Source of the DNA: Candidatus Nitrosoglobus terrae
Lineage (GTDB): Bacteria > Pseudomonadota > Gammaproteobacteria > Nitrosococcales > Nitrosococcaceae
Direction: 5' to 3'
Length of the DNA stretch: 64,000 nt
NCBI RefSeq assembly: GCF_002356115.1
Contig: NZ_AP014836.1
Coordinates: 1,675,091 to 1,739,090, forward strand
The notes under the pieces are model-generated. The model had not been told where the DNA came from, did not search any database, and saw only the letters and a list, made by a program, of their open reading frames with translations. The position numbers were made by a program, and so were the translations under genes. Numbering within the stretch: position 1 is the first letter of the stretch; every line of letters starts with the position of its first letter. Shown piece after piece: positions 1 to 64,000 of the stretch.

Positions 1-178
1 CATCAGCAGCATGAGCGGCTCCTTGCTCATGGCGAGCTAAAATATGCCTGATACCCTCTTGTTGATAAAGTGCATCATAAATATGTAACACGGCACCGCC
101 TGGATAGCCAAAAATATATTTTACACCCTCATCCTTCAAACATTGAACAAGGATTTCAGCACCACTTAGGAGATCCAC
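1..178 (-). CDS. ilvB: Acetolactate synthase large subunit, N-terminal part
   Basis: Only the first 59 or so codons are inside the window; the gene runs off the left edge. The reading frame gives a typical N-terminus of the thiamine-diphosphate enzyme that makes acetolactate for valine, leucine and isoleucine synthesis: [20 protein letters not shown], then a YPGGAVL segment and the [11 protein letters not shown] segment containing the ThDP-activating glutamate. I choose a GTG start at 178 because GGAGAGG lies 8 bases upstream and no ATG is available. The start faces pyrC; the roughly 200-base gap between them should hold both promoters. The symbol could equally be ilvI or ilvG. Confidence 0.85.
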
Positions 179-380
179 AGCAGAAACCTCTCCAAATTCA
201 CTAAATTAATTTACCTACAAACAGGTCCCGTTAATAACATCTCAAAAAACTAGCAGCTTACTTTTCGTTTTAGCTTAAAATAGATTCTAACTTATCCTAA
301 AAAGCTAAATATATCCATTCTACAATGGACGAACGTCCTCTTCACGCAAACATAACTCTAGATATATAGTGCATTCAAAA

Positions 381-1418
381 ATGATCACAACATTACAATT
401 AACTCGCCCAGACGATTGGCATTTACATTTACGGGATGGAAAAGTACTCACTGACTTAATCTCAGTTACTGCTCGATGCTTTACTCGAGCTATCATCATG
501 CCTAACCTTTGGCCACCGATTACCACCACTCAGCAAGCACTGGCATACCGATCACGTATCCTTGCAGCTCAGCCTAAAAACTTAGTTTTTAAGCCTTTAA
601 TGACTCTCTATCTTACTGATAATACCACACCTGAAGAGATTATCCGTGCTCAAGATAGCGGCCATATCTATGCTGTTAAATTATATCCAGCAAAGGTAAC
701 CACTAATGCCGATTCTGGTGTAACTCACTTATCTAGAATCTATTCTGTGCTAGAAGTTCTACAGAAGCAAAGATTTCCTCTACTTATACATGGTGAAGTC
801 ACTAACCCAGAAATTGATATTTTCGATCGTGAAAAAATGTTTATTGAATATCACTTGGAGCCTTTGCTTCGCAACTTCCCCGCATTAAAAGTCGTTTTAG
901 AGCATATTACTACCCGAGAGGCAGTAGATTTTATTCATACGGCCTCGGAAAATATTGGTGCTACCATTACCCCTCATCACCTATTGCTTAATCGTAATGC
1001 GCTCTTAGAAGGAGGGGTCCGACCTCATTATTACTGCTTACCTGTACTTAAGCGAGAGATACATCGCCAAGCATTGATAGCTGCAGCCACTAGCGGTAAT
1101 CCTAGATTTTTTCTAGGTACAGATAGCGCCCCTCATGCAAAGAGCACTAAAGAAGCAGCTTGCGGCTGCGCTGGAATCTACAATAGCCCTGTAGCATTGG
1201 AAATCTATGCTGAAATATTTGAAGCCTCCAATGCCTTAGAAAAATTAGAAGCTTTTGCTAGCTTTCACGGCCCTGATTTCTATGGCTTACCTCGAAACCA
1301 AGATACAATAACGCTCATTAAAGATTCTTGGCAAGTACCAAAGAGTCTACCCTTTGGCGATGAAATTTTAATACCTTTACGTGCCGGTACCACCATCATT
1401 TGGCGTGTAACTAAATAA
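381..1418 (+). CDS. pyrC: Dihydroorotase, class II
   Basis: Zinc amidohydrolase that cyclises carbamoyl-aspartate to dihydroorotate in pyrimidine synthesis. The protein matches the PyrC type over its whole length (about 346 residues, E. coli 348). The metal-binding His-x-His is at residues 14 and 16 ([10 protein letters not shown]), the lysine that becomes carboxylated is in AVKLYPA, further histidines are in IHGEVT and LEHITTREA, and the catalytic aspartate is in [13 protein letters not shown] at 381 gives the usual N-terminus; a GTG at 369 would add four residues and neither has a strong ribosome binding site. It stands alone, followed by a decayed mobile element. Confidence 0.95.
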
Positions 1419-1420
1419 GA

Positions 1421-1720
1421 TATTGACATACTCCCACCGCTCACCTAAGTGATGGAGTCTTTGCAGCCTGTACAAACTTACCGCTTGTACCTTTCAACAT
1501 CGCACTCGCACCGACAACTATCCCAATGTAGGAACTCTTTATACACTACTGTGTCCCACTATATCGGCTAACATAAAAATAGCATCAACCAATTTGATTT
1601 CCCTGACTTGATAGAGTCAGTTGTCACCAATATCAGCAAGCTCACCGCTTACTACTATGCTATCCATCTCCATCTAAACTTCGTTATACATGGAGAATTC
1701 CGCAATTTAGTTAATTAAAG
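1421..1720. mobile_element. Decayed IS200/IS605-type element (tnpB end plus tnpA start remnant)
   Basis: This 310-base gap after pyrC holds no intact gene. Its left end, TTGACATACTCCCACC followed by a small hairpin and GGAGTCTTTGCAGCC, has the look of the right end of IS200/IS605 elements, where the tnpB guide RNA finishes. Read on the minus strand, a short frame ending VQAAKTPSLR-stop runs into this end, as tnpB tails do. On the plus strand at about 1621-1716 a frame contains YAIHLHLNFVIHGEFR, which resembles the start of the IS200 TnpA (Y1 transposase) pattern YHLhFVtKyR. The arrangement fits a divergent tnpA/tnpB element that has lost most of both genes. Resemblance is by eye only. Confidence 0.45.
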
Positions 1721-1728
1721 CGTTTATT

Positions 1729-2445
1729 TTATAACGATGCACCTAAACGTTGCGCTACTTCCTCATAGGCTTCAATAAGCCCACCCAATCCCTGACGAAA
1801 TCGATCTTTATCTAATTTTTTACGGGTTTCTACATCCCATAGACGACAGCCATCAAGGGTAAACTCATCACCTAGCACTAACTGCCCCTGAAAATCGCCA
1901 AACTCTAGTTTATAGTCTACAAGTAACAAATTTGCCTCTAAAAATAACTGCTTTAATACATCGTTGATTCTGAAAGTATACTCTTTCATTTGTTCAACCT
2001 GATCTATGGGAGCCCAGTGAAAAGTACGAATATGATATTCGTTGATCATTGGGTCATGAAGAGCATCATTTTTAAGAAAAAACTCAAATACGGGTGGGTT
2101 GAGATCCATGCCTTCCTGTACCCCTAGCCGTCGACACAGGCTACCGGTTGCAATATTACGTACCACACATTCAATAGGAAACATTTTAAGGCGCTTAACT
2201 AACGACTCCTGAGCGCTTAATAGTCGCTCCAAATGAGTTGGAATACCGATTGCCGCCAGTTTTTCCATAATGAAAGCATTGAATTTATTATTGATTTCTC
2301 CCTTACGGGTAAATTGTTCAATTTTTCTGCCATCAAAGGCGGAGGTATCATCACGAAAATATAAAATCAATCGAGTAGGATCATTTGTCATATAAACTGT
2401 TTTAGCTTTACCTGAATAAAGCTCGGTCTGTTTTTCTATTAACAT
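1729..2445 (-). CDS. purC: SAICAR synthetase (phosphoribosylaminoimidazole-succinocarboxamide synthase)
   Basis: ATP-dependent enzyme that joins aspartate to CAIR in purine synthesis. The 238-residue protein is collinear with E. coli Pur[12 protein letters not shown] at the N-terminus, NNKFN, the [12 protein letters not shown] segment, [10 protein letters not shown], and the C-terminal [22 protein letters not shown] 2445 is preceded by AAGGAAA at proper spacing. It is the last gene of a dapA-bamC-purC run on the minus strand, 9 bases after bamC, the same order as in E. coli, so the three are probably co-transcribed. Confidence 0.96.
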
Positions 2446-2454
2446 AATTTTCCT

Positions 2455-3471
2455 TTATGGCTCGGTTAATTGTTCCCCTAATAGGGATACTAATTGTTTG
2501 GCTACCTCCGATCGGTCACGGCGCCCTTTTGCATTAAGAACCACTATACGTGTTGCTGAACCGTCTGAAATCAACTTGATCTGATAACGGTTTTGATTTT
2601 TATCACTCTTATCCGCTTTATGATCCCAAAAAGCCAATTTCGATAGCCAGCTTGAATCCTTTTCTTCTTGATGAGTAAACGGATCATCATAACGAATATA
2701 GTAAACACCCCGGGAGCGATTTTTATCCTCTATAGCAAAACCCTTGCGCTCAAGCACTAGCCCTATTCGACGCCAAACACGTGAGAAATCCTGCTCTACC
2801 TGTAAGGCTGTACCTTCATCAACTATGCTAACACCATTAATGTCATCAGTCTGCTGATTGCTCTGTTGTTTATTCTCAGCTAAATTTTGCGCATGTAATG
2901 CCCCTAAGTATTCAGCCAATCTGCGAAATACCATATCTTCTTGCCTTGGATTAGTATTTGCAATATGCTGCTTTAAAGATACAATAGTAGATTGTGGTGT
3001 TTTTCCCTCTTCAATACGAACCCGATAACTATCCTGCTCCGAAGAACCAATAGCATCCATAAAACCGATACGGATATCTTCTGCCTTGATCTGAAGGCCA
3101 TTTTCAAGCCAAAAATTACGCACTTGCTCCCACACTTTCTTCCTAATTCCAGGAACCACTAATCGTCGCTGCTCTCCTTCACCTTCTATATGAGGTTTTA
3201 AATCCGGCTTAACCCCATAAATATCCATAAGAGGATTATGAACTTGTTCTTGGTACTCTAGGTAAGTCGCTGTACTGCTATTATCATTTTTTATATCATC
3301 ATGAATAGCAGCAGTGCTTAAATCAGGAGGGACTTCTAGCGGCGGCAACGCTTTAGCTTGACGATATTTTTTAGTATTATCAGGTACAAGTTTATCAAGA
3401 GAAGAAAGTGCGGTACAGCCACTCAACAATATGATTATGGCTACGCTCATAAAAGCTATCCAGCTACGCAC
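2455..3471 (-). CDS. bamC: Outer membrane assembly lipoprotein BamC
   Basis: Periplasmic/outer-membrane lipoprotein of the BAM complex that inserts beta-barrel proteins. A lipobox LLSGC gives the lipidated cysteine at residue 19 of my chosen start, preceded by a short basic and hydrophobic signal (RSWIAFMSVAIIILLSGC). The rest has the BamC layout: an unstructured linker with PPLEVPPDL, then two helix-grip domains (about residues 85-185 and 215-335). The frame is open further upstream to 3561, but that would overlap dapA by 44 bases and add a non-signal extension. GTG 3471 or ATG 3450 are the sensible starts; neither has a clear Shine-Dalgarno. Assignment rests on the lipoprotein signal, gene position between dapA and purC and overall pattern. 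Confidence 0.88.
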   Translation of the reverse strand: MRSWIAFMSVAIIILLSGCTALSSLDKLVPDNTKKYRQAKALPPLEVPPDLSTAAIHDDIKNDNSSTATYLEYQEQVHNPLMDIYGVKPDLKPHIEGEGEQRRLVVPGIRKKVWEQVRNFWLENGLQIKAEDIRIGFMDAIGSSEQDSYRVRIEEGKTPQSTIVSLKQHIANTNPRQEDMVFRRLAEYLGALHAQNLAENKQQSNQQTDDINGVSIVDEGTALQVEQDFSRVWRRIGLVLERKGFAIEDKNRSRGVYYIRYDDPFTHQEEKDSSWLSKLAFWDHKADKSDKNQNRYQIKLISDGSATRIVVLNAKGRRDRSEVAKQLVSLLGEQLTEP

Positions 3472-3517
3472 CACTAAACACACAGCCAAGTAGATATAAC
3501 TTAAATTTATAAGCTTG

Positions 3518-4393
3518 CTATAAAATCTGTGCCTGATGTAATGCTTGCCGTAATGGTTCACGGTAGCACTCTGATAAAATAGTTAACGGCAACCGAATGC
3601 CTTCAGCAATATGATTCATCTCATATAAAGCCCATTTTACCGGAATTGGGTTAGCTTCAAGAAACAGGGCAGTATATAAAGACTTTAGCTTAATATTTAT
3701 GGCTTCTGCAGTTTCTCGATCATACCGTAGGGCCGCAGAACACATTTCATGCACCATCTTAGGCGCTACATTGGCAGTCACCGAAATAGTACCTCGGCCT
3801 CCCATTAGTATACATTCCATGGCAGTACTATCATCGCCGCTATAAAGATCGATTTTTTCACCACATAGTTCTAGAATTTTATGCCCTCGATCCATATCTC
3901 CTGTGGCCTCCTTAATACCGATAATATTGGAGATATCAGCCAAACGCGCTACTGTTTCTGGCAGAAGATCGCAAGCAGTTCGGGTAGGCACATTGTAAAG
4001 AATCTGAGGAATAGGAACGGCTTCAGCAATAGCTCTAAAATGGAGGTATAACCCTTCTTGGGTTGGCCTATTGTAATAGGGGGTAACCAGCAAGCAAGCA
4101 TCAGCCCCAGCCTTTAGAGCTGCGCGGGTAAGATCTATCGCCTCGCTAGTACAATTTGCACCTGTTCCAGCAATTACCGGTACTCGACCATCAACTTGAT
4201 CCACTATCTCACGAATAACCCGTATATGCTCCTCTACATCCAAAGTAGCAGACTCTCCAGTAGTCCCTACCGCTACAATAGCATCAGTTTTGTTATTTAT
4301 ATGAAAATCTACTAACCGATATAAACTTTCCCAATCTAAAGTACCATCAGAGCACATTGGAGTAACCAAAGCAACCATACTGCCATTAAACAT
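3518..4393 (-). CDS. dapA: 4-hydroxy-tetrahydrodipicolinate synthase
   Basis: Condenses pyruvate with aspartate semialdehyde, the first committed step of lysine and diaminopimelate synthesis. The 291-residue TIM-barrel protein shows T44-T45 in GTTGES, the catalytic tyrosine in ILYNVPTRTA and the Schiff-base lysine in IIGIKEATGD. First gene of the dapA-bamC-purC run and divergent from gcvR; the 181-base gap between the two starts must contain both promoters. The start at 4393 gives the standard MFNGSMVALVTP N-terminus. Confidence 0.97.
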   Translation of the reverse strand: MFNGSMVALVTPMCSDGTLDWESLYRLVDFHINNKTDAIVAVGTTGESATLDVEEHIRVIREIVDQVDGRVPVIAGTGANCTSEAIDLTRAALKAGADACLLVTPYYNRPTQEGLYLHFRAIAEAVPIPQILYNVPTRTACDLLPETVARLADISNIIGIKEATGDMDRGHKILELCGEKIDLYSGDDSTAMECILMGGRGTISVTANVAPKMVHEMCSAALRYDRETAEAINIKLKSLYTALFLEANPIPVKWALYEMNHIAEGIRLPLTILSECYREPLRQALHQAQIL

Positions 4394-4574
4394 AGGGATA
4401 TTTCTAATATAGTAGTAGTAGTTAAAAAGTTAACTAAATATACAACGCACAACTGTTAGACAATGCTTTATTATATTTAATCAATGTATAAATTAAATTG
4501 ATGACGACTACAGCACAATCAGCTAAGCTAGTTGCCCTATTTTCCTGAACAATATAAGCAGAGACATATACACG

Positions 4575-5111
4575 ATGCATCAATGTTTGGTTATCTCAGC
4601 AATAGGGGAGGATCATCCTGATCTCTTGAGAGATCTAAGTAGGGCTATCCTTGATAGTGGCTGTAGTATTGAAGATAGTCGCATGACTCTCCTTGGGGCT
4701 GAGTTTGCTATATTGTTACTAATCTCCGGCCATTGGAGTACTATAGCTAAGCTAGAAGCTATGTTACCCGCTTTAAGGCAACGTCTAGCACTAAACATAC
4801 TCAGCAAACGTACTCAATTATACCCACCTACTGATAGTAAATTTATACCTTATGCTATAGAAACTATATCGCTGGATCAGCCAAATATTATCTATGAACT
4901 GGTTTGTTTTTTTTCCAGCCATAATATTTCTCTTAAAGAAATGAACGTCCATCACTATCTAGCCCCTTATACGGGAGTACCTTTATTTTCAGTAAACATC
5001 ATTATACACTTACCGATTAATTTATCTATTGTCACTCTGAGAGAGCAATTTATGGAGCTGTGCGATAGCTTGAACCTAGATGCTGTCTTAGAACCTGTTC
5101 GAGGCCGCTAA
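4575..5111 (+). CDS. gcvR: GcvR-type glycine cleavage regulator with two ACT domains
   Basis: Protein of 178 residues made of two ACT-type domains (about 1-85 and 90-175), with the GEDHPDLLRDLSRAILDSGC and MNVHHYLAPYTG segments found in GcvR proteins. In E. coli GcvR binds GcvA and blocks activation of the glycine cleavage operon in the absence of glycine. Its place next to bcp and divergent from dapA-bamC-purC is the same as in E. coli. There is no DNA-binding motif of its own. No gcvA or gcv genes are in the window. Confidence 0.88.
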   Translation: MHQCLVISAIGEDHPDLLRDLSRAILDSGCSIEDSRMTLLGAEFAILLLISGHWSTIAKLEAMLPALRQRLALNILSKRTQLYPPTDSKFIPYAIETISLDQPNIIYELVCFFSSHNISLKEMNVHHYLAPYTGVPLFSVNIIIHLPINLSIVTLREQFMELCDSLNLDAVLEPVRGR

Positions 5112-5131
5112 CAGTTGGAGATAAATTTCCT

Positions 5132-5605
5132 ATGCCTAAAGTAACAGTAGGGAGAGTAGTCCCTGATTTTGAGCTTCCTTCTACTTCAAAAAAAAGTTTT
5201 AAACTATCTCAGCTACAAAATCAAAACGTAGTCCTTTATTTTTATCCAAAAGATGACACCCCAGGTTGCACTTGTGAGGGACAAGATTTCCGAGATCTGT
5301 TTAATGAGTTTAAATCCTTTAATACGGCTGTCTTTGGTATCTCTCGAGATACTTTGGAATCTCATGAAAAGTTCAAAGCTCAACAAAATTTTCCTTTTGA
5401 ACTTTTATCGGATCAAGATGAAACTGCGTGTCAATTGTTTGACGTTATTAAGCCTAAGCAAATGTATGGTAAAGAAATAAAAGGTATAGAGCGTAGTACT
5501 TTCCTAATCGATAAAGCAGGGGTTTTACGCAAAGAGTGGCGCCAAGTTAAAGTAGAGGGTCATGTAGCTGAAGTGTTAGAAGCGGTTAAAACTCTCTCTC
5601 CATAA
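5132..5605 (+). CDS. bcp: Thioredoxin-dependent peroxiredoxin (Bcp/PrxQ type)
   Basis: Reduces peroxides in the cytoplasm. The 157-residue thioredoxin-fold protein carries the peroxidatic cysteine C46 in DTPGCTCEGQDF, and the later IERSTFLIDKAG segment of the family. The resolving cysteine that E. coli Bcp has five residues downstream is missing (Q51 here). C48 and C100 are the only other cysteines, so it is either a 1-Cys form or uses C100. It follows gcvR by 20 bases and precedes nrdA by 17, so it probably lies in one transcript with them. Confidence 0.95.
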   Translation: MPKVTVGRVVPDFELPSTSKKSFKLSQLQNQNVVLYFYPKDDTPGCTCEGQDFRDLFNEFKSFNTAVFGISRDTLESHEKFKAQQNFPFELLSDQDETACQLFDVIKPKQMYGKEIKGIERSTFLIDKAGVLRKEWRQVKVEGHVAEVLEAVKTLSP

Positions 5606-5622
5606 ATATACAGGAGCTTGAA

Positions 5623-8502
5623 ATGAAATCAGAACTAAGTAACTCTACCCAAACTGATCAAAAGCAAGCCTCTAGCGCTGAGCTTACGAATCCTAATACT
5701 AAAGCCGCAGCGCCAAACCAATATCAAGTCATTCGCCGTAATGGTAAAGTCACAAGCTTTGATGCCAACAAAATCACAGTCGCTATCACCAAGGCTTTCT
5801 TAGCAGTAGAAGGAAGTAGCGCAGCTAGTAGTAAACGCATCCATCAAACCGTAGAAGGACTCGCAGCCCAAGTAGTTGATGCTTGTACTCGCCGCCTAGA
5901 AACAGGTAGTACCGTCCATATTGAAGATATTCAAGATCAAGTAGAACTCGCCCTCATGCGAGATGGGCAATATAAGATAGCCCGAGCTTATGTACTTTAT
6001 CGAGAAGAACGAGCACGGGAGAGAATCCAAGCTACTACAAAAAAGAAAACCGCTGAACCGCTTATTCGGATCACACGGGATGACGGTAGCCTTGTACCGC
6101 TTGATAAAAAGCGACTCACTCAAATTATAGAAGAGGCCTGTAAGGGACTACCTGAAACTAAACCTCAAGCTATCCTCAATGAAGTTTTGCGCAACCTCTT
6201 TGATGGGCTTACTACGAAGGATATAGAAAGAGCACTCGTAATGAGCGCCCGTACCTTCATTGAAAAGGATCCTAGTTACAGCTATGTCACCGCTCGTTTA
6301 TTACTAGATAGCCTGCGCCGGGAAGTGCTTTCTTTTATTTATAGCGCTGAAATCTATACTACCCAAGAAGAGATGGCTAATCGCTATCCAGAATACTTTA
6401 CACGCTATATTAAGCAAAGTGCTGAACTCCAACTCATTGATCCTCGCTTAGCGCAATATGATTTGGTACTTCTAGGCCAAGCGCTAAAACCAGAACGGGA
6501 TTTTCGGTTTACTTACCTAGGTTTGCAAACCCTTTATGATCGCTACTTTATTCATACTGATAGCACTCGCCTTGAGCTGCCTCAAGCCTTTTTCATGCGA
6601 GTGGCAATGGGATTAGCGATTAATGAGGTTGAAAGAGAAGAATGGGCGATTAAGTTCTATGAGTTACTCTCCTCTTTTGATTTTATGAGTAGTACCCCAA
6701 CCCTATTTAACTCGGGAACTTTACGCCCACAGCTCTCATCCTGCTACCTCACCACTGTGCCTGACGATTTAGATGGAATCTACAGCGCTATTAAAGACAA
6801 CGCTCTACTCTCTAAATACGCAGGTGGCCTTGGTAATGACTGGTCGCAAGTTCGGGGGATGGGAGCTCACATTCAAGGTACCAATGGTAAATCTCAAGGC
6901 GTTGTTCCTTTTTTGAAAGTAGCTAACGATACCGCCGTGGCCGTAAATCAAGGAGGTAAACGCAAAGGAGCCGTTTGTGCTTACTTAGAAATTTGGCATA
7001 CTGACATTGAAGAGTTCCTAGAGCTACGCAAGAACACTGGAGATGATCGTCGCCGCACCCATGATATGAATACAGCCAACTGGGTACCGGATCTATTTAT
7101 GAAACGGGTTATAGAAGATAATGAATGGACTTTATTCTCCCCTGATGAAACTCCTGATCTTCATGATTTAGTAGGTCTTGCTTTTGAAGCAGCCTATCTT
7201 CGCTACGAAGAAAAAGCAATTCACGGTAAAGTCAGAAATTTTAAAAAGCTGCGGGCTAAAGATCTTTGGCGAAAAATGCTTTCCATGCTGTTTGAGACCG
7301 GACATCCATGGATTACATTCAAAGATCCTTGTAATTTACGATCACCTCAGCAGCATAAGGGGGTAGTACATTCCTCTAACCTTTGCACTGAGATAACACT
7401 GAATACTTCAGCTGAAGAAATTGCTGTTTGTAATCTAGGATCTATAAATCTTCCTCAGCACGTAGACGAAAATGGCCTAAATCTTCCTAAACTAGAAAAA
7501 ACTATTAATATCGCTATGCGCATGCTAGATAATGTAATTGACTATAATTATTATAGTGTGCCGGCAGCGCGACGCTCTAATCTGCGCCATCGGCCTGTGG
7601 GTCTAGGGTTAATGGGTTTTCAAGATGCCCTTTACAAGCTTCGCCTCCCCTATGCCTCGAAAACAGCCATAGAGTTTGCTGATCGTTCTATGGAGGCAAT
7701 TAGCTACTATGCTATACAAGCCTCCACACATCTTGCCATAGAGCGAGGCAGCTATCCCACTTTTGAAGGCTCTCTCTGGAGCAAAGGGATTCTACCTTTT
7801 GATTCTATTGATTTGCTGGTTGAAGGTCGTGGAGATTACCTACAGCAGGATCGATCTCAAACTTTAGATTGGAATAGTTTACGAGAACAAGTTAAAACAA
7901 TAGGTATGCGTAATTCCAATTGTATGGCTATTGCCCCAACAGCTACTATTTCTAATATCTGTGGTATTAGCCAATCCATTGAGCCTACTTATCAGAATTT
8001 ATTTGTAAAATCTAATCTCTCTGGAGAATTTACAGTCATTAATCCTTACTTAGTACAGGATCTTAAAGTACTAGGTTTATGGGATGAAGTCATGGTCAAT
8101 GACCTAAAATACTTTGATGGTAGCGTACAAGCAATTGACCGTATACCCCAAGATCTTAAACCCTTATATGCTACTGCTTTTGAAATCGATCCGCGCTGGT
8201 TAGTGGAAGCAGCCTCTAGGCGTCAAAAATGGATTGATCAAGCCCAAAGCCTTAATCTCTATATGGCCGAGCCAAGTGGTAAGAAACTTGATAACCTCTA
8301 TCAGCTTGCTTGGGTACGGGGGCTTAAAACGACTTATTATTTACGTTCCATGGGTGCTACCCATGTAGAAAAAAGCACAATGACATTAAATCAAACAAAT
8401 AAACTTAATGCTGTGCAATCGGGTTATAATATATCTGAGGCAACATCAGAGAATCCTGCAGCCTGCTCTATCCTAGACCCGGACTGCGAAGCTTGTCAGT
8501 AG
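5623..8502 (+). CDS. nrdA: Class Ia ribonucleotide reductase, large subunit, with two ATP-cones
   Basis: Makes deoxyribonucleotides from ribonucleoside diphosphates together with NrdB. At 959 residues it is about 200 longer than E. coli NrdA because two ATP-cone regulatory domains sit in tandem (about 34-130 and 147-235). The catalytic barrel shows the redox cysteine in SSCYLTTVPDD, the active-site cysteine in SNLCTEITLNT, and NLGSINL. The C-terminus ends with a cysteine cluster (CSILDPDCEACQ) that shuttles electrons from thioredoxin or glutaredoxin. A strong GGAG precedes ATG 5623. The first cone follows an unstructured Gln/Ser/Ala-rich leader of about 33 residues. Confidence 0.97.
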   Translation: MKSELSNSTQTDQKQASSAELTNPNTKAAAPNQYQVIRRNGKVTSFDANKITVAITKAFLAVEGSSAASSKRIHQTVEGLAAQVVDACTRRLETGSTVHIEDIQDQVELALMRDGQYKIARAYVLYREERARERIQATTKKKTAEPLIRITRDDGSLVPLDKKRLTQIIEEACKGLPETKPQAILNEVLRNLFDGLTTKDIERALVMSARTFIEKDPSYSYVTARLLLDSLRREVLSFIYSAEIYTTQEEMANRYPEYFTRYIKQSAELQLIDPRLAQYDLVLLGQALKPERDFRFTYLGLQTLYDRYFIHTDSTRLELPQAFFMRVAMGLAINEVEREEWAIKFYELLSSFDFMSSTPTLFNSGTLRPQLSSCYLTTVPDDLDGIYSAIKDNALLSKYAGGLGNDWSQVRGMGAHIQGTNGKSQGVVPFLKVANDTAVAVNQGGKRKGAVCAYLEIWHTDIEEFLELRKNTGDDRRRTHDMNTANWVPDLFMKRVIEDNEWTLFSPDETPDLHDLVGLAFEAAYLRYEEKAIHGKVRNFKKLRAKDLWRKMLSMLFETGHPWITFKDPCNLRSPQQHKGVVHSSNLCTEITLNTSAEEIAVCNLGSINLPQHVDENGLNLPKLEKTINIAMRMLDNVIDYNYYSVPAARRSNLRHRPVGLGLMGFQDALYKLRLPYASKTAIEFADRSMEAISYYAIQASTHLAIERGSYPTFEGSLWSKGILPFDSIDLLVEGRGDYLQQDRSQTLDWNSLREQVKTIGMRNSNCMAIAPTATISNICGISQSIEPTYQNLFVKSNLSGEFTVINPYLVQDLKVLGLWDEVMVNDLKYFDGSVQAIDRIPQDLKPLYATAFEIDPRWLVEAASRRQKWIDQAQSLNLYMAEPSGKKLDNLYQLAWVRGLKTTYYLRSMGATHVEKSTMTLNQTNKLNAVQSGYNISEATSENPAACSILDPDCEACQ

Positions 8503-8560
8503 ACGATAGAAAGCGTTCCTGTGTTATAGTATGCTTTTGTATTATTTATAGGCTGTATAC

Positions 8561-8576
8561 TGTGCCTTAAAGCACA
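8561..8576 (+). promoter_or_regulatory. Palindrome just upstream of nrdB
   Basis: TGTGC-CTTAAA-GCACA lies 16 bases before the nrdB start, in the 89-base gap after nrdA. It could fold as a small hairpin in the leader RNA or be an operator allowing separate control of nrdB. It does not fit the NrdR box that I know. Role unproven. Confidence 0.3.
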
Positions 8577-8591
8577 CAGGAAGAATTATCG

Positions 8592-9821
8592 ATGCTAAAT
8601 TGGGATGATCCTATTTCAGAAACTGAGAATAGGAAAGGGAGCACTTGGGTATTTTCTCCTACAAAATCCTTAGTGTATAAAAGCCAAGAAAAGGCCAGCA
8701 AAAATCTAATTAATCAGAATAAAACAGAAGTAAACGCTGAAACTGGTAGGGAAAGTATTACTGATACTCACGTCACTGGCCTTGAAAACATCGCGCTAGG
8801 TGCTGCTCGTATTCAAGTAGATGATAAGCGCATCATCAACTGCCGAGCTGATCTTAACCAGTTAGTACCGTTTAAATACCAGTGGGCTTGGGATAAATAC
8901 CTGAATGCCTGCGCTAACCACTGGATGCCGCAAGAAATCAACATGAATGCGGACGTGGCCTTGTGGAAAAACACTCATGGTTTAAGCGAAGATGAGCGTA
9001 CGATTATTAAGCGTAACCTAGGATTTTTCGTAACTGCTGATTCTTTAGTTGCTAACAATTTAGTACTGGCAGTCTACCGGCATATTACAAACCCCGAATG
9101 TCGACAATACCTCCTGCGCCAAGCCTTTGAAGAAGCACTACATACTCATGCTTACCAGTATTGTGTCGAATCTCTGGGATTAGATGAAGGAGAAATCTTT
9201 AACATGTACCGAGAGGTACCTGCAGTAGCCCGAAAGGCTGAATGGGCTTTACCGTTTACTCAATACCTAGCCGATCCCCACTTCCACACTGGTACGACAG
9301 GGAACGACCAAAAATTACTGCGAGAATTAATTGCTTTCTATGTAATCTTCGAAGGTATTTTTTTCTATGTAGGATTCGTACAAATACTTTCAATGGGACG
9401 GCGAGGGAGGATGACGGGCATAGCCGAGCAATTCCAGTACATTATGCGCGATGAGTCCATGCATATGAATTTTGGAATTGATGTGATTAATCAAATTAAA
9501 ATTGAAAATCCTCATTTATGGACAACTAACTTTCAGCAAGATGTATTAGATATGATTAAAGAAGCTGTAGAGTTAGAAACTCAATACGCTAGAGACACCA
9601 TGCCTCGTGGTGTACTAGGTCTCAACGCGGCCACCTTTGCTGAATATCTTCAATTTATTGCTAATCGTCGTTGCACCCAAATTGGGTTAACAGAACAATA
9701 TCCTGGGGCTAATAATCCTTTTCCTTGGATGTCTGAAATTTTAGATCTTAAAAAAGAAAAAAACTTCTTTGAAACACGAGTAATCGAATATCAAACGGGC
9801 GGCGCATTGAGCTGGGAGTAA
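8592..9821 (+). CDS. nrdB: Class Ia ribonucleotide reductase, small (radical) subunit
   Basis: Di-iron protein that holds the tyrosyl radical used by NrdA. The metal and radical residues are visible: D150 in FVTADSLV, E181-x-x-H184 and Y188 in [12 protein letters not shown], and the later EGIFF and DESMHMNFG helices. At 409 residues it has an N-terminal extension of roughly 80 residues beyond the usual core start ([18 protein letters not shown]), rich in Lys, Asn, Thr and Ser, with no recognisable domain. Pairs with nrdA immediately upstream. Confidence 0.96.
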
Positions 9822-9970
9822 ATAAGCAATATCTGCGCCTGTGCTATCTTCTTCGTTGAAATTGGAGCAACTGATTGGAGATTATCATTATTACTTAGAT
9901 ATAATATTAGCTAGGCTAGGAGCGAAATTTCACATCTCTTAGGCATGGTGCTTAGAAAAACGAAGAGTCC

Positions 9971-10921
9971 ATGAATCATAAGAACACTATAGTTTATACA
10001 ATAGTAATTGTATTAATACTGTTTACTACTACCCATAGCTTAGATAGCTTAGCTCAATCAGAGGTAGAAAATCGCCCTCTATATGCGCCTCACCGAAACT
10101 GGCCACCGTGTGCTGTCATGGAAGCAAATGGTGAAAATGCGCTTAATGGCCAAGTAATAACGTGGACTATCTGTCGTTCAACTCCTTTTAAGGCAACTAC
10201 ATTAGATAGCGATCACGATTCAACACCTGCTGCAGCAACCATGCTGGATAGTGATCACGATGGTATTCTAGATGATGCCGATCAATGCCCTAGTACCCCT
10301 GCTAGTACAACGGTTGATGAAATAGGCTGCCCTCTAGATGATGATCCCCCAGATAATACTGATCTATGTACTAATACCAATGAAGCGGGCTGCTCCCTAG
10401 ATAGTGATCACGATGGTATTCTAGATGATGCCGATCAGTGCCCTGATACCCCTATTAACACAAAGGTTGATGAAACAGGCTGCCCTCTAGATAGCGATCA
10501 GGATGGTATCCTAGATAGTAGTGATCGATGCCCAGATACACCCTCAGGCACTACAGTGGATAAAAATGGCTGCCCCGCTCCTATTGTACTTAAAGGAGTC
10601 AATTTTGAACCTGATTCAACTCATCTTACTGTAGGCGCACAAGAGATACTTACTAAGATTGCAGATTCTCTACGCAGTCACCCAAATTTAGATATCACCA
10701 TTAAAGGTCATACAGATAACCTAGGTAGCGCAGATTACAATAAAAGCCTCTCCCAATCACGAGCTAAATCAGTGATGGGTTACTTGGCCTCCAATGGTAT
10801 TATGCAATCTAGAATGAGAGCCATCGGGTATGGCGAAGAACACCCAATTACTTCTAACGTTACTGAGAAAGGTCGGGCGCGGAATCGCCGTGTTGAACTT
10901 CAAGCTTCCGAGAATCAGTAA
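9971..10921 (+). CDS. OmpA-family protein with thrombospondin type 3 calcium-binding repeats
   Basis: 316 residues. An N-terminal hydrophobic signal (about residues 8-28) is followed by a region with repeated DSDHDGILDDADQCPDTP units, the calcium-binding thrombospondin type 3 pattern (about residues 90-200), and then by a C-terminal OmpA-like peptidoglycan-binding domain (about 205-316) with FEPDSTHL, IKGHTDNLGSADYN, SLSQSRAKSV and NRRVEL. The likely role is an outer-membrane-associated, peptidoglycan-anchored protein. There is no N-terminal beta-barrel, so it is not classical OmpA. Alone in its transcript, 150 bases after nrdB. Confidence 0.88.
   Translation: MNHKNTIVYTIVIVLILFTTTHSLDSLAQSEVENRPLYAPHRNWPPCAVMEANGENALNGQVITWTICRSTPFKATTLDSDHDSTPAAATMLDSDHDGILDDADQCPSTPASTTVDEIGCPLDDDPPDNTDLCTNTNEAGCSLDSDHDGILDDADQCPDTPINTKVDETGCPLDSDQDGILDSSDRCPDTPSGTTVDKNGCPAPIVLKGVNFEPDSTHLTVGAQEILTKIADSLRSHPNLDITIKGHTDNLGSADYNKSLSQSRAKSVMGYLASNGIMQSRMRAIGYGEEHPITSNVTEKGRARNRRVELQASENQ
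10244..10560 (+). repeat. In-gene direct repeats encoding calcium-binding units
   Basis: Three copies of a near-identical block of about 45 bases begin at 10244, 10397 and 10487. Each starts CT(A/G)GATAGYGATCA and codes for LDSD-H/Q-DGILD. The first two copies differ by only a couple of bases over their length, which suggests recent duplication and a route for repeat-number change by recombination. Confidence 0.85.
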
Positions 10922-11164
10922 TGAAAAAACATATATCGGATGACCTCTATAATTTAATACCTAGCTTTTGGGTTCATGAGATTCTAAGAAAACTTGAAAT
11001 AACATTCAGGGACAGTCAAGACCTGACGGCAGGCTGACATTCTCACTTGGACAGCGTGCTGGACTTCGCTTTTTTTATGGAAGCGATTGCAGAAATAAAA
11101 ATAGGAGCTCAGAAAACGCAAGTAGCAGCGCAGCTTTTAAGAACTAATGCACGAATCTTCCTTT

Positions 11165-11995
11165 TCAACGTCTAATCCGCCAATGCTGACGTAACCCTAT
11201 GCTTAAAGTAGAAAACAGATAAGCTCCTCCTGCTACTAATACGATAGTAGGCCCAACAGGAAAATCAGGTTCATAAGAAATAACAATGCCGGCGCTAGTA
11301 AATAAGGTGCCCAAAATGGCAGCTAACAACATCATCCTCGCCAATGAGCGCATATATTGCCCAGCAATAGCAGCGGGTAACATTAATAACGCAATCACTA
11401 AAATTAAACCCACTATTTGAATTAAAAGCACCACGGTAAGGGCTACCATGCAAAGTAATAATAAATAGAAAAATGTTACGGGAACCCCTCGAAGACGCGC
11501 AAACTCTTCATCAAAACTAATCGCTAGAAATTGTTTATAAAACAAGGTTACCGTAAAAATAATGACGGCATCTACAGCTATCATTAGATAAAGTTGCTCT
11601 TGTGACACCATCAGGATATTGCCAAATAAGTAACTCATCAGATCAATGTTATAGCCAGGGGTCTGAGAGATAAAAATAATCCCCACAGCCATTCCCATAG
11701 ACCAGAGCGCGCTAATTAAAGTATCCTCTCGTTCCTGCCACCTTTGATTCACCCAGCCAATAAGTAATGCTGCTAGTAACGCTGCAATCAAAGCACCTGC
11801 AAGCGGGTTTTTACCTAAATAATAGGCAGCCCCCATACCGCCTAAAACCGCATGAGCAATACCTCCGGCTAGAAAACCAATCCGCTTTACCACTACAAAA
11901 CTTCCCATCACACCACATCCTAAGCTAGCTAGAATTCCTGCCGCTAATGCATGGTGTAAAAATGTTGCAGTGACTAATGCTTCCCACAAGGTCAT
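11165..11995 (-). CDS. znuB: Zinc ABC transporter, membrane permease
   Basis: Integral membrane protein of 276 residues with about eight hydrophobic segments, of the ABC-3 permease family; GSFVVVKRIGFLAGGIAHAVLGG is the family's N-terminal segment. Third structural gene of the zur-znuA-znuC-znuB operon, two bases after znuC. It forms the inner-membrane channel through which zinc delivered by ZnuA passes, driven by ZnuC. Confidence 0.94.
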   Translation of the reverse strand: MTLWEALVTATFLHHALAAGILASLGCGVMGSFVVVKRIGFLAGGIAHAVLGGMGAAYYLGKNPLAGALIAALLAALLIGWVNQRWQEREDTLISALWSMGMAVGIIFISQTPGYNIDLMSYLFGNILMVSQEQLYLMIAVDAVIIFTVTLFYKQFLAISFDEEFARLRGVPVTFFYLLLLCMVALTVVLLIQIVGLILVIALLMLPAAIAGQYMRSLARMMLLAAILGTLFTSAGIVISYEPDFPVGPTIVLVAGGAYLFSTLSIGLRQHWRIRR

Positions 11996-11997
11996 GG

Positions 11998-12720
11998 TTA
12001 ATGAATATGATCAATCATATGCATATTGGCACCATAGAGCTGTTCAATCATCTCTCCGCTAATGGCTGCCGTTTCATGACACACCAAAGTCTGATTAAGA
12101 CAAGCGACTCGGCTAACATAATGTGAAATAAAACCTATATCGTGAGAAACCACTATAATAGTCATCTCTTTGTTCAGCTGCTCAAGCAAACGAAAAAAAT
12201 TCTCCTCTAGCCGTAAATCTACATGGGCAGTAGGTTCATCCAAGATCAGAATTTCTGGCCCTACGGCTAAAGCCCGAGCAATCAATGCTCGTTGACGCTG
12301 CCCTCCAGAGAGATCAGCTAAAGAACGATTACTCAACCTCAAAATTTCCATCTGTTCCATGGCATGTCGTGCAAATATACGATCTTTGTGAGTATAGCCG
12401 CCTATAATCTTAGTTTTACCCAAACGTCCTTGGAGTACAGCGTCTTCTACCGTAATGGGGAAATTATCAACAAAGGCAGTATGCTGTGGCACATAACCTA
12501 TTGCTGATCGGCCTTGTTCAGGGGGTAACCCTAGTACTAATACTCGGCCAGATAAGGGCTTTAGTAGCCCTAAGATAATCTTAAGCAACGTACTTTTTCC
12601 GCCTCCATTAGGGCCTACTAAACCAAGAAACTCGCCACGAGACACTTCAAGATTAATGTGATCTAGTACTAAGGGGCCGATATAAGAAAAACAAACATTT
12701 TTAATAGAAACCAGCTTCAT
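11998..12720 (-). CDS. znuC: Zinc ABC transporter, ATPase
   Basis: ABC ATPase of 240 residues: Walker A GPNGGGKST at residues 36-44, signature LSGGQRQR, Walker B ILILDEPT and switch histidine in VVSHD. The start overlaps the znuA stop by four bases, so translation is coupled. Family and neighbours (ZnuA, ZnuB, Zur) indicate zinc rather than manganese. Confidence 0.94.
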   Translation of the reverse strand: MKLVSIKNVCFSYIGPLVLDHINLEVSRGEFLGLVGPNGGGKSTLLKIILGLLKPLSGRVLVLGLPPEQGRSAIGYVPQHTAFVDNFPITVEDAVLQGRLGKTKIIGGYTHKDRIFARHAMEQMEILRLSNRSLADLSGGQRQRALIARALAVGPEILILDEPTAHVDLRLEENFFRLLEQLNKEMTIIVVSHDIGFISHYVSRVACLNQTLVCHETAAISGEMIEQLYGANMHMIDHIH

Positions 12721-13586
12721 TTTAATGCTCTTGCCAACACGGTGGCGACATAACGCAGATTATTATCGTAATCTTCAGCAAGGGGATCTAAACTAATAAC
12801 ATCAGCGCCAATAGCGCGAGCCACTAACTCTGCATTAGCTTGGCTAAACTGTTTCTGCACAAAGATAGTTCGAATACCTTCTTGACGACCTAACATAATA
12901 AGTGCCGATAAGGATTTAGCCCCAGGATCTTTACCTGCATATTCAATGGCAATCTCTTCAAGCCCATAAGTATGGGCGAAATAACGCCATGCAGGATGAA
13001 AAACCATAAAACGATGATGACTTAGTCCTGATAGGGTTCTACGGATAAACTGATCAAGTTTATCAAGATCTTGAATAAAATCTTGGTAGTTTTTCTCAAA
13101 TTGATGGCTATAATCCGGATCGCTTTCAACGAGTACGTCTCTAATATGCACCGCCATAATCTTTACCAGCGGCGGGCTAGTCCAAATATGAGGATCTACT
13201 GCCCCATGGTGATTATCCCTATCCATACTAGCTATAGGCGTAAACAACAAAGGTATATCTTGTCGGCAGTCTATTACTTTTATATTTGGGTTTGCCTTAA
13301 CAATTGATTTGAGCCAAATATCCTCAAAAGGCATACCAATGCGAAAATAAAATTTTGCTTGAGCTAACCTTATCATCTGTTTTGGTGTAGGCTCATAAAT
13401 TTCCTCACTCCGCCCCGGCTCTACCATTACTGATACTTGGACTCGGCTACCGCCGATACGCTCTACAAAATATTTTTGAGGTAATAGGCTAACAAAGACA
13501 GAAAAAGAATCTGTGGCGTGAGCATTGCTACCACTCCAGCCTAAAAATATTACTAGGTAAAATATGCTGCTATAACCGATCTTCAC
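12717..13586 (-). CDS. znuA: Zinc ABC transporter, periplasmic binding protein
   Basis: TroA-type cluster A-1 binding protein of 289 residues with an N-terminal signal (YLVIFLGWSGSNAHA). It shows the family's SLLPQKYFVERIGG start, VDPHIWTSP with a metal-ligand histidine, and MVFHPAWRYFAHTYGL. It lacks the long His-rich loop of many ZnuA proteins; only DNHHGAVDPH remains. It starts 6 bases after zur ends, so it shares the zur transcript. Confidence 0.92.
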   Translation of the reverse strand: MKIGYSSIFYLVIFLGWSGSNAHATDSFSVFVSLLPQKYFVERIGGSRVQVSVMVEPGRSEEIYEPTPKQMIRLAQAKFYFRIGMPFEDIWLKSIVKANPNIKVIDCRQDIPLLFTPIASMDRDNHHGAVDPHIWTSPPLVKIMAVHIRDVLVESDPDYSHQFEKNYQDFIQDLDKLDQFIRRTLSGLSHHRFMVFHPAWRYFAHTYGLEEIAIEYAGKDPGAKSLSALIMLGRQEGIRTIFVQKQFSQANAELVARAIGADVISLDPLAEDYDNNLRYVATVLARALK

Positions 13587-13592
13587 TCCTAT

Positions 13593-14084
13593 CTAAACCC
13601 CGCTACATTGGGGGCATAACCCTCGGATCTCTACCGTTTGGCAATCTGTCTGAAAGCTTAAATTGTTCGCTTCCCTAACAAGGATATCGGTAATCTCTGG
13701 GGCATCTAATTCAGCTACAGTACCACAGTGCCGGCATAGTAAAAATTGACCAATATGAGGCCGCTCTGGGTTACCACAGCCTATATAAGCATTAAGCGTT
13801 TCCACTCGATGAATTAAGCCAGCTTGTAGTAAAAAATCTAGGGCGCGATAAACTGTAGGAGGGGCCGCTCTCTGGTACTCTTGGTGTAAGTGCTCAAGAA
13901 TATCATAGGCTTTAATAGATCTGTGGCGATTCCAAACTAATTCTAAAACCCGTCGCCGTAGCTTAGTTAAACGCAATCCCCTACTAGCGCAAGTTTTTTC
14001 CGCTACTGCTAATGCATTGTGGATACAACGTAGATGATCATGTTTGGGCTCCTTAAAGGGAGCTAAGATATCACTCTGGGACAT
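13593..14084 (-). CDS. zur: Fur-family zinc uptake repressor
   Basis: 163-residue Fur-family regulator with a winged helix (about 30-95, including PPTVYRALDFLLQAGLIHRV) and a dimerisation domain carrying two CxxC pairs at 117/120 and 157/160 that hold a structural zinc. Its position as first gene of the znu operon and the palindrome 26 bases upstream identify it as Zur, which represses zinc import when zinc is plentiful and here would repress its own transcript too. Confidence 0.92.
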   Translation of the reverse strand: MSQSDILAPFKEPKHDHLRCIHNALAVAEKTCASRGLRLTKLRRRVLELVWNRHRSIKAYDILEHLHQEYQRAAPPTVYRALDFLLQAGLIHRVETLNAYIGCGNPERPHIGQFLLCRHCGTVAELDAPEITDILVREANNLSFQTDCQTVEIRGLCPQCSGV

Positions 14085-14109
14085 AAAAAACCCCGGCTAT
14101 GTCTAGAGT

Positions 14110-14130
14110 GTAACTTTATAACATAATTAC
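14110..14130 (-). promoter_or_regulatory. Probable Zur operator
   Basis: On the minus strand the sequence reads GTAATTATGTTATAAAGTTA followed by C, an imperfect palindrome with GTAA/TTAC ends around a TTATAA core. It contains ATGTTATAA, a half-site of the gammaproteobacterial Zur box. It lies 26 bases before the zur start codon, where it would block the promoter of zur-znuACB. Recognised by eye. Confidence 0.6.
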
Positions 14131-14216
14131 TAGGGCTAGAAAAGCTGGCTAGAGTAAAAAGCCTAAGACAATCGATGAATTAGCGCCAAAAGTATGGCAG
14201 TAAGATAATGCGTTTT

Positions 14217-16478
14217 TTAGCTTTGATCATTTTGATAGGCAAGCTGAAGCTCATCTTCTATTACATCCACTGTAACATAACCTCCATTGACTAACTTACC
14301 AAATAATAACTCATCTGCTAAGGGTTTTTTAATTTTTTCTTGAATAAAACGAGTCATAGGGCGGGCACCCATCTTCTTATCATAACCTCGATTAGCCAAC
14401 CAGATTCGAGCAATATCACTTACCTTAAGGACAACATTCTTATCCTGTAGTAGTAACTCTAGCTCTATTATAAACTTATCGACTACTCTACCAATAGAGA
14501 ACTCGCTCAAAGCCTTAAATTGGACAATCGCATCCAGCCGATTACGGAGCTCAGGGCTAAATATTCGCTTAATGACTTCTACTGCGTCGTTAGAATGATC
14601 CTGCTCGGTGAATCCTATGGATGCTCGGCTAATCTCTTGAGCGCCCACATTAGAAGTCATTACTAAAATCACATTACGAAAATCCGCTTTACGCCCGTTA
14701 TTATCAGTCAGAGTACCATGATCCATGATCTGTAGTAGCAAATTAAATACATCGGGATGAGCCTTTTCGATCTCATCAAGCAGTAAAACCGCATGGGGAT
14801 TCTTGCAAATAGCCTCGGTAAGCAACCCCCCTTGCTCATACCCAACATAACCTGGCGGGGCTCCAATAAGACGAGAGGCCGTATGGCGCTCCATATACTC
14901 GGACATATCAAAACGAATAAGCTCAATACCCAAAATATGAGCCAGTTGACGAGTAATTTCTGTCTTACCGACCCCCGTAGGGCCAGTAAAAAGAAAGGAG
15001 CCTACAGGTCTATTGATATCTCCCAAACCAGATCGAGACATCTTAATGGCCGAACCTAATACTTCAATAGCCTCATCTTGGCCAAAAATAACCCGCTTAA
15101 GATTTGCTTCCAGATTAGCTAAACTCTCCTTATCAGAGGTTGAAATATGCTTTGGCGGGATACGTGCCATTTTAGCAACTACAAACTGTACATCCTGTAC
15201 TCCAATGATTTTTTTGCGCCTAGCCAGTGCTAATAGCTGTTGGCTAGCACCACACTCATCAAGCACGTCAATGGCTTTATCTGGAAGATAGCGATCATTG
15301 ATGTAACGGGCTGATAATTCAGCAGCAACACGAAGTGCCGCCTGAGAGAACTTAACCTTATGGTGCTCCTCCAAGCGAGATTTCAATCCTCGTAGAATTT
15401 GTACTGTTTCCTCTACTGAAGGCTCTAAAATATCAATCTTCTGGAAGCGACGTGCTAAAGCCCGATCTTTCTCAAAAACACTACGGTATTCTTGATAAGT
15501 AGTAGAACCAATACATTTTAGCTCACCTGAAGATAGCATGGGCTTAATTAGGTTAGAGGCATCCATTGCTCCACCAGAGGCTGAACCAGCACCAATAACG
15601 GTGTGAATTTCATCAATAAAAAGAATGGCACCCTTCTCTTTTTTAAGTTGCGCCAAGATACCCTTTAAGCGCTTTTCGAAATCACCACGGTATTTAGTCC
15701 CAGCTACTAAAGCGCCCATATCTAAACTGTAAATCGTACAACCCAGCAAAACCTCAGGAATATCTCCTTCAATAATTTTCCGTGCTAACCCTTCAGCCAA
15801 AGCCGTTTTACCTACGCCAGCCTCACCGACAAATAAAGGATTGTTCTTACGCCTCCGACATAGGATTTGGATAGTACGTTCTAACTCTGTATAGCGCCCT
15901 ATGAGGGGATCGATCTTTCCTTGCACTGCTAACCGATTAAGGTTGACGGCATAGGTTTCTAATGGATTTTGCCCAGAAACCTCTACTCCCGTTGTTTCCG
16001 CCTCCTCCGAAGCCCCAGCTGACTCTCCACTGCTACCTTGAGGATTAACTTTGCTAATGCCATGGGAGAGGTAATTCACAATATCTAATCGAGTTGTATG
16101 CTGACGCTTGAGAAAATAAACTGCTTGAGACTGCTGCTCTCCATAGATCGCAACTAATACGTTAGCGCCAGTAACCTCTTTTTGCCCAGAGGATTGAACT
16201 TGAAGCACTGCCCGCTGTAATACTCGCTGGAATCCTAAGGTTGGTTGAGTATCTCGGCCTTCCTTAATTGGTAGCAAAGGGGTGGTTTCATTGAGAAAAT
16301 CTGTTATTTCTTTCTTTAATTGATGCAAACTTACCCCACAAGCTCGTAATACAGCGACTGCTGCTGGATTATCTAGCATAGCTAGCAAAAGGTGCTCTAC
16401 AGTGAGAAATTCGTGCATTTTCTCCCGCGCGCCCTTAAAAGCTTGATTTAGGCTTGCTTCCAGATCCCTACTCAACAT
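14217..16478 (-). CDS. clpA: ClpA, ATPase subunit of the ClpAP protease
   Basis: Hsp100 unfoldase that feeds substrates to ClpP. Layout: Clp N-domain with two repeats (about 1-145), an acidic/serine linker, first AAA domain with Walker A GEAGVGKTALAEG, and second AAA domain with GPTGVGKTEITRQ and MSEYMERH. About 753 residues, as in E. coli ClpA, and no ClpB-type middle domain. ATG 16478 has GAGG nine bases upstream, better than the TTG at 16484. It lies next to its adaptor gene clpS, as usual. Confidence 0.96.
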   Translation of the reverse strand: MLSRDLEASLNQAFKGAREKMHEFLTVEHLLLAMLDNPAAVAVLRACGVSLHQLKKEITDFLNETTPLLPIKEGRDTQPTLGFQRVLQRAVLQVQSSGQKEVTGANVLVAIYGEQQSQAVYFLKRQHTTRLDIVNYLSHGISKVNPQGSSGESAGASEEAETTGVEVSGQNPLETYAVNLNRLAVQGKIDPLIGRYTELERTIQILCRRRKNNPLFVGEAGVGKTALAEGLARKIIEGDIPEVLLGCTIYSLDMGALVAGTKYRGDFEKRLKGILAQLKKEKGAILFIDEIHTVIGAGSASGGAMDASNLIKPMLSSGELKCIGSTTYQEYRSVFEKDRALARRFQKIDILEPSVEETVQILRGLKSRLEEHHKVKFSQAALRVAAELSARYINDRYLPDKAIDVLDECGASQQLLALARRKKIIGVQDVQFVVAKMARIPPKHISTSDKESLANLEANLKRVIFGQDEAIEVLGSAIKMSRSGLGDINRPVGSFLFTGPTGVGKTEITRQLAHILGIELIRFDMSEYMERHTASRLIGAPPGYVGYEQGGLLTEAICKNPHAVLLLDEIEKAHPDVFNLLLQIMDHGTLTDNNGRKADFRNVILVMTSNVGAQEISRASIGFTEQDHSNDAVEVIKRIFSPELRNRLDAIVQFKALSEFSIGRVVDKFIIELELLLQDKNVVLKVSDIARIWLANRGYDKKMGARPMTRFIQEKIKKPLADELLFGKLVNGGYVTVDVIEDELQLAYQNDQS

Positions 16479-16611
16479 GAGCAATTACCTCACTATCAGG
16501 CAGGCTAGACATAAATTTAAAACCTATAGAATCATTAATATCCTTCTAGAATACCACTCCTACCCGCATCCCCTTAATCTAGATCAGCTTGCAGCTTGAT
16601 AAAATTTTTCA

Positions 16612-16935
16612 TTATGCCTTCTCCAAGATGCACTTTAGCGGATGCTGGTTATTCACGGAATACTCATTTACCTGAGCCATCTTTGTCTCCGCGATCTCGT
16701 AGGTAAATACACCACAAATCCCTTGGCCTTCTATATGCACTTGCCACATAATACGTGTTGCTTGTTCTAGATTCATAGCAAAAAAAGTCTGTAATATTTT
16801 AACTACAAACTCCATCGGCGTGTAATCGTCATTTAGCATGACCACCTTATACATTGATGGAGGCTTGATCTTTGGCTTTGCCACACCAATTGCAAAGATA
16901 TCCTTATTCCCCTCATCTGGATATAACTTACCCAT
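16612..16935 (-). CDS. clpS: ClpS, adaptor of ClpAP
   Basis: Small adaptor that brings N-degron proteins to ClpA. The core [20 protein letters not shown] is followed by the helices up to [19 protein letters not shown] and [10 protein letters not shown]. The N-terminus is uncertain: AGGAGG lies 14 bases before ATG 16935, and a TTG at 16947 lies only two bases after it. 134 bases separate it from clpA. Confidence 0.94.
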
Positions 16936-17115
16936 AAGCCAGCCCAATTCCTCCTAAGGGCATATTCGATAAAGAGAAACCTAGTGAATATAAATAACTA
17001 TAAAATAAATCTAGCCACTGTAGTAATACTAGCATAGCACTTATAAGCTATATGCTTACGATCTGTCTACGAGTATCCAATTAACTCAACATTACAGCTA
17101 AAATAAAACCGCCTC

Positions 17116-17436
17116 TCAAGGGTTAGCTGTAGCCGTTTGCATCATTTTTTGTAACTCCCCCTTTTCAAACAGCTCTATAGCAATATCACAACCCCCAACT
17201 AATTCGCCATTAATATATAACTGAGGGAAGGTTGGCCAATTAGAATATTGAGGTAAATTAGCCCGGATCTCTGGATTGGCAAGTACATCCACATGAGTAA
17301 ACTCTGCGCCACAAGCTTGTAATATTTGCACAGCCCTAGCAGAGAAACCACACTGAGGAAATTGAGGTGTTCCTTTCATAAATAAGACCACTGGGCTTGA
17401 TTCTATCGTTTCTTTGATCTGTTCCATTATACTCAT
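17116..17436 (-). CDS. grxD: Monothiol glutaredoxin, CGFS type
   Basis: 106-residue glutaredoxin with the CGFS active site at C29-S32 and the glutathione-binding WPTFPQLYINGELVGGCDI region. Proteins of this type bind a bridging 2Fe-2S cluster and pass clusters on or help iron sensing, rather than reducing disulfides. Single gene, divergent from sodB across a 344-base gap. Confidence 0.94.
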   Translation of the reverse strand: MSIMEQIKETIESSPVVLFMKGTPQFPQCGFSARAVQILQACGAEFTHVDVLANPEIRANLPQYSNWPTFPQLYINGELVGGCDIAIELFEKGELQKMMQTATANP

Positions 17437-17780
17437 GGTTATATCTCCAAAATATTATGTCATTATAGATTTAGTAAATTTTAACTGGCTTATTCCGATT
17501 TTATGGATCTAATGGCTAGCGAGAGATCTTTTGATTAATGCTAAGTAAATATTAACCTATAATAAGCTTTGTTAGATATTACGAGTTATTGAGTTACTAA
17601 TACAATCAAAGTAACACTTTAATTATCACATAAGAGTAAATTTAGACAGTAGCTAAATGCACTAAGTGCAGAATTATAAATAACGCTTGAAATCCTTATC
17701 CGTGCTTCTTTAGACTACACTTAAATATTTACTACATACGTTGATCCTCAAAATAACCCATACAAGAAAGGAGATTGGAT
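17437..17780. other. Divergent grxD/sodB intergenic region with a palindrome
   Basis: This AT-rich gap holds no gene I can support. The notable element is a perfect palindrome TGCACT-A-AGTGCA at 17658-17670. A weak promoter for sodB may be TTGAAA near 17690 with TAGACT 18 bases on. AAAGGAG at 17767-17773 is the sodB ribosome binding site. I see no convincing Fur box. Confidence 0.5.
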
Positions 17781-18362
17781 ATGACTCATAGTTTACCGAA
17801 ACTCCCCTACGCTATGAACGCCTTAGAGCCACATATTTCCAAAGAAACACTTGAATATCATTATGGTAAACACCACCAAACCTATATAGATAATCTTAAT
17901 AAACTTATCCTTGGAACTGAATTTGAGCGGGCACCTTTAGAGGAAATTATCACTAAAGCCTCTGGCCCTATTTTTAATAATAGCGCCCAAGTATGGAATC
18001 ATACCTTCTATTGGAATTCTTTAGCCCCACAAGGAGGAGGTGAACCTGAGGGTGCCTTGATGAATGCTATCACGCAAAAATTTGGCTCTTTTACTGAATT
18101 TAAAGAAAAATTTAGCCAGACAGCCATCACTCTTTTTGGTTCTGGTTGGGCTTGGTTAGTCAAAAATCCTAATGGTTCTCTAGAAATTACAGCCACAAGT
18201 AATGCCGGTAACCCTTTAACAGAAGGGAGAATTCCCTTACTCACCTGCGATGTCTGGGAGCATGCCTACTATATTGATTATCGTAATGCTAGAGCAAAAT
18301 ATCTAGAATCTTTCTGGAAGCTCGTAAATTGGGATTTTGCCGCTAAAAATCTAGCTGACTAA
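17781..18362 (+). CDS. sodB: Superoxide dismutase, iron type
   Basis: 193-residue Fe/Mn-family dismutase that converts superoxide to peroxide and oxygen. The four metal ligands are H27, H74, D157 and H161. [18 protein letters not shown] and [10 protein letters not shown] are typical of the iron form. ATG 17781 has AAAGGAG seven bases upstream; a TTG six bases earlier sits too close to that site. Likely terminator about 130 bases downstream. Confidence 0.96.
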
Positions 18363-18494
18363 CTTCGTTAATTTAAGATTAATATAGCAAACACATTTTT
18401 TTATCTCTAGAAATAAGATAAGCTCATATAATAAATACAAAAATGAACTTCTTTCATTTACCATGAATAGAAATTTCTCTCTAACTTAGCTTAT

Positions 18495-18529
18495 GGCAGC
18501 TCTATCGAGCTGCCCTCCTTATTTTTATT
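18495..18529 (+). terminator. Rho-independent terminator after sodB
   Basis: GGCAGCTC-TATC-GAGCTGCC, a perfect 8-base stem with a 4-base loop, is followed by CTCCTTATTTTTATT. It lies 133 bases after the sodB stop, before argD. Confidence 0.7.
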
Positions 18530-18569
18530 AGGTTGATATATCGTTATTTATGTTTATGATAGAACCACA

Positions 18570-19763
18570 ATGAATGAGCCACTAATGTCTGCTTACGCTC
18601 GCCTACCTGTAGCTTTTAGCCGAGGAGAAGGAGCTCGGTTATGGGATAGCGCTGGCAATGAGTATCTAGATGCACTGGCAGGTGTTGCGGTTTGTGGTCT
18701 TGGCCATGCACACCCTGCTATTGCCCAAGCAATCAATGATCAAGTAGGGCATTTGCTTCATACCTCTAATCTTTACCGTATCCCCTTACAGGAAGCGTTA
18801 GCCACTAAGTTAAATGCTTTGGCTGGAATGGAGCGTGCTTTTTTTGCTAACTCAGGCGCTGAAGCCAATGAAGCAGCGCTTAAGATTGCCCGCCGCTATG
18901 GACATGGCCGGGGGATTAGCAATCCAAAAATTGTTGTTATGACAGGCAGCTTCCACGGACGTACGCTAGCCACCCTAAGCGCTACTGGAAATGCCAGAGT
19001 CCAAGCAGGTTTTGAGCCCTTAGTTCAGAATTTTATCCGAATTCCTTATGACGATTCATCCGCCTTAGAAGCATTACCAGAGCAGACCCGCAAAGAGATC
19101 GTAGCTGTTCTCCTTGAACCTATCCAAGGTGAAGGCGGAATTATCGTTCCAACTAATAACTATCTAGATCAAATTCGTGCAATTTGCAACAGCCAAAGCT
19201 GGCTTATGATGCTAGATGAGGTTCAAACAGGCTTATGCCGTACTGGCCGCTGGTTTGCATTCCAACATAGTCAATCACAACCAGATGTGATAACACTTGC
19301 TAAAAGTCTCGGTAATGGGATCCCTATTGGTGTCTGTCTAGCCCGAGGTGAAGCGGCTCGAGTAATACAACCTGGCAGCCATGGTTCTACTTGCGGCGGT
19401 AATCCATTGGCCTGTCGCGCTGCTTTAGCAGTATTGGAGACCCTTGAGCAGCAGAACTTAGCACAAAGAGCCAGCCAATTAGGCCAAAGAATGTTGGAAT
19501 CTTTCCAAAAATCCCTACGAGATCTACCTGAGGTTCAGGCGATTCGTGGCCAAGGTTTAATGATAGGAATAGTACTAGATCGACCCTGCACCACACTAAT
19601 GAAATCCGCCTTAGAAGAGCGATTGCTTCTTAACGTAACTGCAGGTAATGTGATACGCCTACTTCCCCCGCTAATCATAAGCGATAAAGAGGCAGATACC
19701 ATCGTAGAGAGGATAAATAAGCTTATCAGGGCATTTCTTAAGGATTCTCAAAATTCGAAGTAA
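18570..19763 (+). CDS. argD: Acetylornithine aminotransferase
   Basis: PLP-dependent class III aminotransferase of 397 residues acting in arginine synthesis, and possibly as succinyl-diaminopimelate aminotransferase for lysine. Visible: [41 protein letters not shown] and the PLP lysine in [13 protein letters not shown]. It is followed 14 bases later by argF, the next-but-one step, so the two form an arginine operon. Confidence 0.94.
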
Positions 19764-19777
19764 CCCGAGAAATTGCT

Positions 19778-22352
<2,575 letters not shown>

Positions 22353-22423
22353 AATAGCTACCTGCCTTTTTCAATTGACCTAAGTGAGATCTAGCCGTAG
22401 AATTTGTTTTAGCATCATTATCA

Positions 22424-22498
22424 GGGCGATTAGCTCAGGGGGAGAGCACTGCCTTCACACGGCAGGGGTCGCTGGTTCAATCCCAGCATCGCCCACCA
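22424..22498 (+). tRNA. tRNA-Val, anticodon CAC
   Basis: The sequence folds as a full cloverleaf: acceptor GGGCGAT pairs with ATCGCCC, the D-arm contains TAGCTCAG, the anticodon stem CTGCC/GGCAG encloses loop TTCACAC with anticodon CAC at 22456-22458, and the T-loop is GGTTCAATCCC. The terminal CCA is encoded (22496-22498). It reads GTG valine codons only, so other valine tRNAs must exist elsewhere. It has its own transcription unit followed by a terminator hairpin. Confidence 0.95.
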
Positions 22499-22513
22499 CC
22501 TATCTCCAAAACT

Positions 22514-22538
22514 AGACACCGGCTTGAAGCCGGTGTCT
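22514..22538. terminator. Terminator hairpin between tRNA-Val and the PEP-CTERM gene
   Basis: AGACACCGGC-TTGAA-GCCGGTGTCT is a perfect 10-base stem with a 5-base loop. It lies 15 bases after the tRNA and 29 bases beyond the convergent gene's stop. It may serve both directions: on the plus strand AATTTCTT follows; on the minus strand the tail is T-poor. Confidence 0.7.
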
Positions 22539-22566
22539 AATTTCTTACAAAACTTTCAAACTTTCT

Positions 22567-23319
22567 TTAAAGCCGACGACGGTAGCTAATAAGCCCCAGA
22601 CTCAGCAGACCGGTACTAAAGAGCAGCAGCATGTTTGGCTCAGGTACTGGGGTTACTGGAACTACCGGTGGCGTTGAAGACCCTGGTAATGATGGAGTTC
22701 CCCCAAACTCAAAGGAACCTTCATTCGTTTGAAATTTAACCGGAAAAGTTGAAAGCGTTACCGAATCACCAAAATCACCCTGAAGGTTTAGTGTAAAAGA
22801 ATCTGACTCACCCGCCTGCAGGCCCGTTTGAATCTTCCCTCCCGAACATCCATCTGCATAAATACACACATCAATATCCTTAAAGCCTCCAGGAACAGTC
22901 TGGTTTGGACCATTTCCAGCACTGACGTTGTTAAAGACCGTGCCCCCGGAAATACTTTCTTTAGTGACGCTAGGATCGGTCGCAAACCCAAACGACATAA
23001 TAGCTGCCTGAGTAAGCGAGCTTGTAGTCTTAGTAGTGTTATCAATACTACCTTCTAATTCTAAATCCTCTTCACCATTACTTGGACCACTAAAAGACTC
23101 CACTTTCCAATTACTGGTTATTGATAAGATGTCACTAGATTTAGTCTCGCCTGCCCAATCTATATTAAATTGTCCGCCCACATTTTGGGGAGAAATTTGA
23201 ACTTCTGAACCATTACTTATTATTGACGGTTGCGTTGCGGCTTGCGCAGTCATTACACTGAGGCTGGCCGCTATAGCCATCATCACTACCCTGAAGCTAT
23301 TTTTATTGTTCATACTCAC
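22567..23319 (-). CDS. PEP-CTERM sorting-domain protein
   Basis: Secreted protein of 250 residues. A signal peptide (VVMMAIAASLSVMTAQA) precedes a Ser/Thr/Asn/Gly-rich beta-type body with no domain I recognise. The C-terminus is the classic PEP-CTERM tripartite signal: VPEP, a hydrophobic stretch LLLFSTGLLSLGLISY and the basic tail RRRL. Such proteins are cleaved by exosortase and exported in strains that make exopolysaccharide. No exosortase is in the window, but an XrtA-associated ATPase is at 59.5 kb. Two palindromes lie upstream. Confidence 0.88.
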   Translation of the reverse strand: MSMNNKNSFRVVMMAIAASLSVMTAQAATQPSIISNGSEVQISPQNVGGQFNIDWAGETKSSDILSITSNWKVESFSGPSNGEEDLELEGSIDNTTKTTSSLTQAAIMSFGFATDPSVTKESISGGTVFNNVSAGNGPNQTVPGGFKDIDVCIYADGCSGGKIQTGLQAGESDSFTLNLQGDFGDSVTLSTFPVKFQTNEGSFEFGGTPSLPGSSTPPVVPVTPVPEPNMLLLFSTGLLSLGLISYRRRL

Positions 23320-23360
23320 CTTCCCTCATTAACCGCTTTACTAACTAAACAGCAAATGAT

Positions 23361-23384
23361 ACTGAGAAGCTAAATCTTCTCAGT
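23361..23384. promoter_or_regulatory. Perfect inverted repeat in the PEP-CTERM gene leader
   Basis: ACTGAGAAG-CTAAAT-CTTCTCAGT, 9-base arms, lies 42 bases upstream of the PEP-CTERM start codon. It could be an operator or a leader-RNA hairpin. No regulator is known to me for this site. Confidence 0.45.
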
Positions 23385-23443
23385 AATTAAAGTATACAAA
23401 AAATATTCCTCATAGCTAACTATTTGATTAATAAATAGCTCCT

Positions 23444-23463
23444 TTAGCGCTATAAGGCGCTAA
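23444..23463. promoter_or_regulatory. Second inverted repeat upstream of the PEP-CTERM gene
   Basis: TTAGCGC-TATAAG-GCGCTAA, 7-base arms, sits 125 bases upstream of the PEP-CTERM start in the 299-base gap before rfbD. The rest of that gap is AT-rich with no gene that I can support. I looked for a sigma-54 (-24/-12) site on the minus strand and did not find one. Confidence 0.4.
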
Positions 23464-23618
23464 CCCTTTGTTTTTTGTAAATAATACTGACGAATTAGTG
23501 TAAAAATAAATTACAGTAACTTTATTTCTACTCGCTAAGATTAAAGAAAGCCTTCAAAATTTCTTGGCTATACATAATTTAACAGAGCCAGTAACCCGAT
23601 TATCTTGTGCTGCACAGT

Positions 23619-24497
23619 TTAAGAATCCACTGCAAGCGCTAGTGCTGTCTTCCAATCTGGCAACTGAATTCCAAAAATGCCTCGGATATGGTTATTATCC
23701 AAACAAGAAAAAGCAGGACGCTGAGCCAAAGTAGGATAATTTGAAGTTGAGATGGGTTCTAGTTTTACTGCTGGGTTTAGGTGATCTAAAATGGCCTGAG
23801 CAAAATTATACCAAGAAGCTTTTCCCTGACAGCTTAGGTGGTAAATCCCAGCCCGTTCCCTAATATAATCCACTATTTGACCCCGTCCCTGAGCAATAAT
23901 CTGGGCTGTTCCCTCTGCTACTAAGCGACTCCAAGTAGGCGCACCAAATTGATCATCCACAGCCTGAATCACTTCCCTTTCTTGCGCTAAACGCTGCATA
24001 GTCAGCAAAAAATTATGGCCTCTTAATCCATATATCCAACTCGTGCGCAGAATTAGATAAGCGCCCCCTACAGCCGCTATAGCCTGTTCACCTACCAGCT
24101 TAGTTTGACCATATACATTAATAGGCCGTGGAATATCTATTTCACGATAAGGAGAATCCTTCTGGCCATCAAAAACATAATCCGTGGAATAATGAATCAA
24201 CGCCGCCCCTCGCTGGCAAGCTTCTTCAGCTAGAATTTTAGGAGCATGCCCATTAATTACCATTGCCTGCTCAGGCTCCTCTTCCGCCCTATCTACGGCG
24301 GTATAAGCGGCTGCATTTACAATCACATTAGGTTGAATTTTAGCCAGCGTAGATGGAATATTGTCTATGTGGGTAAGATTCAGATCATCTTGATCTAATG
24401 CAATGACTTCACCTAAAGGCGCTAATGCTCGTTGTAACTCCCAACCTACTTGGCCATGGGCACCAATCACCAGTATCCGTTTACAGGCATTGTTCAT
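23619..24497 (-). CDS. rfbD: dTDP-4-dehydrorhamnose reductase
   Basis: Last step of dTDP-L-rhamnose synthesis, NAD(P)H-dependent. 292-residue short-chain dehydrogenase with GAHGQVGWELQRAL at the N-terminus, the YSTDYVFDG segment and the catalytic Y-x3-K in VYGQTKLVGE. Last gene of rfbB-rfbA-rfbC-rfbD; its start overlaps the rfbC end by four bases. Confidence 0.95.
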   Translation of the reverse strand: MNNACKRILVIGAHGQVGWELQRALAPLGEVIALDQDDLNLTHIDNIPSTLAKIQPNVIVNAAAYTAVDRAEEEPEQAMVINGHAPKILAEEACQRGAALIHYSTDYVFDGQKDSPYREIDIPRPINVYGQTKLVGEQAIAAVGGAYLILRTSWIYGLRGHNFLLTMQRLAQEREVIQAVDDQFGAPTWSRLVAEGTAQIIAQGRGQIVDYIRERAGIYHLSCQGKASWYNFAQAILDHLNPAVKLEPISTSNYPTLAQRPAFSCLDNNHIRGIFGIQLPDWKTALALAVDS

Positions 24498-25039
24498 GAA
24501 AATAATTCTGCTGCTTTAAAAACTCTGCCTACCTGATCTTTAGCAGAAATAAGGGGCGATCCTTTTAAAGGCCATGCAATGGCAAGATCGGGATCATTCC
24601 AATAAATACAACGCTCTTGCTCTGGGGCGTAATAATCCGTGGTTTTATATAAAAGCTCGGCATAATCGCTCAATACTAAAAACCCGTGAGCAAATCCAGC
24701 CGGTATCCACAACTGCTGCTTATTCTCTGCGGAAAGATAGCAGCCAACCCACTGACCTAAACTTGAAGAGCTTCGCCGTAAATCAACAGCAACATCAAAA
24801 ACTTCACCCACGATTACCCGTACCAACTTACCCTGAGGTTGCTGAATCTGATAATGCAAACCCCGAAGAACATGCTTTTTCGAGCAAGAATGATTATCTT
24901 GCACGAACTGCGCTTGAAGACCCGTTATGGTGTTAAAAACTGCCTGATTATAACTCTCGAGAAAAAACCCTCGCTCATCATTAAAAACTGTAGGATCTAT
25001 GACTAGAACATCGGGAATCTGGGTGAGTATAATTTTCAT
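24494..25039 (-). CDS. rfbC: dTDP-4-dehydrorhamnose 3,5-epimerase
   Basis: Cupin-fold epimerase of 181 residues. Family marks are NDERGFFLESYNQ, FVQDNHSCSKKHVLRGLHYQ with the catalytic histidine, WIPAGFAHGF and LLYKTTDYYAPEQE. It abuts rfbA exactly and overlaps rfbD, so the four rfb genes are one transcript. Confidence 0.96.
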   Translation of the reverse strand: MKIILTQIPDVLVIDPTVFNDERGFFLESYNQAVFNTITGLQAQFVQDNHSCSKKHVLRGLHYQIQQPQGKLVRVIVGEVFDVAVDLRRSSSSLGQWVGCYLSAENKQQLWIPAGFAHGFLVLSDYAELLYKTTDYYAPEQERCIYWNDPDLAIAWPLKGSPLISAKDQVGRVFKAAELFS

Positions 25040-25924
25040 TTAAAATGGATAGACCTTCTCATTGAGTAAACTCAGCAGATAATCTCCATAACCGCTTTTT
25101 TGCAGCGGTCTGGCTAAACGCTCCAGATCCTCAGCACTAATATAGCTCATGCGATAAGCAATTTCTTCCGGGCAGGCAATCTTTAGCCCTTGACGTTTTT
25201 CAATGGTATAAATAAATAAGGCAGCCTCCAGCAGAGAATCATGGGTACCCGTATCTAACCAAGCCATACCCCGACTCATGATCTCCACAAATAATTTTCC
25301 TTCTCTTAAATAATGCCGATTAATATCCGTAATTTCCAACTCCTTTCGAGCAGAAGGTACTAAAGATTCAGCTATTTCCACCACCTGCTCATCATAAAAA
25401 TATAGACCTGTCACGGCATAACGGGATCTAGCTACAGCGGGTTTTTCTTCAATACTTAACACCTTACCCCCAATTCCAAATTCAATCACACCATAGCGTT
25501 CTGGATCTCGAACTGGATAGGAAAAAATGGTAGCGCCAGAGCCGCGTTTAGCTGCGCCCTTTAACAGCACGGATAAATCATCACCATGAAAAATATTATC
25601 TCCAAGCACTAAAGCGCAAGCGCTTCCTTTAATAAAGTTTTTGGCAAGAATAAAAGCCTGCGCAATCCCCTCTGGCCGAGGCTGAATTTGATAAGAAAAA
25701 TTTAAGCCCCACTGGCAACCATCTCCTAGCAGCTGCTCAATGCGGGGTAAATCTTGGGGGGTAGAGATTACTAAAATCTGCCGAATACCTGCTAACATCA
25801 ACACAGAAAGCGGGTAATAAATCATCGGTTTATCATAGATGGGTAGGAGTTGTTTACAAATAGGCTGTGTGACTGGGTACAAGCGGGTTCCCAACCCCCC
25901 GGCAAGCACAATCCCCTTACGCAT
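25040..25924 (-). CDS. rfbA: Glucose-1-phosphate thymidylyltransferase
   Basis: First step of dTDP-rhamnose synthesis. 294 residues with [13 protein letters not shown], the [17 protein letters not shown] segment, [14 protein letters not shown] and [20 protein letters not shown]. Lies between rfbB (4-base gap) and rfbC (no gap). Confidence 0.96.
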
Positions 25925-25928
25925 ACCT

Positions 25929-26993
25929 TTATATCCTAATACCCAAACGCTCTCGGCAATTATGGCCCTTCATTGCTCGCTGGCACCAAGGCAAATTATC
26001 TAAATACCATTGAACCGTTTTTCTTAGCCCAGTATGGAAACTCTCTTGAGGTTTCCATCCTAACTCCTGACTTATTTTACTTGCATCAATAGCATAGCGC
26101 TGATCATGGCCAAGACGATCTACAACTGAAGTAATTAAAGTACAGTGGGGTATATAAGTAGAATAAGGGCATAGCTCATCAAGCAGCTGGCATATAAGTT
26201 GTACTACCTCTAGATTAGTCTTTTCATTATGCCCGCCAATATTATAAGTTTCTCCAAGCCGACCTTTAGTAAGAACTATTTGTAATGCCCGCACATGATC
26301 TTCCACATAAAGCCAATCCCGTACATTATCCCCCTGACCATACACAGGAAGCGGTTTACCTTCCACACCATTTAGTACTATGAGTGGGATAAGCTTTTCC
26401 GGAAACTGATAAGGGCCATAATTATTAGAGCAATGGGTAATTAAAATCGGTAACCCATAAGTCTGATGCCAAGCGCGTACTAAATGATCAGAAGCTGCTT
26501 TACTCGCCGCATAAGGGGAATTGGGTTGATAAGAGGAGTCCTCTCGAAATAAACCTTTCTCTTCTAAAGAGCCAAACACCTCATCAGTAGAGATATGATG
26601 AAAACGAAATCGAGCTTGGGCACTTTTATCAAGCTTTTTCCAATAACCCAAGACCGCTTCTAACAGCGTGTAAGTCCCTACAATATTAGTGTTAATGAAG
26701 ACTTTAGGGCCCTCAATAGATCGATCTACATGAGTTTCAGCAGCTAAGTGCATTACTGCATCTGGGCGATGATAAGTCAGCAATCGCGCCATCGCCTTAG
26801 CATCACCAATATCAGCTTGGATAAATTGATAGCGGGGGTTAGTAGCTATGGATTCTAGGGACTCTAAATTACCCGCATAAGTGAGTTTATCTACATTAAT
26901 TAGGCGGTAGTTTGTATAGCTAATAAAATATCGTACAACCGCAGAACCAATAAAGCCTGCGCCCCCAGTTACCAAAATAGTCCGTAATCCCAT
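25929..26993 (-). CDS. rfbB: dTDP-glucose 4,6-dehydratase
   Basis: Second step of dTDP-rhamnose synthesis. 354-residue extended short-chain dehydrogenase: NAD motif [33 protein letters not shown] and the catalytic Y-x3-K in [14 protein letters not shown]. First of the rfb genes and 12 bases after zwf, so zwf may head the same transcript. Confidence 0.96.
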
Positions 26994-27005
26994 AGATTTT
27001 ATTTT

Positions 27006-28478
27006 TTAGAGAGTATTACGCCAATGCTGATCATCGCAATCAAATAAACGCCCTGTTTCAGAAGGCCCCCAACTACCCGCATTATAACTAGGAATAAATT
27101 CCCGCTCAGTAGCCCAGGCTCTTAAAATAGGATCTATGACCTGCCAAGCCCAACGTACCTCATCATCACGTAAAAATAGGGAATTATCTCCTTTAATAAC
27201 GTCTAAAAGCAGTATTTCATAAGCATCCAATTTTGCCTCCTCTTGCCCACAAGACGCAGCGTCTAAACCAGTGGTATGAGTACGCATTTCTAACCCTACC
27301 TCCTTAGTTTGCAGCTCGATACGTAGGCATTCATTGGGCTGAACCCCCAATAAAAGCCAGTTAGGCTCAAGGCGATGGATGGGTGTTCGCCGAAATAACT
27401 GCTGAGGCACTTCTTTAAACCGAATAGAAATATGGGAAGCTGTCGTTGCCATACGTTTGCCGGTACGCAAATAAAAGGGTATATGACGCCAACGCCAGTT
27501 ATCGATATAAAGCTTAAGTGCAGCATAAGTCTCAGTAGTGCTATTACTCGCTACACCCTCTTCATTCAGATAGCCCACTACTTTATTACTACCAATGCTC
27601 CCAGATACATATTGAGCCCGAAAAGCATAGGATCGGACAGTACTTACAGAAATAGGTCGGATTGATTTTAAAACTTTTACTTTCTCATCCCGCAGTGATT
27701 CTGGATCCATGTTAGGCGGAGGCTCCATGGCGACTAAAGTCAGCATTTGTAGCAGATGACTTTGAATCATATCCCGCAAAGCGCCTGTTCCTTCATAAAA
27801 CCCAGCCCGTCCTTCAATCCCCGCTGTTTCAGCATGGGTAATTTGAATATGATCAATATAGTTTCGATTCCAAAGCGGCTCAAATAGCACATTAGCAAAA
27901 CGAAATACCAGCACATTCTGTATCATCTCTTTGCCTAAATAGTGATCGATACGAAAAATTTGGCGCTCTCTAAAATATCGATGCAACTGAACCTCCAGCA
28001 TCTCAGCACTTACTAAGTCATAACCAAAAGGTTTTTCCACCACAAGCCGCCGCCAGCCATCTCGTTCCAGATTTAAACCAATAGCGCCCAAATTATTGGC
28101 AACTACGCCAAAATCTGCTGGACGGATAGACATATAAAATACGATATTAGAGGGAAAGATCTGGGATTCTTTTTCCAAGTAAGCCTTAAGGTGCTGGTGA
28201 GTCTCTACTACCGTAAAATCCCCTTGGAAATAGTGTAATCGTTGTAGTAATCGAGCTAGGATTTCTCTATTCAAATCGCCTCTAGCTTTAAGCTGAATAT
28301 CCTGAGCGACCTGTTGGCGCCAATATTCAGTATTCCACTCTTGAAGTGCAACGCCTACAATAGCCATTTTATCAGGTAATCTCTGCGCCGATTCTAGGTG
28401 ATAGAATGCAGGCAGCAGCTTGTTACGACTTAAGTTACCCGTAGCGCCAAAAACCACAAAGGTACATGATTCAACCAT
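27006..28478 (-). CDS. zwf: Glucose-6-phosphate 1-dehydrogenase
   Basis: Oxidises glucose-6-phosphate to gluconolactone phosphate, giving NADPH. 490 residues with the Rossmann start VVFGATGNLSRNKLLPAFYHL, substrate site RIDHYLGKEMIQN and VVEKPFGYDL. No pgl or gnd gene is adjacent; instead it leads into the rfb genes, an unusual setting that ties glucose-6-phosphate use to dTDP-sugar synthesis by position only. Confidence 0.96.
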   Translation of the reverse strand: MVESCTFVVFGATGNLSRNKLLPAFYHLESAQRLPDKMAIVGVALQEWNTEYWRQQVAQDIQLKARGDLNREILARLLQRLHYFQGDFTVVETHQHLKAYLEKESQIFPSNIVFYMSIRPADFGVVANNLGAIGLNLERDGWRRLVVEKPFGYDLVSAEMLEVQLHRYFRERQIFRIDHYLGKEMIQNVLVFRFANVLFEPLWNRNYIDHIQITHAETAGIEGRAGFYEGTGALRDMIQSHLLQMLTLVAMEPPPNMDPESLRDEKVKVLKSIRPISVSTVRSYAFRAQYVSGSIGSNKVVGYLNEEGVASNSTTETYAALKLYIDNWRWRHIPFYLRTGKRMATTASHISIRFKEVPQQLFRRTPIHRLEPNWLLLGVQPNECLRIELQTKEVGLEMRTHTTGLDAASCGQEEAKLDAYEILLLDVIKGDNSLFLRDDEVRWAWQVIDPILRAWATEREFIPSYNAGSWGPSETGRLFDCDDQHWRNTL

Positions 28479-28850
28479 ATCTACTTCACCCTTAATAACT
28501 TGATATTTTTCCCACCCTAAAGGGCAGGGATTCCTTCTGCAAGCGCATAATACCCCATATGGAGAATGACACTAATTGATAACAAAACGTTTCTTGTCCA
28601 TATTGATTTAACCCCTACCCATTCATCTACACTATTCAGCAATACTCCAGCTAAAATCTGAGATTTCTCATAGCATAAAAAGTTAAATTTCAATATAATT
28701 GATAGATTTTGCTAAGGGTGATCTTAAACTACAGTGGATTATCCCTTTCTAGTACAGCGTATTTAAAATAATAAGAATATTCTATATAAATTAATAATAT
28801 ACACCTTATCACTATTGAATATAATGTTCCAAACCTCTTAGGCCACTAAC
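28479..28850. other. zwf/glgA divergent gap with an IS200/IS605-like end
   Basis: 372 bases without a gene. At 28499-28548 is TTGATATTTTTCCCACCCTA followed by AAGGGCAGGGATTCCTTCTG, closely similar in plan to the element end found after pyrC at 1421 (TTGAYAT, TCCCACC, stem, GGAKTC, TGCA). On the minus strand a short frame ending AEGIPAL-stop runs into it, as tnpB tails do. The remaining AT-rich part must hold the promoters of zwf and glgA. Confidence 0.4.
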
Positions 28851-30311
28851 GTGTACAAAATTCTTTTTGCCACCAGTGAGGCATACCCCCTTATCAAAAC
28901 TGGCGGCCTAGGCGATGTCGCCGGAATCCTACCCGCAGAGCTTGCTCATCTGGGATTAGAAGTAACTATTATCCTACCGGCTTACCCAGCCTGTAAAACC
29001 CATCTTAAATATCTTACCGAGATAGCCTCCCTACAAATCCCATCAGTATCAGGATTAATTCGTATCTTAAAGGGTCGACTGCCTGAAGGTTCAAACTCAA
29101 TTTGGCTTGTGGATAGCCCTATCCATTTTGATCGCCCAGGTAACCCCTATTTAGGGGAAAATGGTCAAGATTGGCCCGATAATGCAGCTCGATTTGCCGT
29201 TTTTTGTCAAGCTATCACTCAATTAGTAAACCACCCAGAACTCAACTGGCAGCCTGATATTATCCATTGTAATGACTGGCAAACGGGTCTAGTTCCCCCG
29301 CTACTTGCCCCTCTAAGCAATCGACCTGCCACCCTATTTACTATCCATAATCTTGCCTATCAAGGTCTATTTTCTCGCCAGCAGTTCGAAACCTTAGATC
29401 TACCACCCTATCTGTGGTCATCCTCTGCTCTGGAGTTCTACGATCAATTTTCCTTCATTAAGGGAGGACTAGTATTTGCTGATTGGCTCACCACAGTCAG
29501 CCCCACCTATGCCCAAGGAATTCTTACTCCTGAGTTTGGTTGCGGCCTAGAGGGCGTACTTCGCAAGCGAGCTGATCATCTCACCGGGATTCTTAATGGT
29601 GCCGACTACCAGCGCTGGGATCCAGTCCATGATTCTTTTATTAAGAAACCCTATAGCAAAGCAACTTGGCACCACAAAGCGCTTAACAAATTGGCACTAC
29701 AGCACCAATATGGTCTGCTTGAGGATAAAACTATTCCTATACTAGGTTTTGTCGGGCGATTAGTAGAGCAAAAAGGTATTGATCTTATTATCGACATTCT
29801 CCCTAAGCTATTCTCTAATAAAATTCAGGTAGTTTTTCTAGGTGAAGGCCATAAAAGCTATCAAAACACCTTACAGAAAATTGCTCGAGATTACCCACGA
29901 CAAATGGGGTTATCCATTAGTTATAATGAGCAATTGGCCCATAGTATTCAGGCTGGTGCCGATATTTTCTTAATGCCCTCTCGATTCGAACCTTGTGGTC
30001 TCACCCAACTCTATGCTTTACGCTACGGCACAATACCCATTGTACACCGTACCGGCGGCCTCTCTGACACTATCGTAGAGGCCACTGAGGAAAACATCCA
30101 GCAAGAACTAGCCACAGGTTTTTTCTTTGAAGAGCCATCACCCTCAGCCCTATTTACCGCAATCCAAAAGGCGCTAACTGTTTACGCGCAACCTGATCAA
30201 TGGCGTGAACTTGCTCTTACCGCTATGGGCCAAAATTTTAGCTGGCGCACAAGCGCTAAAGCCTATTATAACCTTTATCATCAAATGCTTTCCAATCGCC
30301 CTACTCAATAG
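28851..30311 (+). CDS. glgA: Glycogen synthase (ADP-glucose type)
   Basis: Family GT5 glucosyltransferase of 486 residues. N-terminal ADP-glucose site KTGGLGDVAG, HNLAYQGLF, KGGLVFADWLTTVSPTYAQ and C-terminal PSRFEPCGLTQLYALRYG. Starts with GTG 28851, giving the usual MYKILFATSEAYPLIKTGG. No glgB, glgC or glgP in the window, so it is separated from the other glycogen genes. Confidence 0.95.
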   Translation: MYKILFATSEAYPLIKTGGLGDVAGILPAELAHLGLEVTIILPAYPACKTHLKYLTEIASLQIPSVSGLIRILKGRLPEGSNSIWLVDSPIHFDRPGNPYLGENGQDWPDNAARFAVFCQAITQLVNHPELNWQPDIIHCNDWQTGLVPPLLAPLSNRPATLFTIHNLAYQGLFSRQQFETLDLPPYLWSSSALEFYDQFSFIKGGLVFADWLTTVSPTYAQGILTPEFGCGLEGVLRKRADHLTGILNGADYQRWDPVHDSFIKKPYSKATWHHKALNKLALQHQYGLLEDKTIPILGFVGRLVEQKGIDLIIDILPKLFSNKIQVVFLGEGHKSYQNTLQKIARDYPRQMGLSISYNEQLAHSIQAGADIFLMPSRFEPCGLTQLYALRYGTIPIVHRTGGLSDTIVEATEENIQQELATGFFFEEPSPSALFTAIQKALTVYAQPDQWRELALTAMGQNFSWRTSAKAYYNLYHQMLSNRPTQ

Positions 30312-30404
30312 CGTAAAATGCATTATCCTTAGCCCCTGCCCTCACCCCTATTAATAAGATTAAATTATCTAAACTAGGCTATACAACTTGGCTATTGGTT
30401 AACT

Positions 30405-33239
30405 ATGAATCATAAAAATAAACAGGCCACCTCAATAGACAATACTCCCTGGCGCGATAAAGAATTACGTGCTCGAGTCAAGCTTTTTGGTAATCTATTG
30501 GGAAAAGTTATTTATACCCAATCAGGAAAAAGAGTCTTTGCTGCAGTAGAAATCTTACGCAAAGGTTATATCAACCTACGCAAAAAAGATAATGCAGGTA
30601 AACGAATTCAGTTACGGCGCCTTATCAACACACTTGATGTTGAAACACTCACTGAGGTTGCTCGGGCATTTAGCATTTATTTTAGCTTAGCCAATATCGC
30701 TGAGGAAGCTTACCAATACCGGCAACGGCAACGTCGTGTTAATGCAGGTGGCCCACTCTGGCGAGGCTCATTTGAAGAAACCCTGCAGGAGATACGAGAT
30801 AGCGGTATCCATCCTGATCAATTCCAGACGCTACTAAATAGGCTAGCCTATATTCCTGTAATCACGGCTCATCCTACAGAAGCCAAGCGGCGTACTGTCA
30901 TGGATCATTTGCGTAAAATCTTTGTCACCAGCAAACCCCTAGATGAGGCTCGCCTTAGCCAGCGTGAAATGGAAGCCATTCATCGCCAACTAGAACGGCA
31001 AATACAGGTCTTGTGGAAAACTGATGAAGTTCGCGCTCACCGTCCCCAAGTACGAGATGAAATTATTAATGGGCTATTCTACTTTAAGGTTAGCCTATTT
31101 CAGGCAATTCCGGAAACTTATCGCCAACTAGAGGAGGCTATCTATAAAATTTATGGCCAAGATACCTCTATCCAAGTACCTAGTTTCCTACACTTTGGCT
31201 CCTGGATCGGAGGCGATCGGGATGGCCATCCTAACGTAAAGCCAGAAACCACAGTTATGGCAGCGCGCCTACAGATGCGAATTGCATTACGGCACTATCT
31301 TGGGCGTATTTCTGAATTAATGCGTATCCTCACCCATTCGATTCCGCTCGTTACCCCTTCAAAAGGGCTGATAAACAGCATCAATCAAGATCTCCTCGAT
31401 TGCTCAGAAACATTCTTAAGCGATCCAGCTCGCTTTAGCCATGAACCCTACCGACGCAAACTTTACCTAATGCGCTACCGTCTACAAAACAACCTTCAAG
31501 CGGTAGAAGCAAAGCTAAAACCAGAAAGCGGACTAGGCCCCCCCAAAGGAGCAGGCTATGTATCAGAAGATCAATTTCTTCAAGATCTTTATCTAATCCG
31601 CGATAGTCTTATCAGCCATGGAGATAGCAGTATTGCGACTCATGAACTACAAGATTTAATTCGATTAGTAGAAAGTCTTGGATTTTATCTACTCAAACTA
31701 GATACCCGCCAAGAGTCAAGCCGCCATACTAAAGCGGTTGCTGAATTAGTAAATCATATTAGGTTACATCCGACTTACCTTGATCTTTCAGAAGCAAACC
31801 GCCAGCAGCTACTTTCCAAGCAGCTTGCCAATGAACAAGATATTGTTATCGATCGGCAGCAGCTCACGCCAGCTACCCTAGAAGTACTCGATGTGTTTTA
31901 TGCCATCAATCAAATGTGCCAAGAAGTAAGCCCGCGAGTTTTTGGTCACTATGTTATTTCCATGGCTCACGCGGCCAGTCACGTACTAGAAGTTATGTTT
32001 TTGGGCCAAATTGCAAAGCTCGCCCAGTACCGACAAGACAGCTGGTCTTGCAGCTTAAAAATTTCTCCTTTGTTTGAAACCATTGAAGACTTAAATCATA
32101 TTGAGCCTGTTATGACAACTCTATTTGACGACCCTAGCTACTTAGCGTTGCTCCGAGCCTCGGGTAATCAGCAAGAAGTCATGATTGGCTATTCAGATTC
32201 CTGTAAGGATGGGGGTATCCTTGCTTCTTCTTGGAAATTATATGAAGCTCAGAAAAAAGTCACCACCCTAGCAGACAAACGGGGTATAGATTGCCGTATA
32301 TTTCATGGTCGAGGAGGTACCATCGGTCGTGGTGGTGGGCCTACCTTTGATGCCCTCCTATCTCAGCCTCGAGGTACTATCCGTGGCCAGATCAAATTCA
32401 CAGAACAAGGTGAAGTACTCTCCTCTCGCTACAGCAATGTTGAAACAGCAATTTATGAGTTAAACATGGGGGTAAGCGGTTTAATTAAAACTAGTGCCTT
32501 TACTATTCAGCCTGTCCAAAAGGAAAAACATGATTATCTAGGTATTATGGATTTCTTAGCTGAGGCTGGAGAACGAACTTATCGAGAACTGACAGAGCAA
32601 ACCCCAGGTTTTCAAGACTACTTCTATGAAGCTACCCCCGTGAACGAGATTGGACTTTTAAATATGGGCTCTCGTCCGTCGCACCGGAATAAGGATGATC
32701 GTTCTAAAGCCTCAGTACGCGCCATTGCTTGGGTCTTCTCTTGGGCTCAATCTCGCCATACTTTCCCAGCTTGGTATGGTATCGGTACTGCCCTAGAGCA
32801 ATGGCGAGCCGATGCGCCAGATCGATTGGCAAAACTTCAGATGATGTATCAAGAGTGGGCTTATTTCCGAGCGATGCTTAGCAATATTCAAATGTCATTA
32901 GCTAAAGCAGATCTGCGTATTGCCCAGCAATATGCCAATCTCTGCCTAGATTCTGAGGCCGGAGAAAGGATTTTTGCTATGATCAGCACTGAATATCAAC
33001 GCACAGTTACCCAGGTACTCCATGTCGTCGATGCCCATACTTTACTGGAAGAAAATCCTACCCTAGCTTTATCCCTAGGGCGGCGAAACCCTTACCTTGA
33101 TCCCCTTAATCATATTCAGCTCACTTTGCTTAAGCGCACCCGAGATCCAGCCCTCAGCTCTACAGAACGGCAAGCTTGGCTCGATCCTTTGCTACGCTCC
33201 ATCAACGCAATCGCTGCCGGAATGCGTAATACAGGCTGA
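30405..33239 (+). CDS. ppc: Phosphoenolpyruvate carboxylase
   Basis: Anaplerotic enzyme making oxaloacetate from PEP and bicarbonate. 944 residues with the two active-site signatures: ITAHPTEAKRRTV with the catalytic histidine, and VMIGYSDSCKDGG. FHGRGGTIGRGGGP is also present, and the C-terminal tail ends MRNTG, the conserved allosteric/active end. The N-terminal 20 residues are polar and not conserved. Followed by two strong hairpins. Confidence 0.97.
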   Translation: MNHKNKQATSIDNTPWRDKELRARVKLFGNLLGKVIYTQSGKRVFAAVEILRKGYINLRKKDNAGKRIQLRRLINTLDVETLTEVARAFSIYFSLANIAEEAYQYRQRQRRVNAGGPLWRGSFEETLQEIRDSGIHPDQFQTLLNRLAYIPVITAHPTEAKRRTVMDHLRKIFVTSKPLDEARLSQREMEAIHRQLERQIQVLWKTDEVRAHRPQVRDEIINGLFYFKVSLFQAIPETYRQLEEAIYKIYGQDTSIQVPSFLHFGSWIGGDRDGHPNVKPETTVMAARLQMRIALRHYLGRISELMRILTHSIPLVTPSKGLINSINQDLLDCSETFLSDPARFSHEPYRRKLYLMRYRLQNNLQAVEAKLKPESGLGPPKGAGYVSEDQFLQDLYLIRDSLISHGDSSIATHELQDLIRLVESLGFYLLKLDTRQESSRHTKAVAELVNHIRLHPTYLDLSEANRQQLLSKQLANEQDIVIDRQQLTPATLEVLDVFYAINQMCQEVSPRVFGHYVISMAHAASHVLEVMFLGQIAKLAQYRQDSWSCSLKISPLFETIEDLNHIEPVMTTLFDDPSYLALLRASGNQQEVMIGYSDSCKDGGILASSWKLYEAQKKVTTLADKRGIDCRIFHGRGGTIGRGGGPTFDALLSQPRGTIRGQIKFTEQGEVLSSRYSNVETAIYELNMGVSGLIKTSAFTIQPVQKEKHDYLGIMDFLAEAGERTYRELTEQTPGFQDYFYEATPVNEIGLLNMGSRPSHRNKDDRSKASVRAIAWVFSWAQSRHTFPAWYGIGTALEQWRADAPDRLAKLQMMYQEWAYFRAMLSNIQMSLAKADLRIAQQYANLCLDSEAGERIFAMISTEYQRTVTQVLHVVDAHTLLEENPTLALSLGRRNPYLDPLNHIQLTLLKRTRDPALSSTERQAWLDPLLRSINAIAAGMRNTG

Positions 33240-33257
33240 CCAATGAAAATTGGTCAG
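33236..33257 (+). terminator. First hairpin after ppc
   Basis: CTGACCAAT-GAAA-ATTGGTCAG, a perfect 9-base stem with a GNRA-type loop, overlaps the ppc stop codon. The T-run after it is weak. Confidence 0.55.
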
Positions 33258-33411
33258 ACTTCTTAGGGTATTTTAGTCGTTTCAGATTCTATCTTGGTTT
33301 TTTGGTGGAGCGTTCCAGAAAGCAGCCTCAATCAAGAAAAGAGCTTAAAAACCACTTGAATTTCTTATTTTCTGCAACAAAAAGGACAGCTTATCGCTGC
33401 CTTTAGTCTGG

Positions 33412-33450
33412 GGATAGGGGGCTATTACAATAATAGCCCCCTATCCTTTT
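33412..33450 (+). terminator. Strong terminator, 16-base perfect stem
   Basis: GGATAGGGGGCTATTA-CAA-TAATAGCCCCCTATCC followed directly by TTTT. The perfect 16-base stem is the strongest terminator in the window. It sits 170 bases after ppc with no gene between, so it ends either a long ppc 3' UTR or a small RNA transcribed from 33258-33411. The rest of 33240-33539 shows nothing I can name. Confidence 0.75.
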
Positions 33451-33539
33451 ACTATTTACTCCTACTTTTTACTTCATTGTTCATTACGCTCCCATTTCAA
33501 GCGCCTATAGAATGGGTAAGGCTTAAGAACAAGAAGGCA

Positions 33540-34483
33540 TTACCTTCCAAACACTACACTATCTCCCATTTTCTGAACACACATATGCCCTGCTCGTATT
33601 CCACCAGCTGGAGCTACTTGATACTCGTGATTTATATTAATTAATCCAGGGTGACTTAAATTAGTAACGATAAATGGGGGTGTATAACCACCATTTGCTA
33701 GCCCTGTACTCAGGAGAGCTGTTCCAGCTTCATTATAGATAAGAGCTTCATGATCACTAGAAATATTAATATTATATTCTTCAGTTACACCTTTATTAGC
33801 AAATGTTTGTAGCGTATTTCCCCGTACTGACCACCTGCCATTAGCCTGATAGATAACAGTGTAGGAAGAATAGCCGGGGGTAAAATCACAGACTGCGGCC
33901 TCTTGTGAAGACGAAGTAAAATTCATCACAGTTCCCTGTGTATAGGACCCAGTCTGTACATAGAATTTAATAACTGGCTAGCAATCTAAATTTGTTGTTG
34001 GAAAAGCAGTCACAAAGTTTGAAAGTACTATACTTTGATCAAGTTTTTGCACGGCACTTCCAACGTTAAACTTCTGCAAATTAGGATCAAAGGTTGGCAC
34101 GATAATCCGGAATGAACCTTGTTCTGGACCTATAGCTGAAATCGGTGTCATTAAACTCAGTGGAGTAACAACCATATTAGTGGTATTCGGCGGTGGAGAA
34201 CCTGAAGCTGGTGTTAACCCAATAGGTTGAATAGCTGCGAGCTGCCCAGAGGGTTGACCAATTACCGGTGGGTTTACTTGTTGTTGTGCGCCTGCATAGT
34301 ATTGAAGGATAATTAAAAAGTCAGTATAGCTCCATACTCACCATATGGTAGTAATGGTGAAGTAAACAAGCTATTACTGAAAACCTCTCTACCACCAGAA
34401 TAAATAGACGGCTGCTGGAAAAAGAAAAAATTCTGCTCATAAGGACTATCATTTCTGACGCTGATACTAATTGGGGTTGCCAT
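33540..34483 (-). pseudogene. Disrupted gene for an unknown protein (frameshift plus amber codon)
   Basis: Three pieces on the minus strand join into one protein of about 314 residues. Piece one starts at ATG 34483 (with AGGAG upstream) and reads MATPISISVRNDSPYEQNFF until PYG near 34340. There the frame must shift by one base to continue as VWSYTDFLIILQYYAGAQQQ (from 34337) down to NLDC at 33981. A TAG at 33978-33980 follows, after which the same frame stays open to 33540 (PVIKFYVQTGSYTQG... to VVFGR). I recognise no domain; it is rich in Asn, Thr, Gln and aromatic residues and has no signal peptide. Reading it as one broken gene is inference from frame continuity. Confidence 0.6.
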
Positions 34484-34675
34484 AATTAACTCCTGCTAAA
34501 CTAATACAGATTCAAACAATAATTATTAGCAATAGAGAATTTTCTTTAATAAAATTTAGCGCTCTTATCTCCTATATAGTAAATAATATCAATTTTAGTT
34601 AAAGATAAATAAGTCTTAAATTATAATATTTCGTAATTTAATATAGATTAAATTATTCTTTAAATCCATATAAAT

Positions 34676-35560
34676 ATGTGGGCTGATGAAATCAGGATCA
34701 TTATTGAAGATCGGAAACATGGAGCAAGTGAGCTTGCCCAATATTGTCTAACGTTGCTTGCCAAGCAAGCTCAAACCAGCCCAGCTACAAGCTGTAGCGA
34801 ACTTATTACCCACTTAAATTTATTGGCCAATCAGTTTAAAGAGGTTCGGCCTAGCATGGCTCCGATCCAAAATCTAGTAGCACGCTGGCAATTCCGCCTA
34901 TTCAGCCTCCCACAAAATGAGATTGAAGACTTACGTTTAGAGATAGTAACCCTTACTCAGCAATTACAGCAGCAATCCCGACAAGCAGTCACCGCTATTG
35001 CTCATCAAGTAGTTGATCTAGTAGGCCCCAACGCCACCATCATGACTCATAGTTTAAGCGCTACAATAACAGCTACTTTTAAGGTATTAAAAAATTACAA
35101 TGTTAACGCTATCGTGACTGAATCTCGACCCCTACAAGAAGGCTACCAACTCGCCAAGCAACTGTCCGAGTGGGGGATTAAAACCACTTTAATTACCGAT
35201 GCGCAAATAGGGTTATTTGTAGGTAAGGCTAATGCGGCTGTAGTAGGAGCAGATACTATCCTAGGCGACGGTGCCATAATCAATAAAGTCGGCACCCAGT
35301 TACTGGCTTTAGCAGCGCGCTATCAAAATATTCCTTTTTACGTAGCCAGTGAAACCTTTAAGCGGCTACCTGCCCTAGCAGCTCAGGCGCATTTAGAGGA
35401 AAAGGCTCCAGAAGAGCTGGCCCTAGTAACCCTATCAAAGGTCACGATACGTAATATTTACTTTGACATTACCCCTTCAGATTTAATCAGTGCCTATATC
35501 ACCGAACAAGGAGTTTATTATCAGTCCGATAAACTTCCTTTTTTTACGGTTGAGGCATAA
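34676..35560 (+). CDS. eIF-2B alpha/beta/delta-like protein (sugar-phosphate isomerase fold)
   Basis: 294 residues. The C-terminal two thirds have the pattern of the eIF-2B/methylthioribose-1-phosphate isomerase/ribose-1,5-bisphosphate isomerase superfamily: IMTHSLSATI, VTESRPLQEGYQLAKQLSEW, LITDAQIGLFVGKANAAVVG, GADTILGDGAIINKVGTQLLALAA and FYVASETFKR. The bacterial substrate is unknown; a sugar-phosphate isomerase or ligand sensor is more likely than a role in translation. Starts at ATG 34676 without an evident ribosome binding site. Stands alone between two broken genes. Confidence 0.8.
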   Translation: MWADEIRIIIEDRKHGASELAQYCLTLLAKQAQTSPATSCSELITHLNLLANQFKEVRPSMAPIQNLVARWQFRLFSLPQNEIEDLRLEIVTLTQQLQQQSRQAVTAIAHQVVDLVGPNATIMTHSLSATITATFKVLKNYNVNAIVTESRPLQEGYQLAKQLSEWGIKTTLITDAQIGLFVGKANAAVVGADTILGDGAIINKVGTQLLALAARYQNIPFYVASETFKRLPALAAQAHLEEKAPEELALVTLSKVTIRNIYFDITPSDLISAYITEQGVYYQSDKLPFFTVEA

Positions 35561-35576
35561 TAGGATATTAACTAGA

Positions 35577-36016
35577 TCACCTCATTGAGGTACCTACAAA
35601 AAACTGGTGGTATAGTTTATAAACTTTATCTACCAGCTCTGGGGCTGGGCCATCAACCTCCACCCCCATTAATACTTGCTGAATAGATAAATCGCGGACT
35701 CGAGAACGAGAAATATTCCATTCTGCTAGCCAAGCAGCCAGCTGATCCCCCGAGGTTGCGTATACAATGCGCCCTAATCCTACCCAACCATTAATCGTTC
35801 TTTAGCGGATAGATGCATAGTAGCCCAGCGCGCTACACTCATCTCTGGGTGATGGGTATAATCGCCACTACTGCGGATTTGATTATAATCCTCAGCTAAC
35901 ACTTCACCGCTAGCACTCACTAGAAGTAAGCCAAAAGGAGGATTGCCAGCCTCCAATGCTTGGCGAGCCAATTCGACACAACGATGCAAATATTTTAGAT
36001 CAGCATCTGTTAGCAT
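35577..36016 (-). pseudogene. Nucleoside deaminase pseudogene lacking the zinc-binding PCxxC motif
   Basis: The frame from 36016 reads as a CMP/guanine-deaminase-family protein: ELARQALEAGNPPFGLLLVS and HHPEMSVARWATMHLSAKER, with the first metal-site histidine and catalytic glutamate. It stops at 35780. In another frame the rest of the protein follows at once: WVGLGRIVYATSGDQLAAWL to a stop at 35577. In intact relatives about 15-20 residues carrying the PCxxC zinc ligands lie between these parts. A deletion near 35790 has therefore removed the metal site and shifted the frame. The remaining 78-codon frame cannot be an active deaminase. Confidence 0.85.
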
Positions 36017-36037
36017 ATAGCACCCTTAATAGAATTA

Positions 36038-37714
36038 TCACTGTACTAGCGCCTGCCCTATTCCCCGCGGATCACTAGCTGCTTCGATCTTTCCCTGAAC
36101 TCGATCCCAAAATACGGCTTGCATATTTCCCCAAGGTTGCTCTTGGGGTTTTAGCCGATGGCCTAGAGCTTGTAAACGAGCTATCAGCTGGCTATCAAAC
36201 GCCTGCGGCTCGTATTGCACCTCATCGGGCAAATACTGATGATGGAAACGAGGCCAAGATACCAGATCCCCTAAACTCTTTCCTTGCCCATGATTTAAAA
36301 TCCCAAGCAACACCATAGTAATAATACGGCTACCCCCAGGAGTCCCTAGCACCAACACCCCATGATCATCCTCGACAAAAGTAGGAGTCATGCTAGATAG
36401 GGGTCTTTTCCCAGGCATAATAGCGTTAGCTTGATTACCCACTAAACCATAGACATTAGGTATACCCGGAGAAATCGTAAAATCATCCATTTCATCATTG
36501 AGCAAAACACCCGTACCTGCAGGCACAAACCCCGATCCAAATGGGTAATTAATACTTAAAGTGGCTGCTACCCAATTACCTTCCTGATCAATGATAGAAA
36601 AATGAGTAGTATCCTGCCCCGACTCTTGGCTCTCAATACCCGGAAGTAGGGTACTAGGAGTTGCTTGATCCAAGCGAATACTAGCGCGTAAACCAGCACC
36701 ATAGTAGGGATGGATAAGCCTTACCAGCGGGATAGCTATAAAATCTGGGTCCCCTAAATATTCAGCCCGATCTCGATAAGCTCGGCGCATCGCTTCAATC
36801 ATTAAATGAACACGCGTTACATCGGGTAAAGCAGCAAGATCATCTTGCACTAAAATATTTAGCATGGTCAGTAAGGTAATACCCCCAGCAGAAGGGAGGC
36901 TAGCAGAGATAATCTTCATCCCATGGTATTGACCTCGTACTGGCGGCCTCTCGACAATCTGATATTGCGCTAAATCCTCTAAAGTCCAGATTCCTCCCGC
37001 AGCACGTACACCATCAACGAGGGCTTTTGCCACTGACCCCTGATAAAACCCAGCTACCCCTTGGCTAGCAAGGGCAGTTAAAGTGGCCGCTAAATCCGGC
37101 TGCTTAATCCTATCTCCTAGCGCTGGAATTCTTTCATCAATCAAAAATATCTGAGCAGTAGTAGACCAACGCTTGAGCGTCGAAAGTCGAAAAGCAACCA
37201 AATGGCGATAATGCTCATCTACCTTAAAGCCTTCTTGCGCATAATGAATGGCGGACGCTAGAGTCTCTGCCAAGGATAAACGGCCATAGTGCTGTGCTAA
37301 ATAAACAAGCCCAGCAGGCAACCCAGGAATTGCCGCAGCTAATGGCCCATCGATTGAAGCCCGAGCCCGTAGTTTACCAGCGCTATCAACATACATCATG
37401 GGAGTCGCTGCAAGAGGAGCCCGCTCTCGGCCATCAATCATGATCTCAGAATTATCCTTAGCCTGATGAAGTAACCAAAATCCTCCCCCGCCTATTCCTG
37501 AGCTATAAGGTTCCACTACGGCTAAAACTGCGCTTACCGCTACTGCAGCATCAAAGGCATTCCCCCCTGATTTTAATATCAAGTGCCCTGCTCTTGTAGC
37601 AAGGGGATGGGCACTGGCAATCGCCGCTGCAGGAGGTCCTTTTTGAGCTACGGCTAAGCCTGTAATAGAAACCAGAAAGGTAACAGCAATTATACGAAAG
37701 GAAATTCTCATCAC
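36038..37714 (-). CDS. ggt: Gamma-glutamyltransferase
   Basis: Periplasmic Ntn-hydrolase that cleaves glutathione and other gamma-glutamyl compounds. The 558-residue precursor has a signal peptide (cut near AVAQ at 24), SSGIGGGGFWLLH, the self-cleavage site before T369 in QDTTHFSIID, and LNDEMDDF. The two mature subunits would be about 345 and 190 residues. The upstream region also starts the divergent aldo/keto reductase gene. Confidence 0.95.
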   Translation of the reverse strand: MMRISFRIIAVTFLVSITGLAVAQKGPPAAAIASAHPLATRAGHLILKSGGNAFDAAVAVSAVLAVVEPYSSGIGGGGFWLLHQAKDNSEIMIDGRERAPLAATPMMYVDSAGKLRARASIDGPLAAAIPGLPAGLVYLAQHYGRLSLAETLASAIHYAQEGFKVDEHYRHLVAFRLSTLKRWSTTAQIFLIDERIPALGDRIKQPDLAATLTALASQGVAGFYQGSVAKALVDGVRAAGGIWTLEDLAQYQIVERPPVRGQYHGMKIISASLPSAGGITLLTMLNILVQDDLAALPDVTRVHLMIEAMRRAYRDRAEYLGDPDFIAIPLVRLIHPYYGAGLRASIRLDQATPSTLLPGIESQESGQDTTHFSIIDQEGNWVAATLSINYPFGSGFVPAGTGVLLNDEMDDFTISPGIPNVYGLVGNQANAIMPGKRPLSSMTPTFVEDDHGVLVLGTPGGSRIITMVLLGILNHGQGKSLGDLVSWPRFHHQYLPDEVQYEPQAFDSQLIARLQALGHRLKPQEQPWGNMQAVFWDRVQGKIEAASDPRGIGQALVQ

Positions 37715-37852
37715 TATTGGTAATAGGGGTCAGGGCTTGGAATTAAATAATAGGTAATTACTAACAGTTTACTATACTTTATTGGATGCCTTTTGATGTT
37801 ATCTACGATATCCCAAATTAAAATTAAACTTAATCTTTACGCTGGAGATTCC

Positions 37853-38716
37853 ATGAACAGACAACTTGGTAAAACAGATTATTCCCTTTACCCTGTTGGT
37901 TTAGGGGCCATGTCTCTTTCCATTCAAGGACGGCCAACAACAACGGAAGCTATCCAAGTTATCCAAGCGTTTGTAGAAAACGGAGGTAACTTTATTGATA
38001 CGGCTAATGTTTACTGTCTTGATGATTCAGACCTAGGCCATAATGAGCGCCTTATCCATTCTGCCCTAGCTCTTATAGGAAAAAATGATTATGTGCTTAT
38101 TGCCACTAAAGGAGGGTTGCGACGACCTCGCGGTGAATGGATTGTTGATGCCCATCCTACATGGCTTCGTACCTCCTGTGAGCAAAGCTTGCGGGATCTC
38201 CAACGTGAATCTATTGATCTGTATTATCTTCATGCTTCTGACCTTAAGATACCCTTTGAGGAATCCCTAGGAGCACTGATGCAGCTTCAACAGGAAGGTA
38301 AAATTCGATATATAGGGATCTCTAATGTTAATTTACAGCAACTAACATTAGCGTTACGTCTGACCTCCATTGCGGCGGTACAAAATCGCTGCAATCCTTT
38401 CTTTAAAAAGGATTTCCATAACGGATTAATCCGCCAATGCCAAACCCAAGGAGTGAGTTACGTTCCCTACAGCCCTTTTGGAGGAAGACACAATTACGCA
38501 CACTTATCTAGTTATCCATTATTTCAAAAACTTAGCAAAAAATATAATGCCTCACCCTATCAAATTTCTTTGGCGTGGTTACTACAAAAAGATAACAATA
38601 TCATTCCTATCCCCGGAACTGGCAAAGTGAAAAATGTACTTGATAATACTCTCTCAGCGAAACTCCGATTAAATCAGGAAGATATAGACGCTATTGATCA
38701 AATCCCAGAGGATTAA
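37853..38716 (+). CDS. Aldo/keto reductase
   Basis: NADPH-dependent TIM-barrel oxidoreductase of 287 residues. Motifs: N-terminal QLGKTDYSLYPVGLGAMSL, catalytic D and Y in FIDTANVYCL, lysine in VLIATKGG, histidine in YYLHASD, and the cofactor end IIPIPGTGKVKNV. ATG 37853 has GGAG five bases upstream; the frame is open 20 codons earlier but that part has no site. Substrate unknown. Confidence 0.9.
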   Translation: MNRQLGKTDYSLYPVGLGAMSLSIQGRPTTTEAIQVIQAFVENGGNFIDTANVYCLDDSDLGHNERLIHSALALIGKNDYVLIATKGGLRRPRGEWIVDAHPTWLRTSCEQSLRDLQRESIDLYYLHASDLKIPFEESLGALMQLQQEGKIRYIGISNVNLQQLTLALRLTSIAAVQNRCNPFFKKDFHNGLIRQCQTQGVSYVPYSPFGGRHNYAHLSSYPLFQKLSKKYNASPYQISLAWLLQKDNNIIPIPGTGKVKNVLDNTLSAKLRLNQEDIDAIDQIPED

Positions 38717-38750
38717 ATTAGACTTAAATCACAAGGTTAATTGGCGTAAA

Positions 38751-39002
<252 letters not shown>

Positions 39003-39025
39003 TTACTCCAAACTTAAATAACGAA

Positions 39026-40119
<1,094 letters not shown>

Positions 40120-40141
40120 CTGACCTTGGGGGAAACTAAAC

Positions 40142-41446
40142 TTATCCTTTGACAGTGCCCCCCACCATAACAGTAATCATCTTATCCAAATGAACTCTTC
40201 TCCGAAATGCTGCTCGAATCTGAGCGGTTGTTACTGCCTTTACCTGAGATGAGAATTTTTCCAGATAATCCAAAGGCAAATTATAAAAACCTATCATCGC
40301 AAGGTGCTGAACCTTCTTGCTATTACTGTCAATTTGCAAAGGAAAGCCACCGATAATACTCTCCTTGGCCAATTGAAGCTCCTTTTCACTCGGCCCAGTG
40401 GCAATAAAATCCTTTAAGGTCTCACGTAATACTTTCAGCGCCTCCTCGGCTTGTTCATTACGAGTCTGTAACGCTAGAACATAAGGTCCATAATGGCGCA
40501 TAGGAACAAAATAGCTATAAGCACTATAGGTAAGCCCGCGCTTTTCCCGTAGCTCAACACTAATCCGCGATACCAGACCGTTACCCCCCAAGATATGATT
40601 ACCCACATATAAAGGGAAGTAATCAGGATCAGCCCGCCTTATACCTAGAGTTCCAAGAATAATCGTAGTCTGGGTAGAAGGATAGGTAATGGCTTGTTTC
40701 TCCGAATTTTTAATTTCCGGTACAGGAGACAAAGCAGAGGCCGATTCTCCCGCAGGTAAGCCTCCTATCACTTTTTCAGCCAATTCCTCCGCTTGTCCTC
40801 TATCCAAAGCACCTACAATAGCTACCACCGCATTGCTAGCCACATAGTAACGTTGGTGAAAGGCAAGCGCATCATCACGCGTAAGGCGAGCCAACCCTTC
40901 TAAGGTTCCCAAGGGCAAATGGGCATAGGGATAATCCCCATAAAGGAGATGATAAAAAGCGCGGCTGGCAAGACTACTAGGTGATTGCTGCTGCTGCTGT
41001 AAAGCGCTCTCCATTTGTTTGCGTACGCGCTCAAAAGCTTCTTCTGGCATAGTGGGTTTAGCTAAAATCAAGGCTGTAGTTTCCAAAGCAGGCAGCAAAA
41101 CCTCTGGCTTTGTAAGGCTGCGCAGGCTCACCACGGCCATATCCCGCGCAGAATCAGTACCAAATTGAGCCCCTAGACTATCAAAGCGATCCGCAATAGC
41201 ATCAGCGCTTAAATTGCCAGCACCCTCAGGCAGTAATGCGCTACTAAGCTGAGCTAGGCCAAGTTTATTTTCGTCTCGGGCGGCCCCTGCATCAAAGACT
41301 ACCCGTACATCCACCATAGGAAGCTCTTCAGCAGGAATAAAATAAACTCGAGCGCCATTAGCTGTGAGCCAATGCTCAATATGAGGAGCCGCCCAAATCG
41401 GGGTAGTAACAACCCATAGAAGGATAACTAATATTTTAGGAGACAT
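40142..41446 (-). CDS. M16 peptidase-like protein without active site
   Basis: 434 residues with a signal peptide (LVILLWVVTTPIWAAP) and the two-lobed M16 fold. The zinc motif HxxEH is absent: the equivalent segment reads LAQLSSALLPEG. A glycine-rich loop and the RGLTYSAYSYF segment typical of the non-catalytic partner are present. It is probably the inactive subunit that pairs with the active protease encoded just upstream, with which it overlaps by 11 bases, as in mitochondrial processing peptidase. Periplasmic; substrate unknown. Confidence 0.88.
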   Translation of the reverse strand: MSPKILVILLWVVTTPIWAAPHIEHWLTANGARVYFIPAEELPMVDVRVVFDAGAARDENKLGLAQLSSALLPEGAGNLSADAIADRFDSLGAQFGTDSARDMAVVSLRSLTKPEVLLPALETTALILAKPTMPEEAFERVRKQMESALQQQQQSPSSLASRAFYHLLYGDYPYAHLPLGTLEGLARLTRDDALAFHQRYYVASNAVVAIVGALDRGQAEELAEKVIGGLPAGESASALSPVPEIKNSEKQAITYPSTQTTIILGTLGIRRADPDYFPLYVGNHILGGNGLVSRISVELREKRGLTYSAYSYFVPMRHYGPYVLALQTRNEQAEEALKVLRETLKDFIATGPSEKELQLAKESIIGGFPLQIDSNSKKVQHLAMIGFYNLPLDYLEKFSSQVKAVTTAQIRAAFRRRVHLDKMITVMVGGTVKG

Positions 41447-42818
41447 GGCGGCCTCCTTTATTCCTTAACGGCGTTTGATGGAGTTCTTCCCCTGGCTTTA
41501 TCGGCAAAGGCACTAGCTCTCCTCTTGTTAACTGGCTCTCTAATAAGAACTCTTTAGCTACTGCTTGAATTTGTTCTGGAGTCACAGCTTGCACCCGATC
41601 TACATAAGAATCTGCCAATTGCCAATCCAGTCCTACCGTTGTTAATAAACCTAGCTGCATTGCTTGAAAAAACATGGAATCTTGCTCAAAAATTTTACTG
41701 GCTACTACCTGATTTTTGATTCGTTCCAGCTCTTCTTGACTCACCGGCTCCTGTTGTAAGCGTTTAATTTGCCCCCAGATAGCCTGCTCCAAGTCAGCTA
41801 TGGTATGACCTTGCATCGGAGTTCCTGCAATTATGAATTGATCTTTAATACGCGCATAAAGATCGTAATTCACATCCACATGAGCAGCTACTTGATTGCC
41901 TCGGATCAGTTCCTTGGAAAAACGAGCGCTTGAACCGCCATCCAAAATCCCCGCTAACACTTCTAAAGCGTAGACCTTCCAATCCGTTGTAGCCGTTTTT
42001 ACTACAGGTACTTTCCAGCCTAACAATAAATAAGGCAATTTAGCAGGCGCTTGGACAGTAATTTCTCGGCGACCTGTTTGTAGAATCTCTTCTTGAGGTT
42101 TGAGCGATTTAATGGTTTCTGGTTTTAGAGAGCCAAAATACTCTTTAGCAAGAGTATAAACCTCTTCCGGGTTAACATCTCCTACAACGACTACGGTAGC
42201 ATTGTTGGGCGCATACCATTTTTGATACCAAGCCTCTAGATCAGTAACATCATAGGCTTTAATATCGCTCATCCAGCCAATCGTAGGATGATGATACGGG
42301 CTGCTAAGAAATGCAACTGCGTTAAAGTGCTCATAGGCTAAAGCGTTAGGATTATCCTCAGTACGCATCCGCCGCTCTTCCATAACGACCTGCCTTTCCT
42401 TATCAAGCTCTTTAGTTTTAAGTACTAAATTACGCATCCGATCCGCCTCAAGCTGAAAGCTTACCTTAAGCTGATCATTAGTCATTTGTTCAAAATAAGC
42501 TGTATAATCCCGGCCAGTAAAGGCATTCTCCTCACCGCCATGGGCAGAAATAATTTGCGAAAACTCATTAGGTTTCAAGTTTTTAGTACCTTGAAACATC
42601 ATATGTTCCAACATGTGGGAAATACCGGTAATCCCATCGTGCTCATAGCTAGAGCCTACTTTATACCATATTTGGGAAACCATCACGGGAGCCCGATGAT
42701 CCTCCTTAACCAGTAATTTCAAGCCATTAGCTAAGGTAAATTCATGCACTTTAGCTAAAGTTATCAGGGGTAACGTTAAAACTGCAAAAAATGTTAGCAA
42801 GCGTATCGACAACTTCAT
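41436..42818 (-). CDS. M16 zinc peptidase, active subunit
   Basis: 460-residue periplasmic protease with signal peptide (LLTFFAVLTLPLITLA). The inverted zinc motif is in GISHMLEHMMFQGT (HxxEH), with the distal glutamate in the ENAFTGRDYTAYFEQM to EEVYTLAKEYFG region. Pairs with the inactive M16 protein downstream. Divergent from ftsY, an arrangement seen in many gammaproteobacteria. Confidence 0.92.
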   Translation of the reverse strand: MKLSIRLLTFFAVLTLPLITLAKVHEFTLANGLKLLVKEDHRAPVMVSQIWYKVGSSYEHDGITGISHMLEHMMFQGTKNLKPNEFSQIISAHGGEENAFTGRDYTAYFEQMTNDQLKVSFQLEADRMRNLVLKTKELDKERQVVMEERRMRTEDNPNALAYEHFNAVAFLSSPYHHPTIGWMSDIKAYDVTDLEAWYQKWYAPNNATVVVVGDVNPEEVYTLAKEYFGSLKPETIKSLKPQEEILQTGRREITVQAPAKLPYLLLGWKVPVVKTATTDWKVYALEVLAGILDGGSSARFSKELIRGNQVAAHVDVNYDLYARIKDQFIIAGTPMQGHTIADLEQAIWGQIKRLQQEPVSQEELERIKNQVVASKIFEQDSMFFQAMQLGLLTTVGLDWQLADSYVDRVQAVTPEQIQAVAKEFLLESQLTRGELVPLPIKPGEELHQTPLRNKGGRHVS

Positions 42819-42968
42819 TTTTCTTTACTCTTAGTACAGGTTAGTGATAATAAACTACTTCGGCGTGGGAACATAACCATATAATAATTCTCTGGCAAAA
42901 TCTGCTTTTATATTGCAGTAAATGTTATCCATATCACGGAATTGAAATCCTAAAAAATTACGAAAACT

Positions 42969-44030
42969 ATGGTAAATTTCTTTAAACGCTGGCAAAAAAA
43001 CCCAACACAAAGCCCAGATATAACAAGCCCTACCCCAATAGACACAAAAGTCGTACCAGAAAATTCTAAAGAAGAAATAACAACGCCTCAGAAACAGTTC
43101 TTTAGCAGGCTATACGATCGCCTTAGTCGCACTCGTAATCATTTATCAAGCGGTATCTATAGCCTCATACTGGGTAAAAAGACCATTGACGATCAGTTGT
43201 TGGAAGAAATCGAAACACAGCTGCTTATTGCTGATGTGGGAGTAGAAACCGCTCAGTCTATTATTCAGGATCTTACCGCCAGAGTCTCACGTAAAGAGCT
43301 TAAAGACCCCGAACGCTTAATGGGGGCGCTGCAGGAAAACATGCAAGCACTACTAAAACCATGCCACCAACCCTTAGTGCTCCCAGAAAACCTTAAACCT
43401 TTTACTATTTTAATGGTGGGTATTAACGGTGCGGGCAAAACCACTACTATTGGTAAACTCGCAAAAAGATTTCAAGCCCAAAATCGCTCAGTGATGCTAG
43501 CCGCAGGAGACACCTTTAGGGCGGCGGCTGTAGAGCAGCTCCAAGTCTGGGGTGAACGCAATCAGATTCCCGTCATTGCTCAACATAAAGGGGCTGATTC
43601 GGCTTCCGTTATTTTTGATGCGATGCAATCTGCTCAAGCTCGGGGCATTGATGTATTGATTGCAGATACAGCGGGTCGCCTTCATACGCAAGCCAATTTA
43701 ATGGAGGAGCTTAAAAAAATTAAACGCGTTATGACCAAAGCCGATCCCACAGCGCCTCATGAAATATTATTAACTGTTGATGCTGGAATTGGGCAAAATG
43801 CTCTGGCTCAAACACAGCAATTCCACCAAGCTATAGGTCTTACGGGTATCGCTTTGACTAAATTAGACGGCACTGCTAAGGGAGGAATTATCTTTGCAAT
43901 TGCCAGAAAGATGGCGCTTCCTATCCGATTCATCGGTGTAGGAGAGGGGGTTGATGACCTACGTCCATTTGATGCCGAAGAGTTCGTAGAGGCTTTATTA
44001 ACCCTAGCTCCTCCAAAAGAGAGCGTTTGA
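42969..44030 (+). CDS. ftsY: Signal recognition particle receptor FtsY
   Basis: SRP GTPase that docks ribosomes at the membrane. 353 residues: a short polar A-region (about 1-50), N domain, and G domain with GINGAGKTTTIGKLA, DTFRAAAVEQL, ADTAGRL and TKLDGTAKGG. No ftsE/ftsX follows, unlike E. coli. Confidence 0.97.
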   Translation: MVNFFKRWQKNPTQSPDITSPTPIDTKVVPENSKEEITTPQKQFFSRLYDRLSRTRNHLSSGIYSLILGKKTIDDQLLEEIETQLLIADVGVETAQSIIQDLTARVSRKELKDPERLMGALQENMQALLKPCHQPLVLPENLKPFTILMVGINGAGKTTTIGKLAKRFQAQNRSVMLAAGDTFRAAAVEQLQVWGERNQIPVIAQHKGADSASVIFDAMQSAQARGIDVLIADTAGRLHTQANLMEELKKIKRVMTKADPTAPHEILLTVDAGIGQNALAQTQQFHQAIGLTGIALTKLDGTAKGGIIFAIARKMALPIRFIGVGEGVDDLRPFDAEEFVEALLTLAPPKESV

Positions 44031-44058
44031 TATTTTCTCTTATTTGGGAATCTTTTAG

Positions 44059-45918
44059 TTAGGCTTTTAACTTTTCAAGCTGAGCTATATCCCGTACTGC
44101 ACCTCTTGCTGCTGAGGTTGTAAGGGCTGCATACGCTTGAAGTGCTTGGGAAACAGGGCGGATCCGAGCACTTGGCTGCCAAGCCTGCTGCCCCTTTGCC
44201 TGCATAATCATTCGGCGCTTCATCAGTACATCTTCACTCACTGATAAATGGATTCGCCGATGGGGAATATCAATCTCAATCCGATCGCCCTCTTCCACTA
44301 AGCCAATAGCCCCCCCTTCAGCTGCCTCAGGAGAGACATGGCCAATAGAAAGCCCTGAAGTACCTCCAGAAAATCGACCATCTGTGATCAAAGCGCAGAC
44401 TTTTCCTAAACCCTTAGATTTCAAGTAACTAGTAGGATAAAGCATCTCTTGCATACCTGGGCCTCCTTTAGGGCCTTCATAGCGAATCAGGATAATCTCA
44501 CCCGGATGAATCTTATCCCCTAAAATCGCCTCCACCGCCTCTTCCTGACTTTCAAATACCCGAGCAGCGCCAGAAAAAACAAGGATAGAGAGGTCAACCC
44601 CAGCCGTCTTCACAATGCAGCCCTCCTCAGCAAGATTGCCATAAAGAACAGCTAACCCTCCGTCTTTACTATACGCATGAGCAACATCACGGATACACCC
44701 ATGAGATCGATCCAAATCAAGCATTTCCCAACGATTTCCCTGGCTAAAAGCAACCTGTGTTGGAATACCGCCTGGGGCAGCAAGGTAACGATTTTGCGCA
44801 ACCTCATAACCAGAGCGCACTACATCCCATTGATCAAGAGCTGCTCCTAAGCTTTGGCTATGAACAGTTGCCACCTCTCGATGGATCAGGCCCACCTGAT
44901 CCAATTCTCCAAGAATACCCATGACTCCTCCCGCACGATGCACATCTTCCATATGGTACTCTGGTGTTGATGGCGCTACTTTGCACAAATTTGGTATCTT
45001 TCGGGATAGGCGATCAATATCCGCCATAGTGAAATTGACCTCCCCCTCCTGAGCAGCAGCCAGTAGATGCAGTACCGTATTGGTAGATCCTCCCATGGCA
45101 ATATCCAAGCTCATCGCATTTTCAAAGGCTTTAAACGTGGCAATAGCGCGAGGTAACACTGTTTCATCTTCTTGCTCATAGTAACGCTTTGATAAAGCCA
45201 CAATTAAGCGACCCGCTTCCAAAAATAACGCTTTCCGATCGGCGTGGGTCGCTAGTAAAGAACCATTGCCGGGTAAAGATAACCCTAGCGCCTCAGTCAG
45301 ACAATTCATAGAATTAGCGGTAAACATTCCGGAACAAGAGCCGCAAGTAGGACAGGCTGAGCGCTCATAAGCCATTACATCCGCATCGCTTTCGTTAGGA
45401 TCGGCAGCGGCAACCATAGCATCTATCAGATCTAGATTTAAATATTTACCATGAATTTTTACCTTACCGGCTTCCATGGGACCGCCGGAAACAAATACAG
45501 CCGGAATATTCAAGCGCAACGCAGCCATTAACATACCGGGGGTAATTTTGTCACAGTTAGAAATACAAACTATAGCATCCGCACAGTGGGCATTGACCAT
45601 ATATTCTACCGAATCGGCAATAATTTCCCGGGAGGGTAGAGAGTAAAGCATTCCGCTATGACCCATGGCAATCCCATCGTCTATAGCAATCGTATTAAAT
45701 TCTTTGGCGACTCCTCCCGTCTTCTCAATTTCCCGCGCTACAAGTTGACCTAGATCCTTAAGATGTACATGGCCGGGTACAAACTGCGTAAAAGAGTTAG
45801 CGATAGCAATAATCGGCTTACCAAAATCATCCTCCTTCATTCCTGTGGCTCGCCATAAAGCACGGGCACCGGCCATATTTCGGCCATGGGTAGTGGTTCG
45901 AGATCGATAAGCCGGCAT
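44059..45918 (-). CDS. ilvD: Dihydroxy-acid dehydratase
   Basis: Fe-S dehydratase of branched-chain amino acid synthesis. About 619 residues with the cluster cysteines in [10 protein letters not shown] and [17 protein letters not shown], and [20 protein letters not shown] near the end. ATG 45918 has GGAG six bases upstream; the frame also allows a TTG four codons earlier, which lies over that site and is unlikely. Single gene, convergent with ftsY. Confidence 0.97.
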
Positions 45919-45979
45919 AAATATCTCCAAAAATCAGATTTAAATTAATAGCAGAGAATAAATTTATCAAAAATAACCA

Positions 45980-47980
45980 TTAACGTAGCAATGCCCGCAA
46001 GTGAGCTAAATGAGCTTGACCTCTTTCCATACGCTCAGCCGGATCCCTGAATACGCCTTCTTGCTCCCACTGAAGATCAGAAGCAGGTAGCTCCAATAAA
46101 AACCGACTAGACTCCCGTGCTAGGGTTTCTCCATACTGTTGGCGTTTCTCAGCTAGAGTCAAGTATAAATTTCGCTGAGCCCGGGTAATGCCTACATACA
46201 TTAAACGCCGCTCTTCCTCTAAAGCGCCTTCCTCTATACTAGTGCGGTGAGGTAGTAGCTCTTCCTCCATCCCCACCATAAACACATAGGGAAACTCTAA
46301 CCCTTTTGCTGCGTGGAGAGTTAATAAATTTACCGCATCTTGATCTTTTTTTTCCTGAGTGCGCTCTAAGATATCTTGTAGATTAATTTTTGCTACTAGG
46401 TCGCCAAGGCTCTGTCCCTCTTCTCGTTGATATAATCGCTCCAGCCAGCTGATCAGTGCCTCTATATGGGCCATTTTCCGTTCAACCCCACGACGATCAT
46501 TACCTATCTCATCTAGCCAAGCCTCATAATTAATCTCTTTGATGAGATCTCTAATTACCATTATAGGGTCACTGCGACGACTGCGATCAGCTAAATCTAC
46601 AATCCAGTGACAAAATCGACGCAGCCGAACTAAATTCTCACCTGAAAGGTATTCCCCTAGACCTAGTTCAAAACCAGAAGCTAAGAAACTTTGCCCTCGT
46701 AGTGCAGCGTATCCTGCGAGCTTTTCTAGCGTTGTTGCTCCAATACCTCTACGGGGCGTATTGGCTATCCGTAGAAAGGCATTATCATCCTCTTCATTCG
46801 CAAGTAAGCGTAAATAAGCCATGATATCTTTCACTTCAGCCCGCTCGAAAAATGAAGTCCCCCCACTTAAAATATAGGGAATTCCATGGGAGCGTAACCC
46901 CTCTTCAAAGAGACGAGACTGATGGTTACCTCGATAAAGAATGGCGTAATCTCGATAAGCAGTACGATGTTTAAATTGATGATACATTAACTCAGCGATA
47001 ACCCTATCTGCTTCATGACGTTCATCTCGGCAAACCAGTACTCGAATAGGATCCCCTTCGCCTAAAGCGCTCCAGAGACGTTTTTCAAATACGTGGGGGT
47101 TATGGCTAATAAGCTGGTTAGCTACCCGTAAAATTCGCGTAGTCGAGCGATAGTTTTGCTCTAATTTAATAACAGTCAGCTGAGGAAAATCCCTTTTAAG
47201 CTCCTGCAAGTTTTCTGGCTGCGCGCCTCGCCAAGCATAAACTGACTGATCATCATCTCCCACTACCGTGAAAGCACCTCGTATTCCTGCCAAATGCCTA
47301 ATCAGCTGGTACTGAGCCTCATTGGTATCCTGATATTCATCCACAAGCAAGTAACGTATACGGCTTTGCCAGCGACTGAGAACTTCTGGGTAAGTGATAA
47401 ATAAATGTACTGGCAAAGCGATAAGATCGTCAAAATCAACCGCATTGTAAGCCCGTAAACGGCGCTCATAGGCCGTGTAAATCTGGGCTGCATTTTTTTC
47501 CTGGTTATTACCAGCAATCTGTAGCACCCTTTCAGGGGCGACTAAAGCGCTCTTCCAAGTAGAAATCCGCCACTGCAGGCTGGCCTTCTCCTCACTGCCA
47601 CTCGACTCATGTTGGCAGAGGTCGCCTATAATCGCTAGGCTATCTTGAGCATCTAATAAAGAGAAACCCGCCCTCAGACCCATAAAATTCTGCTCACGGC
47701 GCAAAATATTCAGCCCTAAAGTATGGAAAGTAGAGACAGTTAGACCTCGTGTCTTTTCCTTAGGCAGGAGCTGTCCAATCCGACTCTTCATCTCCCGCGC
47801 TGCTTTATTGGTAAATGTCACTGCAGCAATAGCGCCTGCTAATAAATGGCATTGATCAATAAGATAGGCAATTTTATGGGTAATGACTCGAGTTTTGCCA
47901 CTACCAGCCCCTGCTAGCACCAACACCGGGCTCTCAATATGACGTACCGCTAAACGCTGTTGAGAATTAAGGGTGGCCAT
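45980..47980 (-). CDS. rep: ATP-dependent DNA helicase Rep
   Basis: Superfamily 1A 3'-5' helicase that helps replication forks past protein blocks. About 666 residues, E. coli Rep 673. Motifs: LAGAGSGKTRVITHKIAYL, LLVDEYQDTN, VGDDDQSVYAWRGA, LEQNYRST and VNLLTLHAAKGLEFPYVF. ATG 47980 gives the Rep-like MATLNSQQRLAVRHIE; the open frame upstream lies inside comM. It overlaps the end of comM by 14 bases. Confidence 0.95.
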   Translation of the reverse strand: MATLNSQQRLAVRHIESPVLVLAGAGSGKTRVITHKIAYLIDQCHLLAGAIAAVTFTNKAAREMKSRIGQLLPKEKTRGLTVSTFHTLGLNILRREQNFMGLRAGFSLLDAQDSLAIIGDLCQHESSGSEEKASLQWRISTWKSALVAPERVLQIAGNNQEKNAAQIYTAYERRLRAYNAVDFDDLIALPVHLFITYPEVLSRWQSRIRYLLVDEYQDTNEAQYQLIRHLAGIRGAFTVVGDDDQSVYAWRGAQPENLQELKRDFPQLTVIKLEQNYRSTTRILRVANQLISHNPHVFEKRLWSALGEGDPIRVLVCRDERHEADRVIAELMYHQFKHRTAYRDYAILYRGNHQSRLFEEGLRSHGIPYILSGGTSFFERAEVKDIMAYLRLLANEEDDNAFLRIANTPRRGIGATTLEKLAGYAALRGQSFLASGFELGLGEYLSGENLVRLRRFCHWIVDLADRSRRSDPIMVIRDLIKEINYEAWLDEIGNDRRGVERKMAHIEALISWLERLYQREEGQSLGDLVAKINLQDILERTQEKKDQDAVNLLTLHAAKGLEFPYVFMVGMEEELLPHRTSIEEGALEEERRLMYVGITRAQRNLYLTLAEKRQQYGETLARESSRFLLELPASDLQWEQEGVFRDPAERMERGQAHLAHLRALLR

Positions 47981-49484
47981 ACAATCGATCCAGCCGTCGA
48001 TAGCTAATTGCTTCAGAAAGATGCGGAGTACGAATAGTCTCACTCGCTTCTAGATCGGCAACTGTCCGTGCCACTTTTAGAATTCGATGATAAGCACGAG
48101 CCGAAAGCCCCAGTTGCGCTAGGGCTTGATCAAGCAGATGATGATCCTTATCACTCAATCGACAAACCCGTTCTACTTCTTGAGTATTTAATCCATTATT
48201 AGGCTGACCTGATCGGGATAACTGGCGCGCTCGTGCGGCTTCCACCCGCGCTTGAATTTGATAGCTGGTTTCAACGACTTCTTCACAATGAGCTCGCAAC
48301 AGATTGAGGGGTACTGGCGGTATCTCAATGTGTATATCAATACGATCCAATAGGGGTCCGGAGATTCGGGCGCGATAGCGCTGTACCTGCTCCAAAGTAC
48401 ATCGGCAACGACCCTTATTATCCCCCAGATAACCACAAGGGCATGGATTCATAGCTGCTATTAACTGGAACCGCGCCGGGAATTCTGTCTGTTGGGCAGC
48501 TCGGGAAATCACAATACAGCCTGATTCCAAAGGTTCCCTTAAAACCTCCAGCACGCGACGCTCAAACTCTGGTAGCTCATCTAGAAATAACACTCCATGA
48601 TGGGCTAAAGAAATTTCCCCTGGCCGTGGTTGTCCGCCACCGCCTACTAACGCTACCGCAGAAGCAGTGTGATGAGGTGCCCGAAAAGGGCGTTGACCCC
48701 AATGACTAGAATCAAACCCTTGGCTGCCCACTGATTGCACTGCCGCACTTTCCAACGCTTCAACTTCGGTCATTTTAGGCAAAAGCTTAGGTAGCCGGCT
48801 GGCCAACATCGTTTTACCTGATCCGGGCGGCCCAATCATCAGTAGGTTATGACTGCCAGCGGCAGCCACCTCTAAGGCTCGCTTCCCTTGATATTGACCC
48901 CGAACATCGGCAATATCAGCGCTTTCTCCCTGTATTGTTTCAAAAGCAGAAACGGTAAAGGGGGAAAGCGGTAATTCACCTCGAAGGTGCTGGCAAATCT
49001 CTAACAGATGGGAGATAGCAAGTACCTTAATTTTAGAGACTAAAGCCGCCTCTGATGCGTTTTCTTTGGCAACCACTAGCGTGCGCCCTGTTTTTACCGT
49101 CTGCAACGCCGTGGGTAGCACTGCACGAACACCTCTCACCTCTCCGCTTAAAGCAAGCTCACTTACAAACTCATAAGTAGCTAAAACAGCGGGCAAGATC
49201 TGATCTGATGCGGCCAAAATGCCCAAAGCAATGGCTAAATCAAAACGCCCTCCCTCCTTAGGAAGATCGGCTGGTGCTAAATTTACAGTAATGCGGCGAG
49301 TAGGAAATTCAAAATGACAATTAAGTAATGCGCCTCGAACACGTTCTCGACTCTCTTTAACCGCAGTCTCTGGTAAACCAACGATAGAAAAAGCAGGTAA
49401 TCCATTTGAAAGATGCACCTCCACAGTCACCAGAGGGGCATCAATACCTGTTTGAGCCCGACTATAGGCAATCGCCAACGACAT
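47967..49484 (-). CDS. comM: ComM/YifB AAA+ helicase-like ATPase
   Basis: 505 residues: N-terminal Lon-protease-like domain with FSIVGLPETAVKESRERVR and NLAPADLPKEGGRFDL, central magnesium-chelatase AAA domain (Walker A GPPGSGKTML, Walker B LFLDELPEF) and MNPCPCGYLGD with zinc-type cysteines. ComM proteins drive branch migration of incoming DNA during natural transformation. Its neighbours ubiK and rep fit the common gammaproteobacterial order. Confidence 0.94.
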   Translation of the reverse strand: MSLAIAYSRAQTGIDAPLVTVEVHLSNGLPAFSIVGLPETAVKESRERVRGALLNCHFEFPTRRITVNLAPADLPKEGGRFDLAIALGILAASDQILPAVLATYEFVSELALSGEVRGVRAVLPTALQTVKTGRTLVVAKENASEAALVSKIKVLAISHLLEICQHLRGELPLSPFTVSAFETIQGESADIADVRGQYQGKRALEVAAAGSHNLLMIGPPGSGKTMLASRLPKLLPKMTEVEALESAAVQSVGSQGFDSSHWGQRPFRAPHHTASAVALVGGGGQPRPGEISLAHHGVLFLDELPEFERRVLEVLREPLESGCIVISRAAQQTEFPARFQLIAAMNPCPCGYLGDNKGRCRCTLEQVQRYRARISGPLLDRIDIHIEIPPVPLNLLRAHCEEVVETSYQIQARVEAARARQLSRSGQPNNGLNTQEVERVCRLSDKDHHLLDQALAQLGLSARAYHRILKVARTVADLEASETIRTPHLSEAISYRRLDRLYGHP

Positions 49485-49771
49485 AAGCTATTGTTGATGT
49501 TTCAACTTCAAAGAAGTGCTACAAAGACTCACAACGCCCTGCAACGACGACGCAAGATGAGGTAAAACCTGACCAGTACCTCCATTTTGGTTACTACTGC
49601 AAGAAGGCATGCGGGAAGTAAAGCCTGTAGAGGCATACAGCCACTTAATGATAGCTTGAGTCCAAGCAACCATAGATGAAGCAAGAAAAACGTAGTAAGC
49701 AACTTGGCAAAAACCAAGTCGAAGAATGCACATAAGCCGATAATTGCAACACGTAAGTAGTTAACTTCGAA

Positions 49772-50056
49772 TTACGTTTGTTCCTCTAATGGCTTTTGGG
49801 ATTCTTTTCTCAAACCTGCTTGCACTTCAAGCTCAACAACCTGAGTCTCAAGTGCCTCTAGCTTCATCCGCGTACGGGCTAATACCGCTTGTTGAACATC
49901 AAACTCCTCTCGTGTAACCAAATCAAGCCTAGCAAAGGCGCTGTTTAAAGTCGCACGAAAATTCTTCTCTACATCTCTTTGAAAATCCTGTAACCCTCTG
50001 GGAACAGAATCTGCCAACTTACGGGCTAAATCATCTAAAATCTTGGGTTCTATCAC
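49772..50056 (-). CDS. ubiK: Ubiquinone biosynthesis accessory factor UbiK (BMFP)
   Basis: 94-residue membrane-fusogenic coiled-coil protein. The N-terminal amphipathic part DDLARKLADSVPRGLQDFQR is followed by a long coiled coil beginning ARLDLVTREEFDVQQAVLAR. UbiK proteins help the Ubi complex in aerobic ubiquinone synthesis. Upstream of comM with a 287-base gap that shows only overlapping hydrophobic frames and no convincing gene. Confidence 0.93.
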   Translation of the reverse strand: MIEPKILDDLARKLADSVPRGLQDFQRDVEKNFRATLNSAFARLDLVTREEFDVQQAVLARTRMKLEALETQVVELEVQAGLRKESQKPLEEQT

Positions 50057-50284
50057 GAATACTACTCTCCAAAATCAATACCATATCTAAATTACACTCC
50101 AGTATATCTTATTATGCTGATTTTATAGTGGAAAAATAGCACTGATAAATCTGATACTAACTCCAGCTATAGACTATACTTAGCTTAAAGAGCAAAGAAC
50201 ATCTACTTATTCAGTTTAAGTTAAGCTCATACAGCTATACTTAGTAGCGGTTATAAAAATAAAGAAAGCAGAATAAGCTCTAGC

Positions 50285-51547
50285 GTGAACAGAAAAAATG
50301 AACCTCATCCATGGTTAAAAAAATTACTATTAGCGCTCATACTTATTATAAGTGATATACAAGCAGAAAACATATCGCAAGATCTAGAAGGAAGAGGGGG
50401 CTTTGCTAAGAGCGAGGGGCTTTTCGATCTCGCGCCTGGAAAAAATGTGAATGAAACCAAGTTTATGCAGTCTATCCGCACCACTATTGGGGGTTGGCTG
50501 GAAGGGGGCTACACCATTAATCCCGACGGGCCACAGAGCGGGATTAACGGACCCACCACCTTTAATAATAGGGCTGATGATCCCGTACTAGATGCCTTTT
50601 ATCTATTTTTTGAACGGCAAGTTGATGCTAAAGGAAAACACTGGGATATTGGCTGGCGGGCTGATTTTCTCTACGGCACTGATTCCATTTTTACTCAAGC
50701 CTTCGGGCTAGACAAAAACATTCTGAATAATGACACCGCCCGCTTTTATAGGACCGCTATTCCTCAGCTCTACGTAAAAACTTTTATCCCTGTAGGCAAC
50801 GGCATCACGGTTGATCTTGGGCATTTTTATACGTTAATCGGTTATGAAACCGTCACCGCGCCTGAGAATTTTTTCTACTCTCATGCTTACACCATGCAAT
50901 ATGGTGAGCCCTTTACCCATACTGGAATCATTGCTCACTATCCGGTTAACGATAACATTAGGCTCAGCGCAGGCAGCGTTATGGGCTGGAATGATTTCTC
51001 CGGTAATCCTTCGAATCAGAACTTTATAGGAAGAATAAGCTGGGCTAGCGATGATCAGCGAACCTCTCTTGATGCTGCCCTGATTACGGGGGATGTGACC
51101 AAAGTTGTCACTCCAGTAAACCCTGATCGCAACCGCACTGTATATAGCCTAGTACTTCAGCATCAGGTCACTGAACGACTAAAGTATGTCTTCCAGCATG
51201 ACTTTGGGATTGAACCCCATGCCGTTGAAAATTTCACTAAGACAGCACGCTGGTACGGCATTAATCAATACCTATTCTATCAAGTTAAAAAAACCCTAGG
51301 GGCCGGCCTGCGTTTTGAATGGTTTCGGGATGCGCAGGGCGTTCGGGTAATGGCCAATGGCCTGTCTGGGCCAGCAGATTACTTTGAGGCCACGGTCGGA
51401 TTAAGGTGGGACATCTTAAAATGGGTTACCTTTCGCCCAGAAGTACGCTATGACTGGATGAGCTCCAGCACGGGCTTTAGGGCTTTTAATGATAATACCA
51501 AAAGTAATCAGGTCATTATCGCTGCAGATTTAATTATTAAATTCTAG
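50285..51547 (+). CDS. Outer-membrane beta-barrel porin, BBP2-like family
   Basis: 420 residues from a GTG start. A signal region (LLLALILIISDIQA) is followed by alternating hydrophobic/polar strands such as GWLEGGYTINPDG, GWRADFLYG, VDLGHFYTLIGYE and AGLRFEWFRDAQGV, ending in a beta-strand with a terminal phenylalanine (IIAADLIIKF), the usual barrel insertion signal. The pattern fits the putative beta-barrel porin-2 family. Substrate unknown. Convergent with the RimK-like gene, only 4 bases apart. Confidence 0.82.
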   Translation: MNRKNEPHPWLKKLLLALILIISDIQAENISQDLEGRGGFAKSEGLFDLAPGKNVNETKFMQSIRTTIGGWLEGGYTINPDGPQSGINGPTTFNNRADDPVLDAFYLFFERQVDAKGKHWDIGWRADFLYGTDSIFTQAFGLDKNILNNDTARFYRTAIPQLYVKTFIPVGNGITVDLGHFYTLIGYETVTAPENFFYSHAYTMQYGEPFTHTGIIAHYPVNDNIRLSAGSVMGWNDFSGNPSNQNFIGRISWASDDQRTSLDAALITGDVTKVVTPVNPDRNRTVYSLVLQHQVTERLKYVFQHDFGIEPHAVENFTKTARWYGINQYLFYQVKKTLGAGLRFEWFRDAQGVRVMANGLSGPADYFEATVGLRWDILKWVTFRPEVRYDWMSSSTGFRAFNDNTKSNQVIIAADLIIKF

Positions 51548-51551
51548 CACC

Positions 51552-53030
51552 CTACCCCTTTCCTCCTCGCTGTCGCTCCAGCCTAGCCACAAAAACTTCA
51601 ATTAAACGTTGGTAAAGTTCATCTTTCAGCACCTGATCTTCAACTCCAGAATCAATATTAGGATTATCATTCACTTCAATGACCTTTACTCCGCGCGCAG
51701 TCTCTTTAAGATCGACCCCATAAAGCCCATCACCAATCAGGGTTGCCGCCCGCAAACCCACTTGTATAACTTTAGCTGGAACATCCGCTATTTTAAGGGT
51801 CTCGTACCCTCCATGCTTTGGACGCCCAGGGGCATTATGATTCAAGATCTGCCAATGTTTCCGCGACATAAAATAACGACAGGCAAAAAGCACCTCCTTA
51901 TTTAGTACCCCGATCCGCCAATCAAAAGTCGTATAGACAAACTCCTGAGCTAACAGTAAATCTGAGTCCTTAAATAACTGTTTAGTCACCTGAAGCAGCT
52001 CTACTTTATTTTCTACCTTAAATACCCCTCGAGAAAAAGAGCCATCGGGTACCTTAATCACAATCGGGTAAGCAATCTGTTGTTCTACCTCCTCCCAATT
52101 ATCTTTACGAAGAATCACCGTCTTGGGTATAGGGAGCTGATTACCTTCTAGTAGTTCCTTTAAGTAGATTTTATTGGTACAGCGAAGAATAGAATCTGGA
52201 TCATCAATCACCACCATCCCCTCACTTTCTGCTTTCTTGGCAAAACGATAGGTATAGTGGGTAATCTGGGTAGTTTCACGAATAAATAAAGCATCATATT
52301 CAGCTAGCCGAGCATAATCCTGTCGCTGAATCAATTCCACATTTACCCCATAACGCTTACCCACCCGGATAAGTTTTTTGAGCGCTTGGGGATCTGAGGG
52401 GGGAAGTTGCTCTTGAGGATTATATAATACTGCTAAGTCATAGGGATAATGGCTACGGTTTCGGGGTTTACGCCATGGACGGCTAAGATGATCTTTCAAT
52501 GCCGTGAAGAATGCCTCCATCTGATCTTTCTTCAACGTATGAAGCGATAAGGGCTTAAGAGTAGCAATGCGCCAACTGCCTTGAAGCTTAAATTCGACAC
52601 GTAATATAGGCGCGCGAAAAACGCCAAATAACTGGTAAGCTAGCTCTTTTAATTCCCCTACTTCACATTGACCAAAAAACAACGTCAGGGTAAAGGTCGT
52701 GGAATCTCCATTCTCTTGTCTACGCGTTAAAATTTTATGGAGCTTTGAATCTAAATCCTCAGTATCCAAGCTATAAATCGCTTTACGACTGAGATCTTGG
52801 ATAGTTCTCACCGTAGGTATGGATCTATGCCCCCGGGCTTCCGCTAACAATGAACAATAATAACCTAAGCTAAGATAGCGATAGCTCCGGCACAAATTAA
52901 CAATATGCAGGTGCTTTTTTTTAGAGTACACCGGCAGAGTTAGGTAATCTTTCGCAGCAACTACTGAAAACGATGGATAATCAGCTTTCCAATCAGAAAG
53001 ATTTTCCACCAATAGAATATGCTCAGCCAT
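51552..53030 (-). CDS. RimK-like ATP-grasp ligase with RLAN N-terminal domain
   Basis: 492 residues. The N-terminal half (about 1-200) fits the RLAN domain that precedes one branch of RimK-like ligases: VNLCRSYRYLSLGYYCSLLA, GHRSIPTVRTIQDL. The C-terminal half is an ATP-grasp fold: NKIYLKELLEGNQLPIPKT, ATP-binding lysine in YPIVIKVPDGSFSRGVF, LLLAQEFVYTTFDWRIGVL, and metal ligands in YGVDLKE and KVIEVNDNPNID. Such enzymes join an amino acid to a carboxylate through an acyl-phosphate. It is 7 bases downstream of the GNAT/C39 gene. From family knowledge this pair is predicted to make or modify a peptide; the product is unknown. Not RimK itself, which lacks the N-terminal domain. Confidence 0.88.
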   Translation of the reverse strand: MAEHILLVENLSDWKADYPSFSVVAAKDYLTLPVYSKKKHLHIVNLCRSYRYLSLGYYCSLLAEARGHRSIPTVRTIQDLSRKAIYSLDTEDLDSKLHKILTRRQENGDSTTFTLTLFFGQCEVGELKELAYQLFGVFRAPILRVEFKLQGSWRIATLKPLSLHTLKKDQMEAFFTALKDHLSRPWRKPRNRSHYPYDLAVLYNPQEQLPPSDPQALKKLIRVGKRYGVNVELIQRQDYARLAEYDALFIRETTQITHYTYRFAKKAESEGMVVIDDPDSILRCTNKIYLKELLEGNQLPIPKTVILRKDNWEEVEQQIAYPIVIKVPDGSFSRGVFKVENKVELLQVTKQLFKDSDLLLAQEFVYTTFDWRIGVLNKEVLFACRYFMSRKHWQILNHNAPGRPKHGGYETLKIADVPAKVIQVGLRAATLIGDGLYGVDLKETARGVKVIEVNDNPNIDSGVEDQVLKDELYQRLIEVFVARLERQRGGKG

Positions 53031-53037
53031 ATTTAAG

Positions 53038-54135
53038 CTACCCTTCTCGACGGGAGATCATCAATACGGCAGCCAGCCCAGCACGGCCATAGCGCGCCAT
53101 ACATCCAAACTCCCAGTGCAAAATGGGCATACTGATGGAATCGGTAGGGGTTTCTTCATTCTCATAATCCACATAAGGATCATGAACATAAACAAAATGA
53201 TCATCAAAACCAACTACTACTACCCAATGAGGAAATTTTTCCCCATAAATACGATAAGAGCTGATAAATATTACGGGAATACTACCTTTCTCAAATTTTT
53301 CTCGAATTTCAGGCACTGTTAAACTTCCTTGAATAATAGGAATATCTAAGGAATGAATCTCTTCAATCATATCTTCTTGTACTAAGCGCACCACTTCTTT
53401 TTTCTCCGCACTACGGACGCTGTTTAACAGGAATGTCTCTTCTGCTTTAACGTAGATTTCCACACCAAATCCCCGATGCCATGCTGATAAGGCAAGCCCA
53501 TAAGGACCACAGCCTCCATGACCAGAAGTCATAAATATAGTTGTCGCCTCGCGCCAAATACGAAGCTCAAGCTTGCGATTTAAGGTTAATTCTGGATGTA
53601 GCGCTTTCATTGCCATCATCAATGCTGATGGCCCACAAGTGAAATCTAAAGTTTGCTCATAAAAAGGAACCCGAAGAAGGTCTAGATTCAAATCTGGGGT
53701 TAATGTCTTTTCTAGCCGCAGTGCATCCATATGATCTTCATAATAGCTCGCAAATTCCCCAAATTTCTTATAGCCTAGGCGGTTAAACAAACTCAGCGAA
53801 GCCCTATTGTCCTTTCGTATCTCTAAACGTAAGCAGGCTGCACCTCGCTCCCGTGCTGCTACTTCAGCCGCTTTCACCAATACCTCACCCACCCCCTGTT
53901 TGCGAGCTAAGGAACCTACCGCAATGGAATATAAACGAGCCATTGCCGTGCCTCGGCTAAATAGCAACAATACATAACCGCGCACTGTATGATCATCTTC
54001 TTCTACTAAAATTGACCCATTAGCCCTAGTAAGCATATAGCGAAAATTACGACGAGAAAGACGATCAGAGTGAAAACAGCTGGCTTCTAGATCAACCAAA
54101 GCATCTAAATCAGAAATTGTAGCGAGGCGAACCAT
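53038..54135 (-). CDS. GNAT acetyltransferase fused to a C39/papain-like peptidase
   Basis: 365 residues in two domains. Residues 1-145 are a RimI-like GNAT domain with the acetyl-CoA loop RKQGVGEVLVKAAEVAARER and SLFNRLGYKKFGEF. Residues 155-365 are a C39-like cysteine peptidase with Q161 (VPFYEQT), C167 (DFTCGPSALMMAM), H303 (KFPHWVVVVGFDD) and D319 (YVHDPYVDY), the full Gln-Cys-His-Asp set. No transporter domain and no signal peptide, so it is cytoplasmic. Together with the ATP-grasp gene 7 bases downstream it forms a conserved two-gene module. The peptidase may trim or transfer a peptide and the GNAT domain may cap an amine; both are inference. Confidence 0.88.
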   Translation of the reverse strand: MVRLATISDLDALVDLEASCFHSDRLSRRNFRYMLTRANGSILVEEDDHTVRGYVLLLFSRGTAMARLYSIAVGSLARKQGVGEVLVKAAEVAARERGAACLRLEIRKDNRASLSLFNRLGYKKFGEFASYYEDHMDALRLEKTLTPDLNLDLLRVPFYEQTLDFTCGPSALMMAMKALHPELTLNRKLELRIWREATTIFMTSGHGGCGPYGLALSAWHRGFGVEIYVKAEETFLLNSVRSAEKKEVVRLVQEDMIEEIHSLDIPIIQGSLTVPEIREKFEKGSIPVIFISSYRIYGEKFPHWVVVVGFDDHFVYVHDPYVDYENEETPTDSISMPILHWEFGCMARYGRAGLAAVLMISRREG

Positions 54136-54314
54136 AAATAAACGACTATATAAATTATTACAGAAACTTTAAATATTCTGGAACAAACAGGCTTTAACCT
54201 AAAAATCAAGCTAGGTAGAATACAATAAATTGATTAGTATCAATTTAAAATACTTTCTTATTTATCCTATTCCTAATTTATAGCGATGGATCAACGCTGG
54301 AAAAGGTAACTATC

Positions 54315-55472
54315 ATGCCTCATTCTGCTCCCCCCTTAATGGAAATGATTACTCAGCTGATTGCTACCCCTTCAATAAGTAGCGTCAATCAAACTTGGGA
54401 TCAAAGTAATCTTCCAATCATCGAGTTACTTGATTCTTGGCTATCTGCGCTAGGATTTAGCATCGAAATTCAGCCCATCCCCGATCAAAAAACTGACAAA
54501 GCCAACCTGATTGCCACTTTAGGCCAAGGATCAGAAGGACTCATATTAGCAGGTCATACCGATACAGTGCCTTTTGATCAAGGGCAATGGAGGCAAGATC
54601 CTTTCCAGCTGACGGAGCGAGAAGGAAAGCTTTATGGTTTAGGGACAGCCGATATGAAAGCCTTTCTTGTCCTAGCTATTGAAGCAGCCCGATCATTTAA
54701 TCCTTCTACTTTAAAACACCCCCTCATCCTACTGGCCACGGCTGACGAGGAAAGTACCACCTGCGGTGCTCGCTCTTTGGTCAATGCGGGTCGATATCTT
54801 GGGCGCCACGCTCTTATTGGAGAACCAACTGGATTACGTCCCATACGCCAACATAAAGGGGTATTCATTGAGGGTATTCAGCTCCGTGGCCACTCGGGGC
54901 ACTCTAGCAATCCTGCCCTTGGCAATAATGCCCTTGAAGGTATGCACGCCGTGATAAGTGAGTTACTTGCTTTTCGCGCTGATCTGGAATCTCGCTACCA
55001 TAACCCAGTATTTGATGTACCCTCGCCTACCCTTAATCTAGGGCATATCCACGGCGGGGATAATCCTAATCGTATCTGCGCTGAATGTGAACTGCATTTT
55101 GATTTGCGCCCACTGCCAGGAATGGACATTCAGGAGCTTCGCCAAATGCTACACTCCCGAGTGACCCAAGTTGCTGTAAGCCGTGGCTTAACTTGTAAGA
55201 CCATGATTTTAGCAGAAGGGATTCCTCCTTTTGAGACTCCCTCAACTGCAGCTATTATTGAGGCCACAGAACGCCTGACTGGATATCCAGCTGGCACGGC
55301 AGCCTTTGGCACTGAAGGCCCCTTTCTCAATCAGCTAGGCATGGAAACCGTTATCCTAGGACCTGGTGATATCGCTCAAGCCCACCAACCTAATGAATAC
55401 CTCTCTTTAGACCGAATTAAGCCAACGATAGATTTATTACAACGACTGATCCAGCAGTTTTGCTGTCATTAA
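54315..55472 (+). CDS. argE: Acetylornithine deacetylase (M20 peptidase family)
   Basis: Zinc hydrolase of 385 residues: LAGHTDTVPFDQGQW with the metal-site HTD, GLGTADMKAFLVL, ADEESTTCGARSLV with the catalytic glutamates, and C-terminal FGTEGPFLNQLGMETVILGPG. Followed 26 bases later by argA, which fixes its role in arginine synthesis (acetylornithine to ornithine). Divergent from the GNAT-C39/ATP-grasp pair across 179 bases; M20 peptidases are reported neighbours of that module, so a second role cannot be excluded. Confidence 0.92.
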   Translation: MPHSAPPLMEMITQLIATPSISSVNQTWDQSNLPIIELLDSWLSALGFSIEIQPIPDQKTDKANLIATLGQGSEGLILAGHTDTVPFDQGQWRQDPFQLTEREGKLYGLGTADMKAFLVLAIEAARSFNPSTLKHPLILLATADEESTTCGARSLVNAGRYLGRHALIGEPTGLRPIRQHKGVFIEGIQLRGHSGHSSNPALGNNALEGMHAVISELLAFRADLESRYHNPVFDVPSPTLNLGHIHGGDNPNRICAECELHFDLRPLPGMDIQELRQMLHSRVTQVAVSRGLTCKTMILAEGIPPFETPSTAAIIEATERLTGYPAGTAAFGTEGPFLNQLGMETVILGPGDIAQAHQPNEYLSLDRIKPTIDLLQRLIQQFCCH

Positions 55473-55498
55473 CCCAGTTGATATAGGTGTATTAGCAT

Positions 55499-56809
55499 TT
55501 GAGTCAGGATTACCTCCTACCTGAAGTTCACTGGCTTAGAAACGCCGCTTCCTATATTCACGCTCATCGGGGTCGAACATTCGTCATTGCTTTTGCTGGG
55601 GATACCGTACGGGAGCCTCATTTCCCTCACCTAATTCATGATATCACCCTACTAAGTAGTTTAGGTATTCAGTTGGTACTCGTCCATGGCGCTCGCCCCC
55701 AGATTGAAGCGGCACTTGCCCAACGAAACCTTAACTTACGCTATATCAATGGCCTACGAGTCACGGACGATAGCGTCCTCCCTCACATTAAAGAAGCGGT
55801 GGGTGCAGTACGAATTGAGATTGAAGCGCTATTATCCATGGGCTTACCTAACTCCCCTATGGCGGGAGCCAAAGTTCGAGTAGTCTCAGGCAATTTTATT
55901 ACCGCGCGTCCCCTAGGAGTGAGAGAAGGGGTAGACTATTGCCATACTGGAGAGGTACGTAAAATAGATGCCCAAGCTATCCGCCAATGCCTTAATCATG
56001 GGGCTATTATTCTCCTCTCCCCACTGGGTTATTCACCTACTGGAGAAGTTTTTAACCTCAGTGCTGATGAAGTCGCTACCGCCTCAGCTATTGCCCTTAA
56101 GGCCGATAAGCTTATCTTTATGAGTGCGGAACTCTGGGCAGCAGAGCTATTGCCTAGAGAACTTACGCCCACTGGGGCAGCGCAGATTCTTCAGTCATCG
56201 CCGCAGCTACCGGGTGAACTAGCTTACTATCTTCAAAATGCAGTACGCGCCTGCCGGGCTAAAGTTCAGCGGGTACACATTATTCATCAGCACCTAGATG
56301 GCGCTTTGTTGATGGAATTATTTAAACGGGATGGGATTGGCACACTGGTAACGGCTACCGCTTTTGAGGATACCCGCAAAGCCACGATTGAAGATATCGG
56401 GGGGATTCTGGAACTTATTGCACCCTTAGAGGAAAAGAGCTTACTGGTACGACGACCCCGAGAGCGGTTAGAGATGGAAATCCATTGTTTTACCATCATG
56501 GAGCGGGATGGAGCAATCATTGCCTGTGCTGCATTATACCCTTTCTCAGCGGAAAAAATTGGTGAACTGGCCTGCTTAGTAGTACACCCGGATTACCGTC
56601 AATCCGGACGGGCAACGGCTTTGCTGGCTACTATCGAAAAAGCCGCCATGGAGCAAGGACTTCACCATCTATGCGTCCTGACCACCCAAACTGCTCATTG
56701 GTTTCAGGAACGGGGGTTTACTCCAGCAAACTTAGAGGTGTTACCGGAAAACAAACGAAGACTTTACAACTATCAACGTAATAGCAAAGTGCTGGTGAAA
56801 TATTTATAA
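55499..56809 (+). CDS. argA: N-acetylglutamate synthase
   Basis: First step of arginine synthesis. 436 residues: an amino-acid-kinase-like domain (about 20-290) with LVHGARPQIEAAL and VVSGNFITARPLGV, then a GNAT catalytic domain (about 295-436) with RRPRERLEMEIHCFTIMERD, CLVVHPDYRQSGRATALL and HWFQERGFTPANL. Collinear with E. coli ArgA. The start is a TTG at 55499; no ATG is available nearby. In this family arginine inhibits the enzyme. Confidence 0.95.
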   Translation: MSQDYLLPEVHWLRNAASYIHAHRGRTFVIAFAGDTVREPHFPHLIHDITLLSSLGIQLVLVHGARPQIEAALAQRNLNLRYINGLRVTDDSVLPHIKEAVGAVRIEIEALLSMGLPNSPMAGAKVRVVSGNFITARPLGVREGVDYCHTGEVRKIDAQAIRQCLNHGAIILLSPLGYSPTGEVFNLSADEVATASAIALKADKLIFMSAELWAAELLPRELTPTGAAQILQSSPQLPGELAYYLQNAVRACRAKVQRVHIIHQHLDGALLMELFKRDGIGTLVTATAFEDTRKATIEDIGGILELIAPLEEKSLLVRRPRERLEMEIHCFTIMERDGAIIACAALYPFSAEKIGELACLVVHPDYRQSGRATALLATIEKAAMEQGLHHLCVLTTQTAHWFQERGFTPANLEVLPENKRRLYNYQRNSKVLVKYL

Positions 56810-57106
56810 TAAAGCACAGTATCTCTTGCTTAAAGCCATCAAGCTGCCCCCTGCCTAAGGCTAGCTAGCTAGCATTTACCGTTAAATAGCGGATCTCAAT
56901 ATATCTGCCCATGATCGTTAACCGCTCCCTTTTGCTCTAGGTAGAAAAATCCCTACTGACAAGGTTAGTGACCAATCTATTCAGATCGTCATGGCACCCT
57001 AGTGGCAGAGAAAAAATGCGCTCCTAGCGACTACTCGTCTCTGATTAATCACCTTGCAATTAAGGAATAAATAATCTATTTATTATGATTAACTCATTTG
57101 TAAAGG
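56810..57106. other. Gap upstream of the unknown gene
   Basis: About 300 bases with no gene. It holds a self-complementary GCTAGCTAGCTAGC at 56860-56873 and little else that I can name. An ATG at 57085 opens a frame one base out of register with the gene that follows. Confidence 0.4.
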
Positions 57107-58003
57107 TTGAAAAAAAATCAACAGAGCGCCCCTACTGAGCGGGAACTTACGGAGGCAATGACGGCAGTTGGCGGTACAGTTATTTCTGTTGAAGGAAATA
57201 ATGCATGTAGGCGCGTAGACTACACTGGAACTGTAAACCATACTAGGTTTGAAAATAAACTAATTGAGATTGCTAATGGCAACCGAAACAGTTGGAATTT
57301 TATATGGGCTGACGCAATAACAACAGGATTAGCTTCTTTAGCAGAACTATCTAACCCCGACTACTACCAATATGAGCAAGGTCTAAAAATATTATTGGCA
57401 GCAACCGAAAAAGTAGTAACTATTAAGATTGCTAGAGAGGATAGGAGGACTCTGAAGGACAACAATTACAGTATTTGTTTTGCAAAGCGCGTTGGAAATA
57501 ATGATTACAATGTTGTGTGGCAATCCTCTGATGGATATCTAGAAACTAATACCTTTAGGTGGACACCTCAATATCAATTGTTTGGTACAAATACCTTCAC
57601 ATCAGGTCTAATTGTAGATGTAGCAACTAACAGAGTAAATATTAGCTTAGGGGAAACTTCTATCTTAGACAAGTACGGTGATCTTTTACCTTCTACAACA
57701 AGAGGGCCTTCTACAGCAATCACGATGGACAATCAATACGGTCTAATTCACCCCGGAATAAATCAGCTTGCAACTAATATTGATGGTAGCCAGAGTAATA
57801 CACCAATTTATGTTGCGGCGAATGCGGTTCTTAAAGGAACAATTGAGCTAACGCCTATTGAAAAGATACTCGTCTGGTTTGAGCAAAACGTTAAAACCGG
57901 CACCATGTTTAGTACAGCAAGAACCAATTCAATAGAAATTGATCTAACTACAGAGAATACAGCCACATGGTTATTTTCTAGCAATAAATGGTCGAAGGTA
58001 TAG
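57107..58003 (+). CDS. Unknown protein, possibly with a frameshifted start
   Basis: 298 residues of a type I cannot assign. Features: NDYNVVWQSSDGYLETNTF, RWTPQYQLFGTNTFTSGLIV, NQYGLIHPGINQLATNIDGS and a C-terminal NSIEIDLTTENTATWLF. It is rich in Asn and Thr, has few cysteines, no signal peptide and no membrane segment. The frame begins at TTG 57107 with no spaced ribosome binding site. An upstream ATG (57085) is one base out of frame; deleting one A from the eight-A run at 57110-57117 would join them. In style it resembles the broken gene at 33.5-34.5 kb. Confidence 0.6.
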   Translation: MKKNQQSAPTERELTEAMTAVGGTVISVEGNNACRRVDYTGTVNHTRFENKLIEIANGNRNSWNFIWADAITTGLASLAELSNPDYYQYEQGLKILLAATEKVVTIKIAREDRRTLKDNNYSICFAKRVGNNDYNVVWQSSDGYLETNTFRWTPQYQLFGTNTFTSGLIVDVATNRVNISLGETSILDKYGDLLPSTTRGPSTAITMDNQYGLIHPGINQLATNIDGSQSNTPIYVAANAVLKGTIELTPIEKILVWFEQNVKTGTMFSTARTNSIEIDLTTENTATWLFSSNKWSKV

Positions 58004-58133
58004 CAGTCAGGTAATTTAAGCTACTATCCCCTATACTTAAATATCTATGTGCTTTTACGAGAAAGTCTGTATTAGTCTACAGGCTTTCTTAATTTATACC
58101 ATTACGTTATACATGGGTACAGTGTTAAGTACG

Positions 58134-58685
58134 CTAGCTATCATAGTGTTTTCTTCTTTGATAGCGGCGGCGTTTACCTCTCCTAGATCGAGCTATGGCT
58201 AAAGATTGGTAATTCGGAAAAATTAACGGGGCAAGCTCATTTAAAGCATGGTAGTAAACTTTACGTTTAAAGTACACAATTTTACTCAGAGGATACCAAT
58301 AATTCACCCAACACCAATAATCAAACTCGGGGGCACCCGTAAGATCAAGGCGAACGTCTTGCTCTTCGCCCATAAAACGAAATAAGTACCACACCTGCTT
58401 TTGGCCAATACATAAAGGCTGATTACCATAGCGAACATAACGGTTAGGTAGGCGATATCGTAGCCAATTTCGAGTACAGCCAATAATTTTTACGTGCTCT
58501 GGGCCTAACCCTATTTCTTCTTCCAGCTCTCGATAAGCTGCCTCTTCAGTGGTTTCATGCTCTTTAATCCCGCCTTGGGGAAACTGCCATGATTCCTCCT
58601 TAACCCGTCTCGCCCATAGCACCTTATCATCCCGATTACAAAGAATGATACCTACATTGGCTCTAAATCCATCTTGGTCAATCAT
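58134..58685 (-). CDS. rppH: RNA pyrophosphohydrolase
   Basis: Removes 5' pyrophosphate from mRNA and starts its decay. 183-residue Nudix protein with the Nudix box from G38 to L60 (G-x5-E44-x7-R52-E53-L-x-E56-E57-x-G59), [11 protein letters not shown] and SWQFPQGGI. The C-terminus is a basic tail ([13 protein letters not shown]) likely to bind RNA. Confidence 0.94.
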
Positions 58686-58824
58686 GACCTATCCATGCCC
58701 TATATGGTCATTAAACGCTATTTAACCAAGATACCTAAAATTAAGTCCTCAACGCAAATTTTAATTTTCCACGGGTTTTTATGTTAGTCTTGAAAATTTT
58801 ATAAGAACAAGGGGTACAAAATTT

Positions 58825-59499
58825 ATGAGTCTCGCTATATTTGATTTAGACAACACCCTATTAGCTGGGGACTCTGATTATTTATGGGGGCAATTCTTAG
58901 CAGAGCAAGGTGTGGTAGACAGTCAATATTACGAGCAAACTAACAATGCCTTTTATCGGCAATACCAAGAAGGAACGCTAGATATTGATGAGTTTCTGGC
59001 CTTTCAATTAGCACCCTTGAGCCAATATGCCCCTAGTCAATTAGAGCGCTGGCGATCTCAGTATCTGGAGGAGAAAATTCGCCCTATTATGCTACCAAAA
59101 GCCCAGAATCTACTGAGCGCACATCAGGCACAAGGGCATACCTTACTCATTATTACGGCAACAAATCGCTTTATTACGCAACCTATCGCTGAAATGTTGC
59201 AAGTAGATCATCTTATTGCGACTGAACCTGAAATTCGAGAGGGGCGTTATACTGGACGTGTTAGCGGTATTCCCTCTTACCGAGAAGGCAAAGTTATTCG
59301 CCTAAAAACATGGCTTAAAACGCAATCATTAACGCTAGAAGAAGCGAGCTGGTTTTACAGTGACTCCCATAATGATATACCCCTATTAGAGCAAGTCACC
59401 TACCCAGTAGCGGTAAATCCTGATAAAAAGCTAGATTCTTATGCTCGCATCAATGGCTGGAATATCATCAACCTACGAGAAAATATAGATAGTCTCTAA
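58825..59499 (+). CDS. HAD-IB family phosphatase
   Basis: 224-residue haloacid-dehalogenase hydrolase of the SerB-like subfamily IB. Catalytic LAIFDLDNTLLAGDSDYLW gives the DxDxT motif; the second motif is TLLIITATNRF and the metal motif is FYSDSHNDIPLLE. Family members dephosphorylate small metabolites such as phosphoserine or histidinol phosphate; the substrate here is not clear. Its stop codon overlaps the stop of the convergent ATPase gene. Confidence 0.9.
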   Translation: MSLAIFDLDNTLLAGDSDYLWGQFLAEQGVVDSQYYEQTNNAFYRQYQEGTLDIDEFLAFQLAPLSQYAPSQLERWRSQYLEEKIRPIMLPKAQNLLSAHQAQGHTLLIITATNRFITQPIAEMLQVDHLIATEPEIREGRYTGRVSGIPSYREGKVIRLKTWLKTQSLTLEEASWFYSDSHNDIPLLEQVTYPVAVNPDKKLDSYARINGWNIINLRENIDSL

Positions 59500-60491
59500 T
59501 CTTTGCTATAAGTAGAGAGTCGATATAATTCAGCGGTTGAGGCTGACCCAGGTTGAATATTCCTAGCTAATCTATCTACTGCTTCCTCTAATATAGCTAC
59601 CGTTTCTTCTAGCCGAGCAAGCCTTTCCTCAAAAAGCTGATCAGATTTTACCGCCACTTTCGTCGCCCGTCCGGAGTAAAAATCCTCTGAATTCATTTCT
59701 TTAATCACGGCATTAATAGTCTGTTGATCAACGACATGGCTTTCCTCAACATAAGTACATAACAGTACCCGATCACAAAATGTATTTATCCGCCGAGGCA
59801 GCCCTTCTGTATAGCCGTAGATCGCCTCATAGGCTTTATCCGTAATCATAGGATCAGAATCCCAGCCAACCAGCTTAAGTCGGTGCTCAATATATCCTCG
59901 AGTTTCATCTTTCCCTAAGGGATTTAAGTGATATGCCACAATAATTCGCTGCCGAAGCTGTTCCATATTCTCCAGCGCCAGAGTTTGGCGAAACTCATCT
60001 TGCCCCAAAAGAAAACACTGCAATAACGCCCGCTCTCTTACCTGAAAATTAGAAAGCATCCGTAACTCTTCAAGAGAATCTGGAGGTAAATTCTGAGCCT
60101 CATCTACTAACAGGAGCACTCGTTTACCTTCTCGTGCCTTAGATATCAAAAAAGACTCAATGGCTTTAAGTAAAGTTGCCTTAGTAACCCCTTCTTGAGC
60201 AAGACCGTAGGAGGCCGCCACAATTCGCAGCATGTCGTTTGCCTCCAGCTGGGTTGTTACCACTTGAGCAACCACAGTGCTATTATCTGCTAGCTCAGAG
60301 ACTAAAGTACGGGCTAACATAGTCTTACCAGCGCCAACCGATCCAGTGATAACAATAAAACCTTCACCTTGCATCAAGCCATAGCGTAGATAAGACATAG
60401 CGCGCTTATGAACCGTACTACCATAAAAAAATCGAGGATCAGCGCTGAGTTGAAAAGGTTTTCCCGTCATCTTATAAAATTTTTGATACAT
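59496..60491 (-). CDS. XrtA/PEP-CTERM-associated AAA ATPase
   Basis: 331-residue ExeA/GspA-type ATPase beginning MYQKFYKMTGKPFQLSADPR, with Walker A GSVGAGKTML, Walker B LLLVDEAQNLP and PRRINTFCDRVLL. This pattern is that of the ATPase encoded in exosortase A/EPS gene clusters, where it is thought to act in polysaccharide assembly or export. A C-terminal coiled-coil segment follows (about 285-318). No other EPS assembly gene is beside it; ugd starts 296 bases away on the other strand. That gap contains no recognisable gene. Confidence 0.85.
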   Translation of the reverse strand: MYQKFYKMTGKPFQLSADPRFFYGSTVHKRAMSYLRYGLMQGEGFIVITGSVGAGKTMLARTLVSELADNSTVVAQVVTTQLEANDMLRIVAASYGLAQEGVTKATLLKAIESFLISKAREGKRVLLLVDEAQNLPPDSLEELRMLSNFQVRERALLQCFLLGQDEFRQTLALENMEQLRQRIIVAYHLNPLGKDETRGYIEHRLKLVGWDSDPMITDKAYEAIYGYTEGLPRRINTFCDRVLLCTYVEESHVVDQQTINAVIKEMNSEDFYSGRATKVAVKSDQLFEERLARLEETVAILEEAVDRLARNIQPGSASTAELYRLSTYSKD

Positions 60492-60787
60492 CGTAACTAT
60501 CTTTATAATGTATTAGATTTCAGTAGATTGCCTGAGATCATAAAGCCCTTTAGCGTATAAAATCTATCTATATATCGGCATCTGTATTGCCATCTACAGT
60601 AATAAATAGCTTTCATCAGCCGATACGCATATCAGGGAATAAAAAACCTAGATTGCTATAAAAATCAAAGCCTATATCGCCCATCAAGATAATTAAAATC
60701 TGTTTTACCCATACTTATTAGTGTACGTTAATTTTAAAAGATAGCCTGATATATTTATAACGCCAAACTTTAAGGAGATAAAATCGA

Positions 60788-62122
60788 ATGAAAATAACCA
60801 TTTTTGGTTCAGGTTATGTAGGTCTTGTTACCGGCACTTGCCTAGCTGAAGTCGGTAATGATGTGCTCTGCGTCGATATTAATGAGCAAAAAATTGCTAT
60901 GCTTAAACAGGGTAAAATCCCCATCTATGAACCGGGGCTAGATAGCCTAGTACAAAAAAATATAGAAGGAAACCGCCTCAATTTCACCACCGATATCGCC
61001 CAAGGGGTAGCCCATGGTTTATTTCAATTTATTGCGGTAGGTACTCCGCCCGATGAGGATGGCTCTGCAGATCTTCAATATGTGCTTACAGTAGCTCGCA
61101 GCATTGCCGAGCATATGGATCAATACCGTATCATTATCAATAAATCTACTGTCCCCGTAGGAACCGCTGATAAAGTTAAAAACACAATACGGGGTACTTT
61201 AGAAAAACGAGGTTTAAATCTCGAATTTGACGTGGTCTCTAATCCAGAGTTTCTCAAAGAAGGCGCAGCGGTTGAAGATTTTATGAAACCTGATCGGATT
61301 ATTATCGGCGCTGATAATCCCCGTACTATTGAGTTATTACGAGTGCTCTATGCCCCTTTTAATCGAAATCGTGATCGTTTAATCGCTATGGATATTCGCT
61401 CAGCAGAGCTTACCAAATACGCAGCCAATGCTATGTTAGCTACAAAGATTAGTTTCATGAATGAGCTTGCCAATTTAGCAGAAAAACTCGGGGCTGATAT
61501 TGAGCAAACCCGCCGAGGTATTGGCGCTGATCCCCGTATTGGTTACCATTTTATCTACCCAGGCTGTGGTTACGGTGGATCCTGCTTTCCTAAAGATGTA
61601 AAGGCGCTAGAGCAAACTGCCCGTCAAGTAGGCTATAATGCTGAATTATTGAGTGCCGTAGAAACGGTTAATAATCGACAAAAACAAATCATTTTTAACA
61701 AAATACAAGCGCACTTTAAGGGGCAATTGGCTGGGCGAACCATAACCCTATGGGGGCTAGCCTTTAAACCCAACACCGATGATATGCGTGAAGCCCCTAG
61801 TCGCACGCTTATGGAAGCCCTATGGAAAGCGGGAGCTCGGGTTCAAGCCTACGATCCAGCAGCTATGGAAGAAGCTCGACGTATTTATGGCGATCAAACA
61901 AACCTAACACTATGTGAAACACCAGAGGCAGCCTTACAAGGATCTGATGCATTAGCTGTAGTCACCGAATGGAATGTATTTCGTAGCCCTGATTTTGAGG
62001 TGATTAAATCTTCGCTTAAAACCCCTGTAATATTTGATGGCCGCAATCTCTATGATCCCATTTTAATGGCTAACCAAGGTATCATTCATTACTCTATTGG
62101 CCGATTACCCGCAGTTAAATAG
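60788..62122 (+). CDS. ugd: UDP-glucose 6-dehydrogenase
   Basis: Oxidises UDP-glucose to UDP-glucuronate for exopolysaccharide. 444 residues: [18 protein letters not shown] (NAD site), [37 protein letters not shown], catalytic cysteine in [14 protein letters not shown] and [24 protein letters not shown] seven bases before the ATG. Its position beside the XrtA-associated ATPase supports a role in surface polysaccharide. Confidence 0.96.
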
Positions 62123-62168
62123 GCTTAAATAACAATTTAATCTTCTTAATCTTTACCAGGACTTAGAT

Positions 62169-63605
62169 ATGCAGTGGGAAACAGTGATTGGGCTAGAAAT
62201 CCATGCCCAGCTTGCAACAAAATCTAAAATCTTCTCAGGAGCCGCTACTACCTATGGAGCGCTGCCAAATACTCAAGCCTGCGCCATCGATTTAGGATTA
62301 CCCGGTGTATTGCCAGTATTAAATGAAGCTGCCGTACGCATGGCCGTTAAATTTGGATTAGCCATTGAAGCTGAAATTGCCAAACGCTCTATCTTTGCCC
62401 GTAAAAATTATTTTTACCCTGATTTGCCCAAAGGCTACCAAATCAGCCAATATGAACTGCCCATTGTTGCAGATGGCCATATAGTCATCAGCTTAGAAGA
62501 TGGAACTGAAAAATCTATCATGATTACCCGAGCGCACTTAGAAGAGGATGCTGGAAAATCTTTACACGAAGATTTCCATGGCATGACGGGAATTGATTTA
62601 AATCGAGCAGGAACACCCTTATTAGAAATTGTCTCTGGGCCAGATTTGCGATCAACCCGAGAAGCCGTAGCTTATATGAAAAAAATTCACACCCTAGTAC
62701 GTTACCTTGAAATCTGCGACGGTAACATGCAAGAGGGATCTTTTCGTTGCGATGCTAACATTTCCATCCGCCCTCAGGGGCAAAAATCCTTGGGTACTCG
62801 TACTGAACTTAAAAATATCAACTCTTTCCGCTTTGTAGAACGCGCGCTCCAGTATGAAATTGAACGTCAAATTGAGATCTTAGAATCGGGGGGTAAAATT
62901 ATTCAGGAAACCCGTCTTTTTGATCCGAGTAAAAATGAAACCCGGTCTATGCGTACAAAGGAGGAGGCTACCGATTATCGCTACTTCCCCGATCCCGATC
63001 TATTGCCCTTAATACTAGATGATGAATTTATTCAAAAAATTAGAGTAACTTTACCCGAACTTCCCGATACCAAACGTAACCGCTTCATGTTGGCATATAA
63101 ACTCTCCACCTATGATGCCAGCGTTCTAACCGTCAGCCGAGAATTAGCTGATTACTTTGAAGCCATGGTTGAAGCCACCGGAGGAGAACCTAAACTATGC
63201 GCTAATTGGGTAATGGGTGATCTCGCAGCTGCCCTTAATAAAGAAAACAAAAATATTGAAGACAGCCCAGTCTCTCCACAACAGCTCGGAGGGTTGATCA
63301 AGCGTATTGTAGATAACACGATCTCTGGCAAGATTGCCAAGACTGTATTTGAAGAAATGTATACCCAACAAGGCGACACCGATGATATCATCGAGCGCCT
63401 TGGCCTAAAACAGGTCACGGATACCGCAAGTATTGAAAGCCTTATTGATGAAGTGCTTACTGCCAATCCTCAGCAGCTAGAGCAATATCGAGCAGGAAAA
63501 GATAAGCTCTTTAGTTTCTTTGTGGGTCAAATCATGAAAATTTCTAAAGGTAAAGTTAATCCGCAGCAGCTTAATGAACTATTGAAGAAAAGGCTTAGCA
63601 TGTAA
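62169..63605 (+). CDS. gatB: Asp-tRNA(Asn)/Glu-tRNA(Gln) amidotransferase subunit B
   Basis: Kinase/tRNA-binding subunit of GatCAB, which amidates misacylated Glu-tRNA(Gln) or Asp-tRNA(Asn). 478 residues: [82 protein letters not shown], and the C-terminal YqeY-like domain. No gatA or gatC within the window; they would normally lie upstream, so the operon is split here. Confidence 0.97.
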
Positions 63606-63640
63606 GAAACAACTTGATTTTATGTTACTTTGAATTAGCC

Positions 63641-63660
63641 TTAGCTGGCTAGCCAGCTAA
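63641..63660. terminator. Perfect 20-base palindrome after gatB
   Basis: TTAGCTGGCTAGCCAGCTAA is fully self-complementary and lies 36 bases after the gatB stop, between convergent genes. It could form a hairpin in either transcript and act as a weak bidirectional terminator; AGCTAAAAAA follows on the plus strand. Confidence 0.4.
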
Positions 63661-63689
63661 AGCTAAAAAACCTACAAGTGACGGTTAAT

Positions 63690-64000
63690 CTAGGCTACTG
63701 CTAATAGCTCTTGACAAGCTTTTTCACAGGCACGGCAGGATTGGGCACACAGCTGGCAATGCTCATGCATTTTAGCATGCTTCTCGCATTCCACAGCACA
63801 GGTATTACAAGCTACGACGCAGGCCTCTAATTGCTTGCGCAGCATATTCTGGCTTGGCTCAGTCTGTCGAGCCACCACCTGCCCTGTTACTTCACAAATG
63901 GCAGCGCAATCAAGGCAAGTTCGGATACAGCGCCGGACATGGGCTACATCCTCCTCAGCTAGACAGGCATCAGCGCAGAGAGTACAGGCCTCTAAACAAG
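63690..64000 (-). CDS. Cysteine-rich four-helix-bundle copper-binding protein, partial
   Basis: The frame runs in from the right edge; about 103 codons are in the window and the start is beyond it. Regular cysteines spaced as CxxxCxxC recur along the helices: ACTLCADAC, CIRTCLDCAAIC, CVVACNTCAVEC, HCQLCAQSCRACEKAC. This is the pattern of the Csp copper-storage / DUF326 family, cytosolic or exported bundles that hold many Cu(I) ions in their core. The end of the protein is ELLAVA. Whether a Tat signal precedes it cannot be seen. Confidence 0.85.
   Translation of the reverse strand, partial: CLEACTLCADACLAEEDVAHVRRCIRTCLDCAAICEVTGQVVARQTEPSQNMLRKQLEACVVACNTCAVECEKHAKMHEHCQLCAQSCRACEKACQELLAVA

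Follow-up and report, generated by a model that had tools for sequence, protein, structure and literature searches.

Organization of the locus

The window, which is the whole stretch of 64,000 nucleotides of Candidatus Nitrosoglobus terrae DNA analysed here, carries two adjacent genes on its minus strand. The first codes for a GNAT-C39 (DUF3335) fusion protein of 365 residues (53038-54135; PF00583 and PF11814) and the second, after a spacing of 7 nt, codes for an RLAN-type RimK-like ATP-grasp ligase of 492 residues (51552-53030; PF14401 and PF08443). An earlier sequence-only reading of this DNA had the coordinates, strand, spacing and intact reading frames of both genes right, and the genome has one copy of the module. 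On the plus strand, the divergent argE gene, which codes for an acetylornithine deacetylase of the M20 family (54315-55472; NF003474, 542.8 bits for a cut-off of 460), is separated from the module by an intergenic region of 179 bp (54136-54314) and is followed by its neighbour argA, the gene of N-acetylglutamate synthase (55499-56809; TIGR01890, 573.8 bits). Each strand of the 179-bp region has a sigma-70-like site with 9 of 12 matches, which is chance level, and the scan for promoters and terminators found nothing above chance. Downstream of argA there is an ORF of 298 aa (57107-58003) with no Pfam or NCBIfam match. At the other side of the module, a BBP2/OmpL-like porin gene (50285-51547) is convergent with the ligase gene and its end lies 4 bases away.

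The RLAN ligase

The ligase is built by two domains that score over the cut-offs of their models: the RLAN N-terminal domain at residues 26-176 (52503-52955, minus strand; PF14401, 4.9e-52, 176 bits) and the RimK ATP-grasp catalytic domain at residues 286-461 (51648-52175, minus strand; PF08443, 1.5e-9, 38.2 bits). The metal ligands are D440 (51711-51713), E452 (51675-51677) and N454 (51669-51671), all on the minus strand and all invariant across 71 homologues, in agreement with the RLAN-type ligase with intact metal ligands that had been read from the sequence. The RLAN domain has its own invariant residues in the same 71 proteins (N45, L46, Y58, S60, G120 and P141) and is possibly a substrate-recognition domain.

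The AlphaFold model of the ligase is confident (pLDDT 89.8), and the nearest structures to its residues 197-486 are RimK, LysX and ArgX (Z 26.8-27.8, rmsd 2.2-2.6, ~265 residues), with a tie between the Z-scores of RimK and of LysX/ArgX, so that the fold cannot tell a protein target from a carrier-bound amino acid. The ligase scores under the equivalog cut-offs of RimK S6 ligases (TIGR00768, 88.3 versus 143.4 bits; PRK10446, 35.5 versus 331 bits) and of LysX (84 versus 275.6 bits).

The GNAT domain of the fusion protein

PF00583 and PF11814 match a single chain that also has the Q-C-H-D residues, as expected of a GNAT-DUF3335 fusion, and the AlphaFold model of this protein is confident (pLDDT 92.7, pTM 0.88). 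The RimI/Ard1-like N-acetyltransferase domain comprises residues 1-146 (53698-54135, minus strand; PF00583, 8.8e-14). Its nearest family by sequence is rimI (TIGR01575, 2e-17), its best structure matches are RimI/Ard1 (Naa10; Z ~22.9, rmsd 1.4-1.5, ~142 residues), and its alignments retain the tyrosine pair common to RimI, Naa30 and Ard1. RimI and Ard1 (Naa10), which are closest to this domain in sequence and structure, stand alone, and the GNAT of the module is fused to a cysteine peptidase. In the homologue alignment almost every sequence keeps E105 (53821-53823, minus strand), Y131, Y132 and D134, and GNAT-only forms mostly keep them too. The general acid of GNAT enzymes is usually a Tyr at the position corresponding to 117 (window 53785-53787), which is a Phe in 21 of 58 homologues, the window protein included.

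The domain misses the RimI equivalog cut-off (TIGR01575, 63.6 versus 86.4 bits). Its similarity to N-acetylglutaminylglutamine synthetase is weak (TIGR03103, 2.8e-7) and far below the score required of that family (29.4 versus 569 bits). Since they score under these curated cut-offs, the two proteins are not filed under RimI, RimK, LysX or NAGGN synthetase. The genome encodes a separate canonical RimI (123.9 bits) and a RimK-family protein, and a replacement of RimI or RimK by the module is thereby ruled out.

The papain-like DUF3335 domain

The second domain of the fusion comprises residues 156-360 (53056-53670, minus strand; PF11814, 8.8e-83). The sequence-only reading described a GNAT fused to a cysteine peptidase with all four catalytic residues, and the homologues bear this out: Q161 (53653-53655), C167 (53635-53637) and H303 (53227-53229) are conserved in 58 of 58 and D319 (53179-53181; all minus strand) in 57 of 58. 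In the modelled fold C167 opens the helix 167-179, H303 is on the strand 302-310 and D319 comes after the strand 314-318, a predicted placement of the three residues as in papain-like enzymes. Both models are confident, and the evidence supports intact active sites in the two proteins. The structure-match lists for the whole fusion model are filled by the GNAT domain. A GNAT fusion of DUF3335 has been cited, and the family is related to PF09778 (PMC10318531).

A profile match to the solved BtrH N-terminal-domain proteins (E 0.0018) raises the alternative that the domain is mainly an acyl transferase, as in BtrH, and not a protease. This would concern one step and is compatible with the end-modification reading presented below, but we find it doubtful: the match is weak and 45 residues long, the protease constellation Q-C-H-D is intact, and the standalone relatives match C39 proteases better.

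Linkage and types of the module

RLAN is present in 63 of 274 gammaproteobacterial genomes, about a fifth, and a strong DUF3335 match in 44, of which 43 also carry RLAN (Fisher p = 1.6e-33, which, like the other Fisher tests here, disregards shared ancestry and overstates independence). As the p-values have this bias, the better argument is that the linkage recurs in separate families and beyond a single class; RLAN occurs also in other proteobacterial classes, and its carriers include culturable Pseudomonas and Azospirillum. Within the 43 pairs, 40 lie within ~4 kb on the same contig and the other three (G060, G199 and G208) are split across draft contigs. In 44 operonic pairs the gap ranges from -8 to +67 bases, apart from a single outlier of 194, and roughly half of the pairs overlap or abut. 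Co-occurrence and adjacency thus support the claim of a conserved module of ligase, acetyltransferase and peptidase, and the independent distribution of the two genes that would have spoken against it is not what the genomes have. The claim that RLAN is nearly always found with the GNAT-papain fusion is right about the linkage and too strong in its extent, as the fusion is found at only 37 of 58 RLAN loci.

The comparison of neighbourhoods used 140 loci (80 of them of named genomes), to which a phylum-wide draw added another 20, with gene calls made by script, in which some genes are missed or misplaced. The loci fall into several types. In type A1, to which the window belongs, GNAT-C39 is followed by the ligase in one operon; in A2 (Pseudomonas) the two genes are divergent; A3 has DUF2817 in addition; and A4 (Xanthomonadales, some Pseudomonas and others) has a GNAT without C39. 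Type B has a separate C39-like protein, the ligase, GCS2 and an N-formylglutamate-amidohydrolase-like (FGase) gene, and no GNAT (L111-L114, L116, L117, L121, L123, L125 and L129 are such loci). The 58 gammaproteobacterial RLAN loci comprise 31 of type A1, 2 of A2, 4 of A3, 6 of A4, 13 of B and 2 that are solo or at a contig edge.

In the ligase tree, type B falls into a single clade (SH-aLRT 100), and 8 changes are required to account for where C39 is present. DUF3335 was not found genome-wide in five A4 genomes (G040, G171, G177, G260 and G272). With repeated origins of GNAT-only versions and several losses of C39, it is the GNAT that stays constant in type A, and the peptidase is dispensable. 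Type B keeps the peptidase and has GCS2 and the N-formylglutamate-amidohydrolase-like enzyme in place of the GNAT, a swap that points to substrates of amino-acid size. The fused and the separate forms of C39 are homologous, with an hhalign probability of 96.2 and an E of 2.4e-9. GCS2, named earlier as a partner to look for, was indeed found, but in this separate clade and without GNAT.

Neither protein matches a known defence model in PADLOC, and an anti-phage defence system was discarded. Out to 2.5 kb from the module at 135 loci, the ORFs of 20-110 aa include no short-ORF family common across lineages; the largest clusters are limited to Pseudomonas or to Xanthomonadales GNAT-only loci and resemble readings of neighbouring genes. 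The conserved small peptide gene anticipated as a neighbour was not found in this search, and a ribosomally made, graspetide-like modified peptide with a nearby precursor was rejected, as no conserved precursor gene lies next to the ligase. A precursor may be encoded far from the module. Among other neighbours, a Na/Ca-exchanger-like gene is found near RLAN in three families (L200, L202, L208 and L209), with one other, distant match in the first 140 loci, and in many Pseudomonas a CorA-like gene follows RLAN.

The argE and argA neighbourhood

The argE gene is divergently adjacent to the module in 11 of 31 type-A1 loci, which belong to 10 families, mostly with a gap below 190 bases, and in some loci argA lies behind argE as it does in the window. 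The M20 genes of the window and of three other loci were classified, and all four are ArgE by the curated equivalog score. ArgE is a conserved divergent neighbour, a candidate rather than an established member of the module, and it probably explains the M20 peptidase that the sequence-only reading named as a frequent partner; a dedicated M20 peptidase partner was rejected on these four loci.

The presence of argE next door in 10 families, together with argA and a ligase that resembles ArgX/LysX, could suggest a role in arginine metabolism, with ornithine made on a carrier protein. LysX and ArgX attach an amino acid to LysW at its terminal glutamate (PMC4490483). They share the ligase fold (Z ~27) and act on this carrier, whereas no LysW-like carrier gene is among the conserved neighbours of the module in the loci compared. 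With the LysX score under its cut-off, a LysW-type carrier pathway was rejected. A link to arginine synthesis is very improbable, since ordinary argA and argE genes are present and 20 of 31 type-A1 loci, as well as the other types, are without argE next door.

DUF2817 and small N-acyl compounds

DUF2817 (PF10994), which is a probable zinc hydrolase judging by its conserved His and Glu residues, is found between or beside the module genes in 10 of 140 loci and in two loci of family f192, outside the class of the window (L046, L068, L103, L105-L107, L132, L137, L148, L166, L200 and L201). N-acyl amino acids or small amides are the known or presumed substrates of the families to which DUF2817, ArgE and the clade B enzymes GCS2 and FGase belong, and these partners speak for small N-acyl compounds. 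Together with the missing precursor gene and the weak match of the GNAT to TIGR03103, they make it possible, with less probability than end modification, that the module is a small-metabolite pathway. In such a pathway the ligase would join free amino acids to a short peptide, the GNAT would acetylate its N-end and hydrolases would recycle it, following a logic like that of the osmolyte N-acetylglutaminylglutamine amide (NAGGN). The NAGGN genes belong to other families than those of the module, among them an asparagine synthetase-like protein and an M42 peptidase. The module is like the NAGGN genes in its logic of GNAT, ATP-grasp and peptidase, and the similarity between the GNATs is only weak. 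Against this pathway, the GNAT is far closer to RimI/Ard1 than to TIGR03103 and most type-A loci are without a conserved third enzyme.

DUF155 as a recurrent neighbour

DUF155 (PF02582, RMND1/Sif2/Mrx10) scores over the cut-off in 36 of 274 genomes, and 20 of these have RLAN where ~8 are expected (Fisher 4.8e-6, with the same disregard of shared ancestry). It lies beside the module, on the strand of one of the module genes, in L036 (Sedimenticola), L107 (HdN1), L148, L164, L166, L016 and L200, is paired with DUF2817 on the opposite strand in L201, and is convergent behind type B in L111 and L129. DUF155 recurs beside the RLAN module in more than one class of proteobacteria and is often operonic with it, in several lineages that include an alphaproteobacterium-like family outside the class of the window. 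As 20 DUF155 loci away from RLAN share almost no neighbours, RLAN is the sole recurrent link of DUF155 seen. The literature search found no paper linking DUF155 to ATP-grasp ligases, which is not proof of novelty; the sif2 gene of P. fluorescens (PMC3646685) matches by name only, being a predicted glutamine synthetase and unrelated.

These neighbours, and the likeness of the ligase to RimK and of the GNAT to RimI, are consistent with a translation-linked version of end modification, in which the module would act on the ends of a ribosomal or translation-associated protein, with DUF155 as a partner where present. RimI acts on bS18 and RimK on bS6. We regard this version as unlikely: the window genome is without DUF155 and has its own canonical RimI and RimK-family protein, and fold likeness does not give the target. 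A four-gene form with ligase, GNAT-C39, the zinc-hydrolase-like DUF2817 and DUF155/RMND1 is found in L166 and L200/L201. A wider system of translation-linked end modification, with RLAN/GNAT-C39 at its core, these four genes as its fuller form and a reduced form in the window, is a speculative proposal of similarly low probability.

Relation to known systems

The association of RLAN ATP-grasp and GNAT-papain genes was reportedly predicted by Iyer, Abhiman, Burroughs and Aravind in 2009. The pair in the window has the same domain families and linkage (PF14401, PF11814) and is itself no different, so it adds a member to a kind already predicted. The literature search found no experiment on this RLAN/GNAT-papain pair, and the earlier statement that it has no defined product stands.

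The tested systems that come nearest are RimABK and RloABC. RimK lengthens bS6 at its C-end, and RimK with RimB is a precedent for a ligase-protease pair (PMC11957791). RimABK of Pseudomonas fluorescens has, like the module, a RimK-type ligase and an antagonistic protease for C-end extension (PMC11957791, PMC4741518), but its target is known to be bS6, its protease is different and it has no GNAT. RloABC of Pseudomonas aeruginosa (PMC12239564) also has an ATP-grasp protein operonic with a protease; in this case the protease is secreted and retropepsin-like, it is accompanied by a membrane transglutaminase-like protein, and there is no GNAT or C39.

Predicted function

We propose, with a probability of about one half, that the module is a self-contained operon of two genes that acts on a peptide or protein encoded outside the locus and modifies its ends. 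Domains, catalytic residues, linkage, confident folds, the constancy of the GNAT in the main clade and the lack of a conserved precursor gene are established here; from the domains, catalytic residues, linkage and folds we infer the reactions, their order and the substrate. By analogy with the relatives of each domain, the module most likely would cap the N-end and extend the C-end, and its cysteine enzyme would trim or transfer. The RLAN ligase would use ATP to form an acyl phosphate and would join an amino acid to a carboxylate, presumably a terminal one as for RimK, LysX and ArgX. The RimI/Ard1-like GNAT would acetylate the free alpha-amino end, and the papain-like domain may remove or transfer residues, which would edit or undo the ligation in the manner of the RimB protease towards RimK. 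The peptide-end chemistry of the sequence-only reading fits these nearest relatives, RimK/LysX for the ligase and RimI/Ard1 for the GNAT.

The substrate may be a protein, by a RimK-like logic, or a short peptide metabolite; DUF155 and the likeness to RimI and RimK favour a translation-associated protein. Several points argue against a peptide or protein end as substrate: small-molecule pathways also use GNAT and ATP-grasp folds, Phe117 takes the place of the usual general-acid Tyr in the 21 homologues mentioned above, and the swap of the GNAT in clade B points to smaller substrates. The confidences given to these explanations overlap and do not sum to one, since the translation-linked version is a special case of end modification and the acyl transferase is one step of it.

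Modification of protein or peptide ends by the module, if it takes place, would be a layer of modification that has gone unrecognised. The link to DUF155 is the most interesting lead. RMND1, the human protein of the DUF155 family, is required for mitochondrial translation, and the recurrent DUF155 neighbour offers a lead from genomes to the bacterial members of the RMND1 family. If the four-gene proposal is true, bacterial relatives of RMND1 would work with a RimI/RimK-like set of modifying enzymes.
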